A stretch of DNA of 64,000 bases, taken from contig NZ_JAGHRB010000001.1 in assembly GCF_017743995.1 (NCBI RefSeq), positions 62,001-126,000 on the forward strand, read 5' to 3'. This document shows, piece after piece, positions 1 through 64,000 of this stretch; positions within the stretch are counted from its first letter, which is position 1; each line of letters begins with the position of its first letter. The notes under the pieces were generated by a model. The model was not told the origin of the DNA, searched no databases, and saw only the letters and a program-made list of their open reading frames with translations. Position numbers and translations under genes: made by a program. The DNA comes from Ruegeria sp. R13_0 (GTDB lineage: Bacteria > Pseudomonadota > Alphaproteobacteria > Rhodobacterales > Rhodobacteraceae).

Positions 1-1054
1 ATTGGCGGATGGTGAAGATGTAGTCCTTCTGGCGATGCTCGGACTGATCCACCAAAGCCGGGAACATTAATTCGGGCGAGGCGAAATACTCGCGATACAC
101 CACGCCCGAGCCATAGTTGCGACGATGCCCGGTGCTGAGCGACAAGACGCGCGTGTCCGGGTGAGAGGTTTTCCAGCTGTCCCAGGTCGTGATCACCACG
201 GGGCGCTGCTTCAGCTCGATCCCGCTGTCGACCAACGGGCCGACCACGGGCTTGCCGGTATACTGGTTCCACAGCGAATGCGTCTCCCTGTCGAACATCA
301 GCTTGTTCGAGCGATACAGGAACCCCGAGGAACCGAAGACAAACGGTTTCCGCCGCCCCGGCACTCGCGTCTCAAACAAGATGCCCGACCCGCACAGGGT
401 GCAATAGGCCAGCGCCACCGGCACGCCGCCGATCACCTCGTTGAACATCTCGTGCCAGCCCATGATCCGCAGCGGGTAGGCGCGTACGTCACCGTTGATC
501 GAGACCCCAAAGACCAGATCATCACCTTTCAGATAGTCGGCGCCTGAGGCCGAGATCAGCGTCGGATTGTCCAGCGAAGGGATGCCATCCTTGCGCACGC
601 CGCCCCAGGTGATCTCCTCCAGCCGGATCTTCATCCGCTCGCGCTGCAGGTATTCGGGACGCAGGAACAGGTCGAAATTGTCGTCGATCCGCAGCAGGAC
701 CTCTCGTTTGAACGGGATCAACGAGGGGTGGGGGACGATCTGAGGGTTCTGCTCTTGCCACAGCATCCAGTCGAACCAGTCGGTGCCGCGTTGCTCTCCG
801 GTCAGAGTCTCCATCACCTCGACGATATCGTCCCGCCGCCGGTCGGTGAAGCGCATCGCGGATATCAGGGCAGGGACCACATCCGGGTTCCCACGCTTTA
901 CCAGAAAGGCCATCTTGGCTTCGAAATCCGTGCGACCGCCGCGCAACGTGCTGTGCAGCGCGTCCAGCACAGGGTCTTCCTGCGCCCAGCTCGCGGTGGG
1001 TGCAAGCACGCTGGCTCCGACCATTCCAACAAATTGGCGACGAGAAACAGACAT
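1..1054 (-). CDS. DUF3179 domain-containing exported protein (C-terminus cut by window edge)
   Basis: I translated this from the minus strand, starting at the ATG complement at 1052-1054; about 351 codons are visible and the C-terminus lies outside the window. The N-terminus MSVSRRQFVG carries a twin-arginine motif, followed by a hydrophobic stretch and a likely cleavage site after ASWA, so Tat export to the periplasm is inferred. The body contains ALAYCTLCGSGILFE and LWNQYTGKPVVGPL, which match my knowledge of DUF3179. The molecular function of that family is not established. The cysteine pair in the TLCGS-type motif could bind a metal or heme, but this is speculation. No partner gene is visible on the left. 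Confidence 0.8.
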   Translation of the reverse strand, partial: MSVSRRQFVGMVGASVLAPTASWAQEDPVLDALHSTLRGGRTDFEAKMAFLVKRGNPDVVPALISAMRFTDRRRDDIVEVMETLTGEQRGTDWFDWMLWQEQNPQIVPHPSLIPFKREVLLRIDDNFDLFLRPEYLQRERMKIRLEEITWGGVRKDGIPSLDNPTLISASGADYLKGDDLVFGVSINGDVRAYPLRIMGWHEMFNEVIGGVPVALAYCTLCGSGILFETRVPGRRKPFVFGSSGFLYRSNKLMFDRETHSLWNQYTGKPVVGPLVDSGIELKQRPVVITTWDSWKTSHPDTRVLSLSTGHRRNYGSGVVYREYFASPELMFPALVDQSEHRQKDYIFTIRQ

Positions 1055-1536
1055 GGCACCCTCCGATCCTTTTTCGCGCTTAGTATGAGGGCAAACGCAC
1101 CGACTTGCATGAAACAGCTGCGTGATTGGCGCGTGATCACCCGCGATCGTTGATTTGAGGGGCGAGGTCTGGAAAACAGAGAGGGTATTTTCAGAGCAGA
1201 TTTCCCATGACCAATGCGATGCTGGGTGGTCAGCCGCATCCCGCGCGCTCTGGCCGGCGGCGGGTTTTGTGTTTTTCCTGCCTTCGCGCATTGCCTTGCC
1301 TTCACCGCTTTGCCCATTTTCTATGTGCGATAGGTCGGACTTCCCTGTTATGCGCTCGATCTTGATCGCGACCTCTTTGCTGGCGGGGACAGCGGCTGAG
1401 GAACACTCATGAGGTTTTGGTGGCGGGCGGGCCACTACGGGCTTCTCTTTGAATTGAACACATTGTCTGAAAGTGCGGTGTCTCCTAGCCTGATTGACGA
1501 AATTTTCATGAAAGTCACTCTGATTGAGGTTTGGGC
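1055..1536. other. Intergenic stretch between divergent genes, no gene recognised
   Basis: About 480 bases separate the Tat protein from the outer-membrane protein. Short open frames occur, including one ending in a signal-peptide-like MRSILIATSLLAGTAA (codons from about 1350, stop at 1412), but none has a clear ribosome-binding site or a recognisable product. The stretch presumably holds two divergent promoters; I could not place them with confidence. Confidence 0.5.
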
Positions 1537-2202
1537 ATGTCTTACGAACGATTTTCTTGGCTGACAGCGGCGGTTGCGATCTCGGTGATTGGAGCTGCCC
1601 CATCTCGCGCGCAGGAGGCGCCGTATGTCACTGGCTTTCTCGGTGTTACCGATATGGGCGACTATGATTTTGATTTCTTCCAAACGATTCCTTCAGTCGT
1701 GGTCGGTCAAGGCACCATCACAATCGACACTGGAATCTCCTACGGACTGGCCGTCGGAATGAGAGTCGCGCCAAATCTGAGGGCCGAATTCGAGCTTTCA
1801 CACGCCTCGAATGATACAAAGGAAATCGGCCGCCCGTTCACCCAGTACGACGGAAGCTTTGATGCGACATTCGGGATGGTAAACCTTTGGTATGACGTCC
1901 CGGTTCAGGGCAGGTTCAAGCCCTATGTTGGCGGGGGGATCGGGTTTGCGCGGGTGTCCCACGACGGTCAATCCGGTGCTGGCAGCACTTTGGTCGATGA
2001 CAGTGACACCGCTATCGCGGGGCAATTGGGGTTTGGCGGCCGCTTCCAAGTCGGGGAACGCGGAAACATCGACATCGGGTATCGCTACAAGACGACCGGC
2101 GATCTTGATTTCGCCACGACCCAAGTGTTCATCCCGACAGATTTCACGGATGGCCGCTACTCGTCGCATTCGCTCATTCTTGGGTACAGCTACAGTTTCT
2201 GA
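1537..2202 (+). CDS. Outer-membrane beta-barrel protein
   Basis: The 221-residue protein starts at ATG 1537; a TTG two codons upstream is less likely. A signal peptide ends near APSRAQ. The mature part consists of alternating polar and hydrophobic strands (YGLAVGMRVAPNLRAEFELS, FKPYVGGGIGFARV, RGNIDIGYRYKTTG) and ends in the terminal aromatic LGYSYSF typical of barrels inserted by the Bam machinery. The motif KPYVGGGIG is common in the porin-like OMP_b-brl superfamily. A role in adhesion, transport or envelope integrity cannot be read from the sequence. It stands alone, convergent with the DUF427 gene 25 bases downstream. Confidence 0.8.
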   Translation: MSYERFSWLTAAVAISVIGAAPSRAQEAPYVTGFLGVTDMGDYDFDFFQTIPSVVVGQGTITIDTGISYGLAVGMRVAPNLRAEFELSHASNDTKEIGRPFTQYDGSFDATFGMVNLWYDVPVQGRFKPYVGGGIGFARVSHDGQSGAGSTLVDDSDTAIAGQLGFGGRFQVGERGNIDIGYRYKTTGDLDFATTQVFIPTDFTDGRYSSHSLILGYSYSF

Positions 2203-2227
2203 CAGATGAAACTAGGCAACTCAGGCC

Positions 2228-2569
2228 CTAGATCTGTTCGACCTTGACCGAGTCGACCGGGTAGAAAGCCAGATAGTCTTTGAGTCCGGCCGTATCCTTG
2301 CCGGGGGCCTCAAAGCTCCAGGCCGCGTTTTCGGTGACCGAGGATTTGTTCACGATCGAGAAATGCGTGGCATCGCCTTTGTGCGGGCAGTGAATCACCT
2401 TGTCCGTACGATCCAGAAAGGCCATCGCAATATCAGAACGGGGGAAGTAGATCACGGGGTCCAGATCACCTTCGCGCAGTTCAAGCGCGTTCGAGCTTTC
2501 GCCCAGAATTGCCCCACCCGAGCGGACGCTCCATTTGCCGGGTGCTTCGGTGATCGTGATTTCAACCAT
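2228..2569 (-). CDS. DUF427 domain-containing protein
   Basis: This is a 113-residue single-domain protein. The sequence VIYFPRSDIAMAFLDRTDKV followed by HCPHKGDATHF, and the later AWSFEAP and YLAFYP, is the classic DUF427 pattern. The conserved HCPHKG segment is the hallmark. Family members are small cytoplasmic proteins of unknown biochemical role. A GAGGGAAAAG ribosome-binding site precedes the ATG at 2569. It lies 60 bases downstream of the aminopeptidase P gene on the same strand, so co-transcription is possible. Confidence 0.88.
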   Translation of the reverse strand: MVEITITEAPGKWSVRSGGAILGESSNALELREGDLDPVIYFPRSDIAMAFLDRTDKVIHCPHKGDATHFSIVNKSSVTENAAWSFEAPGKDTAGLKDYLAFYPVDSVKVEQI

Positions 2570-2629
2570 GTCTTTTCCCTCGTTCTTGTCAGGGCCTCTC
2601 CTTTGCCCATTTTATGTGACAGTCTGATG

Positions 2630-4420
2630 TCAGACTGGCGCAGTTGCGGCATCCAACCACAGTTGAGCGTCCTCGCCCAGCCTTGGCCTGATTTTTTCCG
2701 CAACGTCGCGGTGATAGCTGTTCAGCCAATCCCGTTCCTGCGCGGTCAGCATGTCGACCAGGATCAGGCGGCGGTCGATGGGCACATAGGTCAGCGTGCG
2801 CCACTGCAACATGGCCCGTTCCGCATCGCCGTCGGGCAGCGATGGTGCTTCCTCGACGACAATCAGGTTTTCGATCCGGATGCCAAACGCACCCTCGCGG
2901 TAATAGCCAGGTTCGTTCGACAGGATCATGCCGGGCTCGAAGGGTACATGGCTGACACGCGACAGGCGTTGCGGGCCTTCATGCACGCTCAGATACGCGC
3001 CGACCCCGTGACCGACGCCATGGTTGAAGTCCTGCCCCGCCTGCCAAAGCGGCGCGCGCGCCACGCATTCGATATCGCGCCCAGCCAGTCCAATTGGCCA
3101 GCGCAGCATCGACATGGCGATCATGCCTTTCAGCACGCGGGTAAAGCAGGCCTTCTCGGTCTCTCCGACCTCACCTATTGCGATGGTGCGCGTGATGTCG
3201 GTGGTGCCGTCCAGATACTGCCCGCCGCTGTCCAGCACCAACAGATGACCGTCCTGCAGGGTGCTGTCGGTCTCTTCCGTCACGCGGTAGTGCATGATCG
3301 CCCCGTTTGGACCGGTTCCGGCGATGGTGTCGAATGAGATATCCTGCAGCGCGTTGTCCCGCCGCCGGGCCTCTTCCAAACGGGTTACGACCTGCGTTTC
3401 TCTGATCTGCCCCGGCGTCTGCTGATCCAGCCAGTACAGCGTTTCGACGACGGCAACAGCGTCGCGCAAATGGGCTTCGGCACTGCCTGCGATCTCGGCT
3501 GGGTTCTTGCGTGCTTTGGGCAGGGCGCAGGGGTCGCCACCATCAACCATTCGGTCCCCAAGCGCATCCGCCACGATCTGAGGCATTGTGCCCGGATCGA
3601 CCTGAACCTTACCTTCCAGCGCAGCAACAGCGTCCAGAAAGCCATCAGGCTCATGAACCGAAACCTGAGGGCCCAGATGCTCCCCCACTTCGCCTAGTTT
3701 TGCAGCAGCCATGAACAGATCAACACGCCCGTCCGCATGTAGAATGGCAAAGCCATGGGCGACCGGGTTGTAAGCAATGTCCGAGCCGCGAATGTTCAAC
3801 AACCACATGATCGAGTCGGGCAGGGTGATCACCGCAGCGCTACGCCCACCGTCGCGCAGCCCTTCGGCTAGTCGGGTGATTTTGCTCTCAGCGGTTTCCC
3901 CTGCAAACTCAATCGGATGTACCTTGACCGGGTTCATCGGTGGGGCGGGCTGATCCTGCCATATCCGGTCCACCAGATTGGCACAGCGCACCAACTCAAT
4001 CCCGCTTCCCTCAAGGTCCTTTTGCGCGGCTTTGATCTGACCGGTGGCATGCAGCCAAGGGTCAAATCCGACCGATCCCCCGTTCGGCAACTGCTGTTTC
4101 AACCAGCTGCTCAGGCTCACATCGGGCCAAGGCACCGGAGTGTAGTCCTCCGCCACCTGCGCCTTGACCTGCGTCCGGTAGCGCCCGTCAATGAACACCC
4201 CGGCCACGTCCTGCAACGCGGCGCAAAACCCGGCTGAGCCGGTGAATCCGGTCAGCCACGCCAGCCGTTCGTCCCGAGGGGCCACATACTCACCCTGATG
4301 CGCATCCGCGCGCGGCACCAGAAACCCGTCCAACCCTTCGCGCTTCAATTCCTGCCGCAAAGCTGCCAATCGCGGAGGTCCCTGTTCGGGCCGCGCTGTC
4401 ACCTCAAAAGACTGAAACAT
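2630..4420 (-). CDS. pepP: Xaa-Pro aminopeptidase (aminopeptidase P, M24B)
   Basis: The enzyme removes N-terminal residues that precede proline, in the cytoplasm. I chose the MFQSFEVTA start at 4420 because GGGAGGCAGG sits just upstream; an in-frame ATG at 4453 lies in a palindrome and lacks a site. The 596-residue length fits the long three-domain (APP1-like) form with two creatinase-type N-terminal domains and a C-terminal pita-bread domain. Metal ligands appear in order: Asp in VLDSGGQYLDGTTDITRT, His in HGVGHGVGAYL, Glu in LSNEPGYY and Glu in RIENLIVVEE. The upstream neighbour cobT is separated by a dispersed repeat, so read-through is possible but the two are functionally unrelated. Confidence 0.92.
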   Translation of the reverse strand: MFQSFEVTARPEQGPPRLAALRQELKREGLDGFLVPRADAHQGEYVAPRDERLAWLTGFTGSAGFCAALQDVAGVFIDGRYRTQVKAQVAEDYTPVPWPDVSLSSWLKQQLPNGGSVGFDPWLHATGQIKAAQKDLEGSGIELVRCANLVDRIWQDQPAPPMNPVKVHPIEFAGETAESKITRLAEGLRDGGRSAAVITLPDSIMWLLNIRGSDIAYNPVAHGFAILHADGRVDLFMAAAKLGEVGEHLGPQVSVHEPDGFLDAVAALEGKVQVDPGTMPQIVADALGDRMVDGGDPCALPKARKNPAEIAGSAEAHLRDAVAVVETLYWLDQQTPGQIRETQVVTRLEEARRRDNALQDISFDTIAGTGPNGAIMHYRVTEETDSTLQDGHLLVLDSGGQYLDGTTDITRTIAIGEVGETEKACFTRVLKGMIAMSMLRWPIGLAGRDIECVARAPLWQAGQDFNHGVGHGVGAYLSVHEGPQRLSRVSHVPFEPGMILSNEPGYYREGAFGIRIENLIVVEEAPSLPDGDAERAMLQWRTLTYVPIDRRLILVDMLTAQERDWLNSYHRDVAEKIRPRLGEDAQLWLDAATAPV

Positions 4421-4443
4421 ACCTGCCTCCCTCAAGCCAAAGT

Positions 4444-4458
4444 GTGGTTTCAAACCAC
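4444..4458. promoter_or_regulatory. 15-bp perfect palindrome upstream of pepP
   Basis: GTGGTTT-C-AAACCAC is a perfect inverted repeat with a one-base centre. It lies 24-38 bases before the chosen pepP start, on the far side of the ribosome-binding site. It could be a protein operator or the tail of the neighbouring repeat unit. Only the symmetry is directly visible. Confidence 0.35.
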
Positions 4459-4460
4459 CT

Positions 4461-4496
4461 CTTCATCTTTTTTGAAAATACTCCCGCCGGAGGCAA
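4461..4496 (-). repeat. Dispersed intergenic repeat, copy 1 (after cobT)
   Basis: Read on the minus strand, this is a GC-rich CCTCCGGCGGGAG block, then TATTTTCAAAAAAGATGAAG. It follows the cobT stop codon, which itself sits in an AAGGCCAGC/GCTGGCCTT stem-loop. The GC-rich block plus T-rich run resembles an intrinsic terminator; the trailing AGATGAAG is shared with four other copies in the window. Confidence 0.6.
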
Positions 4497-4504
4497 GGCC
4501 AGCC

Positions 4505-6382
4505 TCAGCTGGCCTTTTTCATCCCCATCACTCGGGCCCGCGCACGCGGGTCGCTGTCGAACAATGCCGCCAACTGTTCGGTCATGGCGCCAGCCAGCTG
4601 TTCCACATCGGTGATCGTAACCGCACGATCATAATACCGGGTCACATCATGCCCGATCCCGATGGCCAGCAATTCCACCATCTTGCGTTTTTCGACCATG
4701 GCGATCACGTCGCGCAGGTGTTTCTCCAGATAGTTCGCCGGGTTCACACTGAGCGTGGAATCATCGACCGGAGCGCCATCGGAAATCACCATCAGGATCT
4801 TACGCGCCTCGCGCCGCGCCAGCATCCGGCGATGAGCCCATTCCAGAGCCTCACCGTCGATGTTTTCCTTCAGCAGCCCTTCTTTCATCATCAGACCCAA
4901 ATTGGGCCGCGCCCGCCGCCATGGGGCATCGGCACCTTTGTAGATGATGTGACGCAGATCGTTCAGACGTCCTGGTTGCTGAGGGCGACCTGCATTCAAC
5001 CAAGCCTCACGGGCCTGACCGCCTTTCCAGGCGCGGGTCGTAAAGCCAAGGATTTCGACCTTCACGTTGCAACGTTCCAGCGTCCGGGCCAGAACATCCG
5101 CGCAGATGGCCGCAATCGAAATCGGACGCCCGCGCATCGAGCCAGAGTTGTCCAGAAGCAGGGTCACCACGGTATCGCGGAATTCGGTGTCCTTTTCGAC
5201 CTTGAAGCTCAGCGGTGTGGTCGGGTTGGCAACCACGCGTGCCAGACGACCGGCGTCCAGAATACCTTCCTCGCGATCGAACTCCCACGACCGGTTCTGC
5301 TGTGCCTGCAAACGGCGCTGCAACTTGTTGGCCAAGCGGCTGACCGCACCCTTCAACGGCTCAAGTTGCTGATCCAGATAGGCCCGCAACCGTTCCAGTT
5401 CAGCAGGCTCTGCCAAATCCTCGGCAGCGATCTCCTCGTCATGGGTGTTCAGGTAGACCTTGTATTCCGGATCAGCCTCGGACGCAGGCGGAGGGGCAGG
5501 TGGCTCCAGCGGAGCCTCGCCCTCTGGCATCTCGGCCTCATCGCCCATCTCATCCTCGGCCATCTCGTCCACCGAGACTTGGGCCTGAGATTGATCCTGC
5601 TGTTCTTCCTGCGACTGCTCGGGCGTGGCGTCAGGATCCTGTTCCTCCTGATCATCCTGCCCGGTGCTGTCGGGATCGGGCTGCTCTTCTGCGTTTTCTT
5701 CAGCCTGATCTTCCTGTTGTTCGTCCAGCTCATCAGGATCATCACCCAGCTGGTCGCCATAGCCCAAATCCTTGATCACCTGACGGGTGAACTTGGCAAA
5801 CTCTGCCTGATCCGAGAGGATTTCGTCGAGCTTCTCAAGCGTGCCGCCGGCCTGTTCCTCGATGTATCCACGCCAGAGGTTCATGACATTATTGGCCGCC
5901 GGCGGCAGATCACGCCCGGTGGCTAGGTGCCGGATCAGATAGCCCGCAGCAACCGACAAAGGCGCATCGGCGGGCTGCTTGCACTGGTCGTAGCCGCGCC
6001 GCAAGGCCTCATGGCTGATCTTGACATCAATGTTTGAGGCCGTGCCGGGCATATCCCGCGCACCCATCGCCTCGCACCGGGCGGTTTCCATCGCTTCATA
6101 GAGGTCCCGCGCCATATCTCCGGGCGGGGCATAGCGCATATGGGTCGCGTCATCGTGATAGCGGCGCTGCAAGGCCAAGGCATCGGCCGTTCCGCGTGCC
6201 AGCAAAACCTCTTCGCGCGTCATCCGGCGCGACACCTGAGGCAACCGCATTGCCTCACCCGAAAGGCCTGAGGGATCGACGGTATAGCTTACGGAAAGCT
6301 CCGGATCGTCGGCCATGACCTTTGTAGCCTCGGCTAGAGCCTTCTTGAACGGATCAGCAGGGTTGTCGTTCTTTTGTGCCAT
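4505..6382 (-). CDS. cobT: Cobaltochelatase subunit CobT
   Basis: CobT is the VWA-type subunit of the aerobic, ATP-dependent cobaltochelatase CobNST, which inserts Co(II) into hydrogenobyrinic acid a,c-diamide during vitamin B12 synthesis. The 625-residue protein has a helical N-terminal region, a strongly acidic Gln/Glu/Asp-rich linker at about 213-295, and a C-terminal von Willebrand A domain. The MIDAS motif [10 protein letters not shown] has D411, S413 and S415, and [12 protein letters not shown] supplies a further metal-site aspartate. Length and domain order match the family. It lies 121 bases downstream of cobS on the same strand. The catalytic subunit cobN is not in this window. Confidence 0.96.
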
Positions 6383-6440
6383 GTCCCCAAGCCTTTCACA
6401 TTGCCGTCCCGATTTCCACCAAACAGGAATCCGGATCCGC

Positions 6441-6472
6441 CTTCATCTGGCTAAAAATACCTCCGCCGGAGG
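6441..6472 (-). repeat. Dispersed intergenic repeat, copy 2 (between cobS and cobT)
   Basis: Read on the minus strand: CCTCC-GGC-GGAGG hairpin, then TATTTTTAGCCAGATGAAG. It sits in the 121-base gap between cobS and cobT. The hairpin followed by TATTTTT would act as a terminator or attenuator in the direction of transcription, which could lower cobT expression relative to cobS. The repeat identity is seen directly; the attenuation is inferred. Confidence 0.65.
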
Positions 6473-6503
6473 CATTGCGCCCGAAACCGGGTGCAATTCG
6501 GCG

Positions 6504-7490
6504 TCAGCCCAAGCTCACGCTTGCCGCGCTTTCCGGCAGTTCTTCGTCAAAGCAACGCTGATAGAACTCGGCCACGGTCTGGCGCTCAAGCTCATCGCAC
6601 TTATTCAGGAAGGACAGGCGGAACGCATAGCCAACATTGCGGAAAATCTCGGCGTTTTGGGCCCAGTTGATCACAGTCCGTGGGCTCATCACGGTCGACA
6701 GGTCGCCATTCATGAAGGCGGTGCGGGTGAGGTCGGCAACGGTGACCATCTGGCTGACGGTCTTGCGGCCCTCAGCCGTGTTATACAGCGGCGCTTTTGA
6801 AAGAACGATCATCGTCTCGGCATCGTGGCTGAGGTAGTTCAGCGTTGAAACCAGCGACCAGCGGTCCATCTGTGCTTGGTTGATCTGCTGCGTACCGTGA
6901 TAGAGGCCGGTCGTATCGCCCAGACCCACGGTGTTTGCCGTTGCAAACAGGCGGAAATTTGGGTTCGGAGTGATGATCTCGTTCTGGTCCAGCAGGGTCA
7001 GCTTGCCGTCATGCTCCAGCACGCGCTGGATCACAAACATCACGTCCGCACGGCCTGCATCGTATTCGTCGAACACAATGGCCACGGGGTTGCGCAGGGC
7101 CCAGGGCAGGATGCCTTCGTGGAACTCGGTCACCTGCTTGCCATCGCGCAGCTTGATCGCATCCTTACCGATCAGGTCAATCCGGCTGATATGGCTATCC
7201 AGGTTCACACGCACGGCGGGCCAGTTCAGGCGGGCGGCAACCTGTTCGATGTGGGTCGACTTACCTGTACCGTGATAGCCCTGGATCATCACCCGACGGT
7301 TATGCGCAAACCCCGCCAGAATCGCCAAAGTCGTCTCTGGGTCGAACTTGTAGGTCGGGTCAATCGCAGGCACCCGGTCGCTGCGTTCCGCAAAACCTTT
7401 GACCGCCATGTCGGTATCAATGCCGAACACGTCACGGACCGAGATCTCTTCGGTGGGTTTTGCGTTGATATCAATCGATCCGTCAGCCAT
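6504..7490 (-). CDS. cobS: Cobaltochelatase subunit CobS (AAA+ ATPase)
   Basis: CobS is the MoxR-type AAA+ ATPase that assembles with CobT to drive cobalt insertion by CobN. From the [10 protein letters not shown] start at 7490, preceded by AAGGACAAGG, the protein has 328 residues, the normal length; the longer frame to 7568 adds an unconserved extension. Walker A is GYHGTGKST at 71-79 and Walker B is [11 protein letters not shown] at 136-146. The sensor-like [14 protein letters not shown] follows. It is the first gene of the cobS-cobT pair. Upstream lies an unrelated unknown gene across 297 bases. Confidence 0.96.
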
Positions 7491-7787
7491 TCGCCTTGTC
7501 CTTATCCTTAGGCCCGTCTTGCCGGGTTTGAACCCGTGTGTGGTGCAACATATTCCGACCAAGGGCAAGGGGAAGAGGAGCCGGGGTCGGGCTGAGCGGA
7601 TGTTTCTTTCAAACTGGCCCTACGACGATATGACGTGCGCTTGCGATCAGAACTAGATTCCGCGCAAGTGTGACCTCAACATAGGCATGCATCAGGTTTT
7701 TTCTGACGCATTGCCTAACCGTGGATCGATCAAGCCAGATGCTGGTTTTGTAGGCGGCTGAATACGCGTGATGCATCAATGCAGCAC
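7491..7787. other. Gap upstream of cobS, no gene seen
   Basis: Nearly 300 bases with no convincing open frame. It presumably carries the cobS promoter (minus strand) and the end of the preceding transcript. A CGGGTT/AACCCG inverted repeat at 7523-7536 resembles a tRNA T-arm but has no surrounding cloverleaf. I see no cobalamin riboswitch pattern. Confidence 0.4.
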
Positions 7788-8564
7788 CTATTCCATGGCA
7801 TTCCAGTACCCGTTTTGCTCAATAACGCTGGCTACCGCAAAGGCTTTCTCTGCCAGTCGTTTCTCGGTCCCGTCGTCCAGCGCCAGTTCAGTGAACCGGT
7901 CATAGAGGAGTTTGGAGGTATAGAATTCAAACGCTTTAGAGTAGCCTGGGCTTTCCCAGAACGCCGTGATCCAAACAGATTCTCGCCCAGGGATGCAATT
8001 CCTGCACCAGTCATTCCAAAGCCGTTCAACCAATTTCGTGTCGGGCGACGCAGCGACTTGTGCAAACAAGCTGTCTAGGTTCCACCCGGCAAGAGCGAAC
8101 ATACAAAGAGTGTCATCGAGATACCCGGTGTCTCGCGAGATTTCGCGTTCAAGATATGCGCGTTGAAACCGATCCAAGACGCGCCATTCTTCGGCAGACC
8201 AATTGTTCGGATTGCCGGTTGCGAACCTGTTCAGGCTGACTTCTAGCCCAACACTCGCAGCCTCTTCGTCAGCAGCAAGGACTTCCAATACGCGAGGCAG
8301 CAAATAGCCCCAGGTTCCCTTGGAGATTCCGTTTGAGTCGTATGCCGCAAAAAACCAGTCCCGAAGATAGTGTAGAGGCAACTCCGCGATGGGAGCCGAG
8401 AAAAAGTCGGCTTCGATATCCGCATCCATACAACACTTTTGGCAAACATCCGTGCTGGACGGCTTTGCGTAGTCAAAAACCGCGTAGGCATCACTGATGA
8501 TCTGAAAGAACGGATCGTCGGGCTGCAGCTTTGCTCTAAGAGGTTTCTGGTGTTTGCGCGGCAT
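7788..8564 (-). CDS. Hypothetical protein, 258 residues
   Basis: I do not recognise this protein. It begins MPRKHQKPLR and has no signal peptide or membrane segment. A short motif with closely spaced cysteines, DVCQKCCMDADIE, lies near residues 39-51, and the sequence is rich in Trp and aromatic residues (RDWFFAAYD, NPNNWSAEEWRVLDRF, ESVWITAFWESPGYSKAF). The Cys cluster could bind a metal. The base composition is lower in GC than its neighbours (32 of 60 bases in line 8281). It sits between the J-domain gene and cobS on the same strand, which suggests a later insertion into an otherwise familiar Rhodobacterales neighbourhood. It has a normal, uninterrupted frame. Confidence 0.7.
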   Translation of the reverse strand: MPRKHQKPLRAKLQPDDPFFQIISDAYAVFDYAKPSSTDVCQKCCMDADIEADFFSAPIAELPLHYLRDWFFAAYDSNGISKGTWGYLLPRVLEVLAADEEAASVGLEVSLNRFATGNPNNWSAEEWRVLDRFQRAYLEREISRDTGYLDDTLCMFALAGWNLDSLFAQVAASPDTKLVERLWNDWCRNCIPGRESVWITAFWESPGYSKAFEFYTSKLLYDRFTELALDDGTEKRLAEKAFAVASVIEQNGYWNAME

Positions 8565-8596
8565 TTTTCGACATCCTCGAAACTGCGCCTCGAAAA

Positions 8597-9223
8597 CTAT
8601 TTAAAGTTCCGGCTGTCCTTGATCTGATCCCAGGCCCAGACGACCTCTTGCAGCTGTTCTTCCTGAGACCGGTCGCCGCCGTTCATATCCGGGTGCAGCA
8701 CCTTGATCAGCTTCTTGTAGGCCTTGCGAACCTCGGCCTTGGACCAGCTATCATTGGCCTCCAGAATCTCGATGGCACGGCGTTCGGTGGGGGGCAGGCG
8801 ACGGCCACCGCCACCCGAGGTGCGGCCTTTGTTCTGGGTGCTGTTTGCCCCCAGAACTTGATGCGGGTCTTCGATGCCAAGACGCGCCCAGGCTCGGGCC
8901 TCGGGGTCGCCCATGGGCTTGGTTTCACGCTCCCAGACTTTGTCCTTGGTGCGTTGTGCGTTCAGTTCGGCCTCGGTCGTGCCATCGAAGAAGTTCCACT
9001 TCTGATTGTACTCGCGCACATGCTGCTGGCAGAACCAGTAGAAGTCATCCAGAACGTCCGGGGCCTTGGGCGCGCGGTACTTGCCCGCCTCTTCACAGCC
9101 CGGATGATCACAGATTCGCACCGAGGTCTCAGATGCGCCCGACATGCCCCGACGCCCGCGCGGGTTCTTTTTCTTGGCGCTGGAGACGGACATATCGAAT
9201 CCGAAAGGGTCTGATTTCGTCAT
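8597..9223 (-). CDS. J-domain protein with N-terminal Cys/His cluster
   Basis: This 208-residue protein carries a J domain at its C-terminus: the helix-loop-helix AEVRKAYKKLIKVLHPDMNG contains the HPD tripeptide at 177-179, needed to stimulate Hsp70 ATPase. It lacks the Gly/Phe and zinc-finger regions of DnaJ, so it is a class III co-chaperone. The N-terminal half has CDHPGC and WFCQQHV, giving a possible zinc ligand set C38, C43, C65, H68. The ATG at 9223 is followed by a basic segment KKKNPRGRRG. The divergent neighbour is bolA, and the cob genes lie downstream. The client of this co-chaperone is unknown. Confidence 0.88.
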   Translation of the reverse strand: MTKSDPFGFDMSVSSAKKKNPRGRRGMSGASETSVRICDHPGCEEAGKYRAPKAPDVLDDFYWFCQQHVREYNQKWNFFDGTTEAELNAQRTKDKVWERETKPMGDPEARAWARLGIEDPHQVLGANSTQNKGRTSGGGGRRLPPTERRAIEILEANDSWSKAEVRKAYKKLIKVLHPDMNGGDRSQEEQLQEVVWAWDQIKDSRNFK

Positions 9224-9330
9224 GCTGTGATCCTTAAGAACGCATCTTCTCGACTCGGAGGCAGCAGTTTAGTCTAAGCAGCCGAAAGTAGAAGAGGGGG
9301 GCGGCAAGTTTTTTGCCGTTGAGCGTAAAA

Positions 9331-9585
9331 ATGACTGTGACTGACGAAATCCGAACCCGACTGCAGGCCGCCTTTGATCCGCGTGAGCTTGAGGTGGTGG
9401 ATGACAGCGAAAGCCACCGGGGCCATGCCGGGTTTCAGGAAGGTGGCGAGAGCCATTTCAACGTCCGCATCCGCGCCGCCGCATTTGAGGGCCAATCTCG
9501 CGTGGCCCGACATCGTGCGGTTCACAAGGCACTGGGCGACGTTGTGCCGCGTATCCATGCCTTGGCGTTGGATATTGGCGTTTAA
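9331..9585 (+). CDS. BolA family protein
   Basis: The protein has 84 residues from MTVTDEIRTR at 9331; an upstream TTG-initiated frame is less likely. The fold is the class II KH-like BolA domain. Visible family motifs are the GHAGF region after the conserved DDSESHRGH and the helix segment FEGQSRVARHRAVHKAL. BolA proteins pair with monothiol glutaredoxins through a shared [2Fe-2S] cluster, or act as transcription modulators. The His residues in SHRGHAG and SRVARHR are the expected cluster and surface ligands. It is divergent from the J-domain gene and convergent with the next gene only six bases away, leaving no space for a dedicated terminator. Confidence 0.92.
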   Translation: MTVTDEIRTRLQAAFDPRELEVVDDSESHRGHAGFQEGGESHFNVRIRAAAFEGQSRVARHRAVHKALGDVVPRIHALALDIGV

Positions 9586-9591
9586 TCTCGA

Positions 9592-10491
9592 TCAAAACCG
9601 GAGTCGAAAGGCGAGGCCGACCAAAGGTGCTGTATCATAGCTCTGGCGGCTGATTTCGGCGCCGTTTTCGTCCTCCAGTTTCAGTCGACCATCGAATTCG
9701 GCCCCGGCAAAGACAGTCAAAGAAACACCGGGATTCGGAGTGTAGCTGAGCGACGCAACCACAGGGAGGCTCTTGTCTTCACCGATCCCGTTCGGAGCCA
9801 GCCCCGCGTCGTCCAGCCGGAAGCGAATTTTCTCGGACCGGGCCGACAGCGAGAGGCTGAAATCGTCATTCAACTCGTAGCTGAGGGTCAGACCCGGCCC
9901 GCGAGTCGCACCGATTCCGGAGCCGGTGTTCAGGTTCCAGCGATCATTGATGTCCCAATCCACCAAAAGCGCCGGAAAGAGATCGACACCGCTATCTTCC
10001 AACTGCGTGAAGGCGCCAAAAACCGGTCCTATGGTCAGGCTATCGCTGACCTGCCACGCGACGCCCGCAAAAACACCATAGGTACGACCATCCGAAGATG
10101 CGGCGCCTTTCTGATAGTCCCACCTGACCTGAGGCGACACGAACACACTGGCCCGCTGTCCAGCCTGAAACCGCAGAGGAGCCGATATTCGGATGTCACG
10201 AATGTCGTTCCAAGGCTGGTTGTCTGCCGCGCTGAAGTCGTAGTCCAGCTGCCCGTAGCTGACTGAAATACCAAGTGACGTTTCGCTATCAAATCGGTAC
10301 AGCCCGGTGGCCCGCAGGAACGATCGCGTCGCGCTGAAGTCTCCGCCTTGATCCAGATCAGCGCTGCCCTGATAAGCGGCGAGCCCGTCGATCTGGCTGA
10401 CCCATCCCAGCCGTTGTTGCGCGTTGGCAGGCAACGCGATCTGGCAGGCGATTGCGGAGAACAAACAAAGAAAAGCGGAGCAAGGTTTCAT
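9592..10491 (-). CDS. Outer-membrane beta-barrel protein of unknown function
   Basis: The 299-residue protein starts MKPCSAFLCLFSAIACQ; the longer frame to 10584 places upstream DNA in the protein. The signal peptide ends near LPANA-QQ. The mature sequence repeats strand-like segments (FDSETSLGISVSYGQLDYDF, ASVFVSPQVRWDYQ, DSLTIGPVFGAFTQL, FSLSLSARSEKIRFRL) and ends in PLVGLAFRLRF with a C-terminal Phe, the Bam recognition signature. It resembles uncharacterised Roseobacter barrels; I cannot assign a substrate. It is monocistronic as far as I can see. Confidence 0.75.
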   Translation of the reverse strand: MKPCSAFLCLFSAIACQIALPANAQQRLGWVSQIDGLAAYQGSADLDQGGDFSATRSFLRATGLYRFDSETSLGISVSYGQLDYDFSAADNQPWNDIRDIRISAPLRFQAGQRASVFVSPQVRWDYQKGAASSDGRTYGVFAGVAWQVSDSLTIGPVFGAFTQLEDSGVDLFPALLVDWDINDRWNLNTGSGIGATRGPGLTLSYELNDDFSLSLSARSEKIRFRLDDAGLAPNGIGEDKSLPVVASLSYTPNPGVSLTVFAGAEFDGRLKLEDENGAEISRQSYDTAPLVGLAFRLRF

Positions 10492-10633
10492 CGCGGCCGG
10501 GGCCCTGTACTGTGGCGAAGGATATTTTGTAGCGATACGAGCAAAACCCAGTAACGGATGACCGCCTGAGTTTCGTTGGCTCAATTCGTGTTATCTAAAC
10601 CACACCCTTTGCGCCGTGCGGTTCGGATGCGTT

Positions 10634-11044
10634 TTATTTGGCCTCTTCGCTCGGTTTCAACGTCAACGGCGGCTCATCCACCTCGGCTGAAATCGGTTCC
10701 GGGGCTTGAACCACATCTGGCCCGGGCACGGGCTGAGCCAAGGGCACCCCATCGGGCGTTTCGGTTGGCGATGGTGGTGCGACGGGCGCCACGACCTCGG
10801 TGGCGTCGGCCTCAATCACCCGACGAAACACCAGCACATTGCGCCAGTTCGTGGTTGATCCGGTCAGACCCGAGCGTTCCTCGCTGGGCAGCAACTCGGC
10901 GCGCTGGTATTCCCATCCCTGTTGACCCATCTCGTTCAGCACTTGCTCGACCGAGGTGGCAAAGCGGCCCTCGGGCGTTTTGACGCCTTTGGCCTTCGCG
11001 CCCTTTTGCGGGGCCGGAATGACTTTGTATTCGTAGCGCGGCAT
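10634..11044 (-). CDS. DUF4177 domain-containing protein
   Basis: The protein has 136 residues from MPRYEYKVIPAPQKG at 11044, preceded by AAGGGAACAG; the open frame to 11227 is only antisense to pepT. The N-terminal half is the compact DUF4177 fold (YEYKVIPAP, LNEMGQQGWEYQRAELLPSE, NVLVFRRV). The C-terminal third is low-complexity, Pro/Glu/Val-rich and probably disordered (EVVAPVAPPSPTETPDG). The function is unknown. It is next to pepT on the same strand with an 80-base gap. Confidence 0.85.
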   Translation of the reverse strand: MPRYEYKVIPAPQKGAKAKGVKTPEGRFATSVEQVLNEMGQQGWEYQRAELLPSEERSGLTGSTTNWRNVLVFRRVIEADATEVVAPVAPPSPTETPDGVPLAQPVPGPDVVQAPEPISAEVDEPPLTLKPSEEAK

Positions 11045-11124
11045 CGACTGTTCCCTTGTACCTTTGGCCGTCAACTTATCACGCAGGTCGCCGGGTGAAA
11101 GAGACGTTGCGCGAATGGCGCAAA

Positions 11125-12369
11125 TCAGCCGGTTTTCTGCGCCGCCTTGGCCACAATCGAGAGGCAAAGCTCGGTCGCCAGCGCCATGTCCTGCACCGAA
11201 ATCCACTCCAACGGTCCGTGAATGCACTGCATGCCGGTGAACAGGTTGGGGCAGGGTGTGCCAAACTCGGTCAGGCGAGAGCCATCGGTGCCGCCGCGGA
11301 TCGGAACCGAGAGCGGCTCGATCCCCAGTTCCTGACAGGCTTCGCGCGCCAGATCGACGGGGGTCATGTCATTTTCGAGCCAATAGCGCATGTTGCGGTA
11401 TTGATGGCTGATGTCGCAGGTGATGGTCGCACGCGGTTCAGAGGCCTGAACGGCGTCACAGACCTTGCGCACCAGATCGCGCTGGGCCTCAAGCCTCTCC
11501 ATCTCGAAATCCCGAAGGATCAGCTTGATTTCCATCTCGGACGAGCCGCCGTTCATATCGGTGACGTGGATGAAGCCTTCGCGCCCGTCGGTGACTTCGG
11601 GGGTCAGTGTGGCCTGCGGCAGGGTTTGCACGATCTTCGCGGCCAGATGGGTGGCATTGACCATCTTTTCCTTGGCCAGACCGGGATGGATCGACACGCC
11701 GGTGATCTTGATCACTGCTCGGTCGGCCGAGAAGCTTTCAAATTCGATCTCTCCCACTTCCTGCCCGTCGAGTGTATAGGCGAAATCGGCCTTGAGATCC
11801 TTGGGCAGTTGCTCGGTCACGCCGCGCCCGATTTCTTCGTCCGGAGTGAAAGCAATGCGGATGGGCCCGTGCGGAATGTCTGGATTTTCAATCAGATGCC
11901 GCGCCATGGTCATCAGAATCGACACGCCGGCCTTGTCATCAGCGCCCAACAGAGTGGTGCCCGACGCGGTGATCAGATCATGGCCGATCTTTTCGGCCAG
12001 ATAAGGGTGTTCGTCCGGGGACAGAGCCAAATCGGGATCATCGGGAAAGGTGATCTCACCGCCGTTATAGCCCTTGATGACGCGCGGTTTGACACCGGTT
12101 GCGTTGAATTGAGGGGCAGTGTCGACATGGGCGAGGAAACCCACGGTCGGCCCTTCGGCGGTGCCGGGAATGGTCGCCACAACGACGCTGTCGCCGGTCA
12201 TCTCAACATCCTGCGCGCCGATTTCCGTCAGCTCCTGCTGCAACAGGTTCAGCATGTCGAACTGAATGGGCGTGCTGGGGGTCGAAGGCGAAGTCTCATC
12301 GCTTTGGCTGTCGATAGCCGCGTAGCGCATCAGACGGTCTTCAAGTTCCTGATCGAATTTTCTGGTCAT
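11125..12369 (-). CDS. pepT: Peptidase T (tripeptide aminopeptidase, M20B)
   Basis: PepT removes the N-terminal residue of tripeptides with a dinuclear zinc centre, in the cytoplasm. From MTRKFDQELE at 12369 the protein is 414 residues, close to the E. coli enzyme. Ligand motifs are in order: H81 and D83 in AHVDTAP, D144 in LLGADDKAG, E178-E179 in FTPDEEIGRG, Asp in FAYTLDGQEVGE, and a C-terminal His in CIHGPLEW. The dimerisation domain VSIHPGLAKEKMVNA lies between. The longer frame to 12480 overlaps the gatB terminator region and is not used. Confidence 0.95.
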   Translation of the reverse strand: MTRKFDQELEDRLMRYAAIDSQSDETSPSTPSTPIQFDMLNLLQQELTEIGAQDVEMTGDSVVVATIPGTAEGPTVGFLAHVDTAPQFNATGVKPRVIKGYNGGEITFPDDPDLALSPDEHPYLAEKIGHDLITASGTTLLGADDKAGVSILMTMARHLIENPDIPHGPIRIAFTPDEEIGRGVTEQLPKDLKADFAYTLDGQEVGEIEFESFSADRAVIKITGVSIHPGLAKEKMVNATHLAAKIVQTLPQATLTPEVTDGREGFIHVTDMNGGSSEMEIKLILRDFEMERLEAQRDLVRKVCDAVQASEPRATITCDISHQYRNMRYWLENDMTPVDLAREACQELGIEPLSVPIRGGTDGSRLTEFGTPCPNLFTGMQCIHGPLEWISVQDMALATELCLSIVAKAAQKTG

Positions 12370-12400
12370 GGCACCTCTCCTGCGCGGAAGAAAGGGCGTA

Positions 12401-12436
12401 AAAGAAAACGGAGTCAAGCGGGTGGCCTGACTCCGT
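12401..12436 (-). terminator. Intrinsic terminator after gatB
   Basis: On the minus strand, ACGGAGTCA-N11-TGACTCCGT (12436 to 12408) is followed directly by TTTTCTTT. It lies 22 bases after the gatB stop codon. The perfect 9-bp stem plus T-rich tail is a standard rho-independent terminator, and it separates gatB from pepT. Confidence 0.85.
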
Positions 12437-12457
12437 CGCTTAACTGTGAAAACGGGC

Positions 12458-13969
12458 TTACGAACCCAGCTTTTGGGCAACCAGCTCGTTCACGGCCTTG
12501 GGGTTGGCTTTGCCGCCGGTGGCTTTCATCACTTGACCGACAAACCAGCCTGCCAGCTTCGGGTTCACCTTGGCCTTTTCGACCTGCGCCGGGTTGGCGG
12601 CGATGATCTCGTCCAAAGCGGCCTCGATGGCGCCGGTATCGGTGACCTGTTTCATGCCGCGCTCTTCGACGATCTGCGCCGGGTCACCACCTTCGGTATA
12701 GACGATCTCAAACAGGTCCTTGGCGATTTTGCCCGAGATGGCATCTGAGGAAATCAGATCAATAATCCCCCCCAACTGCGCCGGAGAAACGGGCGAGTCG
12801 GTGATGTCGTGGTCTTCTTTCTTGAGGCGGCCAAACAGCTCGTTTATGACCCAGTTCGCGGCCAGCTTGCCGTTGCGGCCTTTTGCGACCTCTTCGAAAT
12901 ACGCGGCGCTTTCGACCTCGGCGGTCAGGACTGAGGCGTCATAGTCGGTCAGGCCGAACGCTTCGATGAACCGCGCTTTTTTCTCGTCGGGCAGCTCAGG
13001 CAGCTTGGCGGCGATGTCATCAACCCATGCCTGTTCGATCTCCAAAGGCAGCAGGTCGGGGTCTGGGAAATAGCGGTAGTCATGCGCTTCTTCCTTGGAC
13101 CGCATCGAGCGGGTCTCACCCTTGTCAGGATCGTACAGGCGGGTTTCCTGATCGACTTTACCACCGCCTTCGACGATGGCGATCTGACGGCGGGCTTCGA
13201 CCTCAATCGCCTGCTGGATAAAGCGCATCGAGTTCATGTTCTTGATCTCGCAGCGCGTACCCAGATGCGAGAAGTCCTGCGTTTCCTGATACTTCTCATA
13301 AGCGCCCGGCAAACAGATCGAGACGTTCACGTCCGCCCGCAGGTTGCCGTTCTGCATGTTGCCATCACAGGTGCCCAGATAGCGCATGATCTGGCGCAGC
13401 TTGGCGATATAGGCGGCGGCTTCTTCGGGGCCACGGATGTCGGGGCGCGAGACGATCTCCATCAGGCAGACGCCGGTCCGGTTGAGGTCTACGAAGGACA
13501 TATGCGGGTCCATGTCGTGGATCGATTTGCCCGCGTCCTGCTCCATATGGATGCGTTCGATCCGAACCATGCGCGCGGTGCCGTCGCCCATCTCAACCAG
13601 CACTTCACCTTCGCCCACGATGGGGTGGTAGAGCTGGGAAATCTGGTAGCCCTGCGGCAGGTCGGGGTAGAAATAATTCTTTCGGTCAAAGGCCGATTTC
13701 AGGTTTATATCCGCCTTCAGACCCAGACCCGTGCGCACGGCCTGTTCCACACAATATTCGTTGATCACCGGCAGCATGCCCGGCATCGCCGCGTCCACGA
13801 AGGCCACGTTCGAGTTCGGCTCGGCCCCGAATTGGGTCGACGCGCCGGAAAACAGCTTGGCATTGGACGAGACCTGAGCGTGCACCTCCATCCCGATCAC
13901 CAGTTCCCAATCGTGCTTGGCCCCGGCAATGGTTTTGATTTTCGGCATTTCGTATGTCAGGTCGAGCAT
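12458..13969 (-). CDS. gatB: Asp-tRNA(Asn)/Glu-tRNA(Gln) amidotransferase subunit B
   Basis: GatB is the kinase/transamidase subunit of GatCAB. It activates the side chain of misacylated Glu-tRNA(Gln) or Asp-tRNA(Asn) with ATP and converts it to the amide using ammonia from GatA. The 503-residue protein shows the cradle motif [19 protein letters not shown] near the N-terminus and the family pattern [16 protein letters not shown] and [11 protein letters not shown]. The C-terminal YqeY-like tail domain includes [21 protein letters not shown]. gatA and gatC are not adjacent here. A strong terminator follows; the upstream neighbour is the unknown 417-residue gene's 3' end. Confidence 0.96.
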
Positions 13970-14038
13970 GGCGCGCCTCTAATTTCCGCAGAAGTCTAGG
14001 CTTGCGTATTAGGCCCGGCGCGCCAAAGGGGCAAGGGG

Positions 14039-15292
14039 TTAGTTCCCTGAGACTTGCAACCCCGTCGGCGTGAAGGTCACGCTTTGACCATCGCGCAGTT
14101 CCTCGCGCAGTTGATCAGCGATCGCGCGCAGCGCATCTCGGCGGCCACGAGCGGCAAAGCGCTCGGTCGAGTTGACGCGAAGGCTGTTGCTGAACCCGTT
14201 CGCCGCATGGGCCCAGATCAGGGGGTGCAGCTCGGTCAGGTGATCGCGGATCAACCAGTTTGCGGCCTCGCAAATCTGTTTGCGGGCGATGTCGGCCTTT
14301 GGGTTGCGGCCCATCCCGTTTAGCAACGTGACCGAACAATAGGCCGCCAACAGATTGATCGTCTGTTGATCGGGACGGCGTTCAACGATGTCGTGCAGAC
14401 CTTCCAGAAAATACTCGACATCCACGCGCGCGCAGGCTTCGTCATCCAGTGCGATGGCATCGAACTGGACCCAAGTATAGCCGCCAGCGCCCCATGTCTT
14501 TTGAGTGCGCGCGGCGTTGCGCAGGGCCTGAACTTCCAGCTGGTCGTAGGTCCCGAACCTGCGTGGCAATAGATGGCTGCCCATTGCGCGCATGTGGCGA
14601 TGGTTTTGCGGGTCAAGCGTGATCAGCTCTTCGTATTTGTCTGCCACACGGGTGCGTGGGCTGACATGGCCCGCCAAAAGGGCACAATCCGCAGCGGCAA
14701 TCGCTGGGCTGTTCGGCATGGCAGAGCGGCAGTCCTTCAGCAAATCGGCAGCGCGGTCGAAATGCGCGGCGCAACGAGATTGATGCAGTGCGGGCAGGTC
14801 TTTGGGGTCTGCTGTCCCGCGCCATGCCCAAGCCAAATCAATATGAGCCAATGCCACCACAAGGGCGATCATCGGGTCATCGGGGTGGCTCTGAATCTCA
14901 CCTTCCAGTTCAGAGATACCCGCCAGAAAGTCATAGTCTGACTGAGTTCTGCCATCCGACAAGGCATGTTCCGCCGCCAGCACAACATCTGCCCGGGCCC
15001 CGAACCCCAACAAGTCGGCAACCGGCTGACCGCAGGGCGTGGTTTCACGTGCTTCATCCGCGGCGCGCATCTCTTGCGAGAGTTCGGCCCACATATCCTG
15101 ACGCGCCAGATGGCGTCCGCGCTCGATCACCTGATGACCGGCGGTGTCATCCGTTTCCGCAATCGGGATGTTCAACTGCCCCGAGGCGACAAGCCACGCG
15201 GTTGCATCCGCAACAGACGCAGGCAAAGGCGTAGAAATGGGACTGGAAGAGCCGAAAATACGGGCGGCAGCCGCCCTAAAAGACCGAAACAT
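14039..15292 (-). CDS. Conserved hypothetical protein, 417 residues
   Basis: I cannot name a family. The protein begins MFRSFRAAAARIFG and has no clear signal peptide or membrane helix. It is Ala-rich and helical in appearance, with repeats of short helices (EEARETTPCG region, then ALVVALAHIDLAWAWRG, AAHFDRAADLLKDC, KYEELITLDPQNHRHM) reminiscent of tetratricopeptide-like scaffolds. The segment LDPQNHRHMRAMGSHLLPRRFG is the most distinctive. Composition is like its neighbours, with no sign of recent transfer. It lies on the same strand as gatB, 69 bases upstream of the gatB start, with no obvious terminator between. Confidence 0.7.
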   Translation of the reverse strand: MFRSFRAAAARIFGSSSPISTPLPASVADATAWLVASGQLNIPIAETDDTAGHQVIERGRHLARQDMWAELSQEMRAADEARETTPCGQPVADLLGFGARADVVLAAEHALSDGRTQSDYDFLAGISELEGEIQSHPDDPMIALVVALAHIDLAWAWRGTADPKDLPALHQSRCAAHFDRAADLLKDCRSAMPNSPAIAAADCALLAGHVSPRTRVADKYEELITLDPQNHRHMRAMGSHLLPRRFGTYDQLEVQALRNAARTQKTWGAGGYTWVQFDAIALDDEACARVDVEYFLEGLHDIVERRPDQQTINLLAAYCSVTLLNGMGRNPKADIARKQICEAANWLIRDHLTELHPLIWAHAANGFSNSLRVNSTERFAARGRRDALRAIADQLREELRDGQSVTFTPTGLQVSGN

Positions 15293-15417
15293 GGCAAAAC
15301 TCGAACTGGAACAAACGTGTAACCCGTCCAGTTTGCCGAAAATTGCACCTATTTCAAGGAGTCACTGCGCGCGTAAGCCCGGGGTGTGATCAATTGGCCC
15401 TTGGGCCTTGGATTGTT

Positions 15418-15846
15418 TCAAAAAACCCTAAAATGATGACGCTCAACGGTAAATCCCGCCTGCTGCAACACGTCTTCGAGTTGTTTGTGAGGGGGCAGCG
15501 ACTCATCGGGTAGGCGGACGCGCTTGTCCGATTTCAGCACTGCCGAGATGCGAACCGAGAAATCCCAGCGGGTGTCAAACCGGAACCGGTCCACCTCGGA
15601 CAGGTCCAGTTCACCGCTGCGTTGGCCGGTGAACCAGCGTAGTTTCTCGTCGGTCAGTTCGACCCCGGCACTGGTGTCTTTTACGATATCCCAGACGGCC
15701 GGCAGCGTTGCCAGCGCCAGCAACGCCATCAACCACCAGGCCGCTTCTACGAAAAGGACCAGGCCGATTAGCACCGCGTATATGCAGATCAGCAAGACCA
15801 CCACACGCGGGTTCCGGTTTTGCCTTGTAAAGCTGAAAGAGGTCAT
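15418..15846 (-). CDS. Small membrane protein overlapping pepN
   Basis: The 142-residue protein has two hydrophobic helices near residues 15-50 (VVVLLICIYAVLIGLVLFV and AWWLMALLALATLPAVWDI) and a soluble C-terminal domain (GVELTDEKLRWFTGQRSGEL, DRFRFDTRWDFSVRI). That tail resembles the PH-like domain of small bacterial membrane proteins, but I cannot assign a family. Its ATG overlaps the pepN TGA in an ATGA arrangement, so it is translationally coupled to pepN. Function unknown. Confidence 0.8.
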   Translation of the reverse strand: MTSFSFTRQNRNPRVVVLLICIYAVLIGLVLFVEAAWWLMALLALATLPAVWDIVKDTSAGVELTDEKLRWFTGQRSGELDLSEVDRFRFDTRWDFSVRISAVLKSDKRVRLPDESLPPHKQLEDVLQQAGFTVERHHFRVF

Positions 15847-18395
15847 GCGCCGAGGATGCGCGAGACCATCTCGGTCGTGTCGCGTGACAGCTCGGACGTA
15901 TCTGCGATCCGGCGCAGCTGGGCGCGCATCAGCGCCTGACGGTCGGCGTCATAGCGTTTCCACGTCTGGAACGCTGAACACATACGCGCCGTTGTCTGCG
16001 GGTTCACCGGGTCCAACCGGATCAGCCAGTCGGCGAGTAGGGCATAGCCCGCTCCGTCTGCCTGATGGAAGCCCGCATGGTTCATGGCCAGCGATCCCAT
16101 CAAGGCACGGAACCGGTTGGGGTTTTTCCAATTGAAATCAGGATGCTCTGTCAGGTTCCGCGCGGTCTCGACCGTGGACTGAGGGGCGGCCATCGAGACC
16201 TGCAAACCAAACCATTTGTCGACCACCAGCCGGTCGTGCTGCCACTGGTCGTAGAAGGCGCTCAGTTCCGTCTCACCTTTGCCCGCGCGCAGCAGGCAGG
16301 ACAGTGCGGTCAGTTGTAGGGTCATATTGTCGGCCGATTGGTACGCGTCTGCCGCCTTGCTGCCGCCGTCGAGACGAGAGGTAAGAGCCAGCGCTGCTCC
16401 GCCCAATGCACGCTTGCCGGATTGCGCCGCGTCCGGTTGATAAGGGGCGTCCACAAGTGTTTCGCTGTGCAGCTTGGGCAGAAGATCCTGTACGTGTTGC
16501 GCAGTGGCTTGACGGAGAGCCTCGACAGCGGTCCAAATGGCCATCGGGTCGGGTGTGACGCCCTTGTCATGCAGGGCGGCGGCGAGTTCGGATTGGGTCG
16601 GAAGGCCCAGCATCAGGGCCCGATAGGCCGGGTCCAGTGTTTCGTCCCGCAGCACGGCCAGCAGGCCATCCAGATAGTCGGAATCCGGCGTCGCCTCATC
16701 GGTGATCATGCGCAGCAGAGTGTCCTCGGCCAGCGAGCGCCCGGCCTGCCAGCGGTTGAACGGATCGGTGTCATGGGCCAGCAGAAAGGCGCGCTCAGCA
16801 TTCGAAGTGTCATGTTCAAGGATCACAGGGGCCGAGAAATCGCGCAGGATCGAGGGCACGGGTTTGGCCGCAAGCCCGGTGAAGGAAAAGCTCTGCTCGG
16901 CCTCGGTCAGTTCCAGCACTTCGGTTGCGTGAACCTCGTCGCCGTTCGGACCCAGTAAGCCGACAGCGAGGGGAATGACCTGAGGCTGCTTATCCTCTTG
17001 TCCCGGTGTCGGCTCGGTGCGTTGGCTCAGCGTCAGCGTGTAGGTACCATCCGCCCAATCCTCGGCCACGGATACGCGCGGAGTACCGGACTGGCTGTAC
17101 CAGCGTTTGAACTGACTCAGGTCGCGGCCTGTTGTGTCCTCGAAGACTCGCAGCCAATCCTCGATCGTACAGGCCTGCCCGTCATGGCGGTCGAAATAGA
17201 GATCCAGCGCCTTGCTATAGGCCTCATCCCCGACCAAGCGTTTCAGCATGCCGATGACCTCGGCACCTTTCTCATAGACGGTTGAGGTGTAGAAGTTGTT
17301 GATTTCCTGAAAACTCTCGGGCCGGACGGGGTGCGATAGCGGACCATTGTCCTCGGGGAACTGCCGTGCGCGCAGGTCGATGGCGTCGTGGATGCGTTTG
17401 ACTGGCGCCGAGCGCATGTCCGAGGTGAACTGCGCATCGCGGAACACAGTCAGGCCCTCTTTGAGGCATAGCTGGAACCAGTCGCGACAGGTGATGCGGT
17501 TGCCGGTCCAGTTGTGGAAATACTCATGTGCGATGATCGCCTCGATCCGTTCGAAATTCACATCGGTCGAGGTTTCAGGGCTGGCCAGAACGGCTGAAGA
17601 GTTGAAGATGTTCAGCCCCTTGTTCTCCATCGCGCCCATGTTGAAATCGTCCACGGCGACGATGTTGAATACGTCCAGATCGTATTCGCGGCCGTAGACG
17701 TCCTCATCCCATTTCATGGACTTTGTTAGGGCCTCCATCCCGAAGGCACATTTGCCTTCATCGCCGGGGCGAACCCATAGGTTCAGTTCGACATCGCGAC
17801 CGGACATGGTAGTGAACTGACCCGGATGCGCGATCAGGTCTCCGGCGACCAGAGCAAACAGATAGGCGGGTTTCGGCCACGGATCCGTCCATTCGGCCCA
17901 GCCTTCGCCCTTGCCGGACGGGTTGCCGTTGGACAGCAGCACCGGAAGGTCGCCATTGATACGCACCGTGAAGGTCGACATCACGTCGGGGCGGTCCGGA
18001 TAGTAGGTGATCTTGCGGAACCCTTCGGCCTCGCACTGGGTGCAATACATGCCGTTCGACATATAAAGCCCTTCAAGCGCGGTGTTGTTGCCGGGGTCGA
18101 TCTCGACCTCGGCCTCCCAGACAAAGGGGGCGTCGGGGGCGGTAACCGTCAGCCCCTCGGGCGTGAGGGTAGGGGACACTTCGGCACCGTCGATGGAGGC
18201 GCGGATCAGCTTCAGTTGCTCGCCATGCAGGAAAAAGGTGCGATCTCTGGCCTCTGGATTCGGACGAAAGGCGATGCGGGATGTGACGCGGGTGGCGTTT
18301 GCTGCCAGATCAAAGGTCAGATGCACATTGTCCACCTGGTACCCGAACGGGGTGTAGTCTTTCAGGTAGATCGTGGTGGGAGCGGCGTCGCGCAT
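15843..18395 (-). CDS. pepN: Aminopeptidase N (M1 family)
   Basis: PepN is the broad-specificity cytoplasmic zinc aminopeptidase. From MRDAAPTTIYLKDY at 18395 it is 850 residues, near the E. coli length (870). The exopeptidase signature GAMEN is at 254-258, the zinc motif HEYFH at 290-294, and the third ligand Glu is at 313 in LKEGLTVFRD. The open frame runs on to 19232, but that part is antisense to glcB and starts too far upstream. The stop codon overlaps the next small gene. The divergent neighbour is malate synthase G across 207 bases. Confidence 0.96.
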   Translation of the reverse strand: MRDAAPTTIYLKDYTPFGYQVDNVHLTFDLAANATRVTSRIAFRPNPEARDRTFFLHGEQLKLIRASIDGAEVSPTLTPEGLTVTAPDAPFVWEAEVEIDPGNNTALEGLYMSNGMYCTQCEAEGFRKITYYPDRPDVMSTFTVRINGDLPVLLSNGNPSGKGEGWAEWTDPWPKPAYLFALVAGDLIAHPGQFTTMSGRDVELNLWVRPGDEGKCAFGMEALTKSMKWDEDVYGREYDLDVFNIVAVDDFNMGAMENKGLNIFNSSAVLASPETSTDVNFERIEAIIAHEYFHNWTGNRITCRDWFQLCLKEGLTVFRDAQFTSDMRSAPVKRIHDAIDLRARQFPEDNGPLSHPVRPESFQEINNFYTSTVYEKGAEVIGMLKRLVGDEAYSKALDLYFDRHDGQACTIEDWLRVFEDTTGRDLSQFKRWYSQSGTPRVSVAEDWADGTYTLTLSQRTEPTPGQEDKQPQVIPLAVGLLGPNGDEVHATEVLELTEAEQSFSFTGLAAKPVPSILRDFSAPVILEHDTSNAERAFLLAHDTDPFNRWQAGRSLAEDTLLRMITDEATPDSDYLDGLLAVLRDETLDPAYRALMLGLPTQSELAAALHDKGVTPDPMAIWTAVEALRQATAQHVQDLLPKLHSETLVDAPYQPDAAQSGKRALGGAALALTSRLDGGSKAADAYQSADNMTLQLTALSCLLRAGKGETELSAFYDQWQHDRLVVDKWFGLQVSMAAPQSTVETARNLTEHPDFNWKNPNRFRALMGSLAMNHAGFHQADGAGYALLADWLIRLDPVNPQTTARMCSAFQTWKRYDADRQALMRAQLRRIADTSELSRDTTEMVSRILGA

Positions 18396-18495
18396 CGGGG
18401 GCCTCGCAAAACTTGGGTCGAGGGCGACGTTAGGGGCATCGCGGCAGGGCTGCAAGCCGCCTGTATCCGCTGTTTGCGGCGGTGATTTGCCGTTT

Positions 18496-18514
18496 TGGTA
18501 AGATTTTCTTACCA
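18496..18514. promoter_or_regulatory. Palindromic operator candidate A upstream of glcB
   Basis: TGGTAAGA-TTT-TCTTACCA is a perfect 8-bp inverted repeat with a 3-base centre, in the pepN/glcB divergent gap. The outer TGGT/ACCA half-sites recall GntR/FadR-family operators, but the spacing is wider than the usual TGGTnnnACCA. It lies about 90 bases before the glcB start. Symmetry is observed; regulator identity is not known. Confidence 0.5.
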
Positions 18515-18515
18515 G

Positions 18516-18533
18516 AACGTAGCGACATACGTT
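18516..18533. promoter_or_regulatory. Palindromic operator candidate B upstream of glcB
   Basis: AACGTA-GCGACA-TACGTT is a second perfect inverted repeat, one base after candidate A. The pair together spans 38 bases, about 70-107 bases before the glcB start codon. Two unrelated palindromes side by side suggest two regulators, or a regulator and an activator, acting on glcB. Confidence 0.45.
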
Positions 18534-18602
18534 GCCTATCGGAAACTTTCGCTCTAAATGCTGGCGGCATACAGTGGCGTACATTCGTGGGAGAGGAAGA
18601 AA

Positions 18603-20738
18603 ATGGCCAGCAGACAGACACGCAGCGGACTTCAGGTCGATCCGGTTCTGGTCGCATTCATCGAAGGTCAGGCTTTGCCCGGAACCGGTGTCACCACCGA
18701 GACCTTCTGGAATGGCCTGTCGCGCATGGTATCCGAACTGGGGCCCAAGAACCGCGCCTTCCTTGCCAAACGCAAAGAGATTCAGGACCAATTGGATGCA
18801 TGGCACCTGGATCGCAAAGGTGAGGACCACGACGCTGAGGCTTATAAAGCGTTCCTGCACGAGATCGGGTATCTGGTCGACGAGGGTGAAGACTTCCAGA
18901 TCGAAACCGCCAATGTCGACCCCGAGATCGCCACAACGCCCGGCCCTCAGCTGGTTGTGCCAATCACCAATGCGCGCTTTGCTCTGAACGCCGCCAATGC
19001 CCGTTGGGGCAGCTTGTACGACGCGCTCTATGGCACGGATGCGATGGGTGATCTGCCTGGGGGTGGAGGCTACGATGCTGCGCGCGGCGCGCGTGTCATT
19101 GCGTGGGCCAAGGCGTTTCTCGACGATGCTGTGCCATTGGCCAGCGGATCCTGGGCGGATGTCACCAAGCTGAGCGTTGAGGCCGGCGCTTTGGTTCCCG
19201 CGCTGGCGGATGCCTCGAGCTTTGTGGGTCATGGCGGCGCGGCTGATAGGCCCGAGTTCGTCCTATTGAAAAACAACGGCCTTCACATTCAGATCATGAT
19301 CGACCCAATCAGCGCGATTGGCGCTGCTGATCCGGCCAACATCTCGGACCTGCGGCTCGAGTCTGCGTTGTCGACGATCATGGATTGCGAGGATTCCGTG
19401 GCCTGCGTGGACGCCGCCGATAAGGTTGTTGCCTATGGCAACTGGCTGGGCCTGATGAAGGGTGACCTGACCGAAGAGGTCAGCAAATCCGGCAAGACAT
19501 TTACCCGGCGTTTGGCGGCTGATCTGGACTTTACAGATGTGAATGGAGCTGAGGCGCGTCTCAAAGGCCGCTCGTTGATGCTGGTGCGCAACGTGGGCCA
19601 TCTGATGACCAACCCGGCCGTGCTGGATGCCGAGGGCAAAGAGATCGGCGAGGGCCTCATGGATGCGCTCTGCACGACGTTGATCGCCATGCATGATCTG
19701 GCGCGCGACGGCGGCAACTCAGTCACCGGGTCGGTCTATGTGGTGAAGCCAAAGATGCATGGACCCGAAGAGGTCGCCTTCTCGGTCGAGATTTTCGACA
19801 TGGTCGAAGACATCCTCGGCCTGCCGCGCAACACCGTGAAGCTGGGTATCATGGATGAGGAACGCCGCACCTCGGCCAATCTCAAGGAATGTATCCGGGC
19901 CGCGAAATCGCGCGTGGCCTTTATCAACACCGGCTTCCTTGACCGGACCGGAGACGAGATTCACACCTCGATGGAGGCAGGCCCGATGTTGCCCAAGGGC
20001 GACATCAAGAACACGCCTTGGATTGCGTCCTACGAGGATCGAAACGTCGATATCGGTCTGGCCTGCGGCCTGAAAGGCAAGGCGCAGATAGGCAAAGGCA
20101 TGTGGGCGATGCCCGATCGCATGGGCGATATGCTGGAGGCAAAGATCGGCCATCCGCAATCCGGTGCAACTTGCGCGTGGGTTCCCTCGCCAACCGCTGC
20201 GACTTTGCATGCCACGCACTATCACAAGGTCGACGTTCTGGCCCGTCAGGATGAGCTGGCCGCCGGTGGCGCACGCGGTACGTTGGAGGATTTGCTGACC
20301 GTTCCGCTGCTGGGTGGCCGCAACCTCAGTGATGATGAGATCACCCGTGAGGTCGAGAATAACGCCCAGGGTATTCTCGGCTATGTCGTGCGTTGGGTCG
20401 ATCAGGGCGTCGGATGCTCGAAAGTGCCGGACCTGAACGACATTGGCTTGATGGAAGACCGTGCGACCTGCCGGATTTCCAGCCAAGCGCTGGCCAACTG
20501 GTTGCACCACGGTGTTGTCAGCGAAGAACAGGTGATGGCGGCGATGCAGAAGATGGCTGCCGTTGTGGACCGTCAGAACGAAGGTGACGCAGCCTATCAT
20601 CCGATGGCACCCGGTTTTGATGGCATTGCGTTCCAAGCGGCCTGCGATCTTGTGTTCAAGGGTCGTGTGCAACCGTCGGGCTATACCGAGCCGGTCCTGC
20701 ATGCCCGCCGTTTGGAGTTGAAAGCCAGCTTGGGTTAA
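18603..20738 (+). CDS. glcB: Malate synthase G
   Basis: GlcB condenses glyoxylate with acetyl-CoA to malate, the entry step for glyoxylate and C2 compounds. From [14 protein letters not shown] at 18603, after GAGAGGAAGAAA, it has 711 residues, typical of the monomeric G form (about 720). Characteristic segments are [58 protein letters not shown] and [19 protein letters not shown], which carry the metal and glyoxylate contacts. GlcG follows 82 bases downstream, as in many glc regions, but glcDEF glycolate oxidase genes are not here. Confidence 0.97.
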
Positions 20739-20755
20739 GTGGATAGGACGGGACC

Positions 20756-20776
20756 GAGGGGGCTGTCTGCCCCCTC
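20756..20776 (+). terminator. Terminator-like hairpin after glcB
   Basis: GAGGGGGC-TGTCT-GCCCCCTC is a perfect 8-bp GC stem 18 bases after the glcB stop. It is followed by the repeat tail CCCCCGAGGATATTTTTAG. The T-run lies about 15 bases downstream rather than directly at the stem, so termination may be partial and glcG may be read through. Confidence 0.5.
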
Positions 20777-20780
20777 GCGC

Positions 20781-20810
20781 TCCCCCGAGGATATTTTTAG
20801 CCAGATGAAG
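20781..20810 (+). repeat. Dispersed intergenic repeat, copy 3 (before glcG)
   Basis: CCCCCGAGGATATTTTTAG followed by CCAGATGAAG. The 3' end is identical to copy 2 over AGCCAGATGAAG. It ends 10 bases before the glcG ATG and supplies or abuts the GAAGGGGATCAGGG ribosome-binding stretch. Confidence 0.65.
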
Positions 20811-20820
20811 GGGATCAGGG

Positions 20821-21246
20821 ATGGCAATTTCCTTGCGCAAGGCGCGCACCATCATTCGTAAAGCTCTGGAAGAGGGGCGCCGGTTGGAATTGAAACCGCT
20901 TTCGGTCGTTGTGCTGGATGCAGGCGGTCATGTCATTGCGTTCGAGCGCGAAGATGGCGCAGCCCCAGGTCGGTTTGGAATTGCGCAGGGCAAGGCCTAT
21001 GGCTCGGTCATGCTGGGCATGGCCGGGACGGCGCAGATGCAGCGGGCCGAAGCGCAGGCTTATTTTATGGCTGCAGTGAACGGCGTCTACGGTGGACAGG
21101 TTGTTCCGGTGCCGGGTGGCGTGCTGTTGCGCGACAAGAAAGGGGCCGTGATTGGCGCCGTTGGCGTGACGGGCGACACCTCCGACAATGACGTGCTTGC
21201 GGCGATGGCAGGGATCGAAGCCGCGAACCTTATTGGCGAAAGCTGA
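20821..21246 (+). CDS. glcG: GlcG/HbpS family protein
   Basis: This is a 141-residue protein of the GlcG/HbpS family (also called DUF336), small alpha/beta proteins often encoded in glycolate operons. The sequences LSVVVLDAGGHVIAFEREDGA and GIAQGKAYGSVML, and the tail GAVIGAVGVTGDTSDNDVLAA, are diagnostic. Some relatives bind heme or cobalamin; no such site is certain here. The location directly after glcB supports a role with glyoxylate/glycolate metabolism. The ATG at 20821 is followed by a normal frame. Confidence 0.92.
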   Translation: MAISLRKARTIIRKALEEGRRLELKPLSVVVLDAGGHVIAFEREDGAAPGRFGIAQGKAYGSVMLGMAGTAQMQRAEAQAYFMAAVNGVYGGQVVPVPGGVLLRDKKGAVIGAVGVTGDTSDNDVLAAMAGIEAANLIGES

Positions 21247-21260
21247 TTTCCTTGAAGATG

Positions 21261-21284
21261 GAGAGAGCCTGCGCTGGCTCTCTC
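21261..21284 (+). terminator. Possible terminator after glcG
   Basis: GAGAGAGCC-TGCGCT-GGCTCTCTC is a perfect 9-bp stem 14 bases after the glcG stop. It lacks an immediate T-tract; the sequence continues GCCCAAATTGGAC and a TTTTTG run lies 16 bases later. It probably marks the end of the glcB-glcG unit. Confidence 0.45.
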
Positions 21285-21477
21285 GCCCAAATTGGACTTT
21301 TTGCATTGCACGTTTAGCGGGCAATGGGAGCCCGATTGTGACAATGCCCCCGTCGGATGCATAGATGTGCGGCATTGAACATGTACTTGCGCTGACACAC
21401 AGGGCCTGTGCTATTGCGCGCTGTTGCCCCTGCCGATAGCTTTTCCACACGTTTAGGAAATAAATTGGGAAAGCAGA

Positions 21478-22257
21478 ATGTCTCGACCCGTCGTCGGTAT
21501 CATCGGCAACTCTTACTTGATGAATGACAACTACCCGACGCATGCCGGTGGCACGATGAACTCGGATGCCGTTGCGAATGTTTCAGGGTGTTTGCCGCTG
21601 CTGATCCCGGCTGATCCGCGTTACGTCTCGGTCGAGGAATTGCTGGACGCGTGCGACGGGTTTCTTCTGACGGGCGGTCGCCCCAATGTTCACCCCGAGG
21701 AATACGGTGAGCCGCCGACTGAAGCGCATGGCGATTTCGACCGGGCGCGCGATGCGATCACCTTGCCGCTGGTGCGCGCCTGTGTTGAGCGGGGCCAGCC
21801 GTTCTTTGGAATTTGCAGAGGTTTTCAAGAAGTTAACGTTGCGATGGGCGGGACGCTCTATCCCGAGATTCGCGACCTTCCGGGGCGGCAGAACCACCGG
21901 ATGCCTCCTGATGGAACGCTAGAGGAGAAGTTCGCCCTGCGCCATGTCGTGACTCTGAACGAAGGCGGCGTGTTCCACCGGCTGTTCGGTGCGCGCGAAG
22001 TGATGACCAATACGCTGCACGGTCAGGGGATCAAGGCCGTAGGCCAGAATGTCGTGATCGACGGCCACGCACCAGATGGCACGCCCGAGGCGATTTATGT
22101 CAAAGATGCGCCGGGCTTTACCCTCTCGGTCCAATGGCACCCGGAATGGGATGCTGCAAATGACCCGGTCTCGCGCCCGTTGTTTGAGGCGTTTGGCGCG
22201 GCCGTCAAAGCCTGGTCTGCAGGATCAAGCACGCGGTTCCTGCAGCAAACAGCATAA
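21478..22257 (+). CDS. Class I glutamine amidotransferase / gamma-glutamyl-GABA hydrolase-like (C26)
   Basis: The 259-residue protein is a PuuD-like peptidase C26. The catalytic triad is C113 in FFGICRGFQEVN, with H221 and E223 in VQWHPEW. Relatives hydrolyse gamma-glutamyl bonds, such as gamma-glutamyl-GABA in putrescine breakdown. No putrescine genes are visible, so the substrate is inferred only at family level. A 230-base gap separates it from glcG and a strong hairpin follows, so it is probably transcribed alone. Confidence 0.88.
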   Translation: MSRPVVGIIGNSYLMNDNYPTHAGGTMNSDAVANVSGCLPLLIPADPRYVSVEELLDACDGFLLTGGRPNVHPEEYGEPPTEAHGDFDRARDAITLPLVRACVERGQPFFGICRGFQEVNVAMGGTLYPEIRDLPGRQNHRMPPDGTLEEKFALRHVVTLNEGGVFHRLFGAREVMTNTLHGQGIKAVGQNVVIDGHAPDGTPEAIYVKDAPGFTLSVQWHPEWDAANDPVSRPLFEAFGAAVKAWSAGSSTRFLQQTA

Positions 22258-22263
22258 GTTTTG

Positions 22264-22300
22264 GCACCGGTCCGGCCGGGAGGGGATGCCGGACCGGTGC
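22264..22300. terminator. Strong hairpin between convergent genes
   Basis: GCACCGGTCCGGC-N11-GCCGGACCGGTGC is a perfect 13-bp inverted repeat located between the amidotransferase stop (22257) and the stop of the minus-strand oxidoreductase (22308). It can serve both strands. There is no long T-run, so it may act through blocking rather than classical slippage. Confidence 0.6.
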
Positions 22301-22307
22301 GTCGCGA

Positions 22308-24548
22308 TCAAATCAGTAGGTCGAACTGATTGATCAGCGGCAGGGTTCGCGCGCGTTCTCCGGTCAGATCAAACAGCGCATTACCTAAGGCCGGCATTGA
22401 GGGGGGTGTACCGGGCTCACCTGCGCCGCCCATATGGCGGTTGGTCTCGAGAACGCGCACTTCGACCTGCGGAGCCGTGTGCATGCGAAGTGCGTCATAG
22501 TCGGGGAAGTTGAACTGCTCGACTTCGCCCTCGGCAAAGGTGATCTCGCCGTAGCAAGCGGCACTCAGGCCGTACATCATCCCACCGAACATCTGCGCCT
22601 TGACGTTTTCAGGGTCCAACGCGAGACCCATGTCACAGGCGATCCACGCCTTGTTGATGCGGATGGTGCCGTCTTCGTCGACAACCTCGATCACCTGCGC
22701 GACCGGAGTGCCAAAGCTGTAGGTGAAGGCGACCCCCCGACCGACGCCAGCCGGGGTTTGGCCGGTCCAGCCTGACATCTCTTTCACGGCCTCAAGGCAA
22801 CCTGCTGAAGGGGCGTGTTCGGTCTTAGTCAACTCCAGCCGGAATTCCAGCGGGTCACGGCCTGCGGCATGGGCCATCTCATCCATGAAGGTTTCGTGGA
22901 AAAAGCCGTTATGGCTGTTGCCGACCGAGCGCCAGAAGCCAACGGGCACGTCGAGCTTCGCGATATGGCCGCTCATCCGGTAGTTCGGAACCGCATAGGG
23001 TTGGTTGAAGAAGCCCTCGACCAGAACCTTGTCGGGGCCTGCACCGGGCATGCCGGTATAGCGTTCAACCGCTTGCTGCGTGCAGGATTGTGCGGCAACC
23101 GCGCCGTCGATCAGCACCGCTTTGCCATCCTTCACAGCGCCGCGCAACCGAGCGATCGCGCCAGGGCGGTAGTAGTCGTGACGCATGTCTTCTTCTCGGC
23201 TCCACGTCGTTTGGACCGGAGTGCCGGGCATCGCCATGGCGACCTTGGTGGCGATCTCGCCGAAATCCAGTTCCCCACGGCGACCAAACCCACCGCCCAG
23301 ATAGGTGGTGTGGATCTGCACCGCATCCGTATCCAGACGAGCGGTATTGGCCACGCGGAATTGGATCAGAGTGGGGGCCTGATTGCCGCACCACAGTTCC
23401 AGCGCGTCGCCGGTGAAAAGCGCGGTGGCGTTCATCGGCTCCATCGTGGCGTGGGCCAGATAGGGCAGGCGGTATTCGGCGGTGATTTCGGTTGCGCCCT
23501 CGGGTGTGACGCTGACGTCGCCGTCGTCGCGCATGGTCGAGTTCGGTGCATCGTCAAACGCTTCGGCGATTTTGGCGAAGATGCCGTCGGTTTCCGGCGG
23601 GTAGGGGGCATCCCCCCAATCCACGTCGATCACCTCCACCGCTTGGTTGGCAAGCCATGTGTTGTTTGCGATGACCGCAACGCCAGTGCCCAGATCGACG
23701 ATCTGTTCGACCCCCGGCATGTCTTTTGCGGCGCTGTCGTCATAGCCGTTCATCGCACCGCCCAGCTTGGGGTTCATGCGCACGGCTGCAAATTTCATAC
23801 CGGGCAGCCGGACATCGACGCCGAATTCAGCGGTGCCTGTGGCTTTGCCAACCATGTCCAGACGCGGTTGGTTCTGGCCCAGATACCGCCATTCGGACGG
23901 GTCACGCAGAGGCACCTCGACCGGCTCAAGACCGGCCGCATCCATCGCGAGGTCGGTATAGGCGATCTTGTCGCCATTGGGCGCGATGACACGCCCCGAG
24001 GCCGTCTGTAGTTGCGACGGGTCAACCCCCAGACGGTTGGCAGCTGCCCGTTTCAGTGTCTCGCGGGCCGACGCGCCGGCCTGCCGCATCCGCTCGAACC
24101 CGTCCTTCATCGAGGTCGAGCCACCGGTGACCTGAAGGCTCAGCGCTTTGCCGAGGACACCCAGCGCCTCACCCAGATTGTGCTGGAAGTTCGAGATGTC
24201 GTACCCTTTGTTCGGCAGCCCTTCGCCCACTAGCGCGGAGTTGTAATACGCCGCCGCAGCAGGGCCATGCAGCACGTTGATCTGGTCAAGATCGACATCC
24301 AGTTCTTCCGCGATCAAAGCAGCCCAGGTCGTCTTTACGCCCTGTCCCATTTCGGCACGCGGGGCGAACAGGGTGACGCCATTCTGGTCGATCAGAATGA
24401 ATGGGTTCAGCGCGGCCTCACCCTCGCCAGGTTTCAGCGGGTTCGGGGCGGGGCGGGTGACGTAATAACCGCCAAAAGCCACACCGCCGACGATGGCGGC
24501 CGATCCGATCAGAAAGGTGCGGCGCAGAATTTTTCCAACTTTGCCCAT
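22308..24548 (-). CDS. Molybdopterin-binding oxidoreductase large subunit (IorB/xanthine dehydrogenase family)
   Basis: This is a 746-residue catalytic subunit of a molybdenum hydroxylase, of the single-chain type related to isoquinoline 1-oxidoreductase IorB. The N-terminus LRRTFLIGSAAIVGGVAFGGYYV has a twin-arginine pair and a hydrophobic anchor, so periplasmic Tat export is expected. Motifs include AEMGQGVKTTW (molybdopterin loop), GGGFGRRGELDFG, SVGNSHNGFFHETFMDE, and the C-terminal GEPGTPP containing the catalytic glutamate. The Fe-S partner follows upstream with a three-base gap. Substrate cannot be deduced; aldehydes or N-heterocycles are typical. Confidence 0.9.
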   Translation of the reverse strand: MGKVGKILRRTFLIGSAAIVGGVAFGGYYVTRPAPNPLKPGEGEAALNPFILIDQNGVTLFAPRAEMGQGVKTTWAALIAEELDVDLDQINVLHGPAAAAYYNSALVGEGLPNKGYDISNFQHNLGEALGVLGKALSLQVTGGSTSMKDGFERMRQAGASARETLKRAAANRLGVDPSQLQTASGRVIAPNGDKIAYTDLAMDAAGLEPVEVPLRDPSEWRYLGQNQPRLDMVGKATGTAEFGVDVRLPGMKFAAVRMNPKLGGAMNGYDDSAAKDMPGVEQIVDLGTGVAVIANNTWLANQAVEVIDVDWGDAPYPPETDGIFAKIAEAFDDAPNSTMRDDGDVSVTPEGATEITAEYRLPYLAHATMEPMNATALFTGDALELWCGNQAPTLIQFRVANTARLDTDAVQIHTTYLGGGFGRRGELDFGEIATKVAMAMPGTPVQTTWSREEDMRHDYYRPGAIARLRGAVKDGKAVLIDGAVAAQSCTQQAVERYTGMPGAGPDKVLVEGFFNQPYAVPNYRMSGHIAKLDVPVGFWRSVGNSHNGFFHETFMDEMAHAAGRDPLEFRLELTKTEHAPSAGCLEAVKEMSGWTGQTPAGVGRGVAFTYSFGTPVAQVIEVVDEDGTIRINKAWIACDMGLALDPENVKAQMFGGMMYGLSAACYGEITFAEGEVEQFNFPDYDALRMHTAPQVEVRVLETNRHMGGAGEPGTPPSMPALGNALFDLTGERARTLPLINQFDLLI

Positions 24549-24551
24549 GCC

Positions 24552-25016
24552 TTAAGCCTCCTGCAACTTGCCAGCGGCGTCTTGGATTGCAGCGCGGATG
24601 CGGGGGTAGGTGCCACAGCGGCACAGATTGCCCTGCATCGCGTCATCTATGTCCGCGTCCGTTGGGATGGAGTTTTCAGCGAGCAAAGCCGCCGCCTGCA
24701 TGATCTGACCAGACTGGCAGTAGCCGCATTGCGCCACCTGATGATCCACCCAAGCCTGCTGGATCACGGCCATCGCCTCGGGCGAGCCGATGCCTTCGAT
24801 TGTAGTTACATCGCCCCAGACATCGGACAGCGACACCTGGCACGAACGCACCGCCTCTCCGTCGATATGCACTGTGCAGGCGCCGCAGGCGGCCACGCCG
24901 CAGCCGAATTTGGTTCCGGTCAGGCCGACCTCATCCCGCAGGACCCAAAGCAGGGGGACGTCGTCCGGCAGGTCAACCTGATGTTGCTTCCCGTTGATCT
25001 TCAGCGCGGTTGCCAT
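24552..25016 (-). CDS. (2Fe-2S)-binding oxidoreductase small subunit (IorA-like)
   Basis: The 154-residue protein has two [2Fe-2S] clusters. The plant-ferredoxin type has C39, C44, C47 and C59 in [17 protein letters not shown] and VRSC; the second has C97, C100, C132 and C134 in [11 protein letters not shown] and [10 protein letters not shown]. It transfers electrons from the molybdenum subunit. The start [11 protein letters not shown] at 25016 is used because the longer frame has no support. It lacks a signal peptide and is probably exported by hitch-hiking on the Tat signal of the large subunit (inference). Confidence 0.93.
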
Positions 25017-25045
25017 GGCACACCTCTCGTAGCTGTGGCTATTGC

Positions 25046-25103
25046 TGACATAATTGCCGGAAAGTGTCAGGGTGTCAATTGACAAATAAAACGAAAACTG
25101 TCA
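25046..25103. promoter_or_regulatory. TGTCA/TGACA half-site cluster with palindrome, probable TetR operator
   Basis: The 97-base gap between the IorA-like gene and the TetR gene has TGACA (25046-25050), TGTCA (25065-25069), the perfect palindrome TGTCAATTGACA (25073-25084) and TGTCA (25099-25103). TetR-family proteins commonly autoregulate from such divergent gaps. I infer that the TetR protein represses both genes from this site; no experimental evidence is available. Confidence 0.6.
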
Positions 25104-25113
25104 GATCGGTTTC

Positions 25114-25692
25114 ATGATTGAAACGCAAGACGATCCGCGGCAACAGGCCATTCTTGCGTCGGCGCTTGAGGCGTTCGCGGCCTATGGCTTTCGCAAAACC
25201 TCGATGGACGACATCGCCAAAGGGGCGGGCATGTCGCGCCCTGCTGTGTATCTGCATTACAAGAACAAAGAGGCGATCGTGCGCAGCCTTGTGCGTGCGC
25301 ATTACGCCGAGAAAACCGCAACCGTATCGCAGGCCTTGTCCAGCGATGGCAGTGTGTCCCAGCGGTTGGCGCGTGCGATTGACGGGCAGATCAAGGGGGT
25401 TGCCGCGATGCTCACCTCTCCGCACGGGCGAGAGATGCTGGATACCAGCACGTCCACCGCCTCGGACATTCTGACCGAGGGCGAGGAGGAGATGATCGCG
25501 CTTTATGCCGATTGGTTGCGCCGCGAAGACAGCGCCGGACGCGTCCGCCTGCCCAACGGCCCGGACGAGACGGCGAAGACCATCACCGCGACCCTGATGG
25601 GCGTCAAGATGACCGCAACCAGCGCTGATGAGTTCGAGAAACGCATCGCGCAATTGGCTGAATTGCTGGGTGCCGGGCTTGAGGTCAGGTAA
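25114..25692 (+). CDS. TetR/AcrR family transcriptional regulator
   Basis: The 192-residue regulator has a TetR N-terminal helix-turn-helix: ILASALEAFAAYGFRKTSMDDIAKGAGMSRPAVYLHYKNKEAIV spans the three-helix domain (residues 13-55). The C-terminal ligand domain is unlike any I can name. It is divergent from the IorAB-like operon with a palindrome between, so it likely controls that oxidoreductase and itself. Its stop at 25692 overlaps the end of kynU by eight bases on the opposite strand. Confidence 0.92.
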   Translation: MIETQDDPRQQAILASALEAFAAYGFRKTSMDDIAKGAGMSRPAVYLHYKNKEAIVRSLVRAHYAEKTATVSQALSSDGSVSQRLARAIDGQIKGVAAMLTSPHGREMLDTSTSTASDILTEGEEEMIALYADWLRREDSAGRVRLPNGPDETAKTITATLMGVKMTATSADEFEKRIAQLAELLGAGLEVR

Positions 25693-26878
25693 CCCGCTGG
25701 CGGATTTTGTATTCCGGCTGGTCCCACAGGCTATTGGTTATGATGTCCGCCAAAATCTCTGCGGCCTCTTCCACGTCGTTCTCATCAACATAGAGAGGCG
25801 TGAAGCCAAAGCGCATGATGTCCGGTGCGCGGAAATCTCCGATCACGCCGCGGGCAATCAGCGCCTGCATGGCGGCGTAGCCTTCGGCAAAGTGGAATGA
25901 GACCTGACTGCCGCGCAGCGCCGGATCGCGTGGGCTGGCGAGGGTCAGGCCGGGGCAGGTGGCCTCGACCTTTGCAATGAACAACTCGGTCAGTTCGATG
26001 GACTTCGCCCGGACATCGGCCATCTCGGCCATGTCCCAGACATCCATCGCCGCAGACAGCGCGGCCATTTGCAGGACCGGAGGGGTGCCGACCCGCATCC
26101 TCTCAATCCCCGAACCGGGGCGATAGTCGAGATCGAAGGCAAAGGGGGCTTCGTGCCCCAACCATCCTGAAAGCGCCGGGCGCACACGGTCGGACAGGCG
26201 TGGAGCGACGTAGATGAACGCAGGCGCGCCGGGGCCGCCATTGAGGTATTTGTAGGTACAACCGACCGCAAAATCGGCGTTGCACCCGGCCAGATCGACC
26301 GGAATTGCGCCTGCGGAATGGGCCAGATCCCAGACCGTTACCACACCGTTGGAATGGGCCAACTCGGTCAGAGCTTTCATGTCGTGCATACGACCGGTGC
26401 GATAGTCGACCTCGGTCAGCATCAGAACGGCGATGTCTTCGGTGATGTTTTCGGCGACCTCTTCCGGGGCGACGACCCGCAATTCGTATTCCGCGCCTAG
26501 CGAGCGCAGCAACCCGTCAGCCATATACAAATCGGATGGGAAATTGCCGTTGTCCGACAGCACAACCTTGCGGTTCGGGTTCAACTCCAAGGCCGATGCC
26601 ACGGCCTGATAAACCTTGATCGACAGAGTGTCGCCGACCACAACGCTGCCTGCCTCGGCCCCGATCAGACGTCCGATCCGATCCCCCAAGCCCGTGGGCA
26701 ATCCCATCCATCCGGCCTTGTTCCAACCGGTAATCAGCATCTGCCCCCATTCCTGCGTCGCCGTCTGGTGCAGACGCGCATCAACCGCCTTTGGCAACGG
26801 ACCCAGAGAGTTGCCGTCAAGATAGAGAATGCCTTCGGGCAGTTCGAACATGGCTTTGGTTGCTTTGAAGTCGGTCAT
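25685..26878 (-). CDS. kynU: Kynureninase
   Basis: KynU is the PLP enzyme that cleaves kynurenine to anthranilate and alanine in tryptophan breakdown. From MTDFKATKAMFELPEG at 26878 it has 397 residues, close to the usual 405-420. The Schiff-base lysine is K210 in GCTYKYLNGGPGAPA, and the PLP-ring aspartate is in TVWDLAHSAGAIPVDL. TGVVTVWDLAHS is a good family motif. No other tryptophan-degradation gene (tdo, kynB) lies nearby, so in this genome the pathway is either dispersed or incomplete. It is convergent with the TetR gene and divergent from a methyltransferase. Confidence 0.95.
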   Translation of the reverse strand: MTDFKATKAMFELPEGILYLDGNSLGPLPKAVDARLHQTATQEWGQMLITGWNKAGWMGLPTGLGDRIGRLIGAEAGSVVVGDTLSIKVYQAVASALELNPNRKVVLSDNGNFPSDLYMADGLLRSLGAEYELRVVAPEEVAENITEDIAVLMLTEVDYRTGRMHDMKALTELAHSNGVVTVWDLAHSAGAIPVDLAGCNADFAVGCTYKYLNGGPGAPAFIYVAPRLSDRVRPALSGWLGHEAPFAFDLDYRPGSGIERMRVGTPPVLQMAALSAAMDVWDMAEMADVRAKSIELTELFIAKVEATCPGLTLASPRDPALRGSQVSFHFAEGYAAMQALIARGVIGDFRAPDIMRFGFTPLYVDENDVEEAAEILADIITNSLWDQPEYKIRQRVT

Positions 26879-26909
26879 TCCGGCTGGGCCCTGTTGATTA
26901 TTTTGGTTA

Positions 26910-26929
26910 CATCCGTTGGCTATCGGATG
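26910..26929. promoter_or_regulatory. Inverted repeat upstream of kynU
   Basis: CATCCG-TTGGCTAT-CGGATG lies 32 bases before the kynU start. It is a perfect 6-bp inverted repeat with an 8-base spacer, a size that would fit a dimeric regulator such as an Lrp/AsnC-type kynurenine regulator, but no such gene is in view. Low confidence. Confidence 0.3.
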
Positions 26930-27071
26930 CACTAAGCGCTGTCCACCGATGCATATCTTCGAAATAAATCGCCGCGACCTTTTGATGTTTTGATCTTAAG
27001 GTCGGAAAGCGGTAGACAAACTGTCGAAAACGACACTTTCTTTGAGAGATATCGACAGGTAATCAGCGCGA

Positions 27072-27521
27072 ATGCAGAAAATCGACATCCCTCCGATCTG
27101 GTTGCTGGGGGCGGCTTGCCTCGTGTGGTTTCAAGCGCAACACCTGTCCTTTGGGCTGTCCCTTCAAGGGTGGTTGACTGATCTTGCCAGCGGCGTGCTC
27201 ATCGGGGGCGGTATTGTTCTGGTGGTTCTGGCAGTTGTCGAATTCCGCCGCCATCAGACGACGGTAATGCCACACCAGACCCCATCCAGCATGGTGCAAA
27301 GCGGAATTTTCAAACGCAGCCGGAACCCAATCTATCTGGGAGACGTCCTTATCCTGACCGGTTTGATCCTGCGTTTCGATGCGGTGCTGTCGCTGGTTCT
27401 GGTGCCGATTTTCGTCTGGATTCTGGAGCGCCGCTTTATCGAGCCGGAAGAGGATCGCTTGCGACGCAAATTTCGCGCTGACTTCGCCCGTTATGCGCAA
27501 AAGACGCGACGCTGGATTTGA
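27072..27521 (+). CDS. Integral membrane methyltransferase (ICMT/PEMT-like)
   Basis: The 149-residue protein has about four membrane helices (PPIWLLGAACLVWFQAQ, LASGVLIGGGIVLVVLAVV, IYLGDVLILTGLIL, AVLSLVLVPIFVWILE). The SAM-binding core of the isoprenylcysteine/phospholipid methyltransferase family is seen as GIFKRSRNPIYLGD and ERRFIEPEEDRLRRKFRADFARYAQKTRRW. Family members methylate lipids or prenylated cysteines at the membrane; the substrate here is unknown. It stands alone between kynU and pntA. Confidence 0.85.
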   Translation: MQKIDIPPIWLLGAACLVWFQAQHLSFGLSLQGWLTDLASGVLIGGGIVLVVLAVVEFRRHQTTVMPHQTPSSMVQSGIFKRSRNPIYLGDVLILTGLILRFDAVLSLVLVPIFVWILERRFIEPEEDRLRRKFRADFARYAQKTRRWI

Positions 27522-27560
27522 AGGTGTGCTGCCAATGACACAACGTAACGAATGCTGCAG

Positions 27561-27581
27561 TTGCGAAATAATCTTTCGCAA
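27561..27581. promoter_or_regulatory. Perfect palindrome upstream of pntA
   Basis: TTGCGAAA-TAATC-TTTCGCAA is a perfect 8-bp inverted repeat with a 5-base centre. It starts 91 and ends 71 bases before the pntA start codon. I infer an operator for the transhydrogenase operon; the regulator is unknown. Confidence 0.5.
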
Positions 27582-27651
27582 TGTAGGTGGGGATTGAACG
27601 AAAGATGCAAAGAACTCGCGCGAACATATCGAAAGTAAAGGAGGCTCTCCG

Positions 27652-29223
27652 TTGAAGATAGGAACGCCAAAAGAAGTTTTTGACGGTGAGAACCGGGTGG
27701 CGATGACGCCGGACTCGGCGCGCCAACTGCAAAAACTGGGCTATGACTGCCTGATCGAAAAGGGTGCCGGTGCTGCGGCGGGCTTTTCTGATGCGGCTTA
27801 CGAAGAGGCCGGTGTCGAGGTTATGAAAACCGCGGCGTCGCTTTGGAAAGCTGCGGATATCGTCGCCAAGGTGCGCCAGCCGAATGAGACCGAGCTGAAG
27901 CGTCTGACCAAAGGCAAGACGCTGATCTCATTCTTCAACCCGGCGGGGAACGAAGAGGGGATGAAGGTAGCCAAGTCCAAAGGCGCGAATGTAATTGCGA
28001 TGGAGATGGTTCCGCGTATTTCCCGTGCGCAGAAAATGGACGCGCTGTCCTCGATGGCTAACATCGCCGGTTATCGTGCGGTAATTGAGGCGGGCAACAA
28101 TTTTGGCCGTTTCTTCACCGGTCAGGTGACCGCGGCCGGAAAGGTACCGCCTGCGAAGGTGCTTATCGTGGGTGCTGGTGTTGCCGGTCTGGCGGCGATT
28201 GGTACGTCCACATCGCTGGGTGCGATCACTTATGCGTTCGACGTGCGCCCCGAAGTGGCCGAGCAGGTTGAGTCGATGGGTGCCGAGTTCGTCTATCTGG
28301 ACTTTGAAGAGCAGCAGCAGGATGGCGCGGCCACCGGCGGCTATGCGTCGGTCCAGTCCGAAGAGTTCCGCAATGCGCAGCTGGCCAAGTTCCGTGAGCT
28401 GGCGCCCGAGATGGACATCGTGATCACCACCGCGCTGATCCCGAACCGCGAAGCTCCTGAGCTTTGGACCAAGGATATGGTCGAGGCGATGAAGCCGGGC
28501 TCGGTCATTGTGGACCTTGCGGCGGAAAAAGGCGGCAACTGCAAGCTGACCGTCGCGGATGAGAAGATCGTGACCGACAATGGCGTGACCATCATCGGTT
28601 ATACCGACTTCCCCAGCCGAATGGCGGCGCAGGCATCGTCTCTCTACGCGACCAACATCCGTCACATGATGTCTGACCTGACGCCCGACAAGGACGGTCA
28701 GATCAATCACGACATGGAAGATGACGTGATCCGCGGTGCAACCGTGACCCATGAGGGCGAGATCACCTTCCCGCCGCCTCCGCCCAAGGTACAGGCGATT
28801 GCGGCGCAGAAGAAACCCGAGGTCAAGGAACTGACCCCGGAAGAAAAAAAGGCGCAGGAAATCGCAGCCTTCAAGGCGCAGACCAAGCAGCAGTTCACCT
28901 TGCTGGGTGTTGGTGGTGCGTTGATGCTGCTGGTGGGGCTGATCGCTCCGGCCAGCTTCATGCAGCACTTCATCGTATTTGTGTTGGCGATCTTTGTGGG
29001 CTTCCAGGTGATCTGGGGCGTCGCGCACAGCTTGCACACACCGCTTATGGCGATCACCAACGCGATCTCGTCGATCATTATCGTCGGGGCTTTGATGCAG
29101 ATCGGGTCCGGGTCGTTCCTGGTTATTCTGCTGGCGGCGCTGTCCGTGTTCATGGCCGGGATCAATATCTTCGGCGGCTTCCTCGTCACCCGGCGCATGC
29201 TCGCCATGTTCCAGAAATCCTAA
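27652..29223 (+). CDS. pntA: NAD(P) transhydrogenase subunit alpha
   Basis: PntA forms the NAD-binding part of the proton-translocating transhydrogenase, which uses the proton gradient to make NADPH from NADH. Translation starts at TTG 27652, directed by a very strong AAAGGAGG seven bases upstream. The 523-residue protein has the alanine-dehydrogenase-like domain with Rossmann motif [14 protein letters not shown] near 171-184, an acidic/proline linker with [17 protein letters not shown], and C-terminal membrane helices at about 420-520. It is followed by pntB after 13 bases, in the two-gene arrangement seen in E. coli. Confidence 0.97.
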
Positions 29224-29236
29224 GGAGGTCGGGCAT

Positions 29237-30688
29237 ATGATTGGCTTCACTTCTGCCGCTTATGTTGTTGCGGCTGTCCTTTTCATCCTGTCGCTCGGCG
29301 GGTTGTCGAACCAGGAAAGCGCCAAACGTGCAGTCTGGTACGGTATCGTCGGTATGGCGCTGGCGGTCTTTGCCACGCTGGTCGGCCCGGGTTCGGGCCT
29401 GTGGCTGCTGTCCATTCTGCTGATCATCGGGGGTGGTCTGATCGGTCAATACGTGGCGCAGCGCGTCCAGATGACCGAGATGCCGCAGCTGGTGGCCGCA
29501 ATGCACTCGCTGGTTGGTCTGGCGGCTGTGTTCGTCGGCTTCAACGCGCATTTCGAGATCGGAAACGTGGCTCAGGTCATGGCGATCAAAGATAGCGCGG
29601 GTCAGGCGGACCTGTCCGACCTTGGTGCATTCGCAAAGCTGATCGCCAAGAAGACCCCTGCGGAACTGGCGATCCTGCATGTTGAGCTGTTCCTGGGCAT
29701 CTTCATCGGTGCGATCACCTTTACTGGCTCGGTCGTGGCCTATGGCAAACTGGCGGGCAAAGTGACGAGCGCCGCGACCAAACTGCCCGGTGGTCACATG
29801 CTGAACGCGGCGGCTGCGGGTCTCTCGCTGATCTGTCTGATCTGGTACACCAGCTCGGGCGGTCTGTTCCCGTTGATCCTGATGACGCTGGCGGCGCTGT
29901 TCATTGGTTATCACCTGATCATGGGCATCGGCGGTGCCGACATGCCGGTGGTTGTGTCGATGCTGAACTCGTATTCGGGTTGGGCGGCTGCGGCGATTGG
30001 CTTCAGCCTTGGCAACGACCTGCTGATTGTGGTCGGCGCTCTGGTCGGATCGTCGGGTGCGATCCTGTCTTATATCATGTGCAAGGCGATGAACCGTCAC
30101 TTTGTCAGTGTGATCCTAGGCGGCTTCGGTGGCCCGCAGGGCGAGCAGATGGCTGTCGAAGGCGAACAGATCGCGATTGAGGCGGACGGCGTGGCCGCCG
30201 CGCTGAACGATGCGGACAGCATTGTCATCATCCCGGGTTACGGCATGGCTGTTGCTCAGGCACAGCAGTCGGTGTCCGAGTTGGTCCGCAAGCTGCGCGC
30301 CAAGGGCAAAGAGGTGCGCTTTGCGATCCACCCCGTTGCCGGACGTCTGCCGGGCCACATGAATGTTCTGCTGGCCGAGGCGAAAGTGCCATATGACATC
30401 GTGCTGGAGATGGATGAGATCAACGACGATTTCGCGGACACCGATGTGGCCATCGTCATCGGCTCGAACGACATCGTGAACCCTGCGGCGCAGGAAGATC
30501 CCAACAGTCCCATCGCCGGTATGCCGGTTCTGGAGTGCTGGAAGGCCAAGCAGGTCTTTGTCTCAAAACGCGGTCAGGGCACTGGCTATTCGGGCATCGA
30601 GAACCCGCTGTTCTTCAAAGAGAACACGCGCATGTTCTATGGCGATGCCAAGCAGTCGCTGGACAAGCTGTTGCCGATGATCGAGTGA
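29237..30688 (+). CDS. pntB: NAD(P) transhydrogenase subunit beta
   Basis: PntB supplies most of the proton channel and the NADP(H)-binding domain. The 483-residue protein starts at ATG 29237 with TAAGGAGGTCGGGC upstream. About eight to nine membrane helices fill residues 1-270, and the C-terminal domain contains the NADP motif [17 protein letters not shown] and the [16 protein letters not shown] region conserved in this family. It forms a single operon with pntA and ends in a strong terminator. Confidence 0.97.
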
Positions 30689-30710
30689 TCAAAACGCACA
30701 ATTCAATTGC

Positions 30711-30735
30711 AAAGGGCGCCTGCGGGCGCCCTTTT
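30711..30735 (+). terminator. Intrinsic terminator after pntB
   Basis: AAAGGGCGCC-TGCG-GGCGCCCTTTT followed by CTTTC is a perfect 10-bp stem and a T-run, 23 bases after the pntB stop. Confidence 0.92.
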
Positions 30736-30766
30736 CTTTCCTACTTTGAAGAGGGCTTGGCCTTCT

Positions 30767-30793
30767 CGCCTCCAGAGTATTGCAGCCAGATGT
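30767..30793 (+). repeat. Dispersed intergenic repeat, copy 4 (degenerate)
   Basis: CGCCTCCAGAGTATTGCAG followed by CCAGATGTAG. It keeps the order of copy 2 (CCTCC, TATT, AGCCAGATG) but has several changes and has lost the hairpin. It lies between the pntB terminator and the VOC gene. Confidence 0.45.
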
Positions 30794-30847
30794 AGCAGGC
30801 GTGATGTGTTACTTTACGTCTGACGGGCACTATGTGGGAGCAAGGTC

Positions 30848-31204
30848 ATGGAGAAAGTAAACGGAATCGGCGGGGTCTTTTTTCGCGCCAAGAACCCCAA
30901 GGCCCTGAGTGAATGGTATGAAAGACACCTGGGGGTAAATCACTACGATCCGGTCCCTTGGAAGCAGGCTGAGGGCTATACCGTTTTCGCACCCTTCGCG
31001 CAGGATACCGCGTATTTTGGCCGAAGCGAGCAGCAGTGGATGGTCAATTTCAGGGTTGATGATCTGGCCGCTTTGACACTTCAGTTGCAGGACGCAGGGA
31101 TAACCGTCGAAACCAATCCGGATTGGGACAGCGAGGTAGGCAAATTCGCCCGTATTCACGATCCCGAGGGCAATCCCATCGAGCTATGGCAACCAAATCA
31201 ATGA
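30848..31204 (+). CDS. VOC (glyoxalase/bleomycin-resistance) family protein
   Basis: The 118-residue protein has the paired beta-alpha-beta-beta-beta fold of the vicinal-oxygen-chelate superfamily: VFFRAKNPKALSEWYERHLGV, then WMVNFRVDDLAALTLQLQDAG, and the closing FARIHDPEGNPIELWQP. The DPEGNPIELWQP ending with its Glu metal ligand is typical. Members include dioxygenases, isomerases and resistance proteins; nothing here selects one. It is a single gene in the gap after pntAB. Confidence 0.88.
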   Translation: MEKVNGIGGVFFRAKNPKALSEWYERHLGVNHYDPVPWKQAEGYTVFAPFAQDTAYFGRSEQQWMVNFRVDDLAALTLQLQDAGITVETNPDWDSEVGKFARIHDPEGNPIELWQPNQ

Positions 31205-31311
31205 ATTGGCTGGAATGTATACCGTCGCATTCTTGTAAGTATCTGAAATAAAATGGGAATTGATGTATTTTGGGTGTGCCGTATAGTGTGTCGGATGAAT
31301 CGGAGCCCCGC

Positions 31312-32589
31312 ATGACGCCAATCGATGACCACCCTTTACGCTATCGGCTTGCCAATGAACTGCACGCCCGACCTTTTCCGGTGGCGCAGGTTCCATGCAC
31401 GGTTGCCTTTCTGGCGATCAAGAAGCCCGGCACGTCGCAAGGTGGGGACCGGCAGGACGACATTGCGCATTTGATCAATCTGCTGGATCGCCACGGCGCG
31501 CCGCACCCTCAGCCCGACGCGACCCACTATGCGGGGCAGATCGGACGCCATTGGCTCAAGTGGGAGCAACACACTGAGTTCGTAACCTTTACTGCGATCT
31601 CTCAGAACGTGAGTGAGCGGGCGTTCAACCCCGCCGATTTCGAAGTCTTCCCGCCGGATTGGATGATGGCCAGTCCCGGCCAAAGGATCACGTCGGCGTT
31701 GCTGCGGGTCGTTCCGCGTCCAGAGGATGATGTCGTCCGGAACCTGCTACCGGATTGGTTCGAACCCGAAAGCCTTGCTGTGTCCCGCGTTTTGGACGAT
31801 GCCGCGATCTGCGCCAGCGATTTTCGTATCGACCCGGCAGGGCATATGCGGTTCGCGCTGTTCGTTTCGGATGGAACCGGAGAGCGCCGGGTTGGACGGA
31901 TCATCCAGCGTCTATGCGAGATCGAGACCTACAAGGCCATGTCCATGCTGGGGTTTGCACGGGTCAAATCGCTGACCCCGCGCATCGGCGAATTGGATCA
32001 GAAGCTGACCGCGCTGATGGGCGAGATGACCGATGGCGGCAAACATCCCGATGATATGCTACCGCAACTGCTGAAAACCTCGACCGAGTTGGAGACGATC
32101 TCGGCACGCTGTTCCTTTCGGTTTGGGGCCACGGGCGCCTATGAGGCCATCGTTAACCAGCGCGTCAAAGTCTTGCGGGAAGAGCGGTTCATGGGGGGGC
32201 AGAGCTTTGCCGATTTCATGATGCGCCGCTATGACCCTGCGATGCGGACTGTTAAGTCGACTGAATTGCGCCTACAGGCCCTGTCAGACCGGGCCATCCG
32301 CGCCGGAGATCTGCTGCGAACACGTGTGGACGTGGAACGCAGCGCGCAGAATCAGGCCTTGCTGGAGAGCATGGACCGCCGCGCCGATCAGGCCCTGCGC
32401 CTGCAGCACACTGTCGAGGGGCTGTCGGTGGTTGCCATCAGCTACTATGCCGTCTCGCTGGTTAGCTATCTGCTGTATCCTCTGACGTCGACGGGGATCA
32501 GTAAGGGAATGTTGACGGCTTTGGTCACGGTTCCGGTCATTCTGGCCGTTTGGGTGGGCGTCCGCAGAATTCGGCGTCGGCTGGAGTGA
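31312..32589 (+). CDS. DUF3422 family membrane protein
   Basis: The 425-residue protein starts at MTPIDDHPLRYRLANELHAR (31312), the conserved DUF3422 opening; the upstream GTG start is less likely. The central domain FVTFTAISQN and the Arg/Gln-rich helical part precede two C-terminal membrane segments (VVAISYYAVSLVSYLLYPL and LTALVTVPVILAVWVGV). The family is widespread in Alphaproteobacteria with no settled function. A coiled-coil stretch lies before the first membrane segment. Confidence 0.9.
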   Translation: MTPIDDHPLRYRLANELHARPFPVAQVPCTVAFLAIKKPGTSQGGDRQDDIAHLINLLDRHGAPHPQPDATHYAGQIGRHWLKWEQHTEFVTFTAISQNVSERAFNPADFEVFPPDWMMASPGQRITSALLRVVPRPEDDVVRNLLPDWFEPESLAVSRVLDDAAICASDFRIDPAGHMRFALFVSDGTGERRVGRIIQRLCEIETYKAMSMLGFARVKSLTPRIGELDQKLTALMGEMTDGGKHPDDMLPQLLKTSTELETISARCSFRFGATGAYEAIVNQRVKVLREERFMGGQSFADFMMRRYDPAMRTVKSTELRLQALSDRAIRAGDLLRTRVDVERSAQNQALLESMDRRADQALRLQHTVEGLSVVAISYYAVSLVSYLLYPLTSTGISKGMLTALVTVPVILAVWVGVRRIRRRLE

Positions 32590-32661
32590 GCGGCGCTTGC
32601 CTCTGTTTGGTAGCTTTGTACTAGTAGCCGGCGAAGCGCATCAAACAAGCGGAGCTTTAGT

Positions 32662-33798
32662 ATGATCAGTGTCGCTGCTGCATGGCGCGCCGTCACCGCG
32701 ATGTTCGCGCTGAACGGTGCCCTGTTCGGTATCTGGGCCTCCCGCATTCCGGCGGTGCGCGATCACCTGACCCTCAGCCATGAAGAGCTTGGCTATGGCC
32801 TGCTATTCATGGCAGCGGGTGCTGTCTGTTCCTTTCCGGTGACCGGGCGATTGACCGACCGGTTCGGGGCCGTGTCGATCACGCGGATCATCGCGGTTCT
32901 GTACACCTTTTCGCTGGTTTTGCTGGCGCTGGCCGACAGCTTCACCCTGCTTGCGGCCTTCCTGTTTCTGTTCGGTGCCTTTCATGGCTCGATGGATGTG
33001 GCGATGAACGCATGGGCCGCCGAGGTCGAGCAGGCTTACGACAAACCGCTCATGTCCTCGTTTCATGCGATGTGGAGCCTGGGTGCCGGCCTCGGGGCGA
33101 TAAGTGGATTTGCAGCGGTTCAGTGGGATGCGACCGTTCTGCAGCATTTCCTGGTTGCGGGAGGCGTTGTGGTGGCACTGGCCTTGGCGATGTCCTGGGT
33201 GCAGTGGACGTCCCGCCGCGCGGAGCAGTCTCAAGGCGCCGTGTTTGCATTCCCGTCCGGGGTGTTGATCCTCGTTGGCTTCACGGCGCTATGCGGTGCG
33301 TTAGGAGAAGGTGCCGTCGCAGATTGGAGCGCGCTATTCCTGCGCGACGTCACTGGGGCCGCCGAGAGCGTGGCAGCCTTGGGCTATGCGGTTTTTTCGG
33401 TCGCGATGGTGGTGTGTCGTTTGGCTGGCGGCTTCCTCATCGCGCGCGTCGGCCCGGTCGCAGCAGCGAGGGGCGGCGGTGTCTTTGCTGCGATAGGGGT
33501 GTTCTGCGTGGTGTCCGCTGGTGCTGCGCCATTGGCATTGGTCGGGTTCACGCTGATGGGGGTCGGTTATGCGGTGATCATGCCCTTGGCGTTCAGCCGC
33601 GCAGCCAACGATCCAAACACCCCACCGGGGCAGGCCATCGCCAGTGTCGCAACGCTCGGATATGGGGGGCTATTGATCGGACCGCCGCTGATTGGGTTTC
33701 TGGCCGAATTGCTGTCGCTACGGATGGCGTTTGGTGTCTTGCTGCCGCTGGCGGTGCTGATCGTGGTCTGTGCCGGCGCGCTAAAGCGCGCCGACTGA
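32662..33798 (+). CDS. MFS transporter
   Basis: The 378-residue protein has around twelve membrane helices and the loop 2-3 motif GRLTDRFGAV typical of the major facilitator superfamily. The N-terminus AWRAVTAMFALNGALFGIWASRIPAVRDHL matches the bacterial YbjJ-type subgroup. Substrate and direction are not evident. It is convergent with the ABC permease only six bases away, so there is no room for a terminator between them. Confidence 0.88.
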   Translation: MISVAAAWRAVTAMFALNGALFGIWASRIPAVRDHLTLSHEELGYGLLFMAAGAVCSFPVTGRLTDRFGAVSITRIIAVLYTFSLVLLALADSFTLLAAFLFLFGAFHGSMDVAMNAWAAEVEQAYDKPLMSSFHAMWSLGAGLGAISGFAAVQWDATVLQHFLVAGGVVVALALAMSWVQWTSRRAEQSQGAVFAFPSGVLILVGFTALCGALGEGAVADWSALFLRDVTGAAESVAALGYAVFSVAMVVCRLAGGFLIARVGPVAAARGGGVFAAIGVFCVVSAGAAPLALVGFTLMGVGYAVIMPLAFSRAANDPNTPPGQAIASVATLGYGGLLIGPPLIGFLAELLSLRMAFGVLLPLAVLIVVCAGALKRAD

Positions 33799-33804
33799 GG
33801 TTTA

Positions 33805-34785
33805 TTACCGGCCGCGAATGCGCGGATCCAGCGCATCACGCAAGCCATCGCCCAGATAGTTCACGCTGAGAACAGTCAGCGAGATCGCTAGGCCGGGCCA
33901 GAACACACGCTCGGGGTATTGCTGCAAATAGTCGACACCATCAAACAGCAGGCGGCCCCAGGTCGGGAAGTCCGGCGGGAAGCCGAGCCCGAGGAAGGAC
34001 AGCGCACTTTCGGTGATGATCGCCGTCGCAATCCCCAGCGTTGCCGACACCATGATCGGAGACAGTACGTTCGGCAGGATGTGCCGCGTGATGATCTGCC
34101 GGTTGCTGGTGCCGATGGAGCGTGCAGCCAGAACGAACTCACGCTCTTTGATGGCCAGCACGTCGCCGCGTACGATCCTCGCCGTGGGCATCCATGAGGT
34201 GATGCCAATGGCGCAGACAATCAGGATGAAAATCCCACGCTCCAGCCCGAATGCGGCGGACAGAGGCTCGCGGAACAGCAGCATCATGACCAGCAGCAGC
34301 GGTAGCAGGGGGAGTGCGAGGAACAGGTCGGTCAGTCGCATCAACGGCCCGTCGAGGCGTTTGAAGAAGCCTGCGATCACACCAATGAACGATCCCAGAA
34401 ACAGCGCCAGCAACATAGCGGTGATGCCAACCGAGACCGAGGTCTGACCACCCGACATCATCCGCGCCAGAATATCCCGGCCCAGCTGATCGGTGCCGAA
34501 CGGATGCGCCCAGCTGGGGCCCTGATTGCGCGACCGGATGTCGATCTGGGTTGGATCGATGCTCCAGAGGTAGGGCCCCAGATACACACCGGCGACGATG
34601 AAGATGAACAGGATCGCTCCGATCATCGCGCCTTTGTGCGTTTTGAACTGATCCCACACATCGCGCCACTGGCTGCGGGGCGGGGTGGCCAGGTCGTCCA
34701 TCACGCCTGCAGTTGGCAGCGCGGTTGAGGCGGGGGCCAGTCCTTCGTCGGGGACCAGCGTGTCTGATTTGTCTGTATCAGTCAT
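33805..34785 (-). CDS. Peptide-type ABC transporter permease (DppC/OppC-like)
   Basis: The 326-residue inner-membrane permease has a hydrophilic N-terminal tail, one early helix (AMIGAILFIFIVAGVYLGPYL) and a five-helix BPD_transp_1 domain. The cytoplasmic EAA loop is in AIKEREFVLAARSIGTSNRQII, and the conserved PDFPTWGRLLFDG appears near the C-terminus. It overlaps the upstream permease gene by eight bases. It makes the translocation pore together with that permease, the binding protein encoded upstream, and the fused ATPase encoded divergently. Confidence 0.93.
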   Translation of the reverse strand: MTDTDKSDTLVPDEGLAPASTALPTAGVMDDLATPPRSQWRDVWDQFKTHKGAMIGAILFIFIVAGVYLGPYLWSIDPTQIDIRSRNQGPSWAHPFGTDQLGRDILARMMSGGQTSVSVGITAMLLALFLGSFIGVIAGFFKRLDGPLMRLTDLFLALPLLPLLLVMMLLFREPLSAAFGLERGIFILIVCAIGITSWMPTARIVRGDVLAIKEREFVLAARSIGTSNRQIITRHILPNVLSPIMVSATLGIATAIITESALSFLGLGFPPDFPTWGRLLFDGVDYLQQYPERVFWPGLAISLTVLSVNYLGDGLRDALDPRIRGR

Positions 34786-35785
34786 AGCGAATCCTCGGGT
34801 CCAGAATGCCGTACAGAACGTCAGCGATCAGGTTGAACAGAACGATCAACACGGCAAAGATGAAGGTCAGCGTCTGCACCATCGGCAGGTCGTTGGCTTG
34901 AATCGCGCCGATCAGCAACTGGCCGATACCGTTCACCTTGAAAACCTGCTCGGTGATGATTGCGCCGCCGAAGATGGCCGGAATACCCAGCGCAATAACG
35001 GTAACCACCGGGATCATCGAGTTGCGTAGGACATGGACCATCACAACCGTGTATTCGCTCAGCCCTTTGGCGCGGGCGGTACGAACGTAATCTTGGTTGA
35101 GGTTGTCCAGCATTGAAGCGCGCATGAAGCGGCTCAACTGCGCCGTGATCTGCAGCGCCAGCACCATGACCGGCATGATCATCTGTTTCAGCTGTACGAC
35201 GAAGCTATCCCAGCTATTCACCACGTGAGTCGTGTCATAGATCGATGGGAACCAGCCCAGCTGGACCGAGAAGATCACGATCACCAGCACGCCCGAGAAG
35301 AAGGGCGGGACTGAGAAGCCGACCATCGACACGAAGGTACCCATCTGGTCGAACCAGGAATACTGGCGGTATGCGGAATAGATGCCGATGGGCAGCGCGA
35401 TCAGGATGGCGACCACATAGGCGGTGCCAACCACCCACAGGGTCTGCGGGATACGCTGAACGACGATGTCCATAACGGGCGAGCGGGTCTGCCACGAAAT
35501 CACACGCAGGTCACCTTCGGAGAAAGTGGTGCCAAACATATGGTCGATCAGAACCTGCGGCTCGATCCAGAAGAACTGCACGATCCATTTCCAGAACCGG
35601 ATATGCATCGGCTGGCCAAGGCCAAGCGCCTCGCGCATCTTCTCTTTGACTTCGGGGGGGACGGTGAGGGGAACCTGTGCCATCGGGTCGCCTGGGGCAA
35701 GCTCGAGCAGCAGGAAGATGACGAGGCTGATGAACAGCAGCGTGGGTACGGCCAGCACCAGTCGTCTGATGGTAAAGTTGAGCAT
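34778..35785 (-). CDS. Peptide-type ABC transporter permease (DppB/OppB-like)
   Basis: The 335-residue permease begins MLNFTIRRLVLAVPTLLFISL, the DppB-type opening with its first helix, followed by GDPM and the periplasmic segment. The EAA loop is RTARAKGLSEYTVVMVHVLRNS, and LIADVLYGILDPRIRYD closes it. A 96-base gap with a hairpin separates it from the binding protein upstream. Together with the DppC-like protein it forms the channel. Confidence 0.93.
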   Translation of the reverse strand: MLNFTIRRLVLAVPTLLFISLVIFLLLELAPGDPMAQVPLTVPPEVKEKMREALGLGQPMHIRFWKWIVQFFWIEPQVLIDHMFGTTFSEGDLRVISWQTRSPVMDIVVQRIPQTLWVVGTAYVVAILIALPIGIYSAYRQYSWFDQMGTFVSMVGFSVPPFFSGVLVIVIFSVQLGWFPSIYDTTHVVNSWDSFVVQLKQMIMPVMVLALQITAQLSRFMRASMLDNLNQDYVRTARAKGLSEYTVVMVHVLRNSMIPVVTVIALGIPAIFGGAIITEQVFKVNGIGQLLIGAIQANDLPMVQTLTFIFAVLIVLFNLIADVLYGILDPRIRYD

Positions 35786-35837
35786 TCAAAGGCGCCTTTG
35801 TTGATGCGTCTTTTTGTTGGAGTGGTCTGCAAATGAC

Positions 35838-35863
35838 CGCGCCCCGATAAAGATCGGGGCGCG
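35838..35863 (-). other. Intercistronic stem-loop between binding protein and permease genes
   Basis: CGCGCCCCGAT-AAAG-ATCGGGGCGCG is a perfect 11-bp stem without a T-run, 18 bases after the binding-protein stop codon. Such elements commonly protect the upstream transcript from 3' decay or cause partial termination, giving more binding protein than permease. This role is inferred from family precedent. Confidence 0.6.
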
Positions 35864-35881
35864 ATATTGCAAGACTAACGC

Positions 35882-37588
35882 TTAGGAACCGGTTTTGCGG
35901 TACCAGTCCGCAATGTTCCACAGCTCGCTGTCCCAAACGTTCAGGACAACACCACCCAGGGTGTTTGCATGCGCCGACAGACGGCCACGGTGCACCAGCG
36001 GGATCATGCCGCCATTTTGAACCATGATGTCGTTCAGCTGCTTGGCGATCTCCGCACGAGCCTCCAGACCTGCAGTTTCCGCCAGTTTGGCGTGCAAGGC
36101 GTCAAACTCTTCGTTGCAGAAGCGGCTGATGTTCTCACCCTGCCACTGCGACTCAGGCTTCGGTGCCTTGTCGCACAGACCGTTGCCCAGATAGGACTGC
36201 GGGTCGGTGCCGTTGAAGGTGTTGGCGTACATCTCAACGTCTGCATAGAACTTCTGGAAGGTGTCAGGCGAACCCGGGTCACCACCGAAGAAGACCGATG
36301 CGTTGATATTGCGCAGTTCGGATTCGATGCCGATCTGGCTCCACCATTCCTTGATCAGCGCCTGGAAGTCCTGACGCACAGCGTTGGTCGAGGTCTGGTA
36401 GACGATTTTCAGCGGCACACCGTCTTTTTCACGAATGCCGTCGCCATCGGTATCAACGATGCCTGCGTCGTCGAGCAGTTTCTTGGCACCTTCGATATCC
36501 TGCGTGTCACAGCTCATCGAAGTCGAGTTGAACGCAGCCGGGGCCGGAACCCAGTTACAGGTCACTTTGCCAGCCTGACCGTAGCCGATCTCAACCAGCA
36601 GCGGGCGGTCGATGGCCATGGACATGGCTTTGTAAACGGCGGGATCCTGCAGGAATGGGTGCGGATGCGCCGCCGTCGAGCGCTCACCTTCCGGCAGGTC
36701 GGGCGACGGGTTGGTCTGGTTCAGCATGATACGCTCGACCAGCGGGCCAAAGCCTGCGACCGGAGTACCTTTGCCACCTTCCTGCATCTGCGCGATGACT
36801 TCAGGGGCCAACTGCAGGTTCCAGGCATAGTCAAACTCGCCGGTTTCCATAACCGCACGGCCAGCAGCAGTTGCGTCGCCGCCACCTTTGAAGGTTACGC
36901 TGGCAAATGCCGGCTTGGCCGGGTCACGATAGTTTTCGTTGGCGGCAAATGTGATCACGTCGTTCGGCTTGAACTCGGTGACGACAAACGGGCCGGTGCC
37001 GATCGGGTTGAAGTTCTGGTCGGTGCATTCAGGGGCTTTTGCGCCCATGCAGTCAGCGAACTGAGCGGCCTGAATGATCGGGCTTTCACCACCCACAAAC
37101 GGTCCGTAGGGGAAGGGGGTCGGAGCGTCGAACGTTACCTTAACGGTTAGGTCATCGACAGCTTCGACATCGGTGACGCCTTCAAACTTGGTCACCTGTG
37201 CACAACCGCCTTCGGGGTCCATGCAGTAGTTTGCGGTAAACACCACGTCGGCCGAGGTGAACGGTGTACCGTCCGACCATGTCAGGCCCGGCGCAATCTT
37301 CCAGGTAATGGTGGTCAGGTCTTCGCTGACGCCGCCATTTTCAACGGTCGGGATTTCAGCGGCCAGATACGGCACCATGTTCCCGTCTTGGTCGTAGCGT
37401 GCAAGTGGTTCGATAACCAGCGAGGCTGCCTCAACATCTTTTGTGCCACCCGACAGAAACGGGTTCATAATTGACGGAGCCTGCCAATAAATGATGCTGA
37501 CATTGCCGTCCGATCCGCGCTCAGCAAAGGCCGCAGGGGCCATCGCCGTGCTTGCAATCGCACCAAGCAAAAGGGTTTTGATCTTCAT
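35882..37588 (-). CDS. Peptide-type ABC transporter substrate-binding protein (SBP family 5)
   Basis: The 568-residue periplasmic binding protein has a signal peptide MKIKTLLLGAIASTAMAPAAFA. The family 5 layout follows: YWQAPSIMNPF, then the long EPLARYDQDGNMVPYLAAEIP region, WKIAPGLTWSDGTPFTSADV, and the C-terminal NGGMIPLVHRGR. It begins the leftward half of a peptide/opine/glutathione-type importer. The two permeases are downstream. The ligand cannot be read from the sequence, but the linked M20 hydrolases suggest peptides or N-acyl amino acids. Confidence 0.93.
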   Translation of the reverse strand: MKIKTLLLGAIASTAMAPAAFAERGSDGNVSIIYWQAPSIMNPFLSGGTKDVEAASLVIEPLARYDQDGNMVPYLAAEIPTVENGGVSEDLTTITWKIAPGLTWSDGTPFTSADVVFTANYCMDPEGGCAQVTKFEGVTDVEAVDDLTVKVTFDAPTPFPYGPFVGGESPIIQAAQFADCMGAKAPECTDQNFNPIGTGPFVVTEFKPNDVITFAANENYRDPAKPAFASVTFKGGGDATAAGRAVMETGEFDYAWNLQLAPEVIAQMQEGGKGTPVAGFGPLVERIMLNQTNPSPDLPEGERSTAAHPHPFLQDPAVYKAMSMAIDRPLLVEIGYGQAGKVTCNWVPAPAAFNSTSMSCDTQDIEGAKKLLDDAGIVDTDGDGIREKDGVPLKIVYQTSTNAVRQDFQALIKEWWSQIGIESELRNINASVFFGGDPGSPDTFQKFYADVEMYANTFNGTDPQSYLGNGLCDKAPKPESQWQGENISRFCNEEFDALHAKLAETAGLEARAEIAKQLNDIMVQNGGMIPLVHRGRLSAHANTLGGVVLNVWDSELWNIADWYRKTGS

Positions 37589-37874
37589 AAGTCACTCCCG
37601 AATTGGACACTTGCGTGTCTCGATTATCTCCGCAATGCCTGCGGATTTGGCGTTGCCGACTTGTGGCTAAGACTTTGATAAAAATATCAATTGCATTTCG
37701 CGCAACGCGATTTTTGCCTTCGCTGATTGTCGGTTACGCCGGTATCGAAACAGAACTTGGGAAAATTGCAAGCCTTGCCGTCACGAAATCGTGCATTGCG
37801 TTTGACTTTTCCTGGCTCACCGCCTTAGCGTTCGGCATCCATAAAAACAAAACGACCCAAAAGGGAGCGCGCGC
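37589..37874. promoter_or_regulatory. Divergent promoter region between transporter halves
   Basis: This 286-base gap contains three perfect inverted repeats: GACAC-TTGC-GTGTC (37606-37619), TCCGCA-ATGCC-TGCGGA (37629-37645) and TTGATA-AAAA-TATCAA (37675-37690). The first two lie in the leader of the binding-protein gene. The last is a possible operator shared by both divergent units. No gene is visible here. Confidence 0.45.
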
Positions 37875-39695
37875 GTGCTGGATCAACCAATTGCCCAGAT
37901 CAAAAAACTGAGGGTGGAGTTTCAGACGAAAGACGGCCCGGTCGTGGGCGTTGAGGATGTCTCGTTCGAGGTAAACCCGGGCGAAACGGTTTGTATTGTT
38001 GGCGAATCGGGCTCGGGCAAATCGGTTTCGTCGCTGTCTCTGATGCGTCTTGTCGAGTTCGGCGGAGGCGAAATCGCCGGTGGCGAGCTGCTGTTTGATC
38101 GCCGCGACGGGGCCGAGATTGACCTGGCCGATGCCGATCAGGATCTGATGAAACAGATTCGCGGCAATGAGATCGGGATGATCTTTCAGGAGCCAATGAC
38201 CGCCCTGAACCCGGTTTTCACCGTTGGTCGGCAACTGACCGAAGGGCTGCGCATTCACAAGGACATGTCCAAGACGCAGGCCGAAGAGCGCGCTTTGGAG
38301 CTGCTGCGGCAGGTGCGAATCCCCGAACCCGAGCGCCGTCTCAAGCAATACCCGCACGAGTTGTCAGGGGGGATGCGACAGCGCGTGGTGATCGCCATGG
38401 CTATGGCGTGCGAGCCGCGTCTGTTGATCGCGGACGAGCCGACGACAGCATTGGATGTGACCATTCAGGCTGAGATTCTGGCCCTGATGGACCGTTTGAA
38501 ACGCGAAACGGGTACTGCGGTGATGTTCATCACCCATGACATGGCTGTGGTGGCACAGATGGCCGACCGCGTTGTGGTCATGTTCCGCGGCAATAAGGTC
38601 GAAGAAGGCCCGGTCACTGAAATTTTCGAGAACCCGCAGCATGATTACACCAAGGCGCTGCTGGCCGCGGTGCCGAAACTGGGTGAGATGCAGGGAAAGG
38701 CCGCGCCGGAACCGATGAAGCTATTGGGTGTTGAAGGGCAAAATATCGCTCCGATTCCCGGCACGGAAGAAACACTACTGACGGTCAAGAACCTGACCAC
38801 GCGCTTCCCGGTCAAAGGCGGCTTGCTGCGCCGGACGATCTCGAATGTTCATGCTGTTGAGGATGTCTCGTTCACGCTGAACAAAGGGCAGACGCTCAGC
38901 CTCGTGGGCGAATCGGGGTGCGGCAAGTCCTCGGCCGGGCGCTCGATCCTTAGATTGGTCGAGCCGATGGCGGGTGAGGTCAATCTGGACGGCGTCGATA
39001 TCATGAAGCTGGACCAATCCGGTCTGCGCAAAGCGCGGCTGGATATGCAGATGATCTTTCAGGACCCGTTCGCTTCGCTAAATCCGCAGATGCAGTTGAT
39101 CGACCAAGTGGCCGAACCGATGCGCAACTATGGCGTGGCCTCGGGGTCGGAACTGCAAGATCGCGTTGCGCAGCTGTTCGACAAGGTGCAACTGCCGCGC
39201 AGCTTCATGCGCCGTTTCCCACATGAGATGTCCGGCGGTCAGCGCCAGCGTATCGCAATCGCCCGCGCCTTGGCCTTGAACCCGAAACTGATCATCGCGG
39301 ATGAGGCCGTCTCGGCGCTGGACGTGTCGGTGCAGGCGCAGGTTCTGAACCTAATGATGGAGCTGCAATCCGAACTGAGCCTGTCTTACCTGTTCATCAG
39401 TCACGATATGGCCGTTGTGGAGCGGGTCAGCCACCATGTGGGCGTGATGTATCTGGGCCGGATTGTCGAACTTGGACCGCGCGCGCGGGTGTTCGAGAAC
39501 CCGCAGCACCCGTATACGCAGGCGCTGATGAAGGCCGTTCCAATCGCGGACCCGAACAAGCGGAAATCGGAAAAAGATTTGAATTTCAAGCCGATACCGT
39601 CGCCCATTCATCCAATTGGATACGCGCCAGAACCGTCTAACTACAAAGAGGTTGAGCCGGGCCATTTCATCCTGACTACGGATAGCGGGTACTAA
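37875..39695 (+). CDS. ABC transporter ATP-binding protein with two fused nucleotide-binding domains
   Basis: This 606-residue protein starts at GTG 37875 after AAGGGAGCG. It carries two complete ABC domains: Walker A GESGSGKS at 43-50 with LSGGMRQRV near 162-170, and Walker A GESGCGKS near 345-352 with MSGGQRQRI near 452-460. The fused DppD-DppF design resembles GsiA. Each half ends in the oligopeptide-type C-terminal extension (HDYTKALLAAVP and HPYTQALMKAVP). It energises the divergent permeases and heads the argE-amidohydrolase operon five bases before argE. Confidence 0.95.
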   Translation: MLDQPIAQIKKLRVEFQTKDGPVVGVEDVSFEVNPGETVCIVGESGSGKSVSSLSLMRLVEFGGGEIAGGELLFDRRDGAEIDLADADQDLMKQIRGNEIGMIFQEPMTALNPVFTVGRQLTEGLRIHKDMSKTQAEERALELLRQVRIPEPERRLKQYPHELSGGMRQRVVIAMAMACEPRLLIADEPTTALDVTIQAEILALMDRLKRETGTAVMFITHDMAVVAQMADRVVVMFRGNKVEEGPVTEIFENPQHDYTKALLAAVPKLGEMQGKAAPEPMKLLGVEGQNIAPIPGTEETLLTVKNLTTRFPVKGGLLRRTISNVHAVEDVSFTLNKGQTLSLVGESGCGKSSAGRSILRLVEPMAGEVNLDGVDIMKLDQSGLRKARLDMQMIFQDPFASLNPQMQLIDQVAEPMRNYGVASGSELQDRVAQLFDKVQLPRSFMRRFPHEMSGGQRQRIAIARALALNPKLIIADEAVSALDVSVQAQVLNLMMELQSELSLSYLFISHDMAVVERVSHHVGVMYLGRIVELGPRARVFENPQHPYTQALMKAVPIADPNKRKSEKDLNFKPIPSPIHPIGYAPEPSNYKEVEPGHFILTTDSGY

Positions 39696-39700
39696 CACAT

Positions 39701-40867
39701 ATGCCACAGCGTCTGACGCCGCTTGAGATCATGACCAAGTTGATCTCATTCCCGACTGTAAGCCGTGACACAAACTTGCCGTTGGTGGACTGGGTCGAAG
39801 GTTACCTGAACGAACACGGTATCGAGGCCCATCGCTGGCCGGACCCGGATCAGCCGCACAAGGCGGCGATCTTTGCTCATGTCGGCCCGTGGGAAGAGGG
39901 GGGCGTTGTCCTCTCGGGTCACACCGATGTCGTTCCGGTTGACGGTCAGCCTTGGGACACGGATCCGTTCAATGTCACTGAGAAGGACGGCAAGTATTAC
40001 GGACGCGGCACCTGCGACATGAAGGGTTTTGACGCGCTCGCGATCTGGGCACTGGTCGAGGCGCGCGATGCAGGCCTCAAGCGCCCCTTGCAACTGGCGC
40101 TGAGCTTCGATGAAGAGGTTGGATGCACGGGCGCTCCGCCAATGATCGAGGCGATGAACAAAGTGCTGCCAAAAGGCTCGGCCGTAATCGTGGGCGAGCC
40201 TTCGACAATGCAGGCCGTCACCGGCCACAAGGGCGGTTTCGGCTATGACACGCATATGGTCGGGTTCGAGGTTCATAGCTCGATCATGCACACAGGCGTG
40301 AATGCCATCATGGAGGCCGCGCCGCTGATCAATTGGGCGAATGAACAGAACACCCGCAATCAGGCGGCCACGCCCAGCGGAACCGCTGCGGTGTTCGATC
40401 CGCCTTGGACTACTGTCCATGTAGGCATGATCGAAGGCGGCACTGCGCATAACATCACGGCCAAGGATTGCCACTTCATGCTGGATTTCCGCACCGTTCC
40501 GGATGAAAGCAAAGCCGCATGGCGCGATGCCTATTTCGAACAGGTGCGCGCGGTCGAGGCGCGGATGCAGGCCGTCCACCCCGAAGCGCGGATCGAAATC
40601 TCCGAGAATTTCTCGATCCCCGGTTTGGTTCCCGAAAAGGATGGTGAGGCCGAAGCTCTGGTACGCGCCCTGACCGGCGACAATGCTAGCCACGTGGTCA
40701 GCTATGGCACCGAGGCGGGGCAGTTTCAGGAAGCAGGTTATTCCGCAGTCATTTGCGGCCCCGGTAACATTGCGCAGGCACATCAACCGAACGAGTTCAT
40801 CTCGGTCGCGCAGTTCGAAGCGGGCCATGCATTCATGCAGCGGCTGGTCGAGAAACTGTCTACCTGA
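39701..40867 (+). CDS. argE: Acetylornithine deacetylase-like M20 hydrolase
   Basis: The 388-residue enzyme belongs to the ArgE/DapE group of M20A, which removes N-acyl groups with one or two zincs. Ligands are in order: His in LSGHTDVVPVDG, Asp in RGTCDMKGFDA, Glu in SFDEEVGCTG, and His in IAQAHQPNEF. ArgE cleaves N-acetylornithine in arginine synthesis. Alphaproteobacteria often use ArgJ instead, so a catabolic deacylase for imported N-acyl amino acids is equally plausible given its position five bases after the ABC ATPase gene. Confidence 0.88.
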   Translation: MPQRLTPLEIMTKLISFPTVSRDTNLPLVDWVEGYLNEHGIEAHRWPDPDQPHKAAIFAHVGPWEEGGVVLSGHTDVVPVDGQPWDTDPFNVTEKDGKYYGRGTCDMKGFDALAIWALVEARDAGLKRPLQLALSFDEEVGCTGAPPMIEAMNKVLPKGSAVIVGEPSTMQAVTGHKGGFGYDTHMVGFEVHSSIMHTGVNAIMEAAPLINWANEQNTRNQAATPSGTAAVFDPPWTTVHVGMIEGGTAHNITAKDCHFMLDFRTVPDESKAAWRDAYFEQVRAVEARMQAVHPEARIEISENFSIPGLVPEKDGEAEALVRALTGDNASHVVSYGTEAGQFQEAGYSAVICGPGNIAQAHQPNEFISVAQFEAGHAFMQRLVEKLST

Positions 40868-40884
40868 TCCCGAGGAGGTCCAAA

Positions 40885-42051
40885 ATGCCGGTGAAAAACA
40901 GACTTGCCGAAATGCAGGCAGAGATCACAAAGTGGCGCCGCCATCTGCATGCGCATCCTGAGCTGATGTATGACGTTCACGAGACCGCCGGTTTTGTTGT
41001 GGAGCGTTTGAAGGCCTTCGGTGTCGATGAAATCACCGAGGGTGTCGGCAAGACAGGCGTTGTGGCCGTAATCAAGGGCCGCTCGGATACCAAGGGTCGG
41101 GTGATTGGATTGCGGGCAGATATGGACGCCCTGCCGATCGAAGAGGCGACGGGGCTGGACTATGCCTCGACCGTTCCGGGTAAGATGCATGCTTGTGGGC
41201 ATGACGGGCATACCTCGATGCTGCTTGGGGCTGCGCAGTATCTGGCCGAGACGCGGAATTTCGATGGCACCGCCGTGCTGATCTTTCAACCGGCCGAGGA
41301 GGGCGGCGCCGGAGGTCTCGCCATGTGTCAGGACGGGTTGATGGAGCGCTGGGGCATTCAGGAAGTCTACGGCATGCACAACATGCCCGGCCTGCCGGTT
41401 GGTGAATTTGCGATCCGGCCCGGAGCCCTGCTAGCCTCGTCGGATGAGTTCGAGATTACCGTCACCGGCAAGGGTGGCCACGCGGCAGCCCCGCATGAGG
41501 CCGTGGATACAACGCTTGTAGCCTCGCATATTGTTGTGTCCTTGCAATCCGTTGTGGCCCGCACCGTCGATCCGATCAAACGGGTTGTTCTGACCGTGGG
41601 TACGTTCGAGACGGACAGCGTGGCCTCAAACGTGATTGCGCATACGGTCCGTCTGAAAGGAACAGTTCGAACGCTTGACCCCGAGTACCGCGCGATCGCG
41701 GAACAGCGTGTTCGCCGGATTGCCGAAGATACGGCCTCGGCCTTTGACGCGTCCGCGAAGGTAGAATGGACGCCGGGCTATCCGGTGACGGTAAACTCAG
41801 AAGCCGAGACCAGCTATGCCGCGGAGGCCGCCGCAGCCGTGGCCGGAAAGGTGAACGATGGCACCGATCCGATCATGCCGTCGGAAGATTTCGCCTACAT
41901 GCTTGAAGAACGGCCCGGAGCCTACATCTTTCTAGGGAACGGAGACACCGCCATGTGTCACCACCCGGAATACAATTTCGATGATGACGCCATACCTGCC
42001 GGCTGCAGCTGGTTCGCTGAGATGGTCGAACGCCGGATGCCGGCCGAATGA
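40885..42051 (+). CDS. M20D amidohydrolase, first of tandem pair
   Basis: The 388-residue protein is of the hippurate hydrolase/IAA-amino acid hydrolase type. Metal ligands are C and H in MHACGHDGHTS, Glu-Glu in PAEEGGAGG, and His in YGMHNMPG, with the last ligand His in MCHHPEYNFDD. It hydrolyses N-acyl or N-aryl amino acids. A GAGGAGGTCC ribosome-binding site precedes ATG 40885. The next gene is a close paralogue with the same opening MPVKNR, so the pair came from a duplication. Confidence 0.93.
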   Translation: MPVKNRLAEMQAEITKWRRHLHAHPELMYDVHETAGFVVERLKAFGVDEITEGVGKTGVVAVIKGRSDTKGRVIGLRADMDALPIEEATGLDYASTVPGKMHACGHDGHTSMLLGAAQYLAETRNFDGTAVLIFQPAEEGGAGGLAMCQDGLMERWGIQEVYGMHNMPGLPVGEFAIRPGALLASSDEFEITVTGKGGHAAAPHEAVDTTLVASHIVVSLQSVVARTVDPIKRVVLTVGTFETDSVASNVIAHTVRLKGTVRTLDPEYRAIAEQRVRRIAEDTASAFDASAKVEWTPGYPVTVNSEAETSYAAEAAAAVAGKVNDGTDPIMPSEDFAYMLEERPGAYIFLGNGDTAMCHHPEYNFDDDAIPAGCSWFAEMVERRMPAE

Positions 42052-42068
42052 TTTAGGAGAGACAAGAT

Positions 42069-43232
42069 ATGCCAGTCAAAAACCGCTTTGCGGAACTGCA
42101 GGACGAGATCACAACTTGGCGACGCGACCTGCACGAGAACCCCGAAATCCTGTTTGAAACCCACCGCACCAGCGCTCTGGTGGCCGAAAAGCTGAAAGAG
42201 TTCGGCTGCGATGAGGTCGTCACCGGTATTGGCCGCACAGGCGTTGTCGGTGTGATCAAGGGCAAGTCGGACAGCAAAGGCAAGGTGATCGGTCTGCGTG
42301 CGGACATGGACGCTCTGCCGATCCTTGAGGCGACGGGGCTGGACTATGCCTCGAAAACGCCGGGCGCGATGCACGCTTGCGGCCATGATGGTCATACCGC
42401 GATGCTGCTTGGGGCGGCAAAGTACCTGTCGGAAACCCGCAATTTCGACGGCACGGTCGTAGTGATCTTCCAGCCCGCCGAAGAAGGTGGCGGCGGCGGT
42501 CGCGAAATGTGTGAAGACGGCATGATGGACCGCTGGAATATTCAGGAGGTCTACGGGATGCACAACTGGCCGGGTAAACCGGTCGGGAGTTTCTCGATCC
42601 GTCCGGGGTCGTTCTTTGCGGCGACCGACCAGTTTGACATCACGTTTGAGGGGCGCGGCGGTCATGCCGCCAAACCGCAGGAGACGGTCGATACCACCGT
42701 GATGACGGCGCAGGCGGTGCTGGCGCTGCAAACGATAGCGTCCCGCAATGCGGACCCGGTTGATCAGGTGGTTGTGTCGGTTACCTCGTTCGAGACCTCG
42801 TCGAAGGCCTTCAACGTGATCCCGCAATCAGTTCAGATCAAAGGCACCGTGCGCACCATGAGCAAGGACATGCGTGATCTGGCCGAGAAGCGGATCAACG
42901 AGATCTGCAGCGGCGTAGCGGCGACCTTTGGCGGCACTGCTGACGTGACCTACATTCGAGGCTATCCGGTGATGGTGAACAGCGACGAGCAGACCGAGTT
43001 TGCGGCCGACGTCGCGCGATCGGTGTCGGGTGGTTGCGAAGAGGCCCCTCTGGTCATGGGCGGAGAGGATTTTGCCTTTATGTTGGAGGAACGTCCTGGG
43101 GCCTATATACTGGTGGGCAATGGCGACACGGCCATGGTCCATCACCCCGAGTACAATTTCAACGATGAGGCCATTCCAGCCGGGTGCAGCTGGTGGGCCG
43201 AGATTGTCGAACAGCGGATGCCTGCGGCCTGA
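42069..43232 (+). CDS. M20D amidohydrolase, second of tandem pair
   Basis: The 387-residue paralogue keeps all metal motifs: MHACGHDGHTA, PAEEGGGGG, YGMHNWPG and MVHHPEYNFND. It differs in the segment before the C-terminal catalytic region (LVMGGEDFAF here against IMPSEDFAY in its neighbour) and at the lid, so altered substrate preference is likely. It follows after 17 bases with TTAGGAGAGAC. It is the last gene of the transporter-linked operon, closed by a GC hairpin. Confidence 0.93.
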   Translation: MPVKNRFAELQDEITTWRRDLHENPEILFETHRTSALVAEKLKEFGCDEVVTGIGRTGVVGVIKGKSDSKGKVIGLRADMDALPILEATGLDYASKTPGAMHACGHDGHTAMLLGAAKYLSETRNFDGTVVVIFQPAEEGGGGGREMCEDGMMDRWNIQEVYGMHNWPGKPVGSFSIRPGSFFAATDQFDITFEGRGGHAAKPQETVDTTVMTAQAVLALQTIASRNADPVDQVVVSVTSFETSSKAFNVIPQSVQIKGTVRTMSKDMRDLAEKRINEICSGVAATFGGTADVTYIRGYPVMVNSDEQTEFAADVARSVSGGCEEAPLVMGGEDFAFMLEERPGAYILVGNGDTAMVHHPEYNFNDEAIPAGCSWWAEIVEQRMPAA

Positions 43233-43240
43233 TGGAGAGG

Positions 43241-43288
43241 GTGGGGGCTCTGCCCCCACACCCCCGGGATGTTTTCAGCCAGATGAAG
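43241..43288 (+). repeat. Hairpin plus dispersed repeat, copy 5 (overlaps waaA end)
   Basis: GTGGGGGC-TCT-GCCCCCAC (43241-43259) is an 8-bp stem followed by CCCCCGGGATGTTTTCAG and CCAGATGAAG. It is the best-formed copy for termination of the amidohydrolase operon. Its right end enters the coding region of waaA, where the reverse strand of AGCCAGATGAAG gives the last Ser-Ser-Gly codons and the TGA stop. Confidence 0.7.
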
Positions 43289-44597
43289 AAGGATCCTTCG
43301 GCTCTAGGCCGAGTGTGGTGCAGAGCGTTTCGATCACGTTTTGCAGCGCGTCTTTTTGGGTTGTGACGCAGGCGCGGGTGGAGTTGCGGGCTTGGGTCAG
43401 GGCCGCGTCGTTGGATAGCCAGGTGTTGACGGCTTTCTCCAGATCTTCGGCCGTTTCAACCTGAACGGCCCCGCCGGTTTCGATCAGGGGTGCGAAAGTT
43501 TCGGCAAAATTGAAGTAGCCCGGACCGGTTATGACGGCAGCACCGGCTTGCGCGGGTTCGAACGGGTTGTGGCCGCCGATCTCTTTCAGAGACCCGCCGA
43601 GAAAGACAATCGGGCAAAGCGCGTACCATGTGCCGGTTTCGCCGAGGGTATCGGCCACGTAGACCTGAGTCTCATGGGTGATCGGGTCGCTTTTGGTTCG
43701 GAAGACCGATGTGAGTTTGGCTTTGGTCAGGAGGGCCGCCACCTCCTCGCGCCGTTCGGGGTGTCGCGGTATAAGTAGCAACAGCAAGTCTGGGTAGTGC
43801 TTTAGCAATGCGGTATGGGCGGCCAGAACCGTTTCCTCTTCGCCTGCATGGGTCGAGCTGGCGATCCAGACGGGTCGACGGCCGATCTGGCCTTGTACAT
43901 CCGCCAGTGTGGTGTGATCCACCGGCAGCGGGTCGGACATCGCCTTGAGGTTGGTGCCGGGTTGGACGCGCTGTGGGTCCGCTCCGATGGCGATCAGGTT
44001 CTTGGCCGTTTTGTCGTTCTGCGTCAGAAACAGCGCGAAGTGGTCCAGGATGAAGCGCGCCGTATCGGGGCGCTTTTGCCAACCTGCCACGGACTTGTCA
44101 GACAAACGCGCGTTCAGAAGGCACAAAGGTGCGCCGCGATTTGCCGTTTCAACGATCAGTCGGGGCCAGATCTCGCTTTCTACGAATATGGCGGCATCTG
44201 GGGCCCAACGGTCGAGAAACCGTCGCACAGGCCCGGCGCTGTCCAGGGGAGGAAACTGATGTCGGGTGCGAGGGGGCAGTCGCTTGGCAATCAGCGCGGC
44301 TGAGGTGGGCGTGCCGGAGGTGATCAGGAACTCGGTTTGCGGCAGGCGCTCGCCAAGCCGGTGGATCAGGCTGAGAACCGAAAGGCTTTCGCCGACGCTG
44401 GCGGCGTGAAACCAGATCAATTGTCCCGCGGGGCGGTCGAGGCTGGCATAGCCCAGTCGCTCCTGCTGGCGCTGGTTTGGGACCTCGGCCGTCTGCAGCT
44501 TTTTGCGCACGGTGCGCCAAGCCAAGGGCTGCGCGAGAGAGGTGACGCCGCAGTACAGCTTGTACAGCAGCGTCGGACGAACGTCAGAGCCGGGCAT
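43275..44597 (-). CDS. waaA: 3-deoxy-D-manno-octulosonic acid transferase
   Basis: WaaA (KdtA) transfers Kdo from CMP-Kdo to lipid A precursor at the inner membrane. The 440-residue protein has the N-terminal anchor region and the acceptor-site motif WFHAASVGESLSVL containing the catalytic Glu, plus the GT-B Rossmann segments (IWPRLIVETANRGAPLCLLNARLSDKS and VFLGGSLKEIGGHNPFEPA). The length matches the family (about 425). It begins one base after the moaA stop, so it is co-transcribed with moaA. Its final residues lie in a dispersed repeat. Confidence 0.94.
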   Translation of the reverse strand: MPGSDVRPTLLYKLYCGVTSLAQPLAWRTVRKKLQTAEVPNQRQQERLGYASLDRPAGQLIWFHAASVGESLSVLSLIHRLGERLPQTEFLITSGTPTSAALIAKRLPPRTRHQFPPLDSAGPVRRFLDRWAPDAAIFVESEIWPRLIVETANRGAPLCLLNARLSDKSVAGWQKRPDTARFILDHFALFLTQNDKTAKNLIAIGADPQRVQPGTNLKAMSDPLPVDHTTLADVQGQIGRRPVWIASSTHAGEEETVLAAHTALLKHYPDLLLLLIPRHPERREEVAALLTKAKLTSVFRTKSDPITHETQVYVADTLGETGTWYALCPIVFLGGSLKEIGGHNPFEPAQAGAAVITGPGYFNFAETFAPLIETGGAVQVETAEDLEKAVNTWLSNDAALTQARNSTRACVTTQKDALQNVIETLCTTLGLEPKDPSSSG

Positions 44598-44598
44598 G

Positions 44599-45606
44599 TC
44601 AGCCGCCTGTGTGGCTCATGTGGCGGCTCATCTGGCCATCGACGGCCTGACGGGAATAGTCGAAGTCATGGCCTTTGGGCTTGAGGTTGATCGCGGCGCG
44701 GATCGCCTCTTCCAGCGGTTTTTCCGTGTCCGGATGATCGCGCAGCGGCGCGCGCAGGTCGGCCATGTCCTCCTGACCGAGGCACATGTAAAGCTCACCG
44801 GTGCAAGTCAGGCGCACGCGGTTGCAGCTTTCGCAGAAATTATGGGACAGCGGGGTGATAAAGCCGATCTTCTGGCCCGTTTCCTCAAGCCTTACATAGC
44901 GCGCGGGTCCGCCAGAGCGTTCGGCCAGATCGGTCACGCTGTAGTGGTTTTCGTATTCCTTGCGCACATCCTTAAGCGACCAGTACTGGTCCAACCGGTC
45001 CTCATTGCCGATATCGCCCATTGGCATGACCTCGATCCAGGTCAGGTCCATGTCGCGCTCGGCGCACCATTCTGTGATCTGGGGTAATTCGGGTTCGTTG
45101 AAGCCCTTCAGAGCCACAGCGTTGATCTTGACCCGCAGGCCCGCCTTTTGTGCCGCATCAATCCCGTTCAGAACCTGTTTCAGACGTCCCCATCGCGTAA
45201 CGGCTGCGAATTTATCCTCATCCAGCGTGTCCAGCGAGATATTCACCCGTCGCACACCCGCCGCGTAGAGGTCATCGGCAAATCGCGCAAGCTGCGAGCC
45301 ATTGGTTGTAAGCGTCAGTTCTTTCAGCGCGCCGCTTTCCAGATGACGGGTCATCGAGTTGAAGAACGTCATGATATTGCGACGCACGAGCGGCTCACCA
45401 CCGGTGATGCGCAGTTTCTCAACGCCCATATTCACGAAGGTGGAACACATGCGGTCTAGCTCTTCCAGCGTCAGCAGCTCTTTCTTGGGCAGAAAGGTCA
45501 TGTTCTCGGACATGCAATAGACGCAGCGAAAGTCGCAGCGGTCGGTTACCGAGACGCGAAGATACGTGATGGCACGGGCGAAAGGATCAATCAGCGGAGC
45601 AGTCAT
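44599..45606 (-). CDS. moaA: GTP 3',8-cyclase MoaA
   Basis: MoaA is the radical-SAM enzyme that begins molybdopterin synthesis by converting GTP. From [17 protein letters not shown] at 45606 it has 335 residues. The N-terminal [4Fe-4S] motif has C24, C28 and C31 in [11 protein letters not shown]. The C-terminal cluster is in [19 protein letters not shown], and the protein ends in the conserved Gly-Gly. The IorAB-like molybdenum enzyme in this window is a possible user of the cofactor. The next gene is waaA. Confidence 0.96.
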
Positions 45607-45696
45607 GCGGTATAGGTAAAGCTGGAACAGGCCCACGACAAGGGTGAACTGTGCTTTGGTCTGGTGCAGCTGCCTGAGGGGTAGTAGGTTCGGGGT

Positions 45697-46128
45697 ATGA
45701 GAGAACTGCTTGTGATATCCTGCGTTTTGCTGGTCGGGTGCGATACCGTACGTTCGACAACGGATCGTTTGTTGGGGCGCGATGAAGTGGCCGAGGCAGC
45801 GCCTGCTGCTGTAGAGACCGCACCTGCGGAGGCGGAAAGCTCAGCCTATATCCAGCCTGCAACTGCGACGGCGAATTGGACCGGCGCCAAGACCACCATT
45901 GCCGGGTTGGGCGATCCGTCGACTCCGGGCCGCTGGATGCAGACACCCTTGGTCGATTCCGAGGTGACCGCGCGGGTGGTTGTGCCGAAAACCGGGGCGC
46001 AGGCTTACATCACTCTGGTTCCGGCCTCGGGGCCCGAGACGGGTGGCAGCCGTTTGTCACTAGATGCCATGCGGGCGTTGCTGGTGCCGTTTGATCAGTT
46101 GGTCGAGGTCGAGGTCTACGCGAACTAA
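45697..46128 (+). CDS. Putative lipoprotein
   Basis: The 143-residue protein has a short hydrophobic N-terminus [15 protein letters not shown] with lipobox LVGC and Cys15 as the lipidation site. Asp at +2 would, by the E. coli rule, favour retention in the inner membrane. A Pro/Ala/Glu-rich linker ([19 protein letters not shown]) precedes a small C-terminal domain ([15 protein letters not shown]). I recognise no family. Its stop codon TAA lies inside the CTAA flank of the fold-back element downstream. Confidence 0.75.
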
Positions 46129-46229
46129 GGCGTTTTCGGGTTTTACCTGAATGATCAAGTGACACGAATGTCCCGAGAACGCTGAAAGCGTGGCAGGGTA
46201 TTCGTGTCACAAGGCTAACCCGAAACGCT
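46129..46229. mobile_element. Candidate MITE, 101-bp fold-back element with CTAA flanks
   Basis: The whole stretch folds back: outer arms CGTTTTCGGGTT (46131-46142) and AACCCGAAACG (46217-46227, one base different), middle arms GTGACACGAAT and ATTCGTGTCAC (46159-46169, 46200-46210, perfect) and an inner ACGCT-GAA-AGCGT. CTAA is directly on both sides (46125-46128 and 46230-46233). CTAA fits the YTAR target site of IS5-family elements. It contains no gene. A bidirectional terminator is the alternative reading. Confidence 0.5.
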
Positions 46230-46907
46230 CTAACCCTTCAGGTATTTTCCGGCCTCGCGCCGGGCAAAGGGTTTCATCGCGTCGCCATGCGTTTCCAGAA
46301 AAGCCACGACCCGGTTGGGATCATGTTTGGAGAGTTCCCGTAGCCACCACGCAATGGATTTCTGAATGAACCAGTTCCGATCGGGCACATAGCCTGCAGC
46401 CCATCCGAGGATGCAATCTCGGCGTGCCAGATCTTCAGGTTTGGGGTGGTTCTGTTTGGTCCAGGGCAGGGTCGAGACCAGAGCGGCGCGGCGGGTCCAC
46501 ATGTGGTCTGACCCGGTCCATGTTTCGACCTGATCCAGACGCGCTGGATCGGCGCTCAGGCGTTTCTGGATGGCGGTGCAGGCGTGGTCGGCGATGGCCC
46601 ATGCGTCGAAATCGGGCACCCAGCTTTGCAACAAGGCCCAGACATCTTCATCCGGGCGAATCCGCGCTTGTGTCAGCAGTTTGGAGGCCGCGACGCGCGC
46701 CTCATGGATGTTGGTCTGCCAGAGCGCATCCGCGAGGGTGACGCGCTCAGCAACCGACAATTCCTTGCGCCAGGATTTGGTCAGATCGTTGAGAACCGGG
46801 ACCGCGACGCCCAGATAGGGGCGCTCGGCCTTGTGATAGGCTGCGACTTGTTCCGCGCGCTCGGCATCGGCATGCGCCTTGATCTGATCCAGATAGGGGG
46901 CAAGCAT
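46230..46907 (-). CDS. DNA alkylation repair protein (AlkD-like)
   Basis: The 225-residue all-helical HEAT-like protein resembles AlkD DNA glycosylases that remove alkylated bases. Visible elements are VAVPVLNDLTKSWRK, SWVPDFDAWAIADHACTAI, WTRRAALVSTLPW and RNWFIQKSIAWWLRELSKHDP with the aromatic Trp cluster expected near the lesion. Substrate is inferred. It ends in TAG inside the second CTAA of the fold-back element. Three bases separate it from the PNPOx-like gene upstream. Confidence 0.88.
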   Translation of the reverse strand: MLAPYLDQIKAHADAERAEQVAAYHKAERPYLGVAVPVLNDLTKSWRKELSVAERVTLADALWQTNIHEARVAASKLLTQARIRPDEDVWALLQSWVPDFDAWAIADHACTAIQKRLSADPARLDQVETWTGSDHMWTRRAALVSTLPWTKQNHPKPEDLARRDCILGWAAGYVPDRNWFIQKSIAWWLRELSKHDPNRVVAFLETHGDAMKPFARREAGKYLKG

Positions 46908-46910
46908 GGT

Positions 46911-47453
46911 CTAGACCGGAACGCCGGTGGGTTTGCCGTCAATCGTCTGCTGGTTCTTCTCGACCCAATAGGCGCGGATATCACCGTCCGATTTGCCGTC
47001 GACCCATTTTTGCATTGTGTCGCGGTCTGACTGGAACTCCATGAACGGGACCGCATAACCGCATGAGGTCTGCACCAGATCAATGCTGAGGTCGTAGATC
47101 TGCCGCGCGCTGCGGTGGTTGGGGAAGTGACCTGCCAGTTCGTCCCATCCGTCATCCCCTGCATGTAGCGTCTTTGCGGCGCCAAAGGTGCGCAGGATCA
47201 GCGGGCGGGTGGTGAAGGAACACCACATCAGGGTCATGCGGTTGACCTCAAGCAGATGCCCGGCGGTCTCATTCCCGCTGCCGGTCAGGTTCATCCAAAC
47301 AATCCGGTTTGGCCCCAGAATACGCAGTGAATCCATACCCTTGGGTGAGATATTGACCCTCCCTTCAACCCCTGCGCTGCCCACGAAGAACATGTGCTGC
47401 TCATTGATGAATTTCTGATGCGCATCGTCCAGATGAGGGAATTGCTTGGCCAT
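46911..47453 (-). CDS. Pyridoxamine 5'-phosphate oxidase family protein
   Basis: The 180-residue protein has the split-barrel FMN-binding fold: QHMFFVGSAGVEGRVNISPKG, RIVWMNLTGSGNETAGHLLE and RMTLMWCSFTTRPLILRTFG are the characteristic strands. This subgroup is not true PdxH; it usually reduces or binds flavin/heme-like cofactors and the reaction is unknown. It lies three bases after glmS, in the operon order glmU-glmS-this-alkD. Confidence 0.88.
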   Translation of the reverse strand: MAKQFPHLDDAHQKFINEQHMFFVGSAGVEGRVNISPKGMDSLRILGPNRIVWMNLTGSGNETAGHLLEVNRMTLMWCSFTTRPLILRTFGAAKTLHAGDDGWDELAGHFPNHRSARQIYDLSIDLVQTSCGYAVPFMEFQSDRDTMQKWVDGKSDGDIRAYWVEKNQQTIDGKPTGVPV

Positions 47454-47456
47454 GTC

Positions 47457-49280
47457 TTACTCCACAGTCACAGATTTCGCGAGGTTGCGCGGCTGGTCCA
47501 CATCCGTCCCTTTGGCGACGGCCGTGTGATAGGCCAGCAACTGCGCCGGAACCGAGTAGAGGATTGGGGTCAGGTTCGTGTGAACATGGGGCATGCGGAT
47601 TGTGCTCCAGACGTCATCGCCAGCCTCAACGATGCCGTCATCGTCCGACACAAGGATCACCTTGCCCTTGCGCGCCATGACCTCTTGCATGTTCGAGACG
47701 GTCTTGTCGAAAACAGCGTCGCGCGGGGCCATGACCACCACGGGCATATGCTTGTCGATCAGCGCGATGGGGCCGTGTTTCAACTCACCCGACGCATAAC
47801 CTTCGGCGTGTATATAGCTGATTTCCTTCAATTTTAGCGCGCCTTCCATCGCCAGCGGATACATCAGACCACGGCCCAGGAACAGCACGTCGCGCGCTTC
47901 GGACAGGCGCTGGGCGGACTTGCGGATGGCGCGGTTCTGATCCAAAGCGGCGTTCAGAACCGAGGGCAAGCCGCGCAGAGCGGCGGCGTGATCGGCCAGT
48001 TCCTCATCACTCATGGTTCCACGATCTGCCGCAGCTTTCAGCGCCAGCATCAGCAACACGCTCAGCTGGCAAGTAAAGGCCTTGGTCGAGGCAACACCGA
48101 TCTCAACCCCTGCATGGATGGGCAGAGCGATATCGCTTTCCCGCGCAATCGAGCTTTCGGGAACATTGACGACCGACACGATCTTGTCCGCCTTACCCTC
48201 GCAATAGCGCAGCGCAGCCAGCGTATCGGCGGTTTCGCCCGACTGGCTGACGAACAAGGCCAGCGTGCGGTCAGTGATCGGAGGTTCGCGATAGCGGAAT
48301 TCACTGGCGATATCGACCTCGACCGGCATTTTCGCCAGCTGCTCGAACCAATACTTCGCTGTCAGGCAGGCATAGAAGGCCGTGCCACAGGCGACCATGG
48401 TCAGGCGGTCAAGCTTGGTGAAATCTAGATCGGTCTCGGGCAGAACCACGCGGTCTCCGCCGGTGGGCAGGTAGGAGCGGATCGCCTCGGCCACGACCAC
48501 CGGTTGCTCGGCGATTTCCTTGGCCATGAAGTGCTTGTGTTCGCCCTTGTCGGCTCGGGCCGTGTCCAGCTTGATCTTGCGCATCTCGCGATTGGCCAGT
48601 TCACCGGCTTCGGTGCGGATTTCCAGCGAGGTGCGGGTCAGAACGGCGCGGTCGCCTTCTTCAAGATAGGTGATCTTGTTGGTCAGCGGAGCCAGGGCAA
48701 TCGCGTCCGAACCCACATACATCTCACCCTCTCCATGACCGATCGCCAGCGGAGAACCCTTGCGCGCGGCCACGATCAGGTCGTCCTGACCGTCGAACAG
48801 GAAGGCCAGCGCAAATGCGCCCTCTAGCCGGTCGATGGTCTTGAAAGCCGCCTCGACTGGGGACAGGCCGGTATCCAGGTAATGTGCGGCCATCAGGGCA
48901 ACGGTTTCGGTGTCGGTCTCAGTCACGAAATCCAAGCCGTGTTCGGCCAGTTCGGCGCGCAACTCGCGGTAGTTCTCGACGATGCCGTTGTGGACGACGG
49001 CGACAGGCCCGGCTTTGTGCGGGTGCGCATTGGTGACCGAGGGCGCGCCATGCGTCGCCCAGCGGGTGTGCCCAATCCCAGATTTGCCGGGCAGGGGATC
49101 GTGAACCAGAAGGTCGCTCAAGTTCACCAGCTTGCCCACGGCCCGACGGCGCCCCAAAGCGCCATCGTTGACGGTCGCAATCCCGGCGCTGTCATAGCCG
49201 CGATATTCCAACCGTTTCAGAGCTTCGACCAGAATGGGGGCAGCCTCATGCTGTCCCAATACACCTACAATTCCACACAT
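47457..49280 (-). CDS. glmS: Glutamine-fructose-6-phosphate aminotransferase (isomerising)
   Basis: GlmS makes glucosamine-6-phosphate for peptidoglycan and lipopolysaccharide. The 607-residue protein has the N-terminal nucleophile Cys2 in MCGIVGVLG, the glutaminase domain (HTRWATHGAPSVTNAHPHK), and two SIS domains (ALFVSQSGETADTLAALRYC and LFLGRGLMYPLAMEGALKLKE). The C-terminus ENLAKSVTVE-type ending RNLAKSVTVE is standard. It follows glmU after four bases, so a dedicated amino-sugar operon. No glmS riboswitch was seen in the leader, as expected in an alphaproteobacterium. Confidence 0.97.
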   Translation of the reverse strand: MCGIVGVLGQHEAAPILVEALKRLEYRGYDSAGIATVNDGALGRRRAVGKLVNLSDLLVHDPLPGKSGIGHTRWATHGAPSVTNAHPHKAGPVAVVHNGIVENYRELRAELAEHGLDFVTETDTETVALMAAHYLDTGLSPVEAAFKTIDRLEGAFALAFLFDGQDDLIVAARKGSPLAIGHGEGEMYVGSDAIALAPLTNKITYLEEGDRAVLTRTSLEIRTEAGELANREMRKIKLDTARADKGEHKHFMAKEIAEQPVVVAEAIRSYLPTGGDRVVLPETDLDFTKLDRLTMVACGTAFYACLTAKYWFEQLAKMPVEVDIASEFRYREPPITDRTLALFVSQSGETADTLAALRYCEGKADKIVSVVNVPESSIARESDIALPIHAGVEIGVASTKAFTCQLSVLLMLALKAAADRGTMSDEELADHAAALRGLPSVLNAALDQNRAIRKSAQRLSEARDVLFLGRGLMYPLAMEGALKLKEISYIHAEGYASGELKHGPIALIDKHMPVVVMAPRDAVFDKTVSNMQEVMARKGKVILVSDDDGIVEAGDDVWSTIRMPHVHTNLTPILYSVPAQLLAYHTAVAKGTDVDQPRNLAKSVTVE

Positions 49281-49284
49281 AAAC

Positions 49285-50637
49285 TCAGGCCTCTTTATCG
49301 CGGCGAGCCTTCTTCGCCTTCAACATATCAAACAATTTGCGCGCATAGCCGGGCTTGTTCTCCTGCTTGGCGCGCGCGACAGCCAGCGCCTCGGATTCCA
49401 CGTTTTTCGTCACGACTGTACCGGTTGCCGTCATTGCGCCATCGCCCACGGTCACCGGGGCCACCAGCATGGTGTTGGAGCCGATGAAGACACCCTCACC
49501 AATCGTGGTTCTGTGCTTCATCACGCCGTCATAGTTGCAGGTGATCGTGCCTGCCCCGATATTCGAACCCGCCCCGACCGCGGCATCTCCGATATAGCTG
49601 AGGTGATTGACCTTCGCGCCTTCGGCGATCTCGGCATTCTTGATCTCGACGAAATTGCCGATGCGCGCGTTTTCCGCCAATTCCGCGCCGGGGCGCAAGC
49701 GGGCGTAGGGGCCTATGATGGCCCCTCGGCTGACATGGCAGCCTTCCAGATGCGAAAACGCCCGGATCGTTGCGCCGCTTTCGACGGTCACGCCGGGGCC
49801 GAAGACCACATTCGGCTCGATCACCGTATCGCGCCCGATCACCGTATCGGCGGCAAGATAGACCGTTTCCGGGGCCATCAGTGTGACGCCCAAATCCAGC
49901 AACTCTGCCCGTGCTTGGGTCTGAAACACCGCATCCGCCGCTGCCAGATCTGCGCGCGAGTTCACGCCCAAAGTCTGCGCCTCGTCACAGGCAACCGCGG
50001 TCACGCTCAGATCGCGGGAGCGGGCGATTTCGACCACATCCGTCAGGTAGTATTCGCCCGAAGCATTGTCGTTGCCGACCGCGTCAATCAGGGACATCAG
50101 CGTTGCCGCGTTGCAGGCCAGCAGGCCCGAATTGCAGAAGGTGATCGCGCGTTCTTTGTCCGAGGCATCTTTGAACTCGACGATCCGCTCCAACGTGTTG
50201 CCGTTCATCACCAGGCGGCCATAGCGGGCGGGGTCGGCGGCTTCAAAACCCAGAATGACCAGATCATTCTGCGCGCGCGCTTCGATCATCCGCTCGAGTG
50301 TGTCGGGTTGAAGGAAGGGCGTGTCGCCGTAAAGGACCACGACATCGCCATCGAACCCCTCCAGCGCATCGCGGGCCTGCGCGACGGCATGGGCGGTGCC
50401 CAGTTGTTCCTCTTGCACGGCGATTTGCGCGGTCTCATCCTCGGCCTGCGCGACCTTGGCGACGGCTTCGGCCCCGTGGCCTGTGACAATCACGGTTCGC
50501 TCAGGCGACAGCACCGAACCGGTGCGCATGGCGTGAACCAGCATCGGAACCTGAGCGATCGGGTGCAGGACTTTGGGGATGTCCGAATTCATCCTGGTGC
50601 CTTTCCCGGCGGCAAGGATGACAAGGGCAGTGGTCAT
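49285..50637 (-). CDS. glmU: Bifunctional UDP-GlcNAc pyrophosphorylase / GlcN-1-P acetyltransferase
   Basis: GlmU completes UDP-N-acetylglucosamine synthesis. From MTTALVILAAGKGTRMNSDIP at 50637 it is 450 residues. The uridyltransferase domain has LAAGKGTRMNSDIPKVLHP; the C-terminal half is a left-handed beta-helix with hexapeptide repeats (IGPYARLRPGAELAENARIGNFVEIKNAEI). It is four bases before glmS. The upstream open frame to 50772 overlaps the divergent phosphatase gene and is not coding. Confidence 0.97.
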   Translation of the reverse strand: MTTALVILAAGKGTRMNSDIPKVLHPIAQVPMLVHAMRTGSVLSPERTVIVTGHGAEAVAKVAQAEDETAQIAVQEEQLGTAHAVAQARDALEGFDGDVVVLYGDTPFLQPDTLERMIEARAQNDLVILGFEAADPARYGRLVMNGNTLERIVEFKDASDKERAITFCNSGLLACNAATLMSLIDAVGNDNASGEYYLTDVVEIARSRDLSVTAVACDEAQTLGVNSRADLAAADAVFQTQARAELLDLGVTLMAPETVYLAADTVIGRDTVIEPNVVFGPGVTVESGATIRAFSHLEGCHVSRGAIIGPYARLRPGAELAENARIGNFVEIKNAEIAEGAKVNHLSYIGDAAVGAGSNIGAGTITCNYDGVMKHRTTIGEGVFIGSNTMLVAPVTVGDGAMTATGTVVTKNVESEALAVARAKQENKPGYARKLFDMLKAKKARRDKEA

Positions 50638-50771
50638 GAAATCGATTTCTCTTTGTGTTTTGTTGCCGTCCGTTTTATCCGCTGAGGGCAAAGGCGCAAG
50701 CCGTTCGGCCATCAAACAAGATTGCCGATTGCAACAGGACATGGCGGAAACCTGCCGAGCAAGGAGGCGCA

Positions 50772-51443
50772 ATGCGCACGGTCATCTTCGATCTGGACGG
50801 CACTTTGGCGGATACGTCGGGCGATTTGCTGGCCGCTGCAAACCATTGTTTTCGCGAGATGGGGCATGGAGATGTTCTGGTTCACGGGCAGGATGCGGGC
50901 ATCGCCGTACGTGGCGGGCGTATGATGTTGACGCACGGATTGAAGCGTGTCGGGGCCTATGATGAAGGCACGGTCGATGCGTTTTATCCGGTTTTGCTTG
51001 AAGCCTACGCGCAGGACATCGACACCCACACGCAGTTCTACCCCGGTGCTTTGGAGGCGGTCGAGGCCCTGAAAACCGCAGGCTATGGCGTTGGCATCTG
51101 CACCAACAAGCCTGAGCGTCTGGCACATCAATTGCTCAGCCAGATGGGTGTGCTGGATCACTTCGCCTCCTTGGTCGGCGCAGACACTCTACCGGTGCGG
51201 AAACCTGACCCCGAGCCTCTGCGCGAGGCAGCGCGGCGTGCGGGTGGGCATCCGGATCTGTGCGTTCTGATCGGGGATTCCGATACCGACCGCAACACCG
51301 CGAAAGCGGCCGGGGTGCCTTCGGTTCTGGTTACTTTCGGGCCCTTTGGCGACGATATGGCCGCTTTGGAACCTGAGGCCTTGCTGCATCATTTCGACGA
51401 TCTGCCCGATCTTGTTACTGAGTTGATCGGTGCGGCGGCTTGA
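50772..51443 (+). CDS. gph: HAD-family phosphatase, phosphoglycolate phosphatase-like
   Basis: The 223-residue HAD hydrolase starts MRTVIFDLDGTLADT at 50772. The motif DLDGTLADT holds the nucleophile aspartate; motif III is ADTLPVRKPDPEPL (Lys) and motif IV is LIGDSDTDRNTAKAA. This resembles Gph, which dephosphorylates 2-phosphoglycolate; the specificity is inferred. It is divergent from glmU. glcB elsewhere in the window would use the glyoxylate made from glycolate. Confidence 0.85.
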   Translation: MRTVIFDLDGTLADTSGDLLAAANHCFREMGHGDVLVHGQDAGIAVRGGRMMLTHGLKRVGAYDEGTVDAFYPVLLEAYAQDIDTHTQFYPGALEAVEALKTAGYGVGICTNKPERLAHQLLSQMGVLDHFASLVGADTLPVRKPDPEPLREAARRAGGHPDLCVLIGDSDTDRNTAKAAGVPSVLVTFGPFGDDMAALEPEALLHHFDDLPDLVTELIGAAA

Positions 51444-51482
51444 TCCCTTGACCCGGACCGGATGGAGCCCCAGAACTAGCCT

Positions 51483-52673
51483 ATGACTGAGACATTCACT
51501 GGTAGTTTCACCCAGCAAGAACCTATCCCGGACGAGGCGGTCGAGGCCGCTCTGGCCGTTCTCCGGCACGGGCGTCTTCATCGCTATAACGTCGTGCCTG
51601 GCGAATTGGGCGAGACCGCGCTGCTGGAGCAGGAATTCGCGGCCCAGATGGGGGCAAAATATTGTCTTGCCGTATCGTCGGGTGGCTATGCTTTGGCGAC
51701 TGCCTTGCGGGCCGTGGGTGTGCAGCCCGGCGAGCCGGTTTTGACCAACGCGTTCACACTGGCCCCTGTACCGGGGGCGATTGCTTCGGTCGGGGCCAGG
51801 CCGGTTTTTGTCGGTGTGACCGAAAACCTGACCATTGATCTGGAGGATCTGGAGGCCAAGCTGGGTAAGGCGCGAGTTCTGATGCTCAGTCATATGCGTG
51901 GTCATCTGTGCGACATGGACCGGTTGATGCAGCTTTGCGATGCGGCAGGTGTTGTCGTGATCGAGGATTGCGCCCATACGATGGGGGCCGCGTGGCGCGG
52001 GCAGCTCTCGGGTCGGCAAGGGGCCATCGGGTGTTATTCGTGCCAGACCTACAAACATGTGAACTCGGGCGAGGGCGGTCTGCTGGTTACCGATGATGAG
52101 GAACTTGCGGCTAAAGCCACGATGCTGTCGGGGTCCTACATGCTCTACGAGCGGCATCTGGCTGCACCGGGGCCAGAGGTGTTTGAGCGGATCAAATACA
52201 CCACGCCGAACGTGTCGGGCCGTATGGACAACTTGCGTGCGGCGATCTTGCGCCCTCAGCTACGGGATCTGGATCGGCAGGTTGGCCGCTGGAACGAACG
52301 GTATCAGGCCATTGAAGACGGCCTGCGGGGAACGCCTGGCCTGACGATGGTCGAGCGTCCCGAGGCAGAGACCTATGTGGGATCCTCGATCCAGTTCCTA
52401 CTGCTCGACTGGCTGCCGGAACGGATCGCCGAGGTGATCAGCCGCTGCGCTAGTCGCGGGGTGGAGTTGAAATGGTTCGGCGGTGCCGAACCCACCGGGT
52501 TTACCTCACGTTATGACAGTTGGCGCTATGCTGAGAGTGAGCGGATGCCTGCCTCGGACCGGGTTCTGGCGGGGATCATGGATATGCGCGTGCCCCTGAC
52601 CTTTTCGCTGGAAGACTGCCAGCTGATCGCCCGTATCATCAGGGCCGAAGTCGGAGCCGTCTACCAATCGTGA
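51483..52673 (+). CDS. DegT/DnrJ/EryC1/StrS family aminotransferase
   Basis: The 396-residue PLP aminotransferase belongs to the family that aminates nucleotide sugars. The ring-nitrogen Asp is D162 in VVIEDCAHTMGAA and the Schiff-base Lys is K191 in CQTYKHVNSGEGGLL. No sugar-nucleotide genes adjoin it, so a sugar or another keto acceptor is not determined. It is 40 bases after gph and ends in a strong terminator. Confidence 0.9.
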   Translation: MTETFTGSFTQQEPIPDEAVEAALAVLRHGRLHRYNVVPGELGETALLEQEFAAQMGAKYCLAVSSGGYALATALRAVGVQPGEPVLTNAFTLAPVPGAIASVGARPVFVGVTENLTIDLEDLEAKLGKARVLMLSHMRGHLCDMDRLMQLCDAAGVVVIEDCAHTMGAAWRGQLSGRQGAIGCYSCQTYKHVNSGEGGLLVTDDEELAAKATMLSGSYMLYERHLAAPGPEVFERIKYTTPNVSGRMDNLRAAILRPQLRDLDRQVGRWNERYQAIEDGLRGTPGLTMVERPEAETYVGSSIQFLLLDWLPERIAEVISRCASRGVELKWFGGAEPTGFTSRYDSWRYAESERMPASDRVLAGIMDMRVPLTFSLEDCQLIARIIRAEVGAVYQS

Positions 52674-52713
52674 TCCAATTGAGTGCGCCTGCAGCGCACG
52701 CTTGATTATTTGA

Positions 52714-52743
52714 AAAACGCCGCCCTGGTTCGGGCGGCGTTTT
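52714..52743 (+). terminator. Intrinsic terminator after the DegT gene
   Basis: AAAACGCCGCCC-TGGTTC-GGGCGGCGTTTT is a perfect 12-bp stem with T-run, 41 bases after the stop. A smaller GTGCGC-CTGCA-GCGCAC stem precedes it. Confidence 0.93.
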
Positions 52744-52806
52744 GCGTGTTGGAACCGGCGTGCCCGGAATGATTGACCCGCCGCAGATTCGCTGGTATCC
52801 AGTTAT

Positions 52807-52820
52807 TGAACACTTGTTCA
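52807..52820. promoter_or_regulatory. Palindrome upstream of ivd
   Basis: TGAACA-CT-TGTTCA is a perfect 6-bp inverted repeat, 24 bases before the ivd start at 52844. Its size fits a TetR-type operator; branched-chain catabolic genes are often controlled by such repressors in Proteobacteria. No regulator gene is in the window. Confidence 0.5.
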
Positions 52821-52843
52821 TTAATGCTGAGAGGAGAGCGTCA

Positions 52844-54010
52844 ATGTTCATGGCGAGTATGCAATTCGATCTGGGCGAAGACGTGAATGCGCTGCGCGAG
52901 ATGGTGCATCGTTGGGCGCAGGAACGGGTCAAGCCGATGGCCGCCGAGGTCGATGCGTCGAACGCGTTCCCCAATGAGCTTTGGACCGAGATGGGTGCGC
53001 TGGGCCTTTTGGGCGTGACCGTGCCAGAGGAATATGGCGGCGCCGGCATGTCCTATCTGGCGCATACTGTCGCGATTGAAGAAATCGCGCGGGCTTCGGC
53101 CTCGGTCTCGCTGTCCTATGGCGCGCATTCGAACCTCTGCGTGAACCAGATCAAGCTGAACGGCACGGAAGAGCAAAAGCAGAAATACCTGCCGCGCCTG
53201 ATCTCGGGCGAGCATGTGGGCGCGCTGGCGATGTCCGAACCCTCGGCCGGGTCGGATGTGGTGTCGATGAAGCTGCGCGCCGAGAAGCGCAATGATCACT
53301 ACCGCCTGAACGGGAACAAGTATTGGATCACCAATGGGCCGGACGCGGATACTCTGGTCGTCTACGCCAAGACCGACCCGGATGCGGGATCGAAAGGGAT
53401 CACCGCGTTTCTGATCGAGAAAGAGATGACGGGTTTCTCGACCTCGCCCCATTTCGACAAGCTTGGGATGCGCGGGTCCAACACCGCCGAGTTGATCTTT
53501 GAAGATGTCGAAGTGCCGTTCGAGAATGTTCTGGGCGAAGAGGGCAAGGGGGTTGCCGTTCTGATGTCCGGGCTCGACTACGAACGAGTCGTGTTGGCCG
53601 GGATCGGAACCGGCATCATGGCCGCATGTCTGGATGAAATCATGCCCTATCTGGCCGAGCGCAAACAGTTCGGCAAACCTATCGGCATGTTCCAACTGAT
53701 GCAGGGCAAGATCGCGGACATGTACACCGCGATGAACTCGGCCCGTGCTTACGTATACGAGGTCGCCAAGGCGTGCGACCGGGGGGACGTGACTCGTCAG
53801 GACGCGGCGGCGTGCTGTCTATACGCGTCCGAGGCGGCGATGACGCAGGCGCATCAGGCCGTACAGGCGATGGGCGGGGCCGGGTTCCTGTCAGACGCTC
53901 CGGTCAGCCGGATCTTCCGGGATGCCAAGCTGATGGAGATCGGGGCCGGGACCAGCGAAATCCGCCGCATGCTGATTGGTCGCGAAATGATGAGCGAAAT
54001 GCTGGGGTAA
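52844..54010 (+). CDS. ivd: Isovaleryl-CoA dehydrogenase
   Basis: This FAD enzyme oxidises isovaleryl-CoA to 3-methylcrotonyl-CoA in leucine breakdown. The 388-residue protein starts [19 protein letters not shown] at 52844, with GAGAGGAGAGC upstream. The catalytic glutamate is E247 in [13 protein letters not shown], the isovaleryl-specific position. FAD and CoA contacts are in [17 protein letters not shown] and [12 protein letters not shown]. It is the first gene of the leucine cluster; ompW on the opposite strand separates it from the rest. Confidence 0.96.
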
Positions 54011-54015
54011 GAAAG

Positions 54016-54044
54016 CGCCCCGCAGCCGAGGGAACTGCGGGGCG
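54016..54044. terminator. Bidirectional terminator between ivd and ompW
   Basis: CGCCCCGCAG-N9-CTGCGGGGCG is a perfect 10-bp stem with TTTC on the plus side and GCTTTCTT on the minus side, between the ivd stop (54010) and the ompW stop (54059). It serves both genes. Confidence 0.85.
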
Positions 54045-54058
54045 TTTCGATCAAAGGA

Positions 54059-54655
54059 TCAGAAGCGATGGACGTAGGATACGCCAATCAGGTAAGGGTC
54101 GATTTCGGCTGTACCGATGTCGGAACCGTTCAGTTTGACGTCCGAGTCGATGTCGAACCAGCGCACGTTCAGGCGGATCGCGCCAGCGTCGCTGACCATA
54201 TAGTCCAGACCGGCCTGCAGCGAGACACCGAACGAGTTGTCGATTTCAAGACCGTCCAGGCTTTCGTCGAAGAAGATGGTGTAGTTCAGACCGGCACCAA
54301 CATAAGGCTTCCACGCGCTGTTGGTCGGGAAGTGGTAGTTCAGCGACAAGGTGGGCGGAAGGTGCTTGACCGAAGAGGTCTCGACGCCGTTCAGCGAGAT
54401 GTTGTGCTTGAACGGGGTCGCGGCCAGCAGTTCGATACCCAGATTGTCACGGACGAAATACTCGGCGGTGAAGATCGGGCGGGTGTCGGCGTCAATGGTG
54501 GCGTCCGCGCCTGCCAGAGTGCCGTTGTCGGATTTCGGGTCCAGGTAGCCGACACCGAAACCAACGGTCCAGTCACCTTGCGATTGGGCGAGTGCGGGGC
54601 CAGCCAGCGCGACCAGCGCGGTGGAGAGGGTCAAAGCGGCGAGTTTATTGGTCAT
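54059..54655 (-). CDS. ompW: OmpW family outer-membrane protein
   Basis: The 198-residue eight-stranded barrel has signal peptide MTNKLAALTLSTALVALAGPALA. Family motifs are VGFGVGYLDPKSDN, LLAATPFKHNISLNG, LPPTLSLNYHFPTNSAWKPYVGAGLNYT and the C-terminal SYVHRF. OmpW forms a small hydrophobic channel and responds to oxygen and stress in several Proteobacteria. It lies inside the leucine cluster on the opposite strand. Confidence 0.93.
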   Translation of the reverse strand: MTNKLAALTLSTALVALAGPALAQSQGDWTVGFGVGYLDPKSDNGTLAGADATIDADTRPIFTAEYFVRDNLGIELLAATPFKHNISLNGVETSSVKHLPPTLSLNYHFPTNSAWKPYVGAGLNYTIFFDESLDGLEIDNSFGVSLQAGLDYMVSDAGAIRLNVRWFDIDSDVKLNGSDIGTAEIDPYLIGVSYVHRF

Positions 54656-54713
54656 TGTTCTGCCTTTGGTTCAGTTGATGACCGCTGTTTTGCACGGGCG
54701 CTGCCTGCACTCT

Positions 54714-54727
54714 CTGATCTGGGTCAA
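54714..54727 (-). promoter_or_regulatory. FNR/FnrL-like box upstream of ompW
   Basis: On the minus strand TTGAC-CCAG-ATCAG matches the FNR consensus TTGAT-N4-ATCAA at eight of ten positions. It lies about 59-72 bases before the ompW start codon, which would fit activation from a position near -41 of the transcript. It is inferred that FnrL links ompW to oxygen. Confidence 0.45.
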
Positions 54728-54792
54728 ATTTGCGTGAGCGCACCCGGCAAGTGTGACATAACTGCAGGCCCAGAAAATAAAGGAAAATTTTG

Positions 54793-56316
54793 ATGTCAGG
54801 CGATCTGCGCATACCGGGTTTGCGCTCGGCGGGTGGCTGGGATGTACCCGATCGGCTGAACATGGCGCGCCAGTGTCTGACCCATCCGCCCGAGCAGGTC
54901 GCCTTGGTCGATCTAACTGAGGGCGAAGAGAGGCCGGTCACTTACGGTCAACTGCACGAGATGGCCGATGGGCTTGCGCGGGCGCTCTTGCCCAAGGTTC
55001 AGACCGGTGAACGGGTTGGCGTTTTGCTCAGCCAGTCTCCGTGGTGTGCGGCGGCGCATCTGGCGATCTGGAAGATCGGCGCGATCTCGGTGCCTCTGTT
55101 CAAGCTTTTCAAACAGGACGCGCTGCGCTCCCGCGTGGCGGATGCCGGGGCAGGGATCGTTCTGACGGATGCCGAGGGCGCCGAGCTGCTGGGTGATCTG
55201 GCCGAGCCGGTGATCGCCGCTGAGGTTGCCCATCCCGGCCCAGAGCTGCCCTTTGCGAATACCGGCCCCGAAGACCCCGCCGTGCTGATCTATACGTCGG
55301 GCACAACTGGCAGCCCAAAGGGGGCTTTGCACGGGCACCGCGTGCTGACCGGCCATCTGCCCGGCGTTTCGATCAGTCATAATCACCTGCGCGCGGGGGA
55401 TTGCCTCTGGACCCCGGCGGATTGGGCCTGGATTGGAGGGCTGTTCGATGTCCTGATGCCGGGCCTCGCGCTGGGCATCCCGGTGGTGGCCTCACGGCTG
55501 GACAAATTCACCCCCGAGGCCTGCGCCGATGTGATCGCGCGCGGCGGCGTGCGCAATGTGTTCTTCCCGCCGACCGCGCTGCGGATGCTGAAAGCGGCGG
55601 ATCAGAGCATCCCCGGGCTGCGTTCGGTCGCGTCAGGAGGTGAGCCTCTGGGCGCCGAGATGCTGGCTTGGGGGCAACAGGCCTTTGGACTGACGATCAA
55701 CGAGTTCTACGGCCAGACCGAATGCAACATGGTCGTCTCGTCCTGCGCCGAGGATTTCCCGGTGCGTCCCGGCTGTATCGGCAAACCGGTACCAGGCCAT
55801 GAGGTCGCGGTGATTGATGAGGACGGCACGCCCACGAGGGACGAGGGCGATGTGGCCATCCGGCGCGGCTCGGCCTCGATGCTACTGGAATACTGGAACC
55901 GGCCCGAGGCCACGGCTGAGAAGTTCCGGGGCGATTGGCTGATCACCGGAGACCGAGGAGTTTGGGAGGGCGAGTATCTGCGCTTCGTCGGCCGCGATGA
56001 TGACGTGATCACCTCAGCCGGATATCGCATCGGCCCGGCTGAGATCGAGGATTGCCTGTTGACCCACCCGGCGGTGGCAACGGTCGGCGTGGTCGGCAAG
56101 CCCGACCCGCTGCGGACCGAGATCGTGAAGGCCTATGTTGTGTTAAAACCGGGGGTCGAGGCCTCAGGGCCGGAGTTGCAGGACTGGGTCAAGGACCGTC
56201 TGGCGCAGTACTCCTATCCGCGCGAGGTGGCGTTTCTGGACGAGTTGCCGATGACGGTGACAGGGAAGGTGATCCGGAAGGAGTTGAAGGCGCGGGCGGC
56301 GGGGGAAGTGTCTTGA
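54793..56316 (+). CDS. AMP-binding acyl-CoA synthetase
   Basis: The 507-residue adenylate-forming enzyme starts MSGDLRIPGLRS at ATG 54793, after AAAGGAAAATTTTG. The P-loop signature is LIYTSGTTGSPKGAL at 166-180; NEFYGQTE and the hinge VGRDDDVITSAGYRIGPAEIE follow, with the catalytic Lys in TVTGKVIRKELK. Located with ivd and mcc, it probably activates isovalerate or another short/branched acid. Its stop overlaps the TTG start of the next ORF. Confidence 0.93.
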   Translation: MSGDLRIPGLRSAGGWDVPDRLNMARQCLTHPPEQVALVDLTEGEERPVTYGQLHEMADGLARALLPKVQTGERVGVLLSQSPWCAAAHLAIWKIGAISVPLFKLFKQDALRSRVADAGAGIVLTDAEGAELLGDLAEPVIAAEVAHPGPELPFANTGPEDPAVLIYTSGTTGSPKGALHGHRVLTGHLPGVSISHNHLRAGDCLWTPADWAWIGGLFDVLMPGLALGIPVVASRLDKFTPEACADVIARGGVRNVFFPPTALRMLKAADQSIPGLRSVASGGEPLGAEMLAWGQQAFGLTINEFYGQTECNMVVSSCAEDFPVRPGCIGKPVPGHEVAVIDEDGTPTRDEGDVAIRRGSASMLLEYWNRPEATAEKFRGDWLITGDRGVWEGEYLRFVGRDDDVITSAGYRIGPAEIEDCLLTHPAVATVGVVGKPDPLRTEIVKAYVVLKPGVEASGPELQDWVKDRLAQYSYPREVAFLDELPMTVTGKVIRKELKARAAGEVS

Positions 56317-56696
56317 CCCTTTTTTCGAGAATCTCCGGATTTCGCTGCCCAAAGTGCAATGAAATGCAGCCCGCGTTTGCGTTGTTGACGACAGTTCGCG
56401 GAGGAGTGACTGGATACGTGATCAACGAAAGTTGTCAGTGTTCAAATTGTCGATCGAACATTCGTTTGCGGTGGCGATACAGCATTTCAGCAATTCTGAT
56501 GGGGATAGTTCTTCCCCTAGTGCTTGGTCTTTCTTTGTTTTTCTCTCTGGCACTTTTGTTGGTGCTCACTATCGGGTCTGGTGGTGACTTGCGGATAATC
56601 GCAGGGACCTTGAGCTTATTGGTTTTCGGCACGTTTTTGCTCGTTCTTTTGCGCGCCCGTTTCTTCCGTAAAGTGTTCTCGGTGGAGGTCCTATGA
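56313..56696 (+). CDS. Small zinc-ribbon membrane protein embedded in the leucine operon
   Basis: The frame opens at TTG 56313, sharing bases with the TGA of the acyl-CoA synthetase, and ends in ATGA with the mccB start, so it is translationally coupled on both sides. The 127-residue protein has a zinc-ribbon C12-C15 and C43-C46 (RCPKC and CSNC) and two membrane helices (about 57-88 and 94-114). It is clearly AT-richer than its neighbours (line 56521 has 27 of 60 G+C, against 41 of 60 in line 55501). I recognise no family; it looks like an acquired passenger. Confidence 0.65.
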
Positions 56697-58297
56697 AATT
56701 CACATCCAAAGCCATGCCCAACTCCGAGGGCTTCAAAACAAACCGCGCAGCCCATCTCGACGCGCTGGCGCAAGTTTCATCCGCCGCAGAAGCCGCTCGA
56801 ATGGGCGGTGGCGAGAAATCTCGCGCGCGGCATGTCTCTCGGGGCAAGATGCTTCCCAGACGCAGGGTGGCGAATCTGCTCGATCCAGGGTCTCCGTTTC
56901 TGGAGATCGGCGCGACGGCGGCTCATGGGATGTATGGCGATGCCGCGCCTTGTGCCGGGGTGATCGCGGGGATTGGCCGGGTACAGGGGCGTGAGGTCAT
57001 GGTGGTGTGCAACGACGCCACCGTGAAGGGCGGCACTTACTATCCGATGACCGTCAAAAAACACCTCCGCGCGCAGGAGATCGCCGAGGAAAACCATCTG
57101 CCCTGTATCTATCTGGTCGACAGCGGCGGGGCGAACCTGCCCAATCAGGATGAGGTCTTCCCCGACCGCGACCACTTTGGCCGCATCTTTTATAACCAAG
57201 CGCGGATGAGCGCGAAGGGGATCGCTCAGATCGCCGTGGTGATGGGCTCTTGTACGGCGGGTGGGGCCTATGTGCCTGCCATGTCCGACGTGACGATCAT
57301 CGTGAAAGAACAGGGCACGATCTTTCTCGCCGGGCCGCCCTTGGTCAAGGCGGCGACCGGCGAGGTTGTGAGTTCCGAAGATCTGGGCGGAGGTGATGTC
57401 CATACGCGCCTGTCCGGCGTGGCGGATTATCTGGCCGAGGATGACGCCCACGCGCTGGCTTTGGCACGTCGGGCTGTTGGGTCGCTGAACCTGAGCAAAC
57501 CGCAGACGGTAGATTGGGCCAGCCCAGAAGACCCAGCATATGACCCTGAGGAAATCCTCGGTGTTGTTCCGGCTGATCTGCGCACGCCCTACGACATCCG
57601 CGAGGTGATCGCGCGTCTGGTTGATGGCTCTCGGTTCGATGAGTTCAAGCCGCGGTTCGGGGAAACGCTGGTGACCGGCTTTGCCCATGTCAAAGGCTGC
57701 CCGGTTGGAATCATCGCCAATAATGGCGTGCTGTTTTCCGAGGCCGCGCAGAAGGGCGCGCATTTTGTTGAGCTATGTTCTCAGCGTCGTATCCCACTGG
57801 TGTTCCTGCAGAATATCACCGGCTTTATGGTCGGTCGCAAATACGAGAACGAAGGCATCGCGCGGCATGGCGCCAAGATGGTGACGGCGGTGGCGACAAC
57901 CTCGGTGCCGAAGATCACGATGCTGGTCGGAGGGTCCTTCGGGGCCGGGAACTATGGCATGGCGGGTCGGGCCTATCAGCCTCGGTTCCTGTGGACCTGG
58001 CCGAACTCACGGATTTCCGTGATGGGCGGAGAGCAGGCGGCGGGCGTTCTGGCTACCGTCAAGCGCGACGGGATCGAGCGGCAGGGCGGGACATGGTCTG
58101 CCGAGGAAGAGGCCGAATTCAAGCGCCCGACCTTGGACATGTTCGAGGAGCAGTCTCATCCGCTCTATGCCTCTGCTCGGTTGTGGGATGACGGCATCAT
58201 CGACCCACGCAAATCCCGCGATGTCTTGGCGTTGTCATTGAGCGCCGCTCTGAACGCCCCGATCGAGGAAACACGTTTCGGCGTGTTCAGGATGTGA
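56693..58297 (+). CDS. mccB: Methylcrotonyl-CoA carboxylase beta subunit
   Basis: MccB is the carboxyltransferase subunit that carboxylates 3-methylcrotonyl-CoA. The 534-residue protein has the carboxyltransferase motifs [50 protein letters not shown] and [21 protein letters not shown], with conserved Gly-Ala-Gly loops that bind the acyl-CoA and biotin. It works with the biotinylated MccA encoded downstream; a small unknown ORF lies between them. Its ATG overlaps the stop of the zinc-ribbon ORF. Confidence 0.96.
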
Positions 58298-58304
58298 TTT
58301 CCCA

Positions 58305-58763
58305 ATGGACACACATTTCACGAAATTGAACGAGGATTGGAACGCGGATCCGAATGCGCCGATGCCGGTAGCTGCAAGAGCAGGTGGCGATCTCTGGTTG
58401 CGGTTTTGCCCAAATGAGTGGTTGAATCCATCGCATCTGGCGCGAGGGCATCTGTTTATCCGGTTTGCTGGTTGCCAGCGATTTCGTTTCACGTCGATCA
58501 ATGATCACGGGTGGTTCGGTGGGCAGTGCAGATTCAGCAAAGTGGCGCCAGCTTGGGGAGAGTTTTACGAGGTGGATGGCGACTTTATAGAAAGTCTCGA
58601 CGAAACACCTTGGACCATAATTTCGGCCAGGTCTGACCTTGCGAGAAACTTTCTGTTCTATTTCCGTGATGAAGCTTTCGAATGCACTGCATCCTCTTGG
58701 AGCCTAAGCACCGAATGCTCGTCTGGTTCTATCTTCGAAGAGGCGGTTTGTCATGTTCAGTAA
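58305..58763 (+). CDS. Hypothetical protein between mccB and mccA
   Basis: The 152-residue protein MDTHFTKLNEDWNADPNAPM has no match I recognise. It has no signal peptide or membrane helix and is rich in Trp, Phe and Cys (LARGHLFIRFAGCQRFRF, YFRDEAFECTASSWSL). Composition is lower in GC than mccA/mccB (28 of 60 in line 58621). It starts seven bases after mccB and its last 11 bases overlap the mccA start, so it is co-translated. A regulator of the carboxylase, or a foreign insertion tuned to the operon, are both possible. Confidence 0.6.
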   Translation: MDTHFTKLNEDWNADPNAPMPVAARAGGDLWLRFCPNEWLNPSHLARGHLFIRFAGCQRFRFTSINDHGWFGGQCRFSKVAPAWGEFYEVDGDFIESLDETPWTIISARSDLARNFLFYFRDEAFECTASSWSLSTECSSGSIFEEAVCHVQ

Positions 58764-60681
58764 AATCCTAATCGCAAACCGGGGTGAGATCGCCTGTCGT
58801 GTTGTCGAAACCGCTCAGAAAATGGGTGTGTCCTGTGTGGCCGTCTATTCGGATGCGGATGCCTCGGCGAAGCATGTGCAGATGGCAGATGAGGCGGTGC
58901 ATATCGGCGCGGCCGCTCCGGCTGAAAGCTATCTGAAGGGAGATGTGATCATCCAGGCGGCGCTCGAGACCGGGGCGCAGGCGATCCATCCCGGCTATGG
59001 GTTTCTGTCCGAGAACCCGGATTTCGTGGATGCGGTTGAGGCTGCAGGGCTGACATTCATCGGCCCATCGGCGGATGCGATCCGCAAGATGGGTCTTAAG
59101 GATGCAGCCAAGGCTTTGATGGAGGACGCAGGCGTCCCCGTTGTGCCCGGATATCATGGTGACAATCAGGACCCCGCTCATCTGGCCGAGGCAGCAGCGG
59201 CCATCGGCTACCCCGTTCTGATCAAGGCGGTTGCGGGCGGCGGCGGCAAAGGTATGCGGTTGGTTGAGACTTCCGAAGCGTTCTCGGACGCCTTGGACAG
59301 CGCGCGCGGTGAGGCAAAGACCGCCTTTGGCAACGATGCGGTTCTGGTCGAGAAATTCGTAGCCAAACCTCGGCATATCGAGGTTCAGGTCTTTGGCGAT
59401 GGTACCCATGCGGTGCATCTGTTTGAACGGGACTGTTCGCTTCAACGGCGACATCAGAAGGTGATTGAAGAGGCGCCGGCCCCCGGTATGACGCCCGAGA
59501 TGCGCGAGGCGATGGGGCAGGCCGGTGTACGTGCGGCAGAGGCGATCGGCTACAAAGGTGCCGGGACGGTTGAGTTCATTGTCGACGCGTCCGACGGGCT
59601 GCGGCCGGATCGCTTCTGGTTCATGGAGATGAACACGCGCCTGCAGGTTGAACATCCTGTGACCGAGGCGATTACGGGTGTGGACCTGGTCGAATGGCAG
59701 TTGCGCGTAGCAGCGGGTGAAAGCTTACCGAGGCAGCAGAACGACCTGTCGATCAATGGTCACGCGTTTGAGGCGCGGCTCTATGCCGAGGATGTGCCCA
59801 AGGGCTTTTTGCCCGCAACGGGAACCTTGACCCATCTGCGATTTCCGCCTGAGTGCCGCGCGGATAGTGGCGTGCGGGCGGGGGATACGATCAGCCCCTG
59901 GTATGATCCGATGATCGCCAAGGTCGTCGTGCATGGTCCGACCCGCGCGGTCGCGCTTGAGAGCCTGCATCGCGCCCTGCGTCAAACCGAGGTTGCCGGG
60001 ACGGTTACCAATCTGGCCTTCCTTGGCGCTCTGACACGCCATGGTGGGTTTGCCTCGGGCGATGTGGATACGGGTCTGATCGGGCGCGATCTGGAGCATT
60101 TGGTCCAGACGACGGACGCGGTCAATGCTTCCGTGGTGGCCGCGGCGATGACAGCGCTGGGGCTGACAGAGACGACCTCAGAGACTGGCTTAACCCTGTG
60201 GGGGCCGTTGCACCGGGCCGTGCAGCTGATGCGCGACGGTGAGGTTCTTGATCTGGATGTTCAGGTGGAAGGCCCGCACCGGCAGGTCTGGACTGTGAAT
60301 GGCGCGCAGGTGATTGCGCAGCGCAATGGTGGCTGGACCATTGATGGACAGCGCATGCCCCATGTCGCCGTCGCTGGTTCTCAGGTCACGGTGTTTGAAG
60401 ACTATGGGCAGGTGTTCGAAATCGTTGATCCCTTGGATCGCGATGCCAGCGCTGCAGGAGATACCAACGTGATCGAGGCGCCGATGCCGGGTCTGGTCAA
60501 GGCCGTATTTGCCTCGGCGGGGCAGGCGGTGAAAGAGGGTGACCGGCTGGCGATTCTGGAAGCCATGAAGATGGAGCATTCACTGCTTGCGGCGCGCGAC
60601 GGTGTGGTGGCTGAGGTGTTGGCCGACGCAGGTGCGCAGGTCGAGGCCGGCGCGGCGCTGGTTCGATTGGCTGAGGATTGA
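58753..60681 (+). CDS. mccA: Methylcrotonyl-CoA carboxylase alpha subunit (biotin-containing)
   Basis: The 642-residue subunit has the biotin carboxylase domain (ILIANRGEIACRVV; ATP-grasp loop VAGGGGKGMRLVE; RDCSLQRRHQKVIEEAP; EMNTRLQVEHPVTE) and a C-terminal biotin carrier domain with K606 in EAMKMEHS as the biotinylation site. It uses ATP and bicarbonate to charge biotin for MccB. It completes the carboxylase of leucine breakdown. Confidence 0.97.
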   Translation: MFSKILIANRGEIACRVVETAQKMGVSCVAVYSDADASAKHVQMADEAVHIGAAAPAESYLKGDVIIQAALETGAQAIHPGYGFLSENPDFVDAVEAAGLTFIGPSADAIRKMGLKDAAKALMEDAGVPVVPGYHGDNQDPAHLAEAAAAIGYPVLIKAVAGGGGKGMRLVETSEAFSDALDSARGEAKTAFGNDAVLVEKFVAKPRHIEVQVFGDGTHAVHLFERDCSLQRRHQKVIEEAPAPGMTPEMREAMGQAGVRAAEAIGYKGAGTVEFIVDASDGLRPDRFWFMEMNTRLQVEHPVTEAITGVDLVEWQLRVAAGESLPRQQNDLSINGHAFEARLYAEDVPKGFLPATGTLTHLRFPPECRADSGVRAGDTISPWYDPMIAKVVVHGPTRAVALESLHRALRQTEVAGTVTNLAFLGALTRHGGFASGDVDTGLIGRDLEHLVQTTDAVNASVVAAAMTALGLTETTSETGLTLWGPLHRAVQLMRDGEVLDLDVQVEGPHRQVWTVNGAQVIAQRNGGWTIDGQRMPHVAVAGSQVTVFEDYGQVFEIVDPLDRDASAAGDTNVIEAPMPGLVKAVFASAGQAVKEGDRLAILEAMKMEHSLLAARDGVVAEVLADAGAQVEAGAALVRLAED

Positions 60682-60760
60682 TCTGTTCGGGCCGTGCATT
60701 GCGTGGCACAGTCGAGCCATCCAAATGTAAAACGAAAAGAAGCCGGGGAGGGATGCGCTG

Positions 60761-61612
60761 ATGAAAGAGCGGGTCGAGATATTCGAGGTCGGGCCAAGGG
60801 ATGGACTTCAGAACGAACAGCGCGAGATTCCAGTGGCCGAGAAGGTGGCGTTGGTCGATTGCCTTAGCCGCGCCGGGTTCAACCGAATTGAGGTGGCCAG
60901 TTTTGTGTCCCCTAAATGGGTGCCCCAGATGGCGGGAAGCGGCGCGGTTCTGGCTGGAATCAAACGGGCCGAGGGCGTGCGTTATGCGGCGTTGACGCCG
61001 AACTTGCGCGGCTATGAAGACGCGCTGGCGGCCAAAGCGGATGAGATCGCAGTGTTTGCATCAGCCTCCGAGGGGTTCTCGAAAGCCAATATCAACGCGA
61101 CCATCGCGGAATCCATTGAACGGTTCGCGCCGATCCTTGAGGCCGCGCGCCATATCGACTTGCCGGTCCGGGGCTATGTCTCATGCGTGACCGATTGCCC
61201 ATATGACGGTCCGACTCCGCCGGAAAAAGTGGCTGAGGTCGCGGACGCTCTGTTCGCGCATGGGTGCTATGAGATTTCGCTGGGCGACACGATCGGGCAG
61301 GGAACCCCGGACAAGATCGCGCATATGCTGCTGGCGGTGCGCGACAGGGTGCCCGTTACCCGGCTTGCGGGCCATTTCCACAACACCAACGGGCGAGCCA
61401 TGGACAATATTGATGCCTCGCTGGCGCTGGGCGTGCGGGTGTTTGACTCTGCGGTCGGTGGCTTGGGCGGATGCCCCTATGCACCCGGCGCGGCTGGCAA
61501 TGTCGCGACCGAAGCCGTCGCCGCCCATCTGGAGCGGCTGGGATATGAGACCGGTCTGGACGCAGCAGTTCTGGACGAAGCCGCGCAGATGGCGCAGGCA
61601 ATGAGAGGCTGA
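60761..61612 (+). CDS. mvaB: Hydroxymethylglutaryl-CoA lyase
   Basis: This class I lyase cleaves HMG-CoA to acetoacetate and acetyl-CoA, the last step of leucine breakdown. From MKERVEIFEVGPRDGLQNEQ at 60761 it has 283 residues in a TIM-barrel. Asp is in VGPRDGLQNE, metal His residues are in HFHNTNG, and the catalytic Cys238 is in GGLGGCPYAPG. It follows mccA and precedes the hydratase by one base. Confidence 0.96.
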   Translation: MKERVEIFEVGPRDGLQNEQREIPVAEKVALVDCLSRAGFNRIEVASFVSPKWVPQMAGSGAVLAGIKRAEGVRYAALTPNLRGYEDALAAKADEIAVFASASEGFSKANINATIAESIERFAPILEAARHIDLPVRGYVSCVTDCPYDGPTPPEKVAEVADALFAHGCYEISLGDTIGQGTPDKIAHMLLAVRDRVPVTRLAGHFHNTNGRAMDNIDASLALGVRVFDSAVGGLGGCPYAPGAAGNVATEAVAAHLERLGYETGLDAAVLDEAAQMAQAMRG

Positions 61613-61613
61613 C

Positions 61614-62402
61614 ATGTTTGAAACGATTGCGGTCGTCACAGATAACCGAGGCGTTGCGACGCTGACCCTGTCGCGCGCTGAAAAGCACAACGCCATGTCG
61701 GCGCTGATGATCAGCGAATTGACGCAGGCAGCGGAGCAGCTCGGGCGCGATGAGGCGGTGCGCGTTGTTGTGCTGACCGGCTCTGGCAAGAGTTTCTGCG
61801 CCGGGGGCGATCTGGGGTGGATGCGCGATCAGATGGCTGCGGATGCCGAGACCCGATTCACCGAGGCGCGCAAGTTGGCGGAAATGCTGAAGGCGCTGAA
61901 CGAGATGCCCAAACCTTTGATTGGTGCATTGCAAGGCAACGCGTTTGGCGGCGGCGTCGGTCTGGCTTCGGTCTGCGATGTGGCAGTGGGCGTTGACACC
62001 CTGAAAATGGGCCTGACCGAGACCCGACTGGGCCTGATCCCAGCGACGATTGGGCCATACGTGATCGCGCGGATGGGGGAGGCGCGTGCGCGGCGCGTTT
62101 TCATGTCGGCGCGTCTGTTTGATGCCGCCGAGGCTGTGGAGCTTGGCCTGTTGGCAAAAGTGGTGCCAGCCGATCAACTGATGCGCGCTGTCGAGGATGA
62201 ACTCACCCCCTACCTGTCCTGCGCGCCGGGGGCTGTGGCATCCGCTAAGGCCTTGGTTCAAAACCTCGGCCCGCGTCTTGACGACAGTGTGATTGACCAT
62301 ACCATCCAAGCGTTGGTCGCCCGATGGGAAACGCCGGAAGCACGCGAAGGCATCGAAGCATTCTTTGAAAAACGTAACCCCAAGTGGAACAACAAAGATT
62401 AA
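61614..62402 (+). CDS. Enoyl-CoA hydratase family, probable methylglutaconyl-CoA hydratase
   Basis: The 262-residue crotonase-fold protein has the oxyanion segments FCAGGDLGWMRD and GNAFGGGVGLASVCDVAVG and a conserved Glu in GLTETRLGLIP. In this operon it would hydrate 3-methylglutaconyl-CoA to HMG-CoA, the step between MccAB and MvaB. One base separates it from mvaB, so co-translation is likely. It is the last gene of the leucine cluster before nuo. Confidence 0.92.
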   Translation: MFETIAVVTDNRGVATLTLSRAEKHNAMSALMISELTQAAEQLGRDEAVRVVVLTGSGKSFCAGGDLGWMRDQMAADAETRFTEARKLAEMLKALNEMPKPLIGALQGNAFGGGVGLASVCDVAVGVDTLKMGLTETRLGLIPATIGPYVIARMGEARARRVFMSARLFDAAEAVELGLLAKVVPADQLMRAVEDELTPYLSCAPGAVASAKALVQNLGPRLDDSVIDHTIQALVARWETPEAREGIEAFFEKRNPKWNNKD

Positions 62403-62494
62403 CTTGGGGCGTCTATTGTCCGCTGAGGCGAAATCGGGGTGATTCCCGAAGGTCTGTCAAGGGGATGAATGACGTGGTGCGCGCTTGTGTTCGG

Positions 62495-62523
62495 TTGACC
62501 CTCTGACCGCGTGGGGCTAGAGA
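62495..62523 (+). promoter_or_regulatory. Candidate sigma-70 promoter of the nuo operon
   Basis: TTGACC and TAGAGA separated by exactly 17 bases, 65 bases before the nuoA start. It lies after the leucine cluster and suits a housekeeping promoter. Confidence 0.5.
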
Positions 62524-62588
62524 AAGTCGAGTCAACACGCCAATTGACGGCGCCCTCCGAAAGGGGATGCGCAGGAAAGGAGCTAGAC

Positions 62589-62954
62589 GTGGAAGACCTG
62601 CTGCGGGAGTATCTCCCTATTCTGGTGTTTCTGGCCGTAGCCATCGGCCTGGGAATTGTCCTGATTCTGGCAGCTGTCGTTCTGGCAGTTCGCAACCCCG
62701 ATCCCGAAAAAGTCAGCGCCTATGAATGCGGCTTCAACGCGTTTGATGACGCTCGGATGAAGTTCGATGTGCGCTTCTATCTGGTTTCGATCCTTTTCAT
62801 CATTTTCGACCTAGAGATTGCGTTCCTGTTCCCTTGGGCCGTGGGCTTTAAGGACATCAGCGATGTAGGGTTCTGGTCGATGATGGTCTTCTTGGGCGTT
62901 TTGACCATCGGCTTTGCCTATGAATGGAAGAAGGGGGCCTTGGAATGGGAGTGA
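62589..62954 (+). CDS. nuoA: NADH-quinone oxidoreductase subunit A
   Basis: The 121-residue membrane subunit of complex I starts at GTG 62589 after AAAGGAGCTAGAC. Three helices and the conserved [20 protein letters not shown] loop with [24 protein letters not shown] identify it. It opens the nuo operon; its end overlaps nuoB. Confidence 0.96.
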
Positions 62955-63478
62955 TGACGGGTGCAAATACCGCCGGCGTCGACAAAGAAGTCGCCACCCA
63001 GGCCCTCAATGCCGAGCTGCAGGACAAAGGCTTCCTGCTGACCTCGACCGAAGACATCATCAATTGGGCGCGGACCGGGTCTTTGCATTGGATGACCTTT
63101 GGTTTGGCCTGTTGCGCGGTCGAGATGATGCACACCTCGATGCCGCGCTATGACGCGGAACGGTTTGGCATCGCGCCGCGTGCGTCCCCACGCCAGTCCG
63201 ACGTGATGATCGTGGCCGGTACGCTGACCAACAAGATGGCTCCGGCGCTGCGCAAGGTCTATGACCAGATGCCCGAGCCGCGCTATGTGATCTCGATGGG
63301 GTCCTGCGCCAATGGCGGCGGCTATTATCACTATTCCTATTCCGTCGTGCGCGGCTGTGACCGTATCGTTCCGGTGGATATCTACGTCCCCGGCTGCCCT
63401 CCGACCGCTGAGGCGCTGCTGTACGGTCTGATGCAGCTGCAACGCAAAATCCGCCGCACCGGCACGATCGTGCGCTGA
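62945..63478 (+). CDS. nuoB: NADH-quinone oxidoreductase subunit B
   Basis: NuoB carries the terminal [4Fe-4S] cluster N2 of complex I. From ATG 62945 it has 177 residues; an ATG at 62954 is also possible. Ligands are C56 and C57 in [11 protein letters not shown]121 in [11 protein letters not shown] and C151 in [14 protein letters not shown]. It overlaps the nuoA end by ten bases. Confidence 0.96.
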
Positions 63479-63485
63479 GGTTGCT

Positions 63486-63692
63486 ATGATTGAAGTCGGT
63501 GATGTCGTGGAACTAAAGAGCGGAGGGGCCAAAATGACCGTTGTTAGTGTTTCTGACAATCAGGTGGAATGCGCATGGCAACTCGGCAATGGCACGCCTA
63601 AGAAAGAAGTCTATCCGCTAGAAGCAATCAGAGGTGCGTCGGTTTTTGGCGGGTTTGACTATGGTGATGACGGAGGTGCGGAACATGAGTGA
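63486..63692 (+). CDS. YodC-like DUF2158 small protein inside the nuo operon
   Basis: The 68-residue protein IEVGDVVELKSGGAKMTVVSV and VECAWQLGNG matches the small beta-barrel DUF2158/YodC pattern. It lies between nuoB and nuoC, seven bases after nuoB, and overlaps the nuoC start by eight bases, so it is co-translated with complex I subunits. It is not a known subunit. Acidic C-terminus DYGDDGGAEHE. Whether it affects complex I assembly is open. Confidence 0.8.
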   Translation: MIEVGDVVELKSGGAKMTVVSVSDNQVECAWQLGNGTPKKEVYPLEAIRGASVFGGFDYGDDGGAEHE

Positions 63693-64000
63693 AGCACTCA
63701 AAGAACTCGGTACGCATCTGGAACTGAAACGGTCCGACTGTGTGTTGTCTTGGGACGTCACCCATGGTGAGCTGAACGTGGATGTGGCGCCGTCAAACCT
63801 TGTGGAGTTCATCGAATTCCTCAAAAGCGACCGCTCTTGCCAGTTCTCGACTCTGGTCGATATCACAGGCGTGGATTACCCCGAACGCGCCAAGCGGTTC
63901 GACGTAGTCTATCACTTCCTGTCGATGTACCAGAACCAGCGCATTCGTCTGCGGGTTTCGATCCGCGAAGAAGACATGGTGCCCTCGATCGTCGATACCC
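63685..64000 (+). CDS. nuoC: NADH-quinone oxidoreductase subunit C (C-terminus cut by window edge)
   Basis: About 105 residues of NuoC are visible from ATG 63685. The 30-kDa subunit motif VDITGVDYPERAKRFDVVYHFLS and the following RIRLRVSIREED identify it. It sits in the peripheral arm of complex I, with NuoB and NuoD. It overlaps the YodC-like gene by eight bases. Confidence 0.94.
   Translation, partial: MSEALKELGTHLELKRSDCVLSWDVTHGELNVDVAPSNLVEFIEFLKSDRSCQFSTLVDITGVDYPERAKRFDVVYHFLSMYQNQRIRLRVSIREEDMVPSIVDT

Follow-up and report, generated by a model that had tools for sequence, protein, structure and literature searches.

How did two convergent genes come to have their stop codons on opposite edges of the same hairpin? 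The question is raised by one locus in the window, the 64,000-nucleotide stretch of Ruegeria DNA analysed here. A lipoprotein-like gene and an alkD-like gene run towards each other and end at either side of a fold-back sequence of about 100 bp, and a copy of the tetranucleotide CTAA lies at each edge. The features of the locus are given below in order of position.

45697-46128, + strand: lipoprotein-like gene, 143 aa, upstream; its stop TAA lies at the element's left edge, in the left CTAA
46125-46128 and 46230-46233: flanking CTAA copies
46126-46127: left TA, putative target duplication; first two bases of the lipoprotein TAA, whose last base (A46128) would come from the element under the TA model
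46128-46230, + strand: mobile element, 103 bp when the terminal A (46128) and C (46230) are counted as part of it; based on repeated copies, empty sites and end analysis
46129-46229: the element by the limits of the sequence-only reading, 101 bp
46129-46142, + strand: left outer arm GGCGTTTTCGGGTT; from the fold and covariation in relatives
46159-46169, + strand: left inner arm GTGACACGAAT, perfect over 11 bp; ATCGCCAAT stands in its place in other subfamilies, with pairing kept
46172-46198, + strand: core hairpin CCCGAG-AACGCTGAAAGCGT-GGCAGGG with a conserved GAGA/GGCA internal loop; from conserved alignment columns and folds
46200-46210, + strand: right inner arm ATTCGTGTCAC, a perfect 11-bp match to the left inner arm; covariation in relatives
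46217-46229, + strand: right outer arm AACCCGAAACGCT; from the fold and covariation in relatives
46230-46907, - strand: alkD-like gene, 225 aa (DNA_alkylation, PF08713), convergent; its stop TAG lies at the element's right edge, in the right CTAA
46231-46232: right TA, putative target duplication; read on the minus strand, it forms bases one and two of the alkD TAG, and the third base, G, pairs with the final C of the element (C46230)

The arms, coordinates and flanking CTAA copies described by the sequence-only reading proved right, and the ends of the open reading frames agree with its placing of the lipoprotein TAA in the left copy and the alkD TAG in the right one. The fold-back has a folding energy of -48.8 kcal/mol, against -26.7 +/- 3.3 for shuffled sequences (z = -6.7), and none of 200 shuffles was as good. 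One extra T in the left arm is the sole difference between the outer arms GGCGTTTTCGGGTT and AACCCGAAACGCT. The core CCCGAG..GGCAGGG reads on the + strand, which gives the element its orientation.

The element is free of protein, being about 100 bp without coding capacity of its own. Rfam gave no match to the window copy up to E = 1, and for eight other loci it returned a single chance match (E = 0.42) outside the element copies. Phage records likewise held no match to the element, and no Pfam family matched the lipoprotein-like protein. An integron attC site was set aside by eye, the ends being without RYYYAAC/GTTRRRY.

Related genomes show what the locus looks like without the hairpin. In every inspected locus of Ruegeria and close genera, the 3' end of the alkD gene overlaps that of the lipoprotein gene, in most cases by 4 or 13 bp, and none of these relatives has the element between the two genes. 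In three lineages, both genes share one tetranucleotide, which is the empty site. The junction G[G/A]TTAGTTGGAATA in L054/L080 and L066/L085 holds the alkD TAG and the lipoprotein TAA inside one TTAG, and at the junction GGCTAGTTGGAATA in L061/L086 the two stops share CTAG. An empty orthologous alkD site of this kind is what the sequence-only reading had proposed to look for.

When the element and one CTAA are taken out in silico, the product is the junction actually found in relatives. The codons flanking that junction in relatives match those in the window, which means that neither protein was altered by the insertion and that both stops were kept, as the earlier reading had expected. Where the genes had overlapped by 4 bp, a 100-bp spacer now separates them. 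The locus thus illustrates clearly how a mobile element can, by virtue of its target and its termini, land inside two overlapping stop codons at once. Such sites are common in the host genome, since 15 of 71 convergent gene pairs called mechanically in 464 kb of it (G000: the window and L246-L265) overlap or touch, 5 of them by exactly 4 bp.

The element is also far from alone. A BLASTN search with the window element found 13 near-full-length copies in the host genome at 80-92% identity, plus fragments, and with a covariance model made from 22 copies the host count rises to about 19. These copies have different flanks, which bears out the proposal of a MITE-like mobile element. Among 54 genomes of the Ruegeria group the distribution is patchy: 16 have any copy, two besides the host (G037 and G045) are copy-rich, and most have none. 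Across the Rhodobacteraceae, copies occur in 30 of 197 sampled genera, some with 8-19. No report of such an element family in Rhodobacteraceae was found in the literature searched.

Empty sites can be found at other loci as well. For eight other host copies, the joined flanks were searched in ten relatives and the alignments run straight through, so those eight sites are empty there; the relatives are mostly 75-87% identical in DNA, at which several junctions are not readable to the base. L011 is a second clean convergent stop of the shared kind, with GGCGC CTAA[element]CTAA AGCC in the filled state and GGACA CTAA AGCC in the empty one.

Another site, L157, is filled in five species and empty in nine others. 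The empty site reads ACGA-CTAG-GCCG, with CTAG in 7 of the 9 empty relatives. The filled site reads ACGAATAA[..]ATAGGCCG, with ATAG as the right flank in 5/5 and A as the fourth left base in 4/5. The five filled loci (L157, L158, L159, L161 and L162) represent one old insertion common to five Ruegeria species, beside the same 381-bp gene. Since that insertion the core hairpin has changed in sequence, with pairing kept in some of the species and partly lost in one, and the locus could serve to test whether the fold is under selection once an element has inserted.

A marked feature of the family across marine Rhodobacteraceae is its contact with stop codons. When a stop is counted only if it abuts an element end and closes an ORF of at least about 100 codons, 13 of 19 host copies abut one against 3.8 expected (p = 7e-6), as do 25 of 47 copies in the genus (p = 5e-7) and 26 of 51 in other genera (p = 9e-7); these p values are indicative, because stops were assigned by a mechanical ORF rule, all genera were compared with the host background, and loci from one genome are not fully independent. 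Of the YTAR sites outside genes in the same 464 kb of host sequence, about 20% fall within a stop codon and 1.2% within two stops simultaneously. Landing on two overlapping stops recurs at other loci and in other genera. Stops at both ends were seen in 2 copies in the host, both on stops common to convergent genes (0.2 expected), in 4 in the genus and in 3 in other genera (0.2-0.6 expected across the three sets). In Ruegeria it is mostly the left end that meets the stop, 19 left-only copies against 2 right-only (p = 2e-4); the bias is weaker in other genera (16 against 7).

The fold is conserved while the sequence is not. Across 22 diverged copies, 97.1% of cells pair, compared with 85.5% after shuffling and at most 46% when the arms are slid; in the outer arms, which are the terminal inverted repeats, 95.4% of cells are paired. 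Both sides have changed in 15 of 28 pairs, and 75 cells are double-changed, against 27 in shuffles (0/500 as many). Relatedness inflates such covariation counts, although the slid controls lie far below them nonetheless. Strong covariation across diverged subfamilies thus shows that the fold is conserved, and probably the hairpin also serves mobility or the stability of mRNA 3' ends. Why the fold is kept while the sequence is not is a question that the family raises.

Several cores share one layout: an outer stem, a one-sided unpaired stretch, an inner stem, and an internal loop whose 3' side carries GGCA. Three other subfamilies have the same outer stem layout and different inner cores, two of the three keeping GGCAG on the 3' side. 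One (L235, L232, L244) has the core GCGTTCGACCG..GAGAGGCAGCG, and another (L377-L381) has ACGCGTTGAAATC..GATTTCAGGCAGCGT. The last (L382-L384), with 19 copies in the genome G063, is 87 bp long and forms a plain hairpin with a perfect GAATTCGAAC.

Some copies are carried by plasmids. On conjugative plasmids, a family copy of 99 bp lies in frame inside a ParB-linked “regulator” gene and adds 33 codons to it (L417 956-1648, CP070881.2; L418 965-1657, NC_009957.1; L427 51-743, NZ_CP021406.1). Homologs of this gene on other plasmids are without the insertion and have the empty site GGCAATTGCGAGG. Compared with close empty homologs, no TA duplication is visible at the plasmid insertion, unlike at the chromosomal copies. 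A further copy separates a type IV secretion gene from VirB9 (L437 468-570, NZ_CP031599.1). A homologous plasmid whose flanks are 97.6% identical (L439, NZ_CP010658.1) does not have it; the upstream stop is TAA in the filled and TGA in the empty plasmid, and no TA duplication was seen between the two.

An autonomous partner was sought by protein domains and by terminal sequence. The IS630-type DDE_3 domain (PF13358) is absent from the three copy-rich genomes G000, G037 and G045. For the transposase domains PF01609 and PF13340, the host holds one PF13340 and a few PF01609 fragments, which are broken IS5-type remnants with unrelated ends. When the end pattern AGCGTTTCGGG was used and 2 kb around each single match was walked, no second terminus was found, and the matches were unrelated remnants or coding coincidences. 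Three loci first suspected to be IS ends (L032, L034 and L035) turned out to be coding sequence. Thus, no autonomous element with matching ends was found in the host and the two other copy-rich genomes by the domains and end pattern used. These genomes are drafts, so a partner elsewhere is possible.

Which process, then, placed the hairpin between the two genes? It might have belonged to the gene pair all along, as a conserved bidirectional terminator or 3' regulatory hairpin that does not move, an alternative that the sequence-only reading had itself offered. A strong hairpin between convergent genes, with its pairing conserved, is what such a signal would look like. As an origin this is refuted: it leaves unexplained that the position is empty in all inspected relatives and that the same element is repeated at many unrelated loci, and a terminator scan found no terminator-like site in the element, with no T-run or U-tract after the stem. 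The element may still affect transcript ends as a side effect. A mobile origin leaves the choice of target duplication. YTAR is the target rule of IS5-type elements, and the sequence-only reading had proposed that an element of this type duplicated all four bases of CTAA, in which case both stops would be wholly host sequence. The window copy alone fits a 2-bp and a 4-bp duplication equally well. Identical CTAA or TTAG 4-mers flank it and four other copies (L005, L011, L153, L155), 78% of copies imply YTAR as the host site, and the host does keep IS5-type domain remnants, albeit with unrelated ends. The flanks of the larger set tell a different story. Of 89 copies, 71 have TA at the left, 55 at the right and 46 on both sides. 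In 14 of these 46 the first flank base is the same at left and right (shuffle p = 0.54), in 19 the fourth base is (p = 0.13), and the 10 with identical 4-bp flanks are not above the shuffled level. The flanks are mostly xTAA, with TG at the right in eight copies, and in Ruegeria a C follows most CGAT ends. The fourth base is mostly A at the left and G or A at the right (p = 2e-5), so the outer “CTAA” bases look like element termini beside a TA duplication. Likewise, the empty site at L157 is mostly CTAG, yet every filled right flank there is ATAG and most left ends carry A. A four-base duplication by an IS5-type transposase is therefore unlikely. The duplicated target is probably TA rather than CTAA; the flanks are most simply read as a duplicated TA next to element termini A and A/C/T, and the L157 site and the 89-copy flank data favour a target duplication of the IS630/Tc1-mariner type.

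Alternatively, the element may travel as folded single-stranded DNA that an HUH/RAYT-like or another enzyme inserts at stop-like sites without truly duplicating the target. Conservation of the fold through changes of sequence would suit such recognition by structure, as would the constant asymmetry that most subfamilies show between the outer and the inner stem, the orientation bias relative to the upstream gene in Ruegeria and the two plasmid insertions that show no TA duplication. However, TA flanks at least one end of most chromosomal copies, the family does not as a rule carry the GTAG tag that marks RAYT-linked REPs, and the orientation bias weakens in other genera, all of which makes this origin doubtful, more so than an IS5-type one. 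The many copies, the empty orthologous sites, the 4-bp stop shared in relatives, the unchanged protein ends and the compensatory conservation of the fold are matters of observation, and the most credible account of the locus, held with good though not full confidence, is that a non-autonomous MITE about 100 bp long entered the CTAA/TTAG tetranucleotide that the two convergent stops have in common, with TA duplicated. Counting against this account are the failure to find a transposase partner in the genomes searched, the identical 4-mers around five Ruegeria copies, the TG at the right of eight copies, the two plasmid sites that show no TA duplication, and the junctions in relatives that are not readable to the base.

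On the MITE account, a transposase supplied in trans, now absent or not identified, would cut a YTAR site at its central TA, which would thereby be duplicated. A stop TAG or TAA would then become TA followed by the element's A. At the locus in the window, the lipoprotein stop would be rebuilt from TA and the element's first base A, and the alkD stop from TA and G, the complement of the element's last base C. YTAR is scarce inside GC-rich genes and common at stops, and an end that starts with a purine restores the stop; insertions at stops are therefore tolerated and accumulate. Survival of harmless insertions, without active targeting, could be the source of the stop-codon pattern. It is improbable that mobile hairpins recognised by their fold insert preferentially at stops in the orientation of the gene and carry stop-rebuilding bases, so that insertion at gene ends, stops common to convergent genes among them, is neutral by design and not by selection. 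In any case, the family provides a system for asking how small elements find safe sites in GC-rich genomes.

In form, the family comes closest to RUP, Correia/NEMIS and ERIC, and the element is most aptly placed among such TA-flanked bacterial MITEs as a new variant, one whose transposition mechanism is an orphan and whose niche at stop codons is marked. The RUP element of Streptococcus pneumoniae, as described in the part of PMC2229807 used here, is 107 bp long and linked to IS630-Spn1. Like the window family it is non-coding, intergenic and folded, with terminal inverted repeats and a TA target. The ends of RUP match a resident IS630, whereas none was found here, and the same part of PMC2229807 reports no preference for stop codons, which is marked in the window family.

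Two further families are similar according to that part of PMC2229807. Correia/NEMIS elements of Neisseria share a form of about 107 bp, TA termini, inverted repeats, a stable fold, and filled and empty sites. They are apparently unrelated in sequence, and the window family differs from them in its compensatory fold across very different arms and its clustering on stop codons. ERIC/IRU elements of enterobacteria share TA termini, intergenic position and probably target duplication, and differ in length (127 bp); an orientation-dependent effect on upstream mRNA is reported for them.

The GTAG REPs and REPINs, which are RAYT-linked, are likewise palindromes downstream of genes, and a REP end often supplies the TAG stop codon (PMC3733652). 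GTAG REPs are units of 20-40 bp with a GTAG tag, whereas copies of the window family measure about 100 bp, are flanked by TA and follow no GTAG rule. Rickettsia palindromic elements (RPE) resemble one of the plasmid copies in being inserted in frame inside a gene, unlike most copies here, which are intergenic and lie at gene ends.

One more repeat was met along the way. In the copy-rich genome G151, whose relatives are too distant for junctions to be read at its copies, the right flank of the copy L350 (G151:C2:62216-62375) contains a different palindromic repeat, CCGGAAACTTTTAAAGTTTCCGG, with several near matches in G151 and its relatives.
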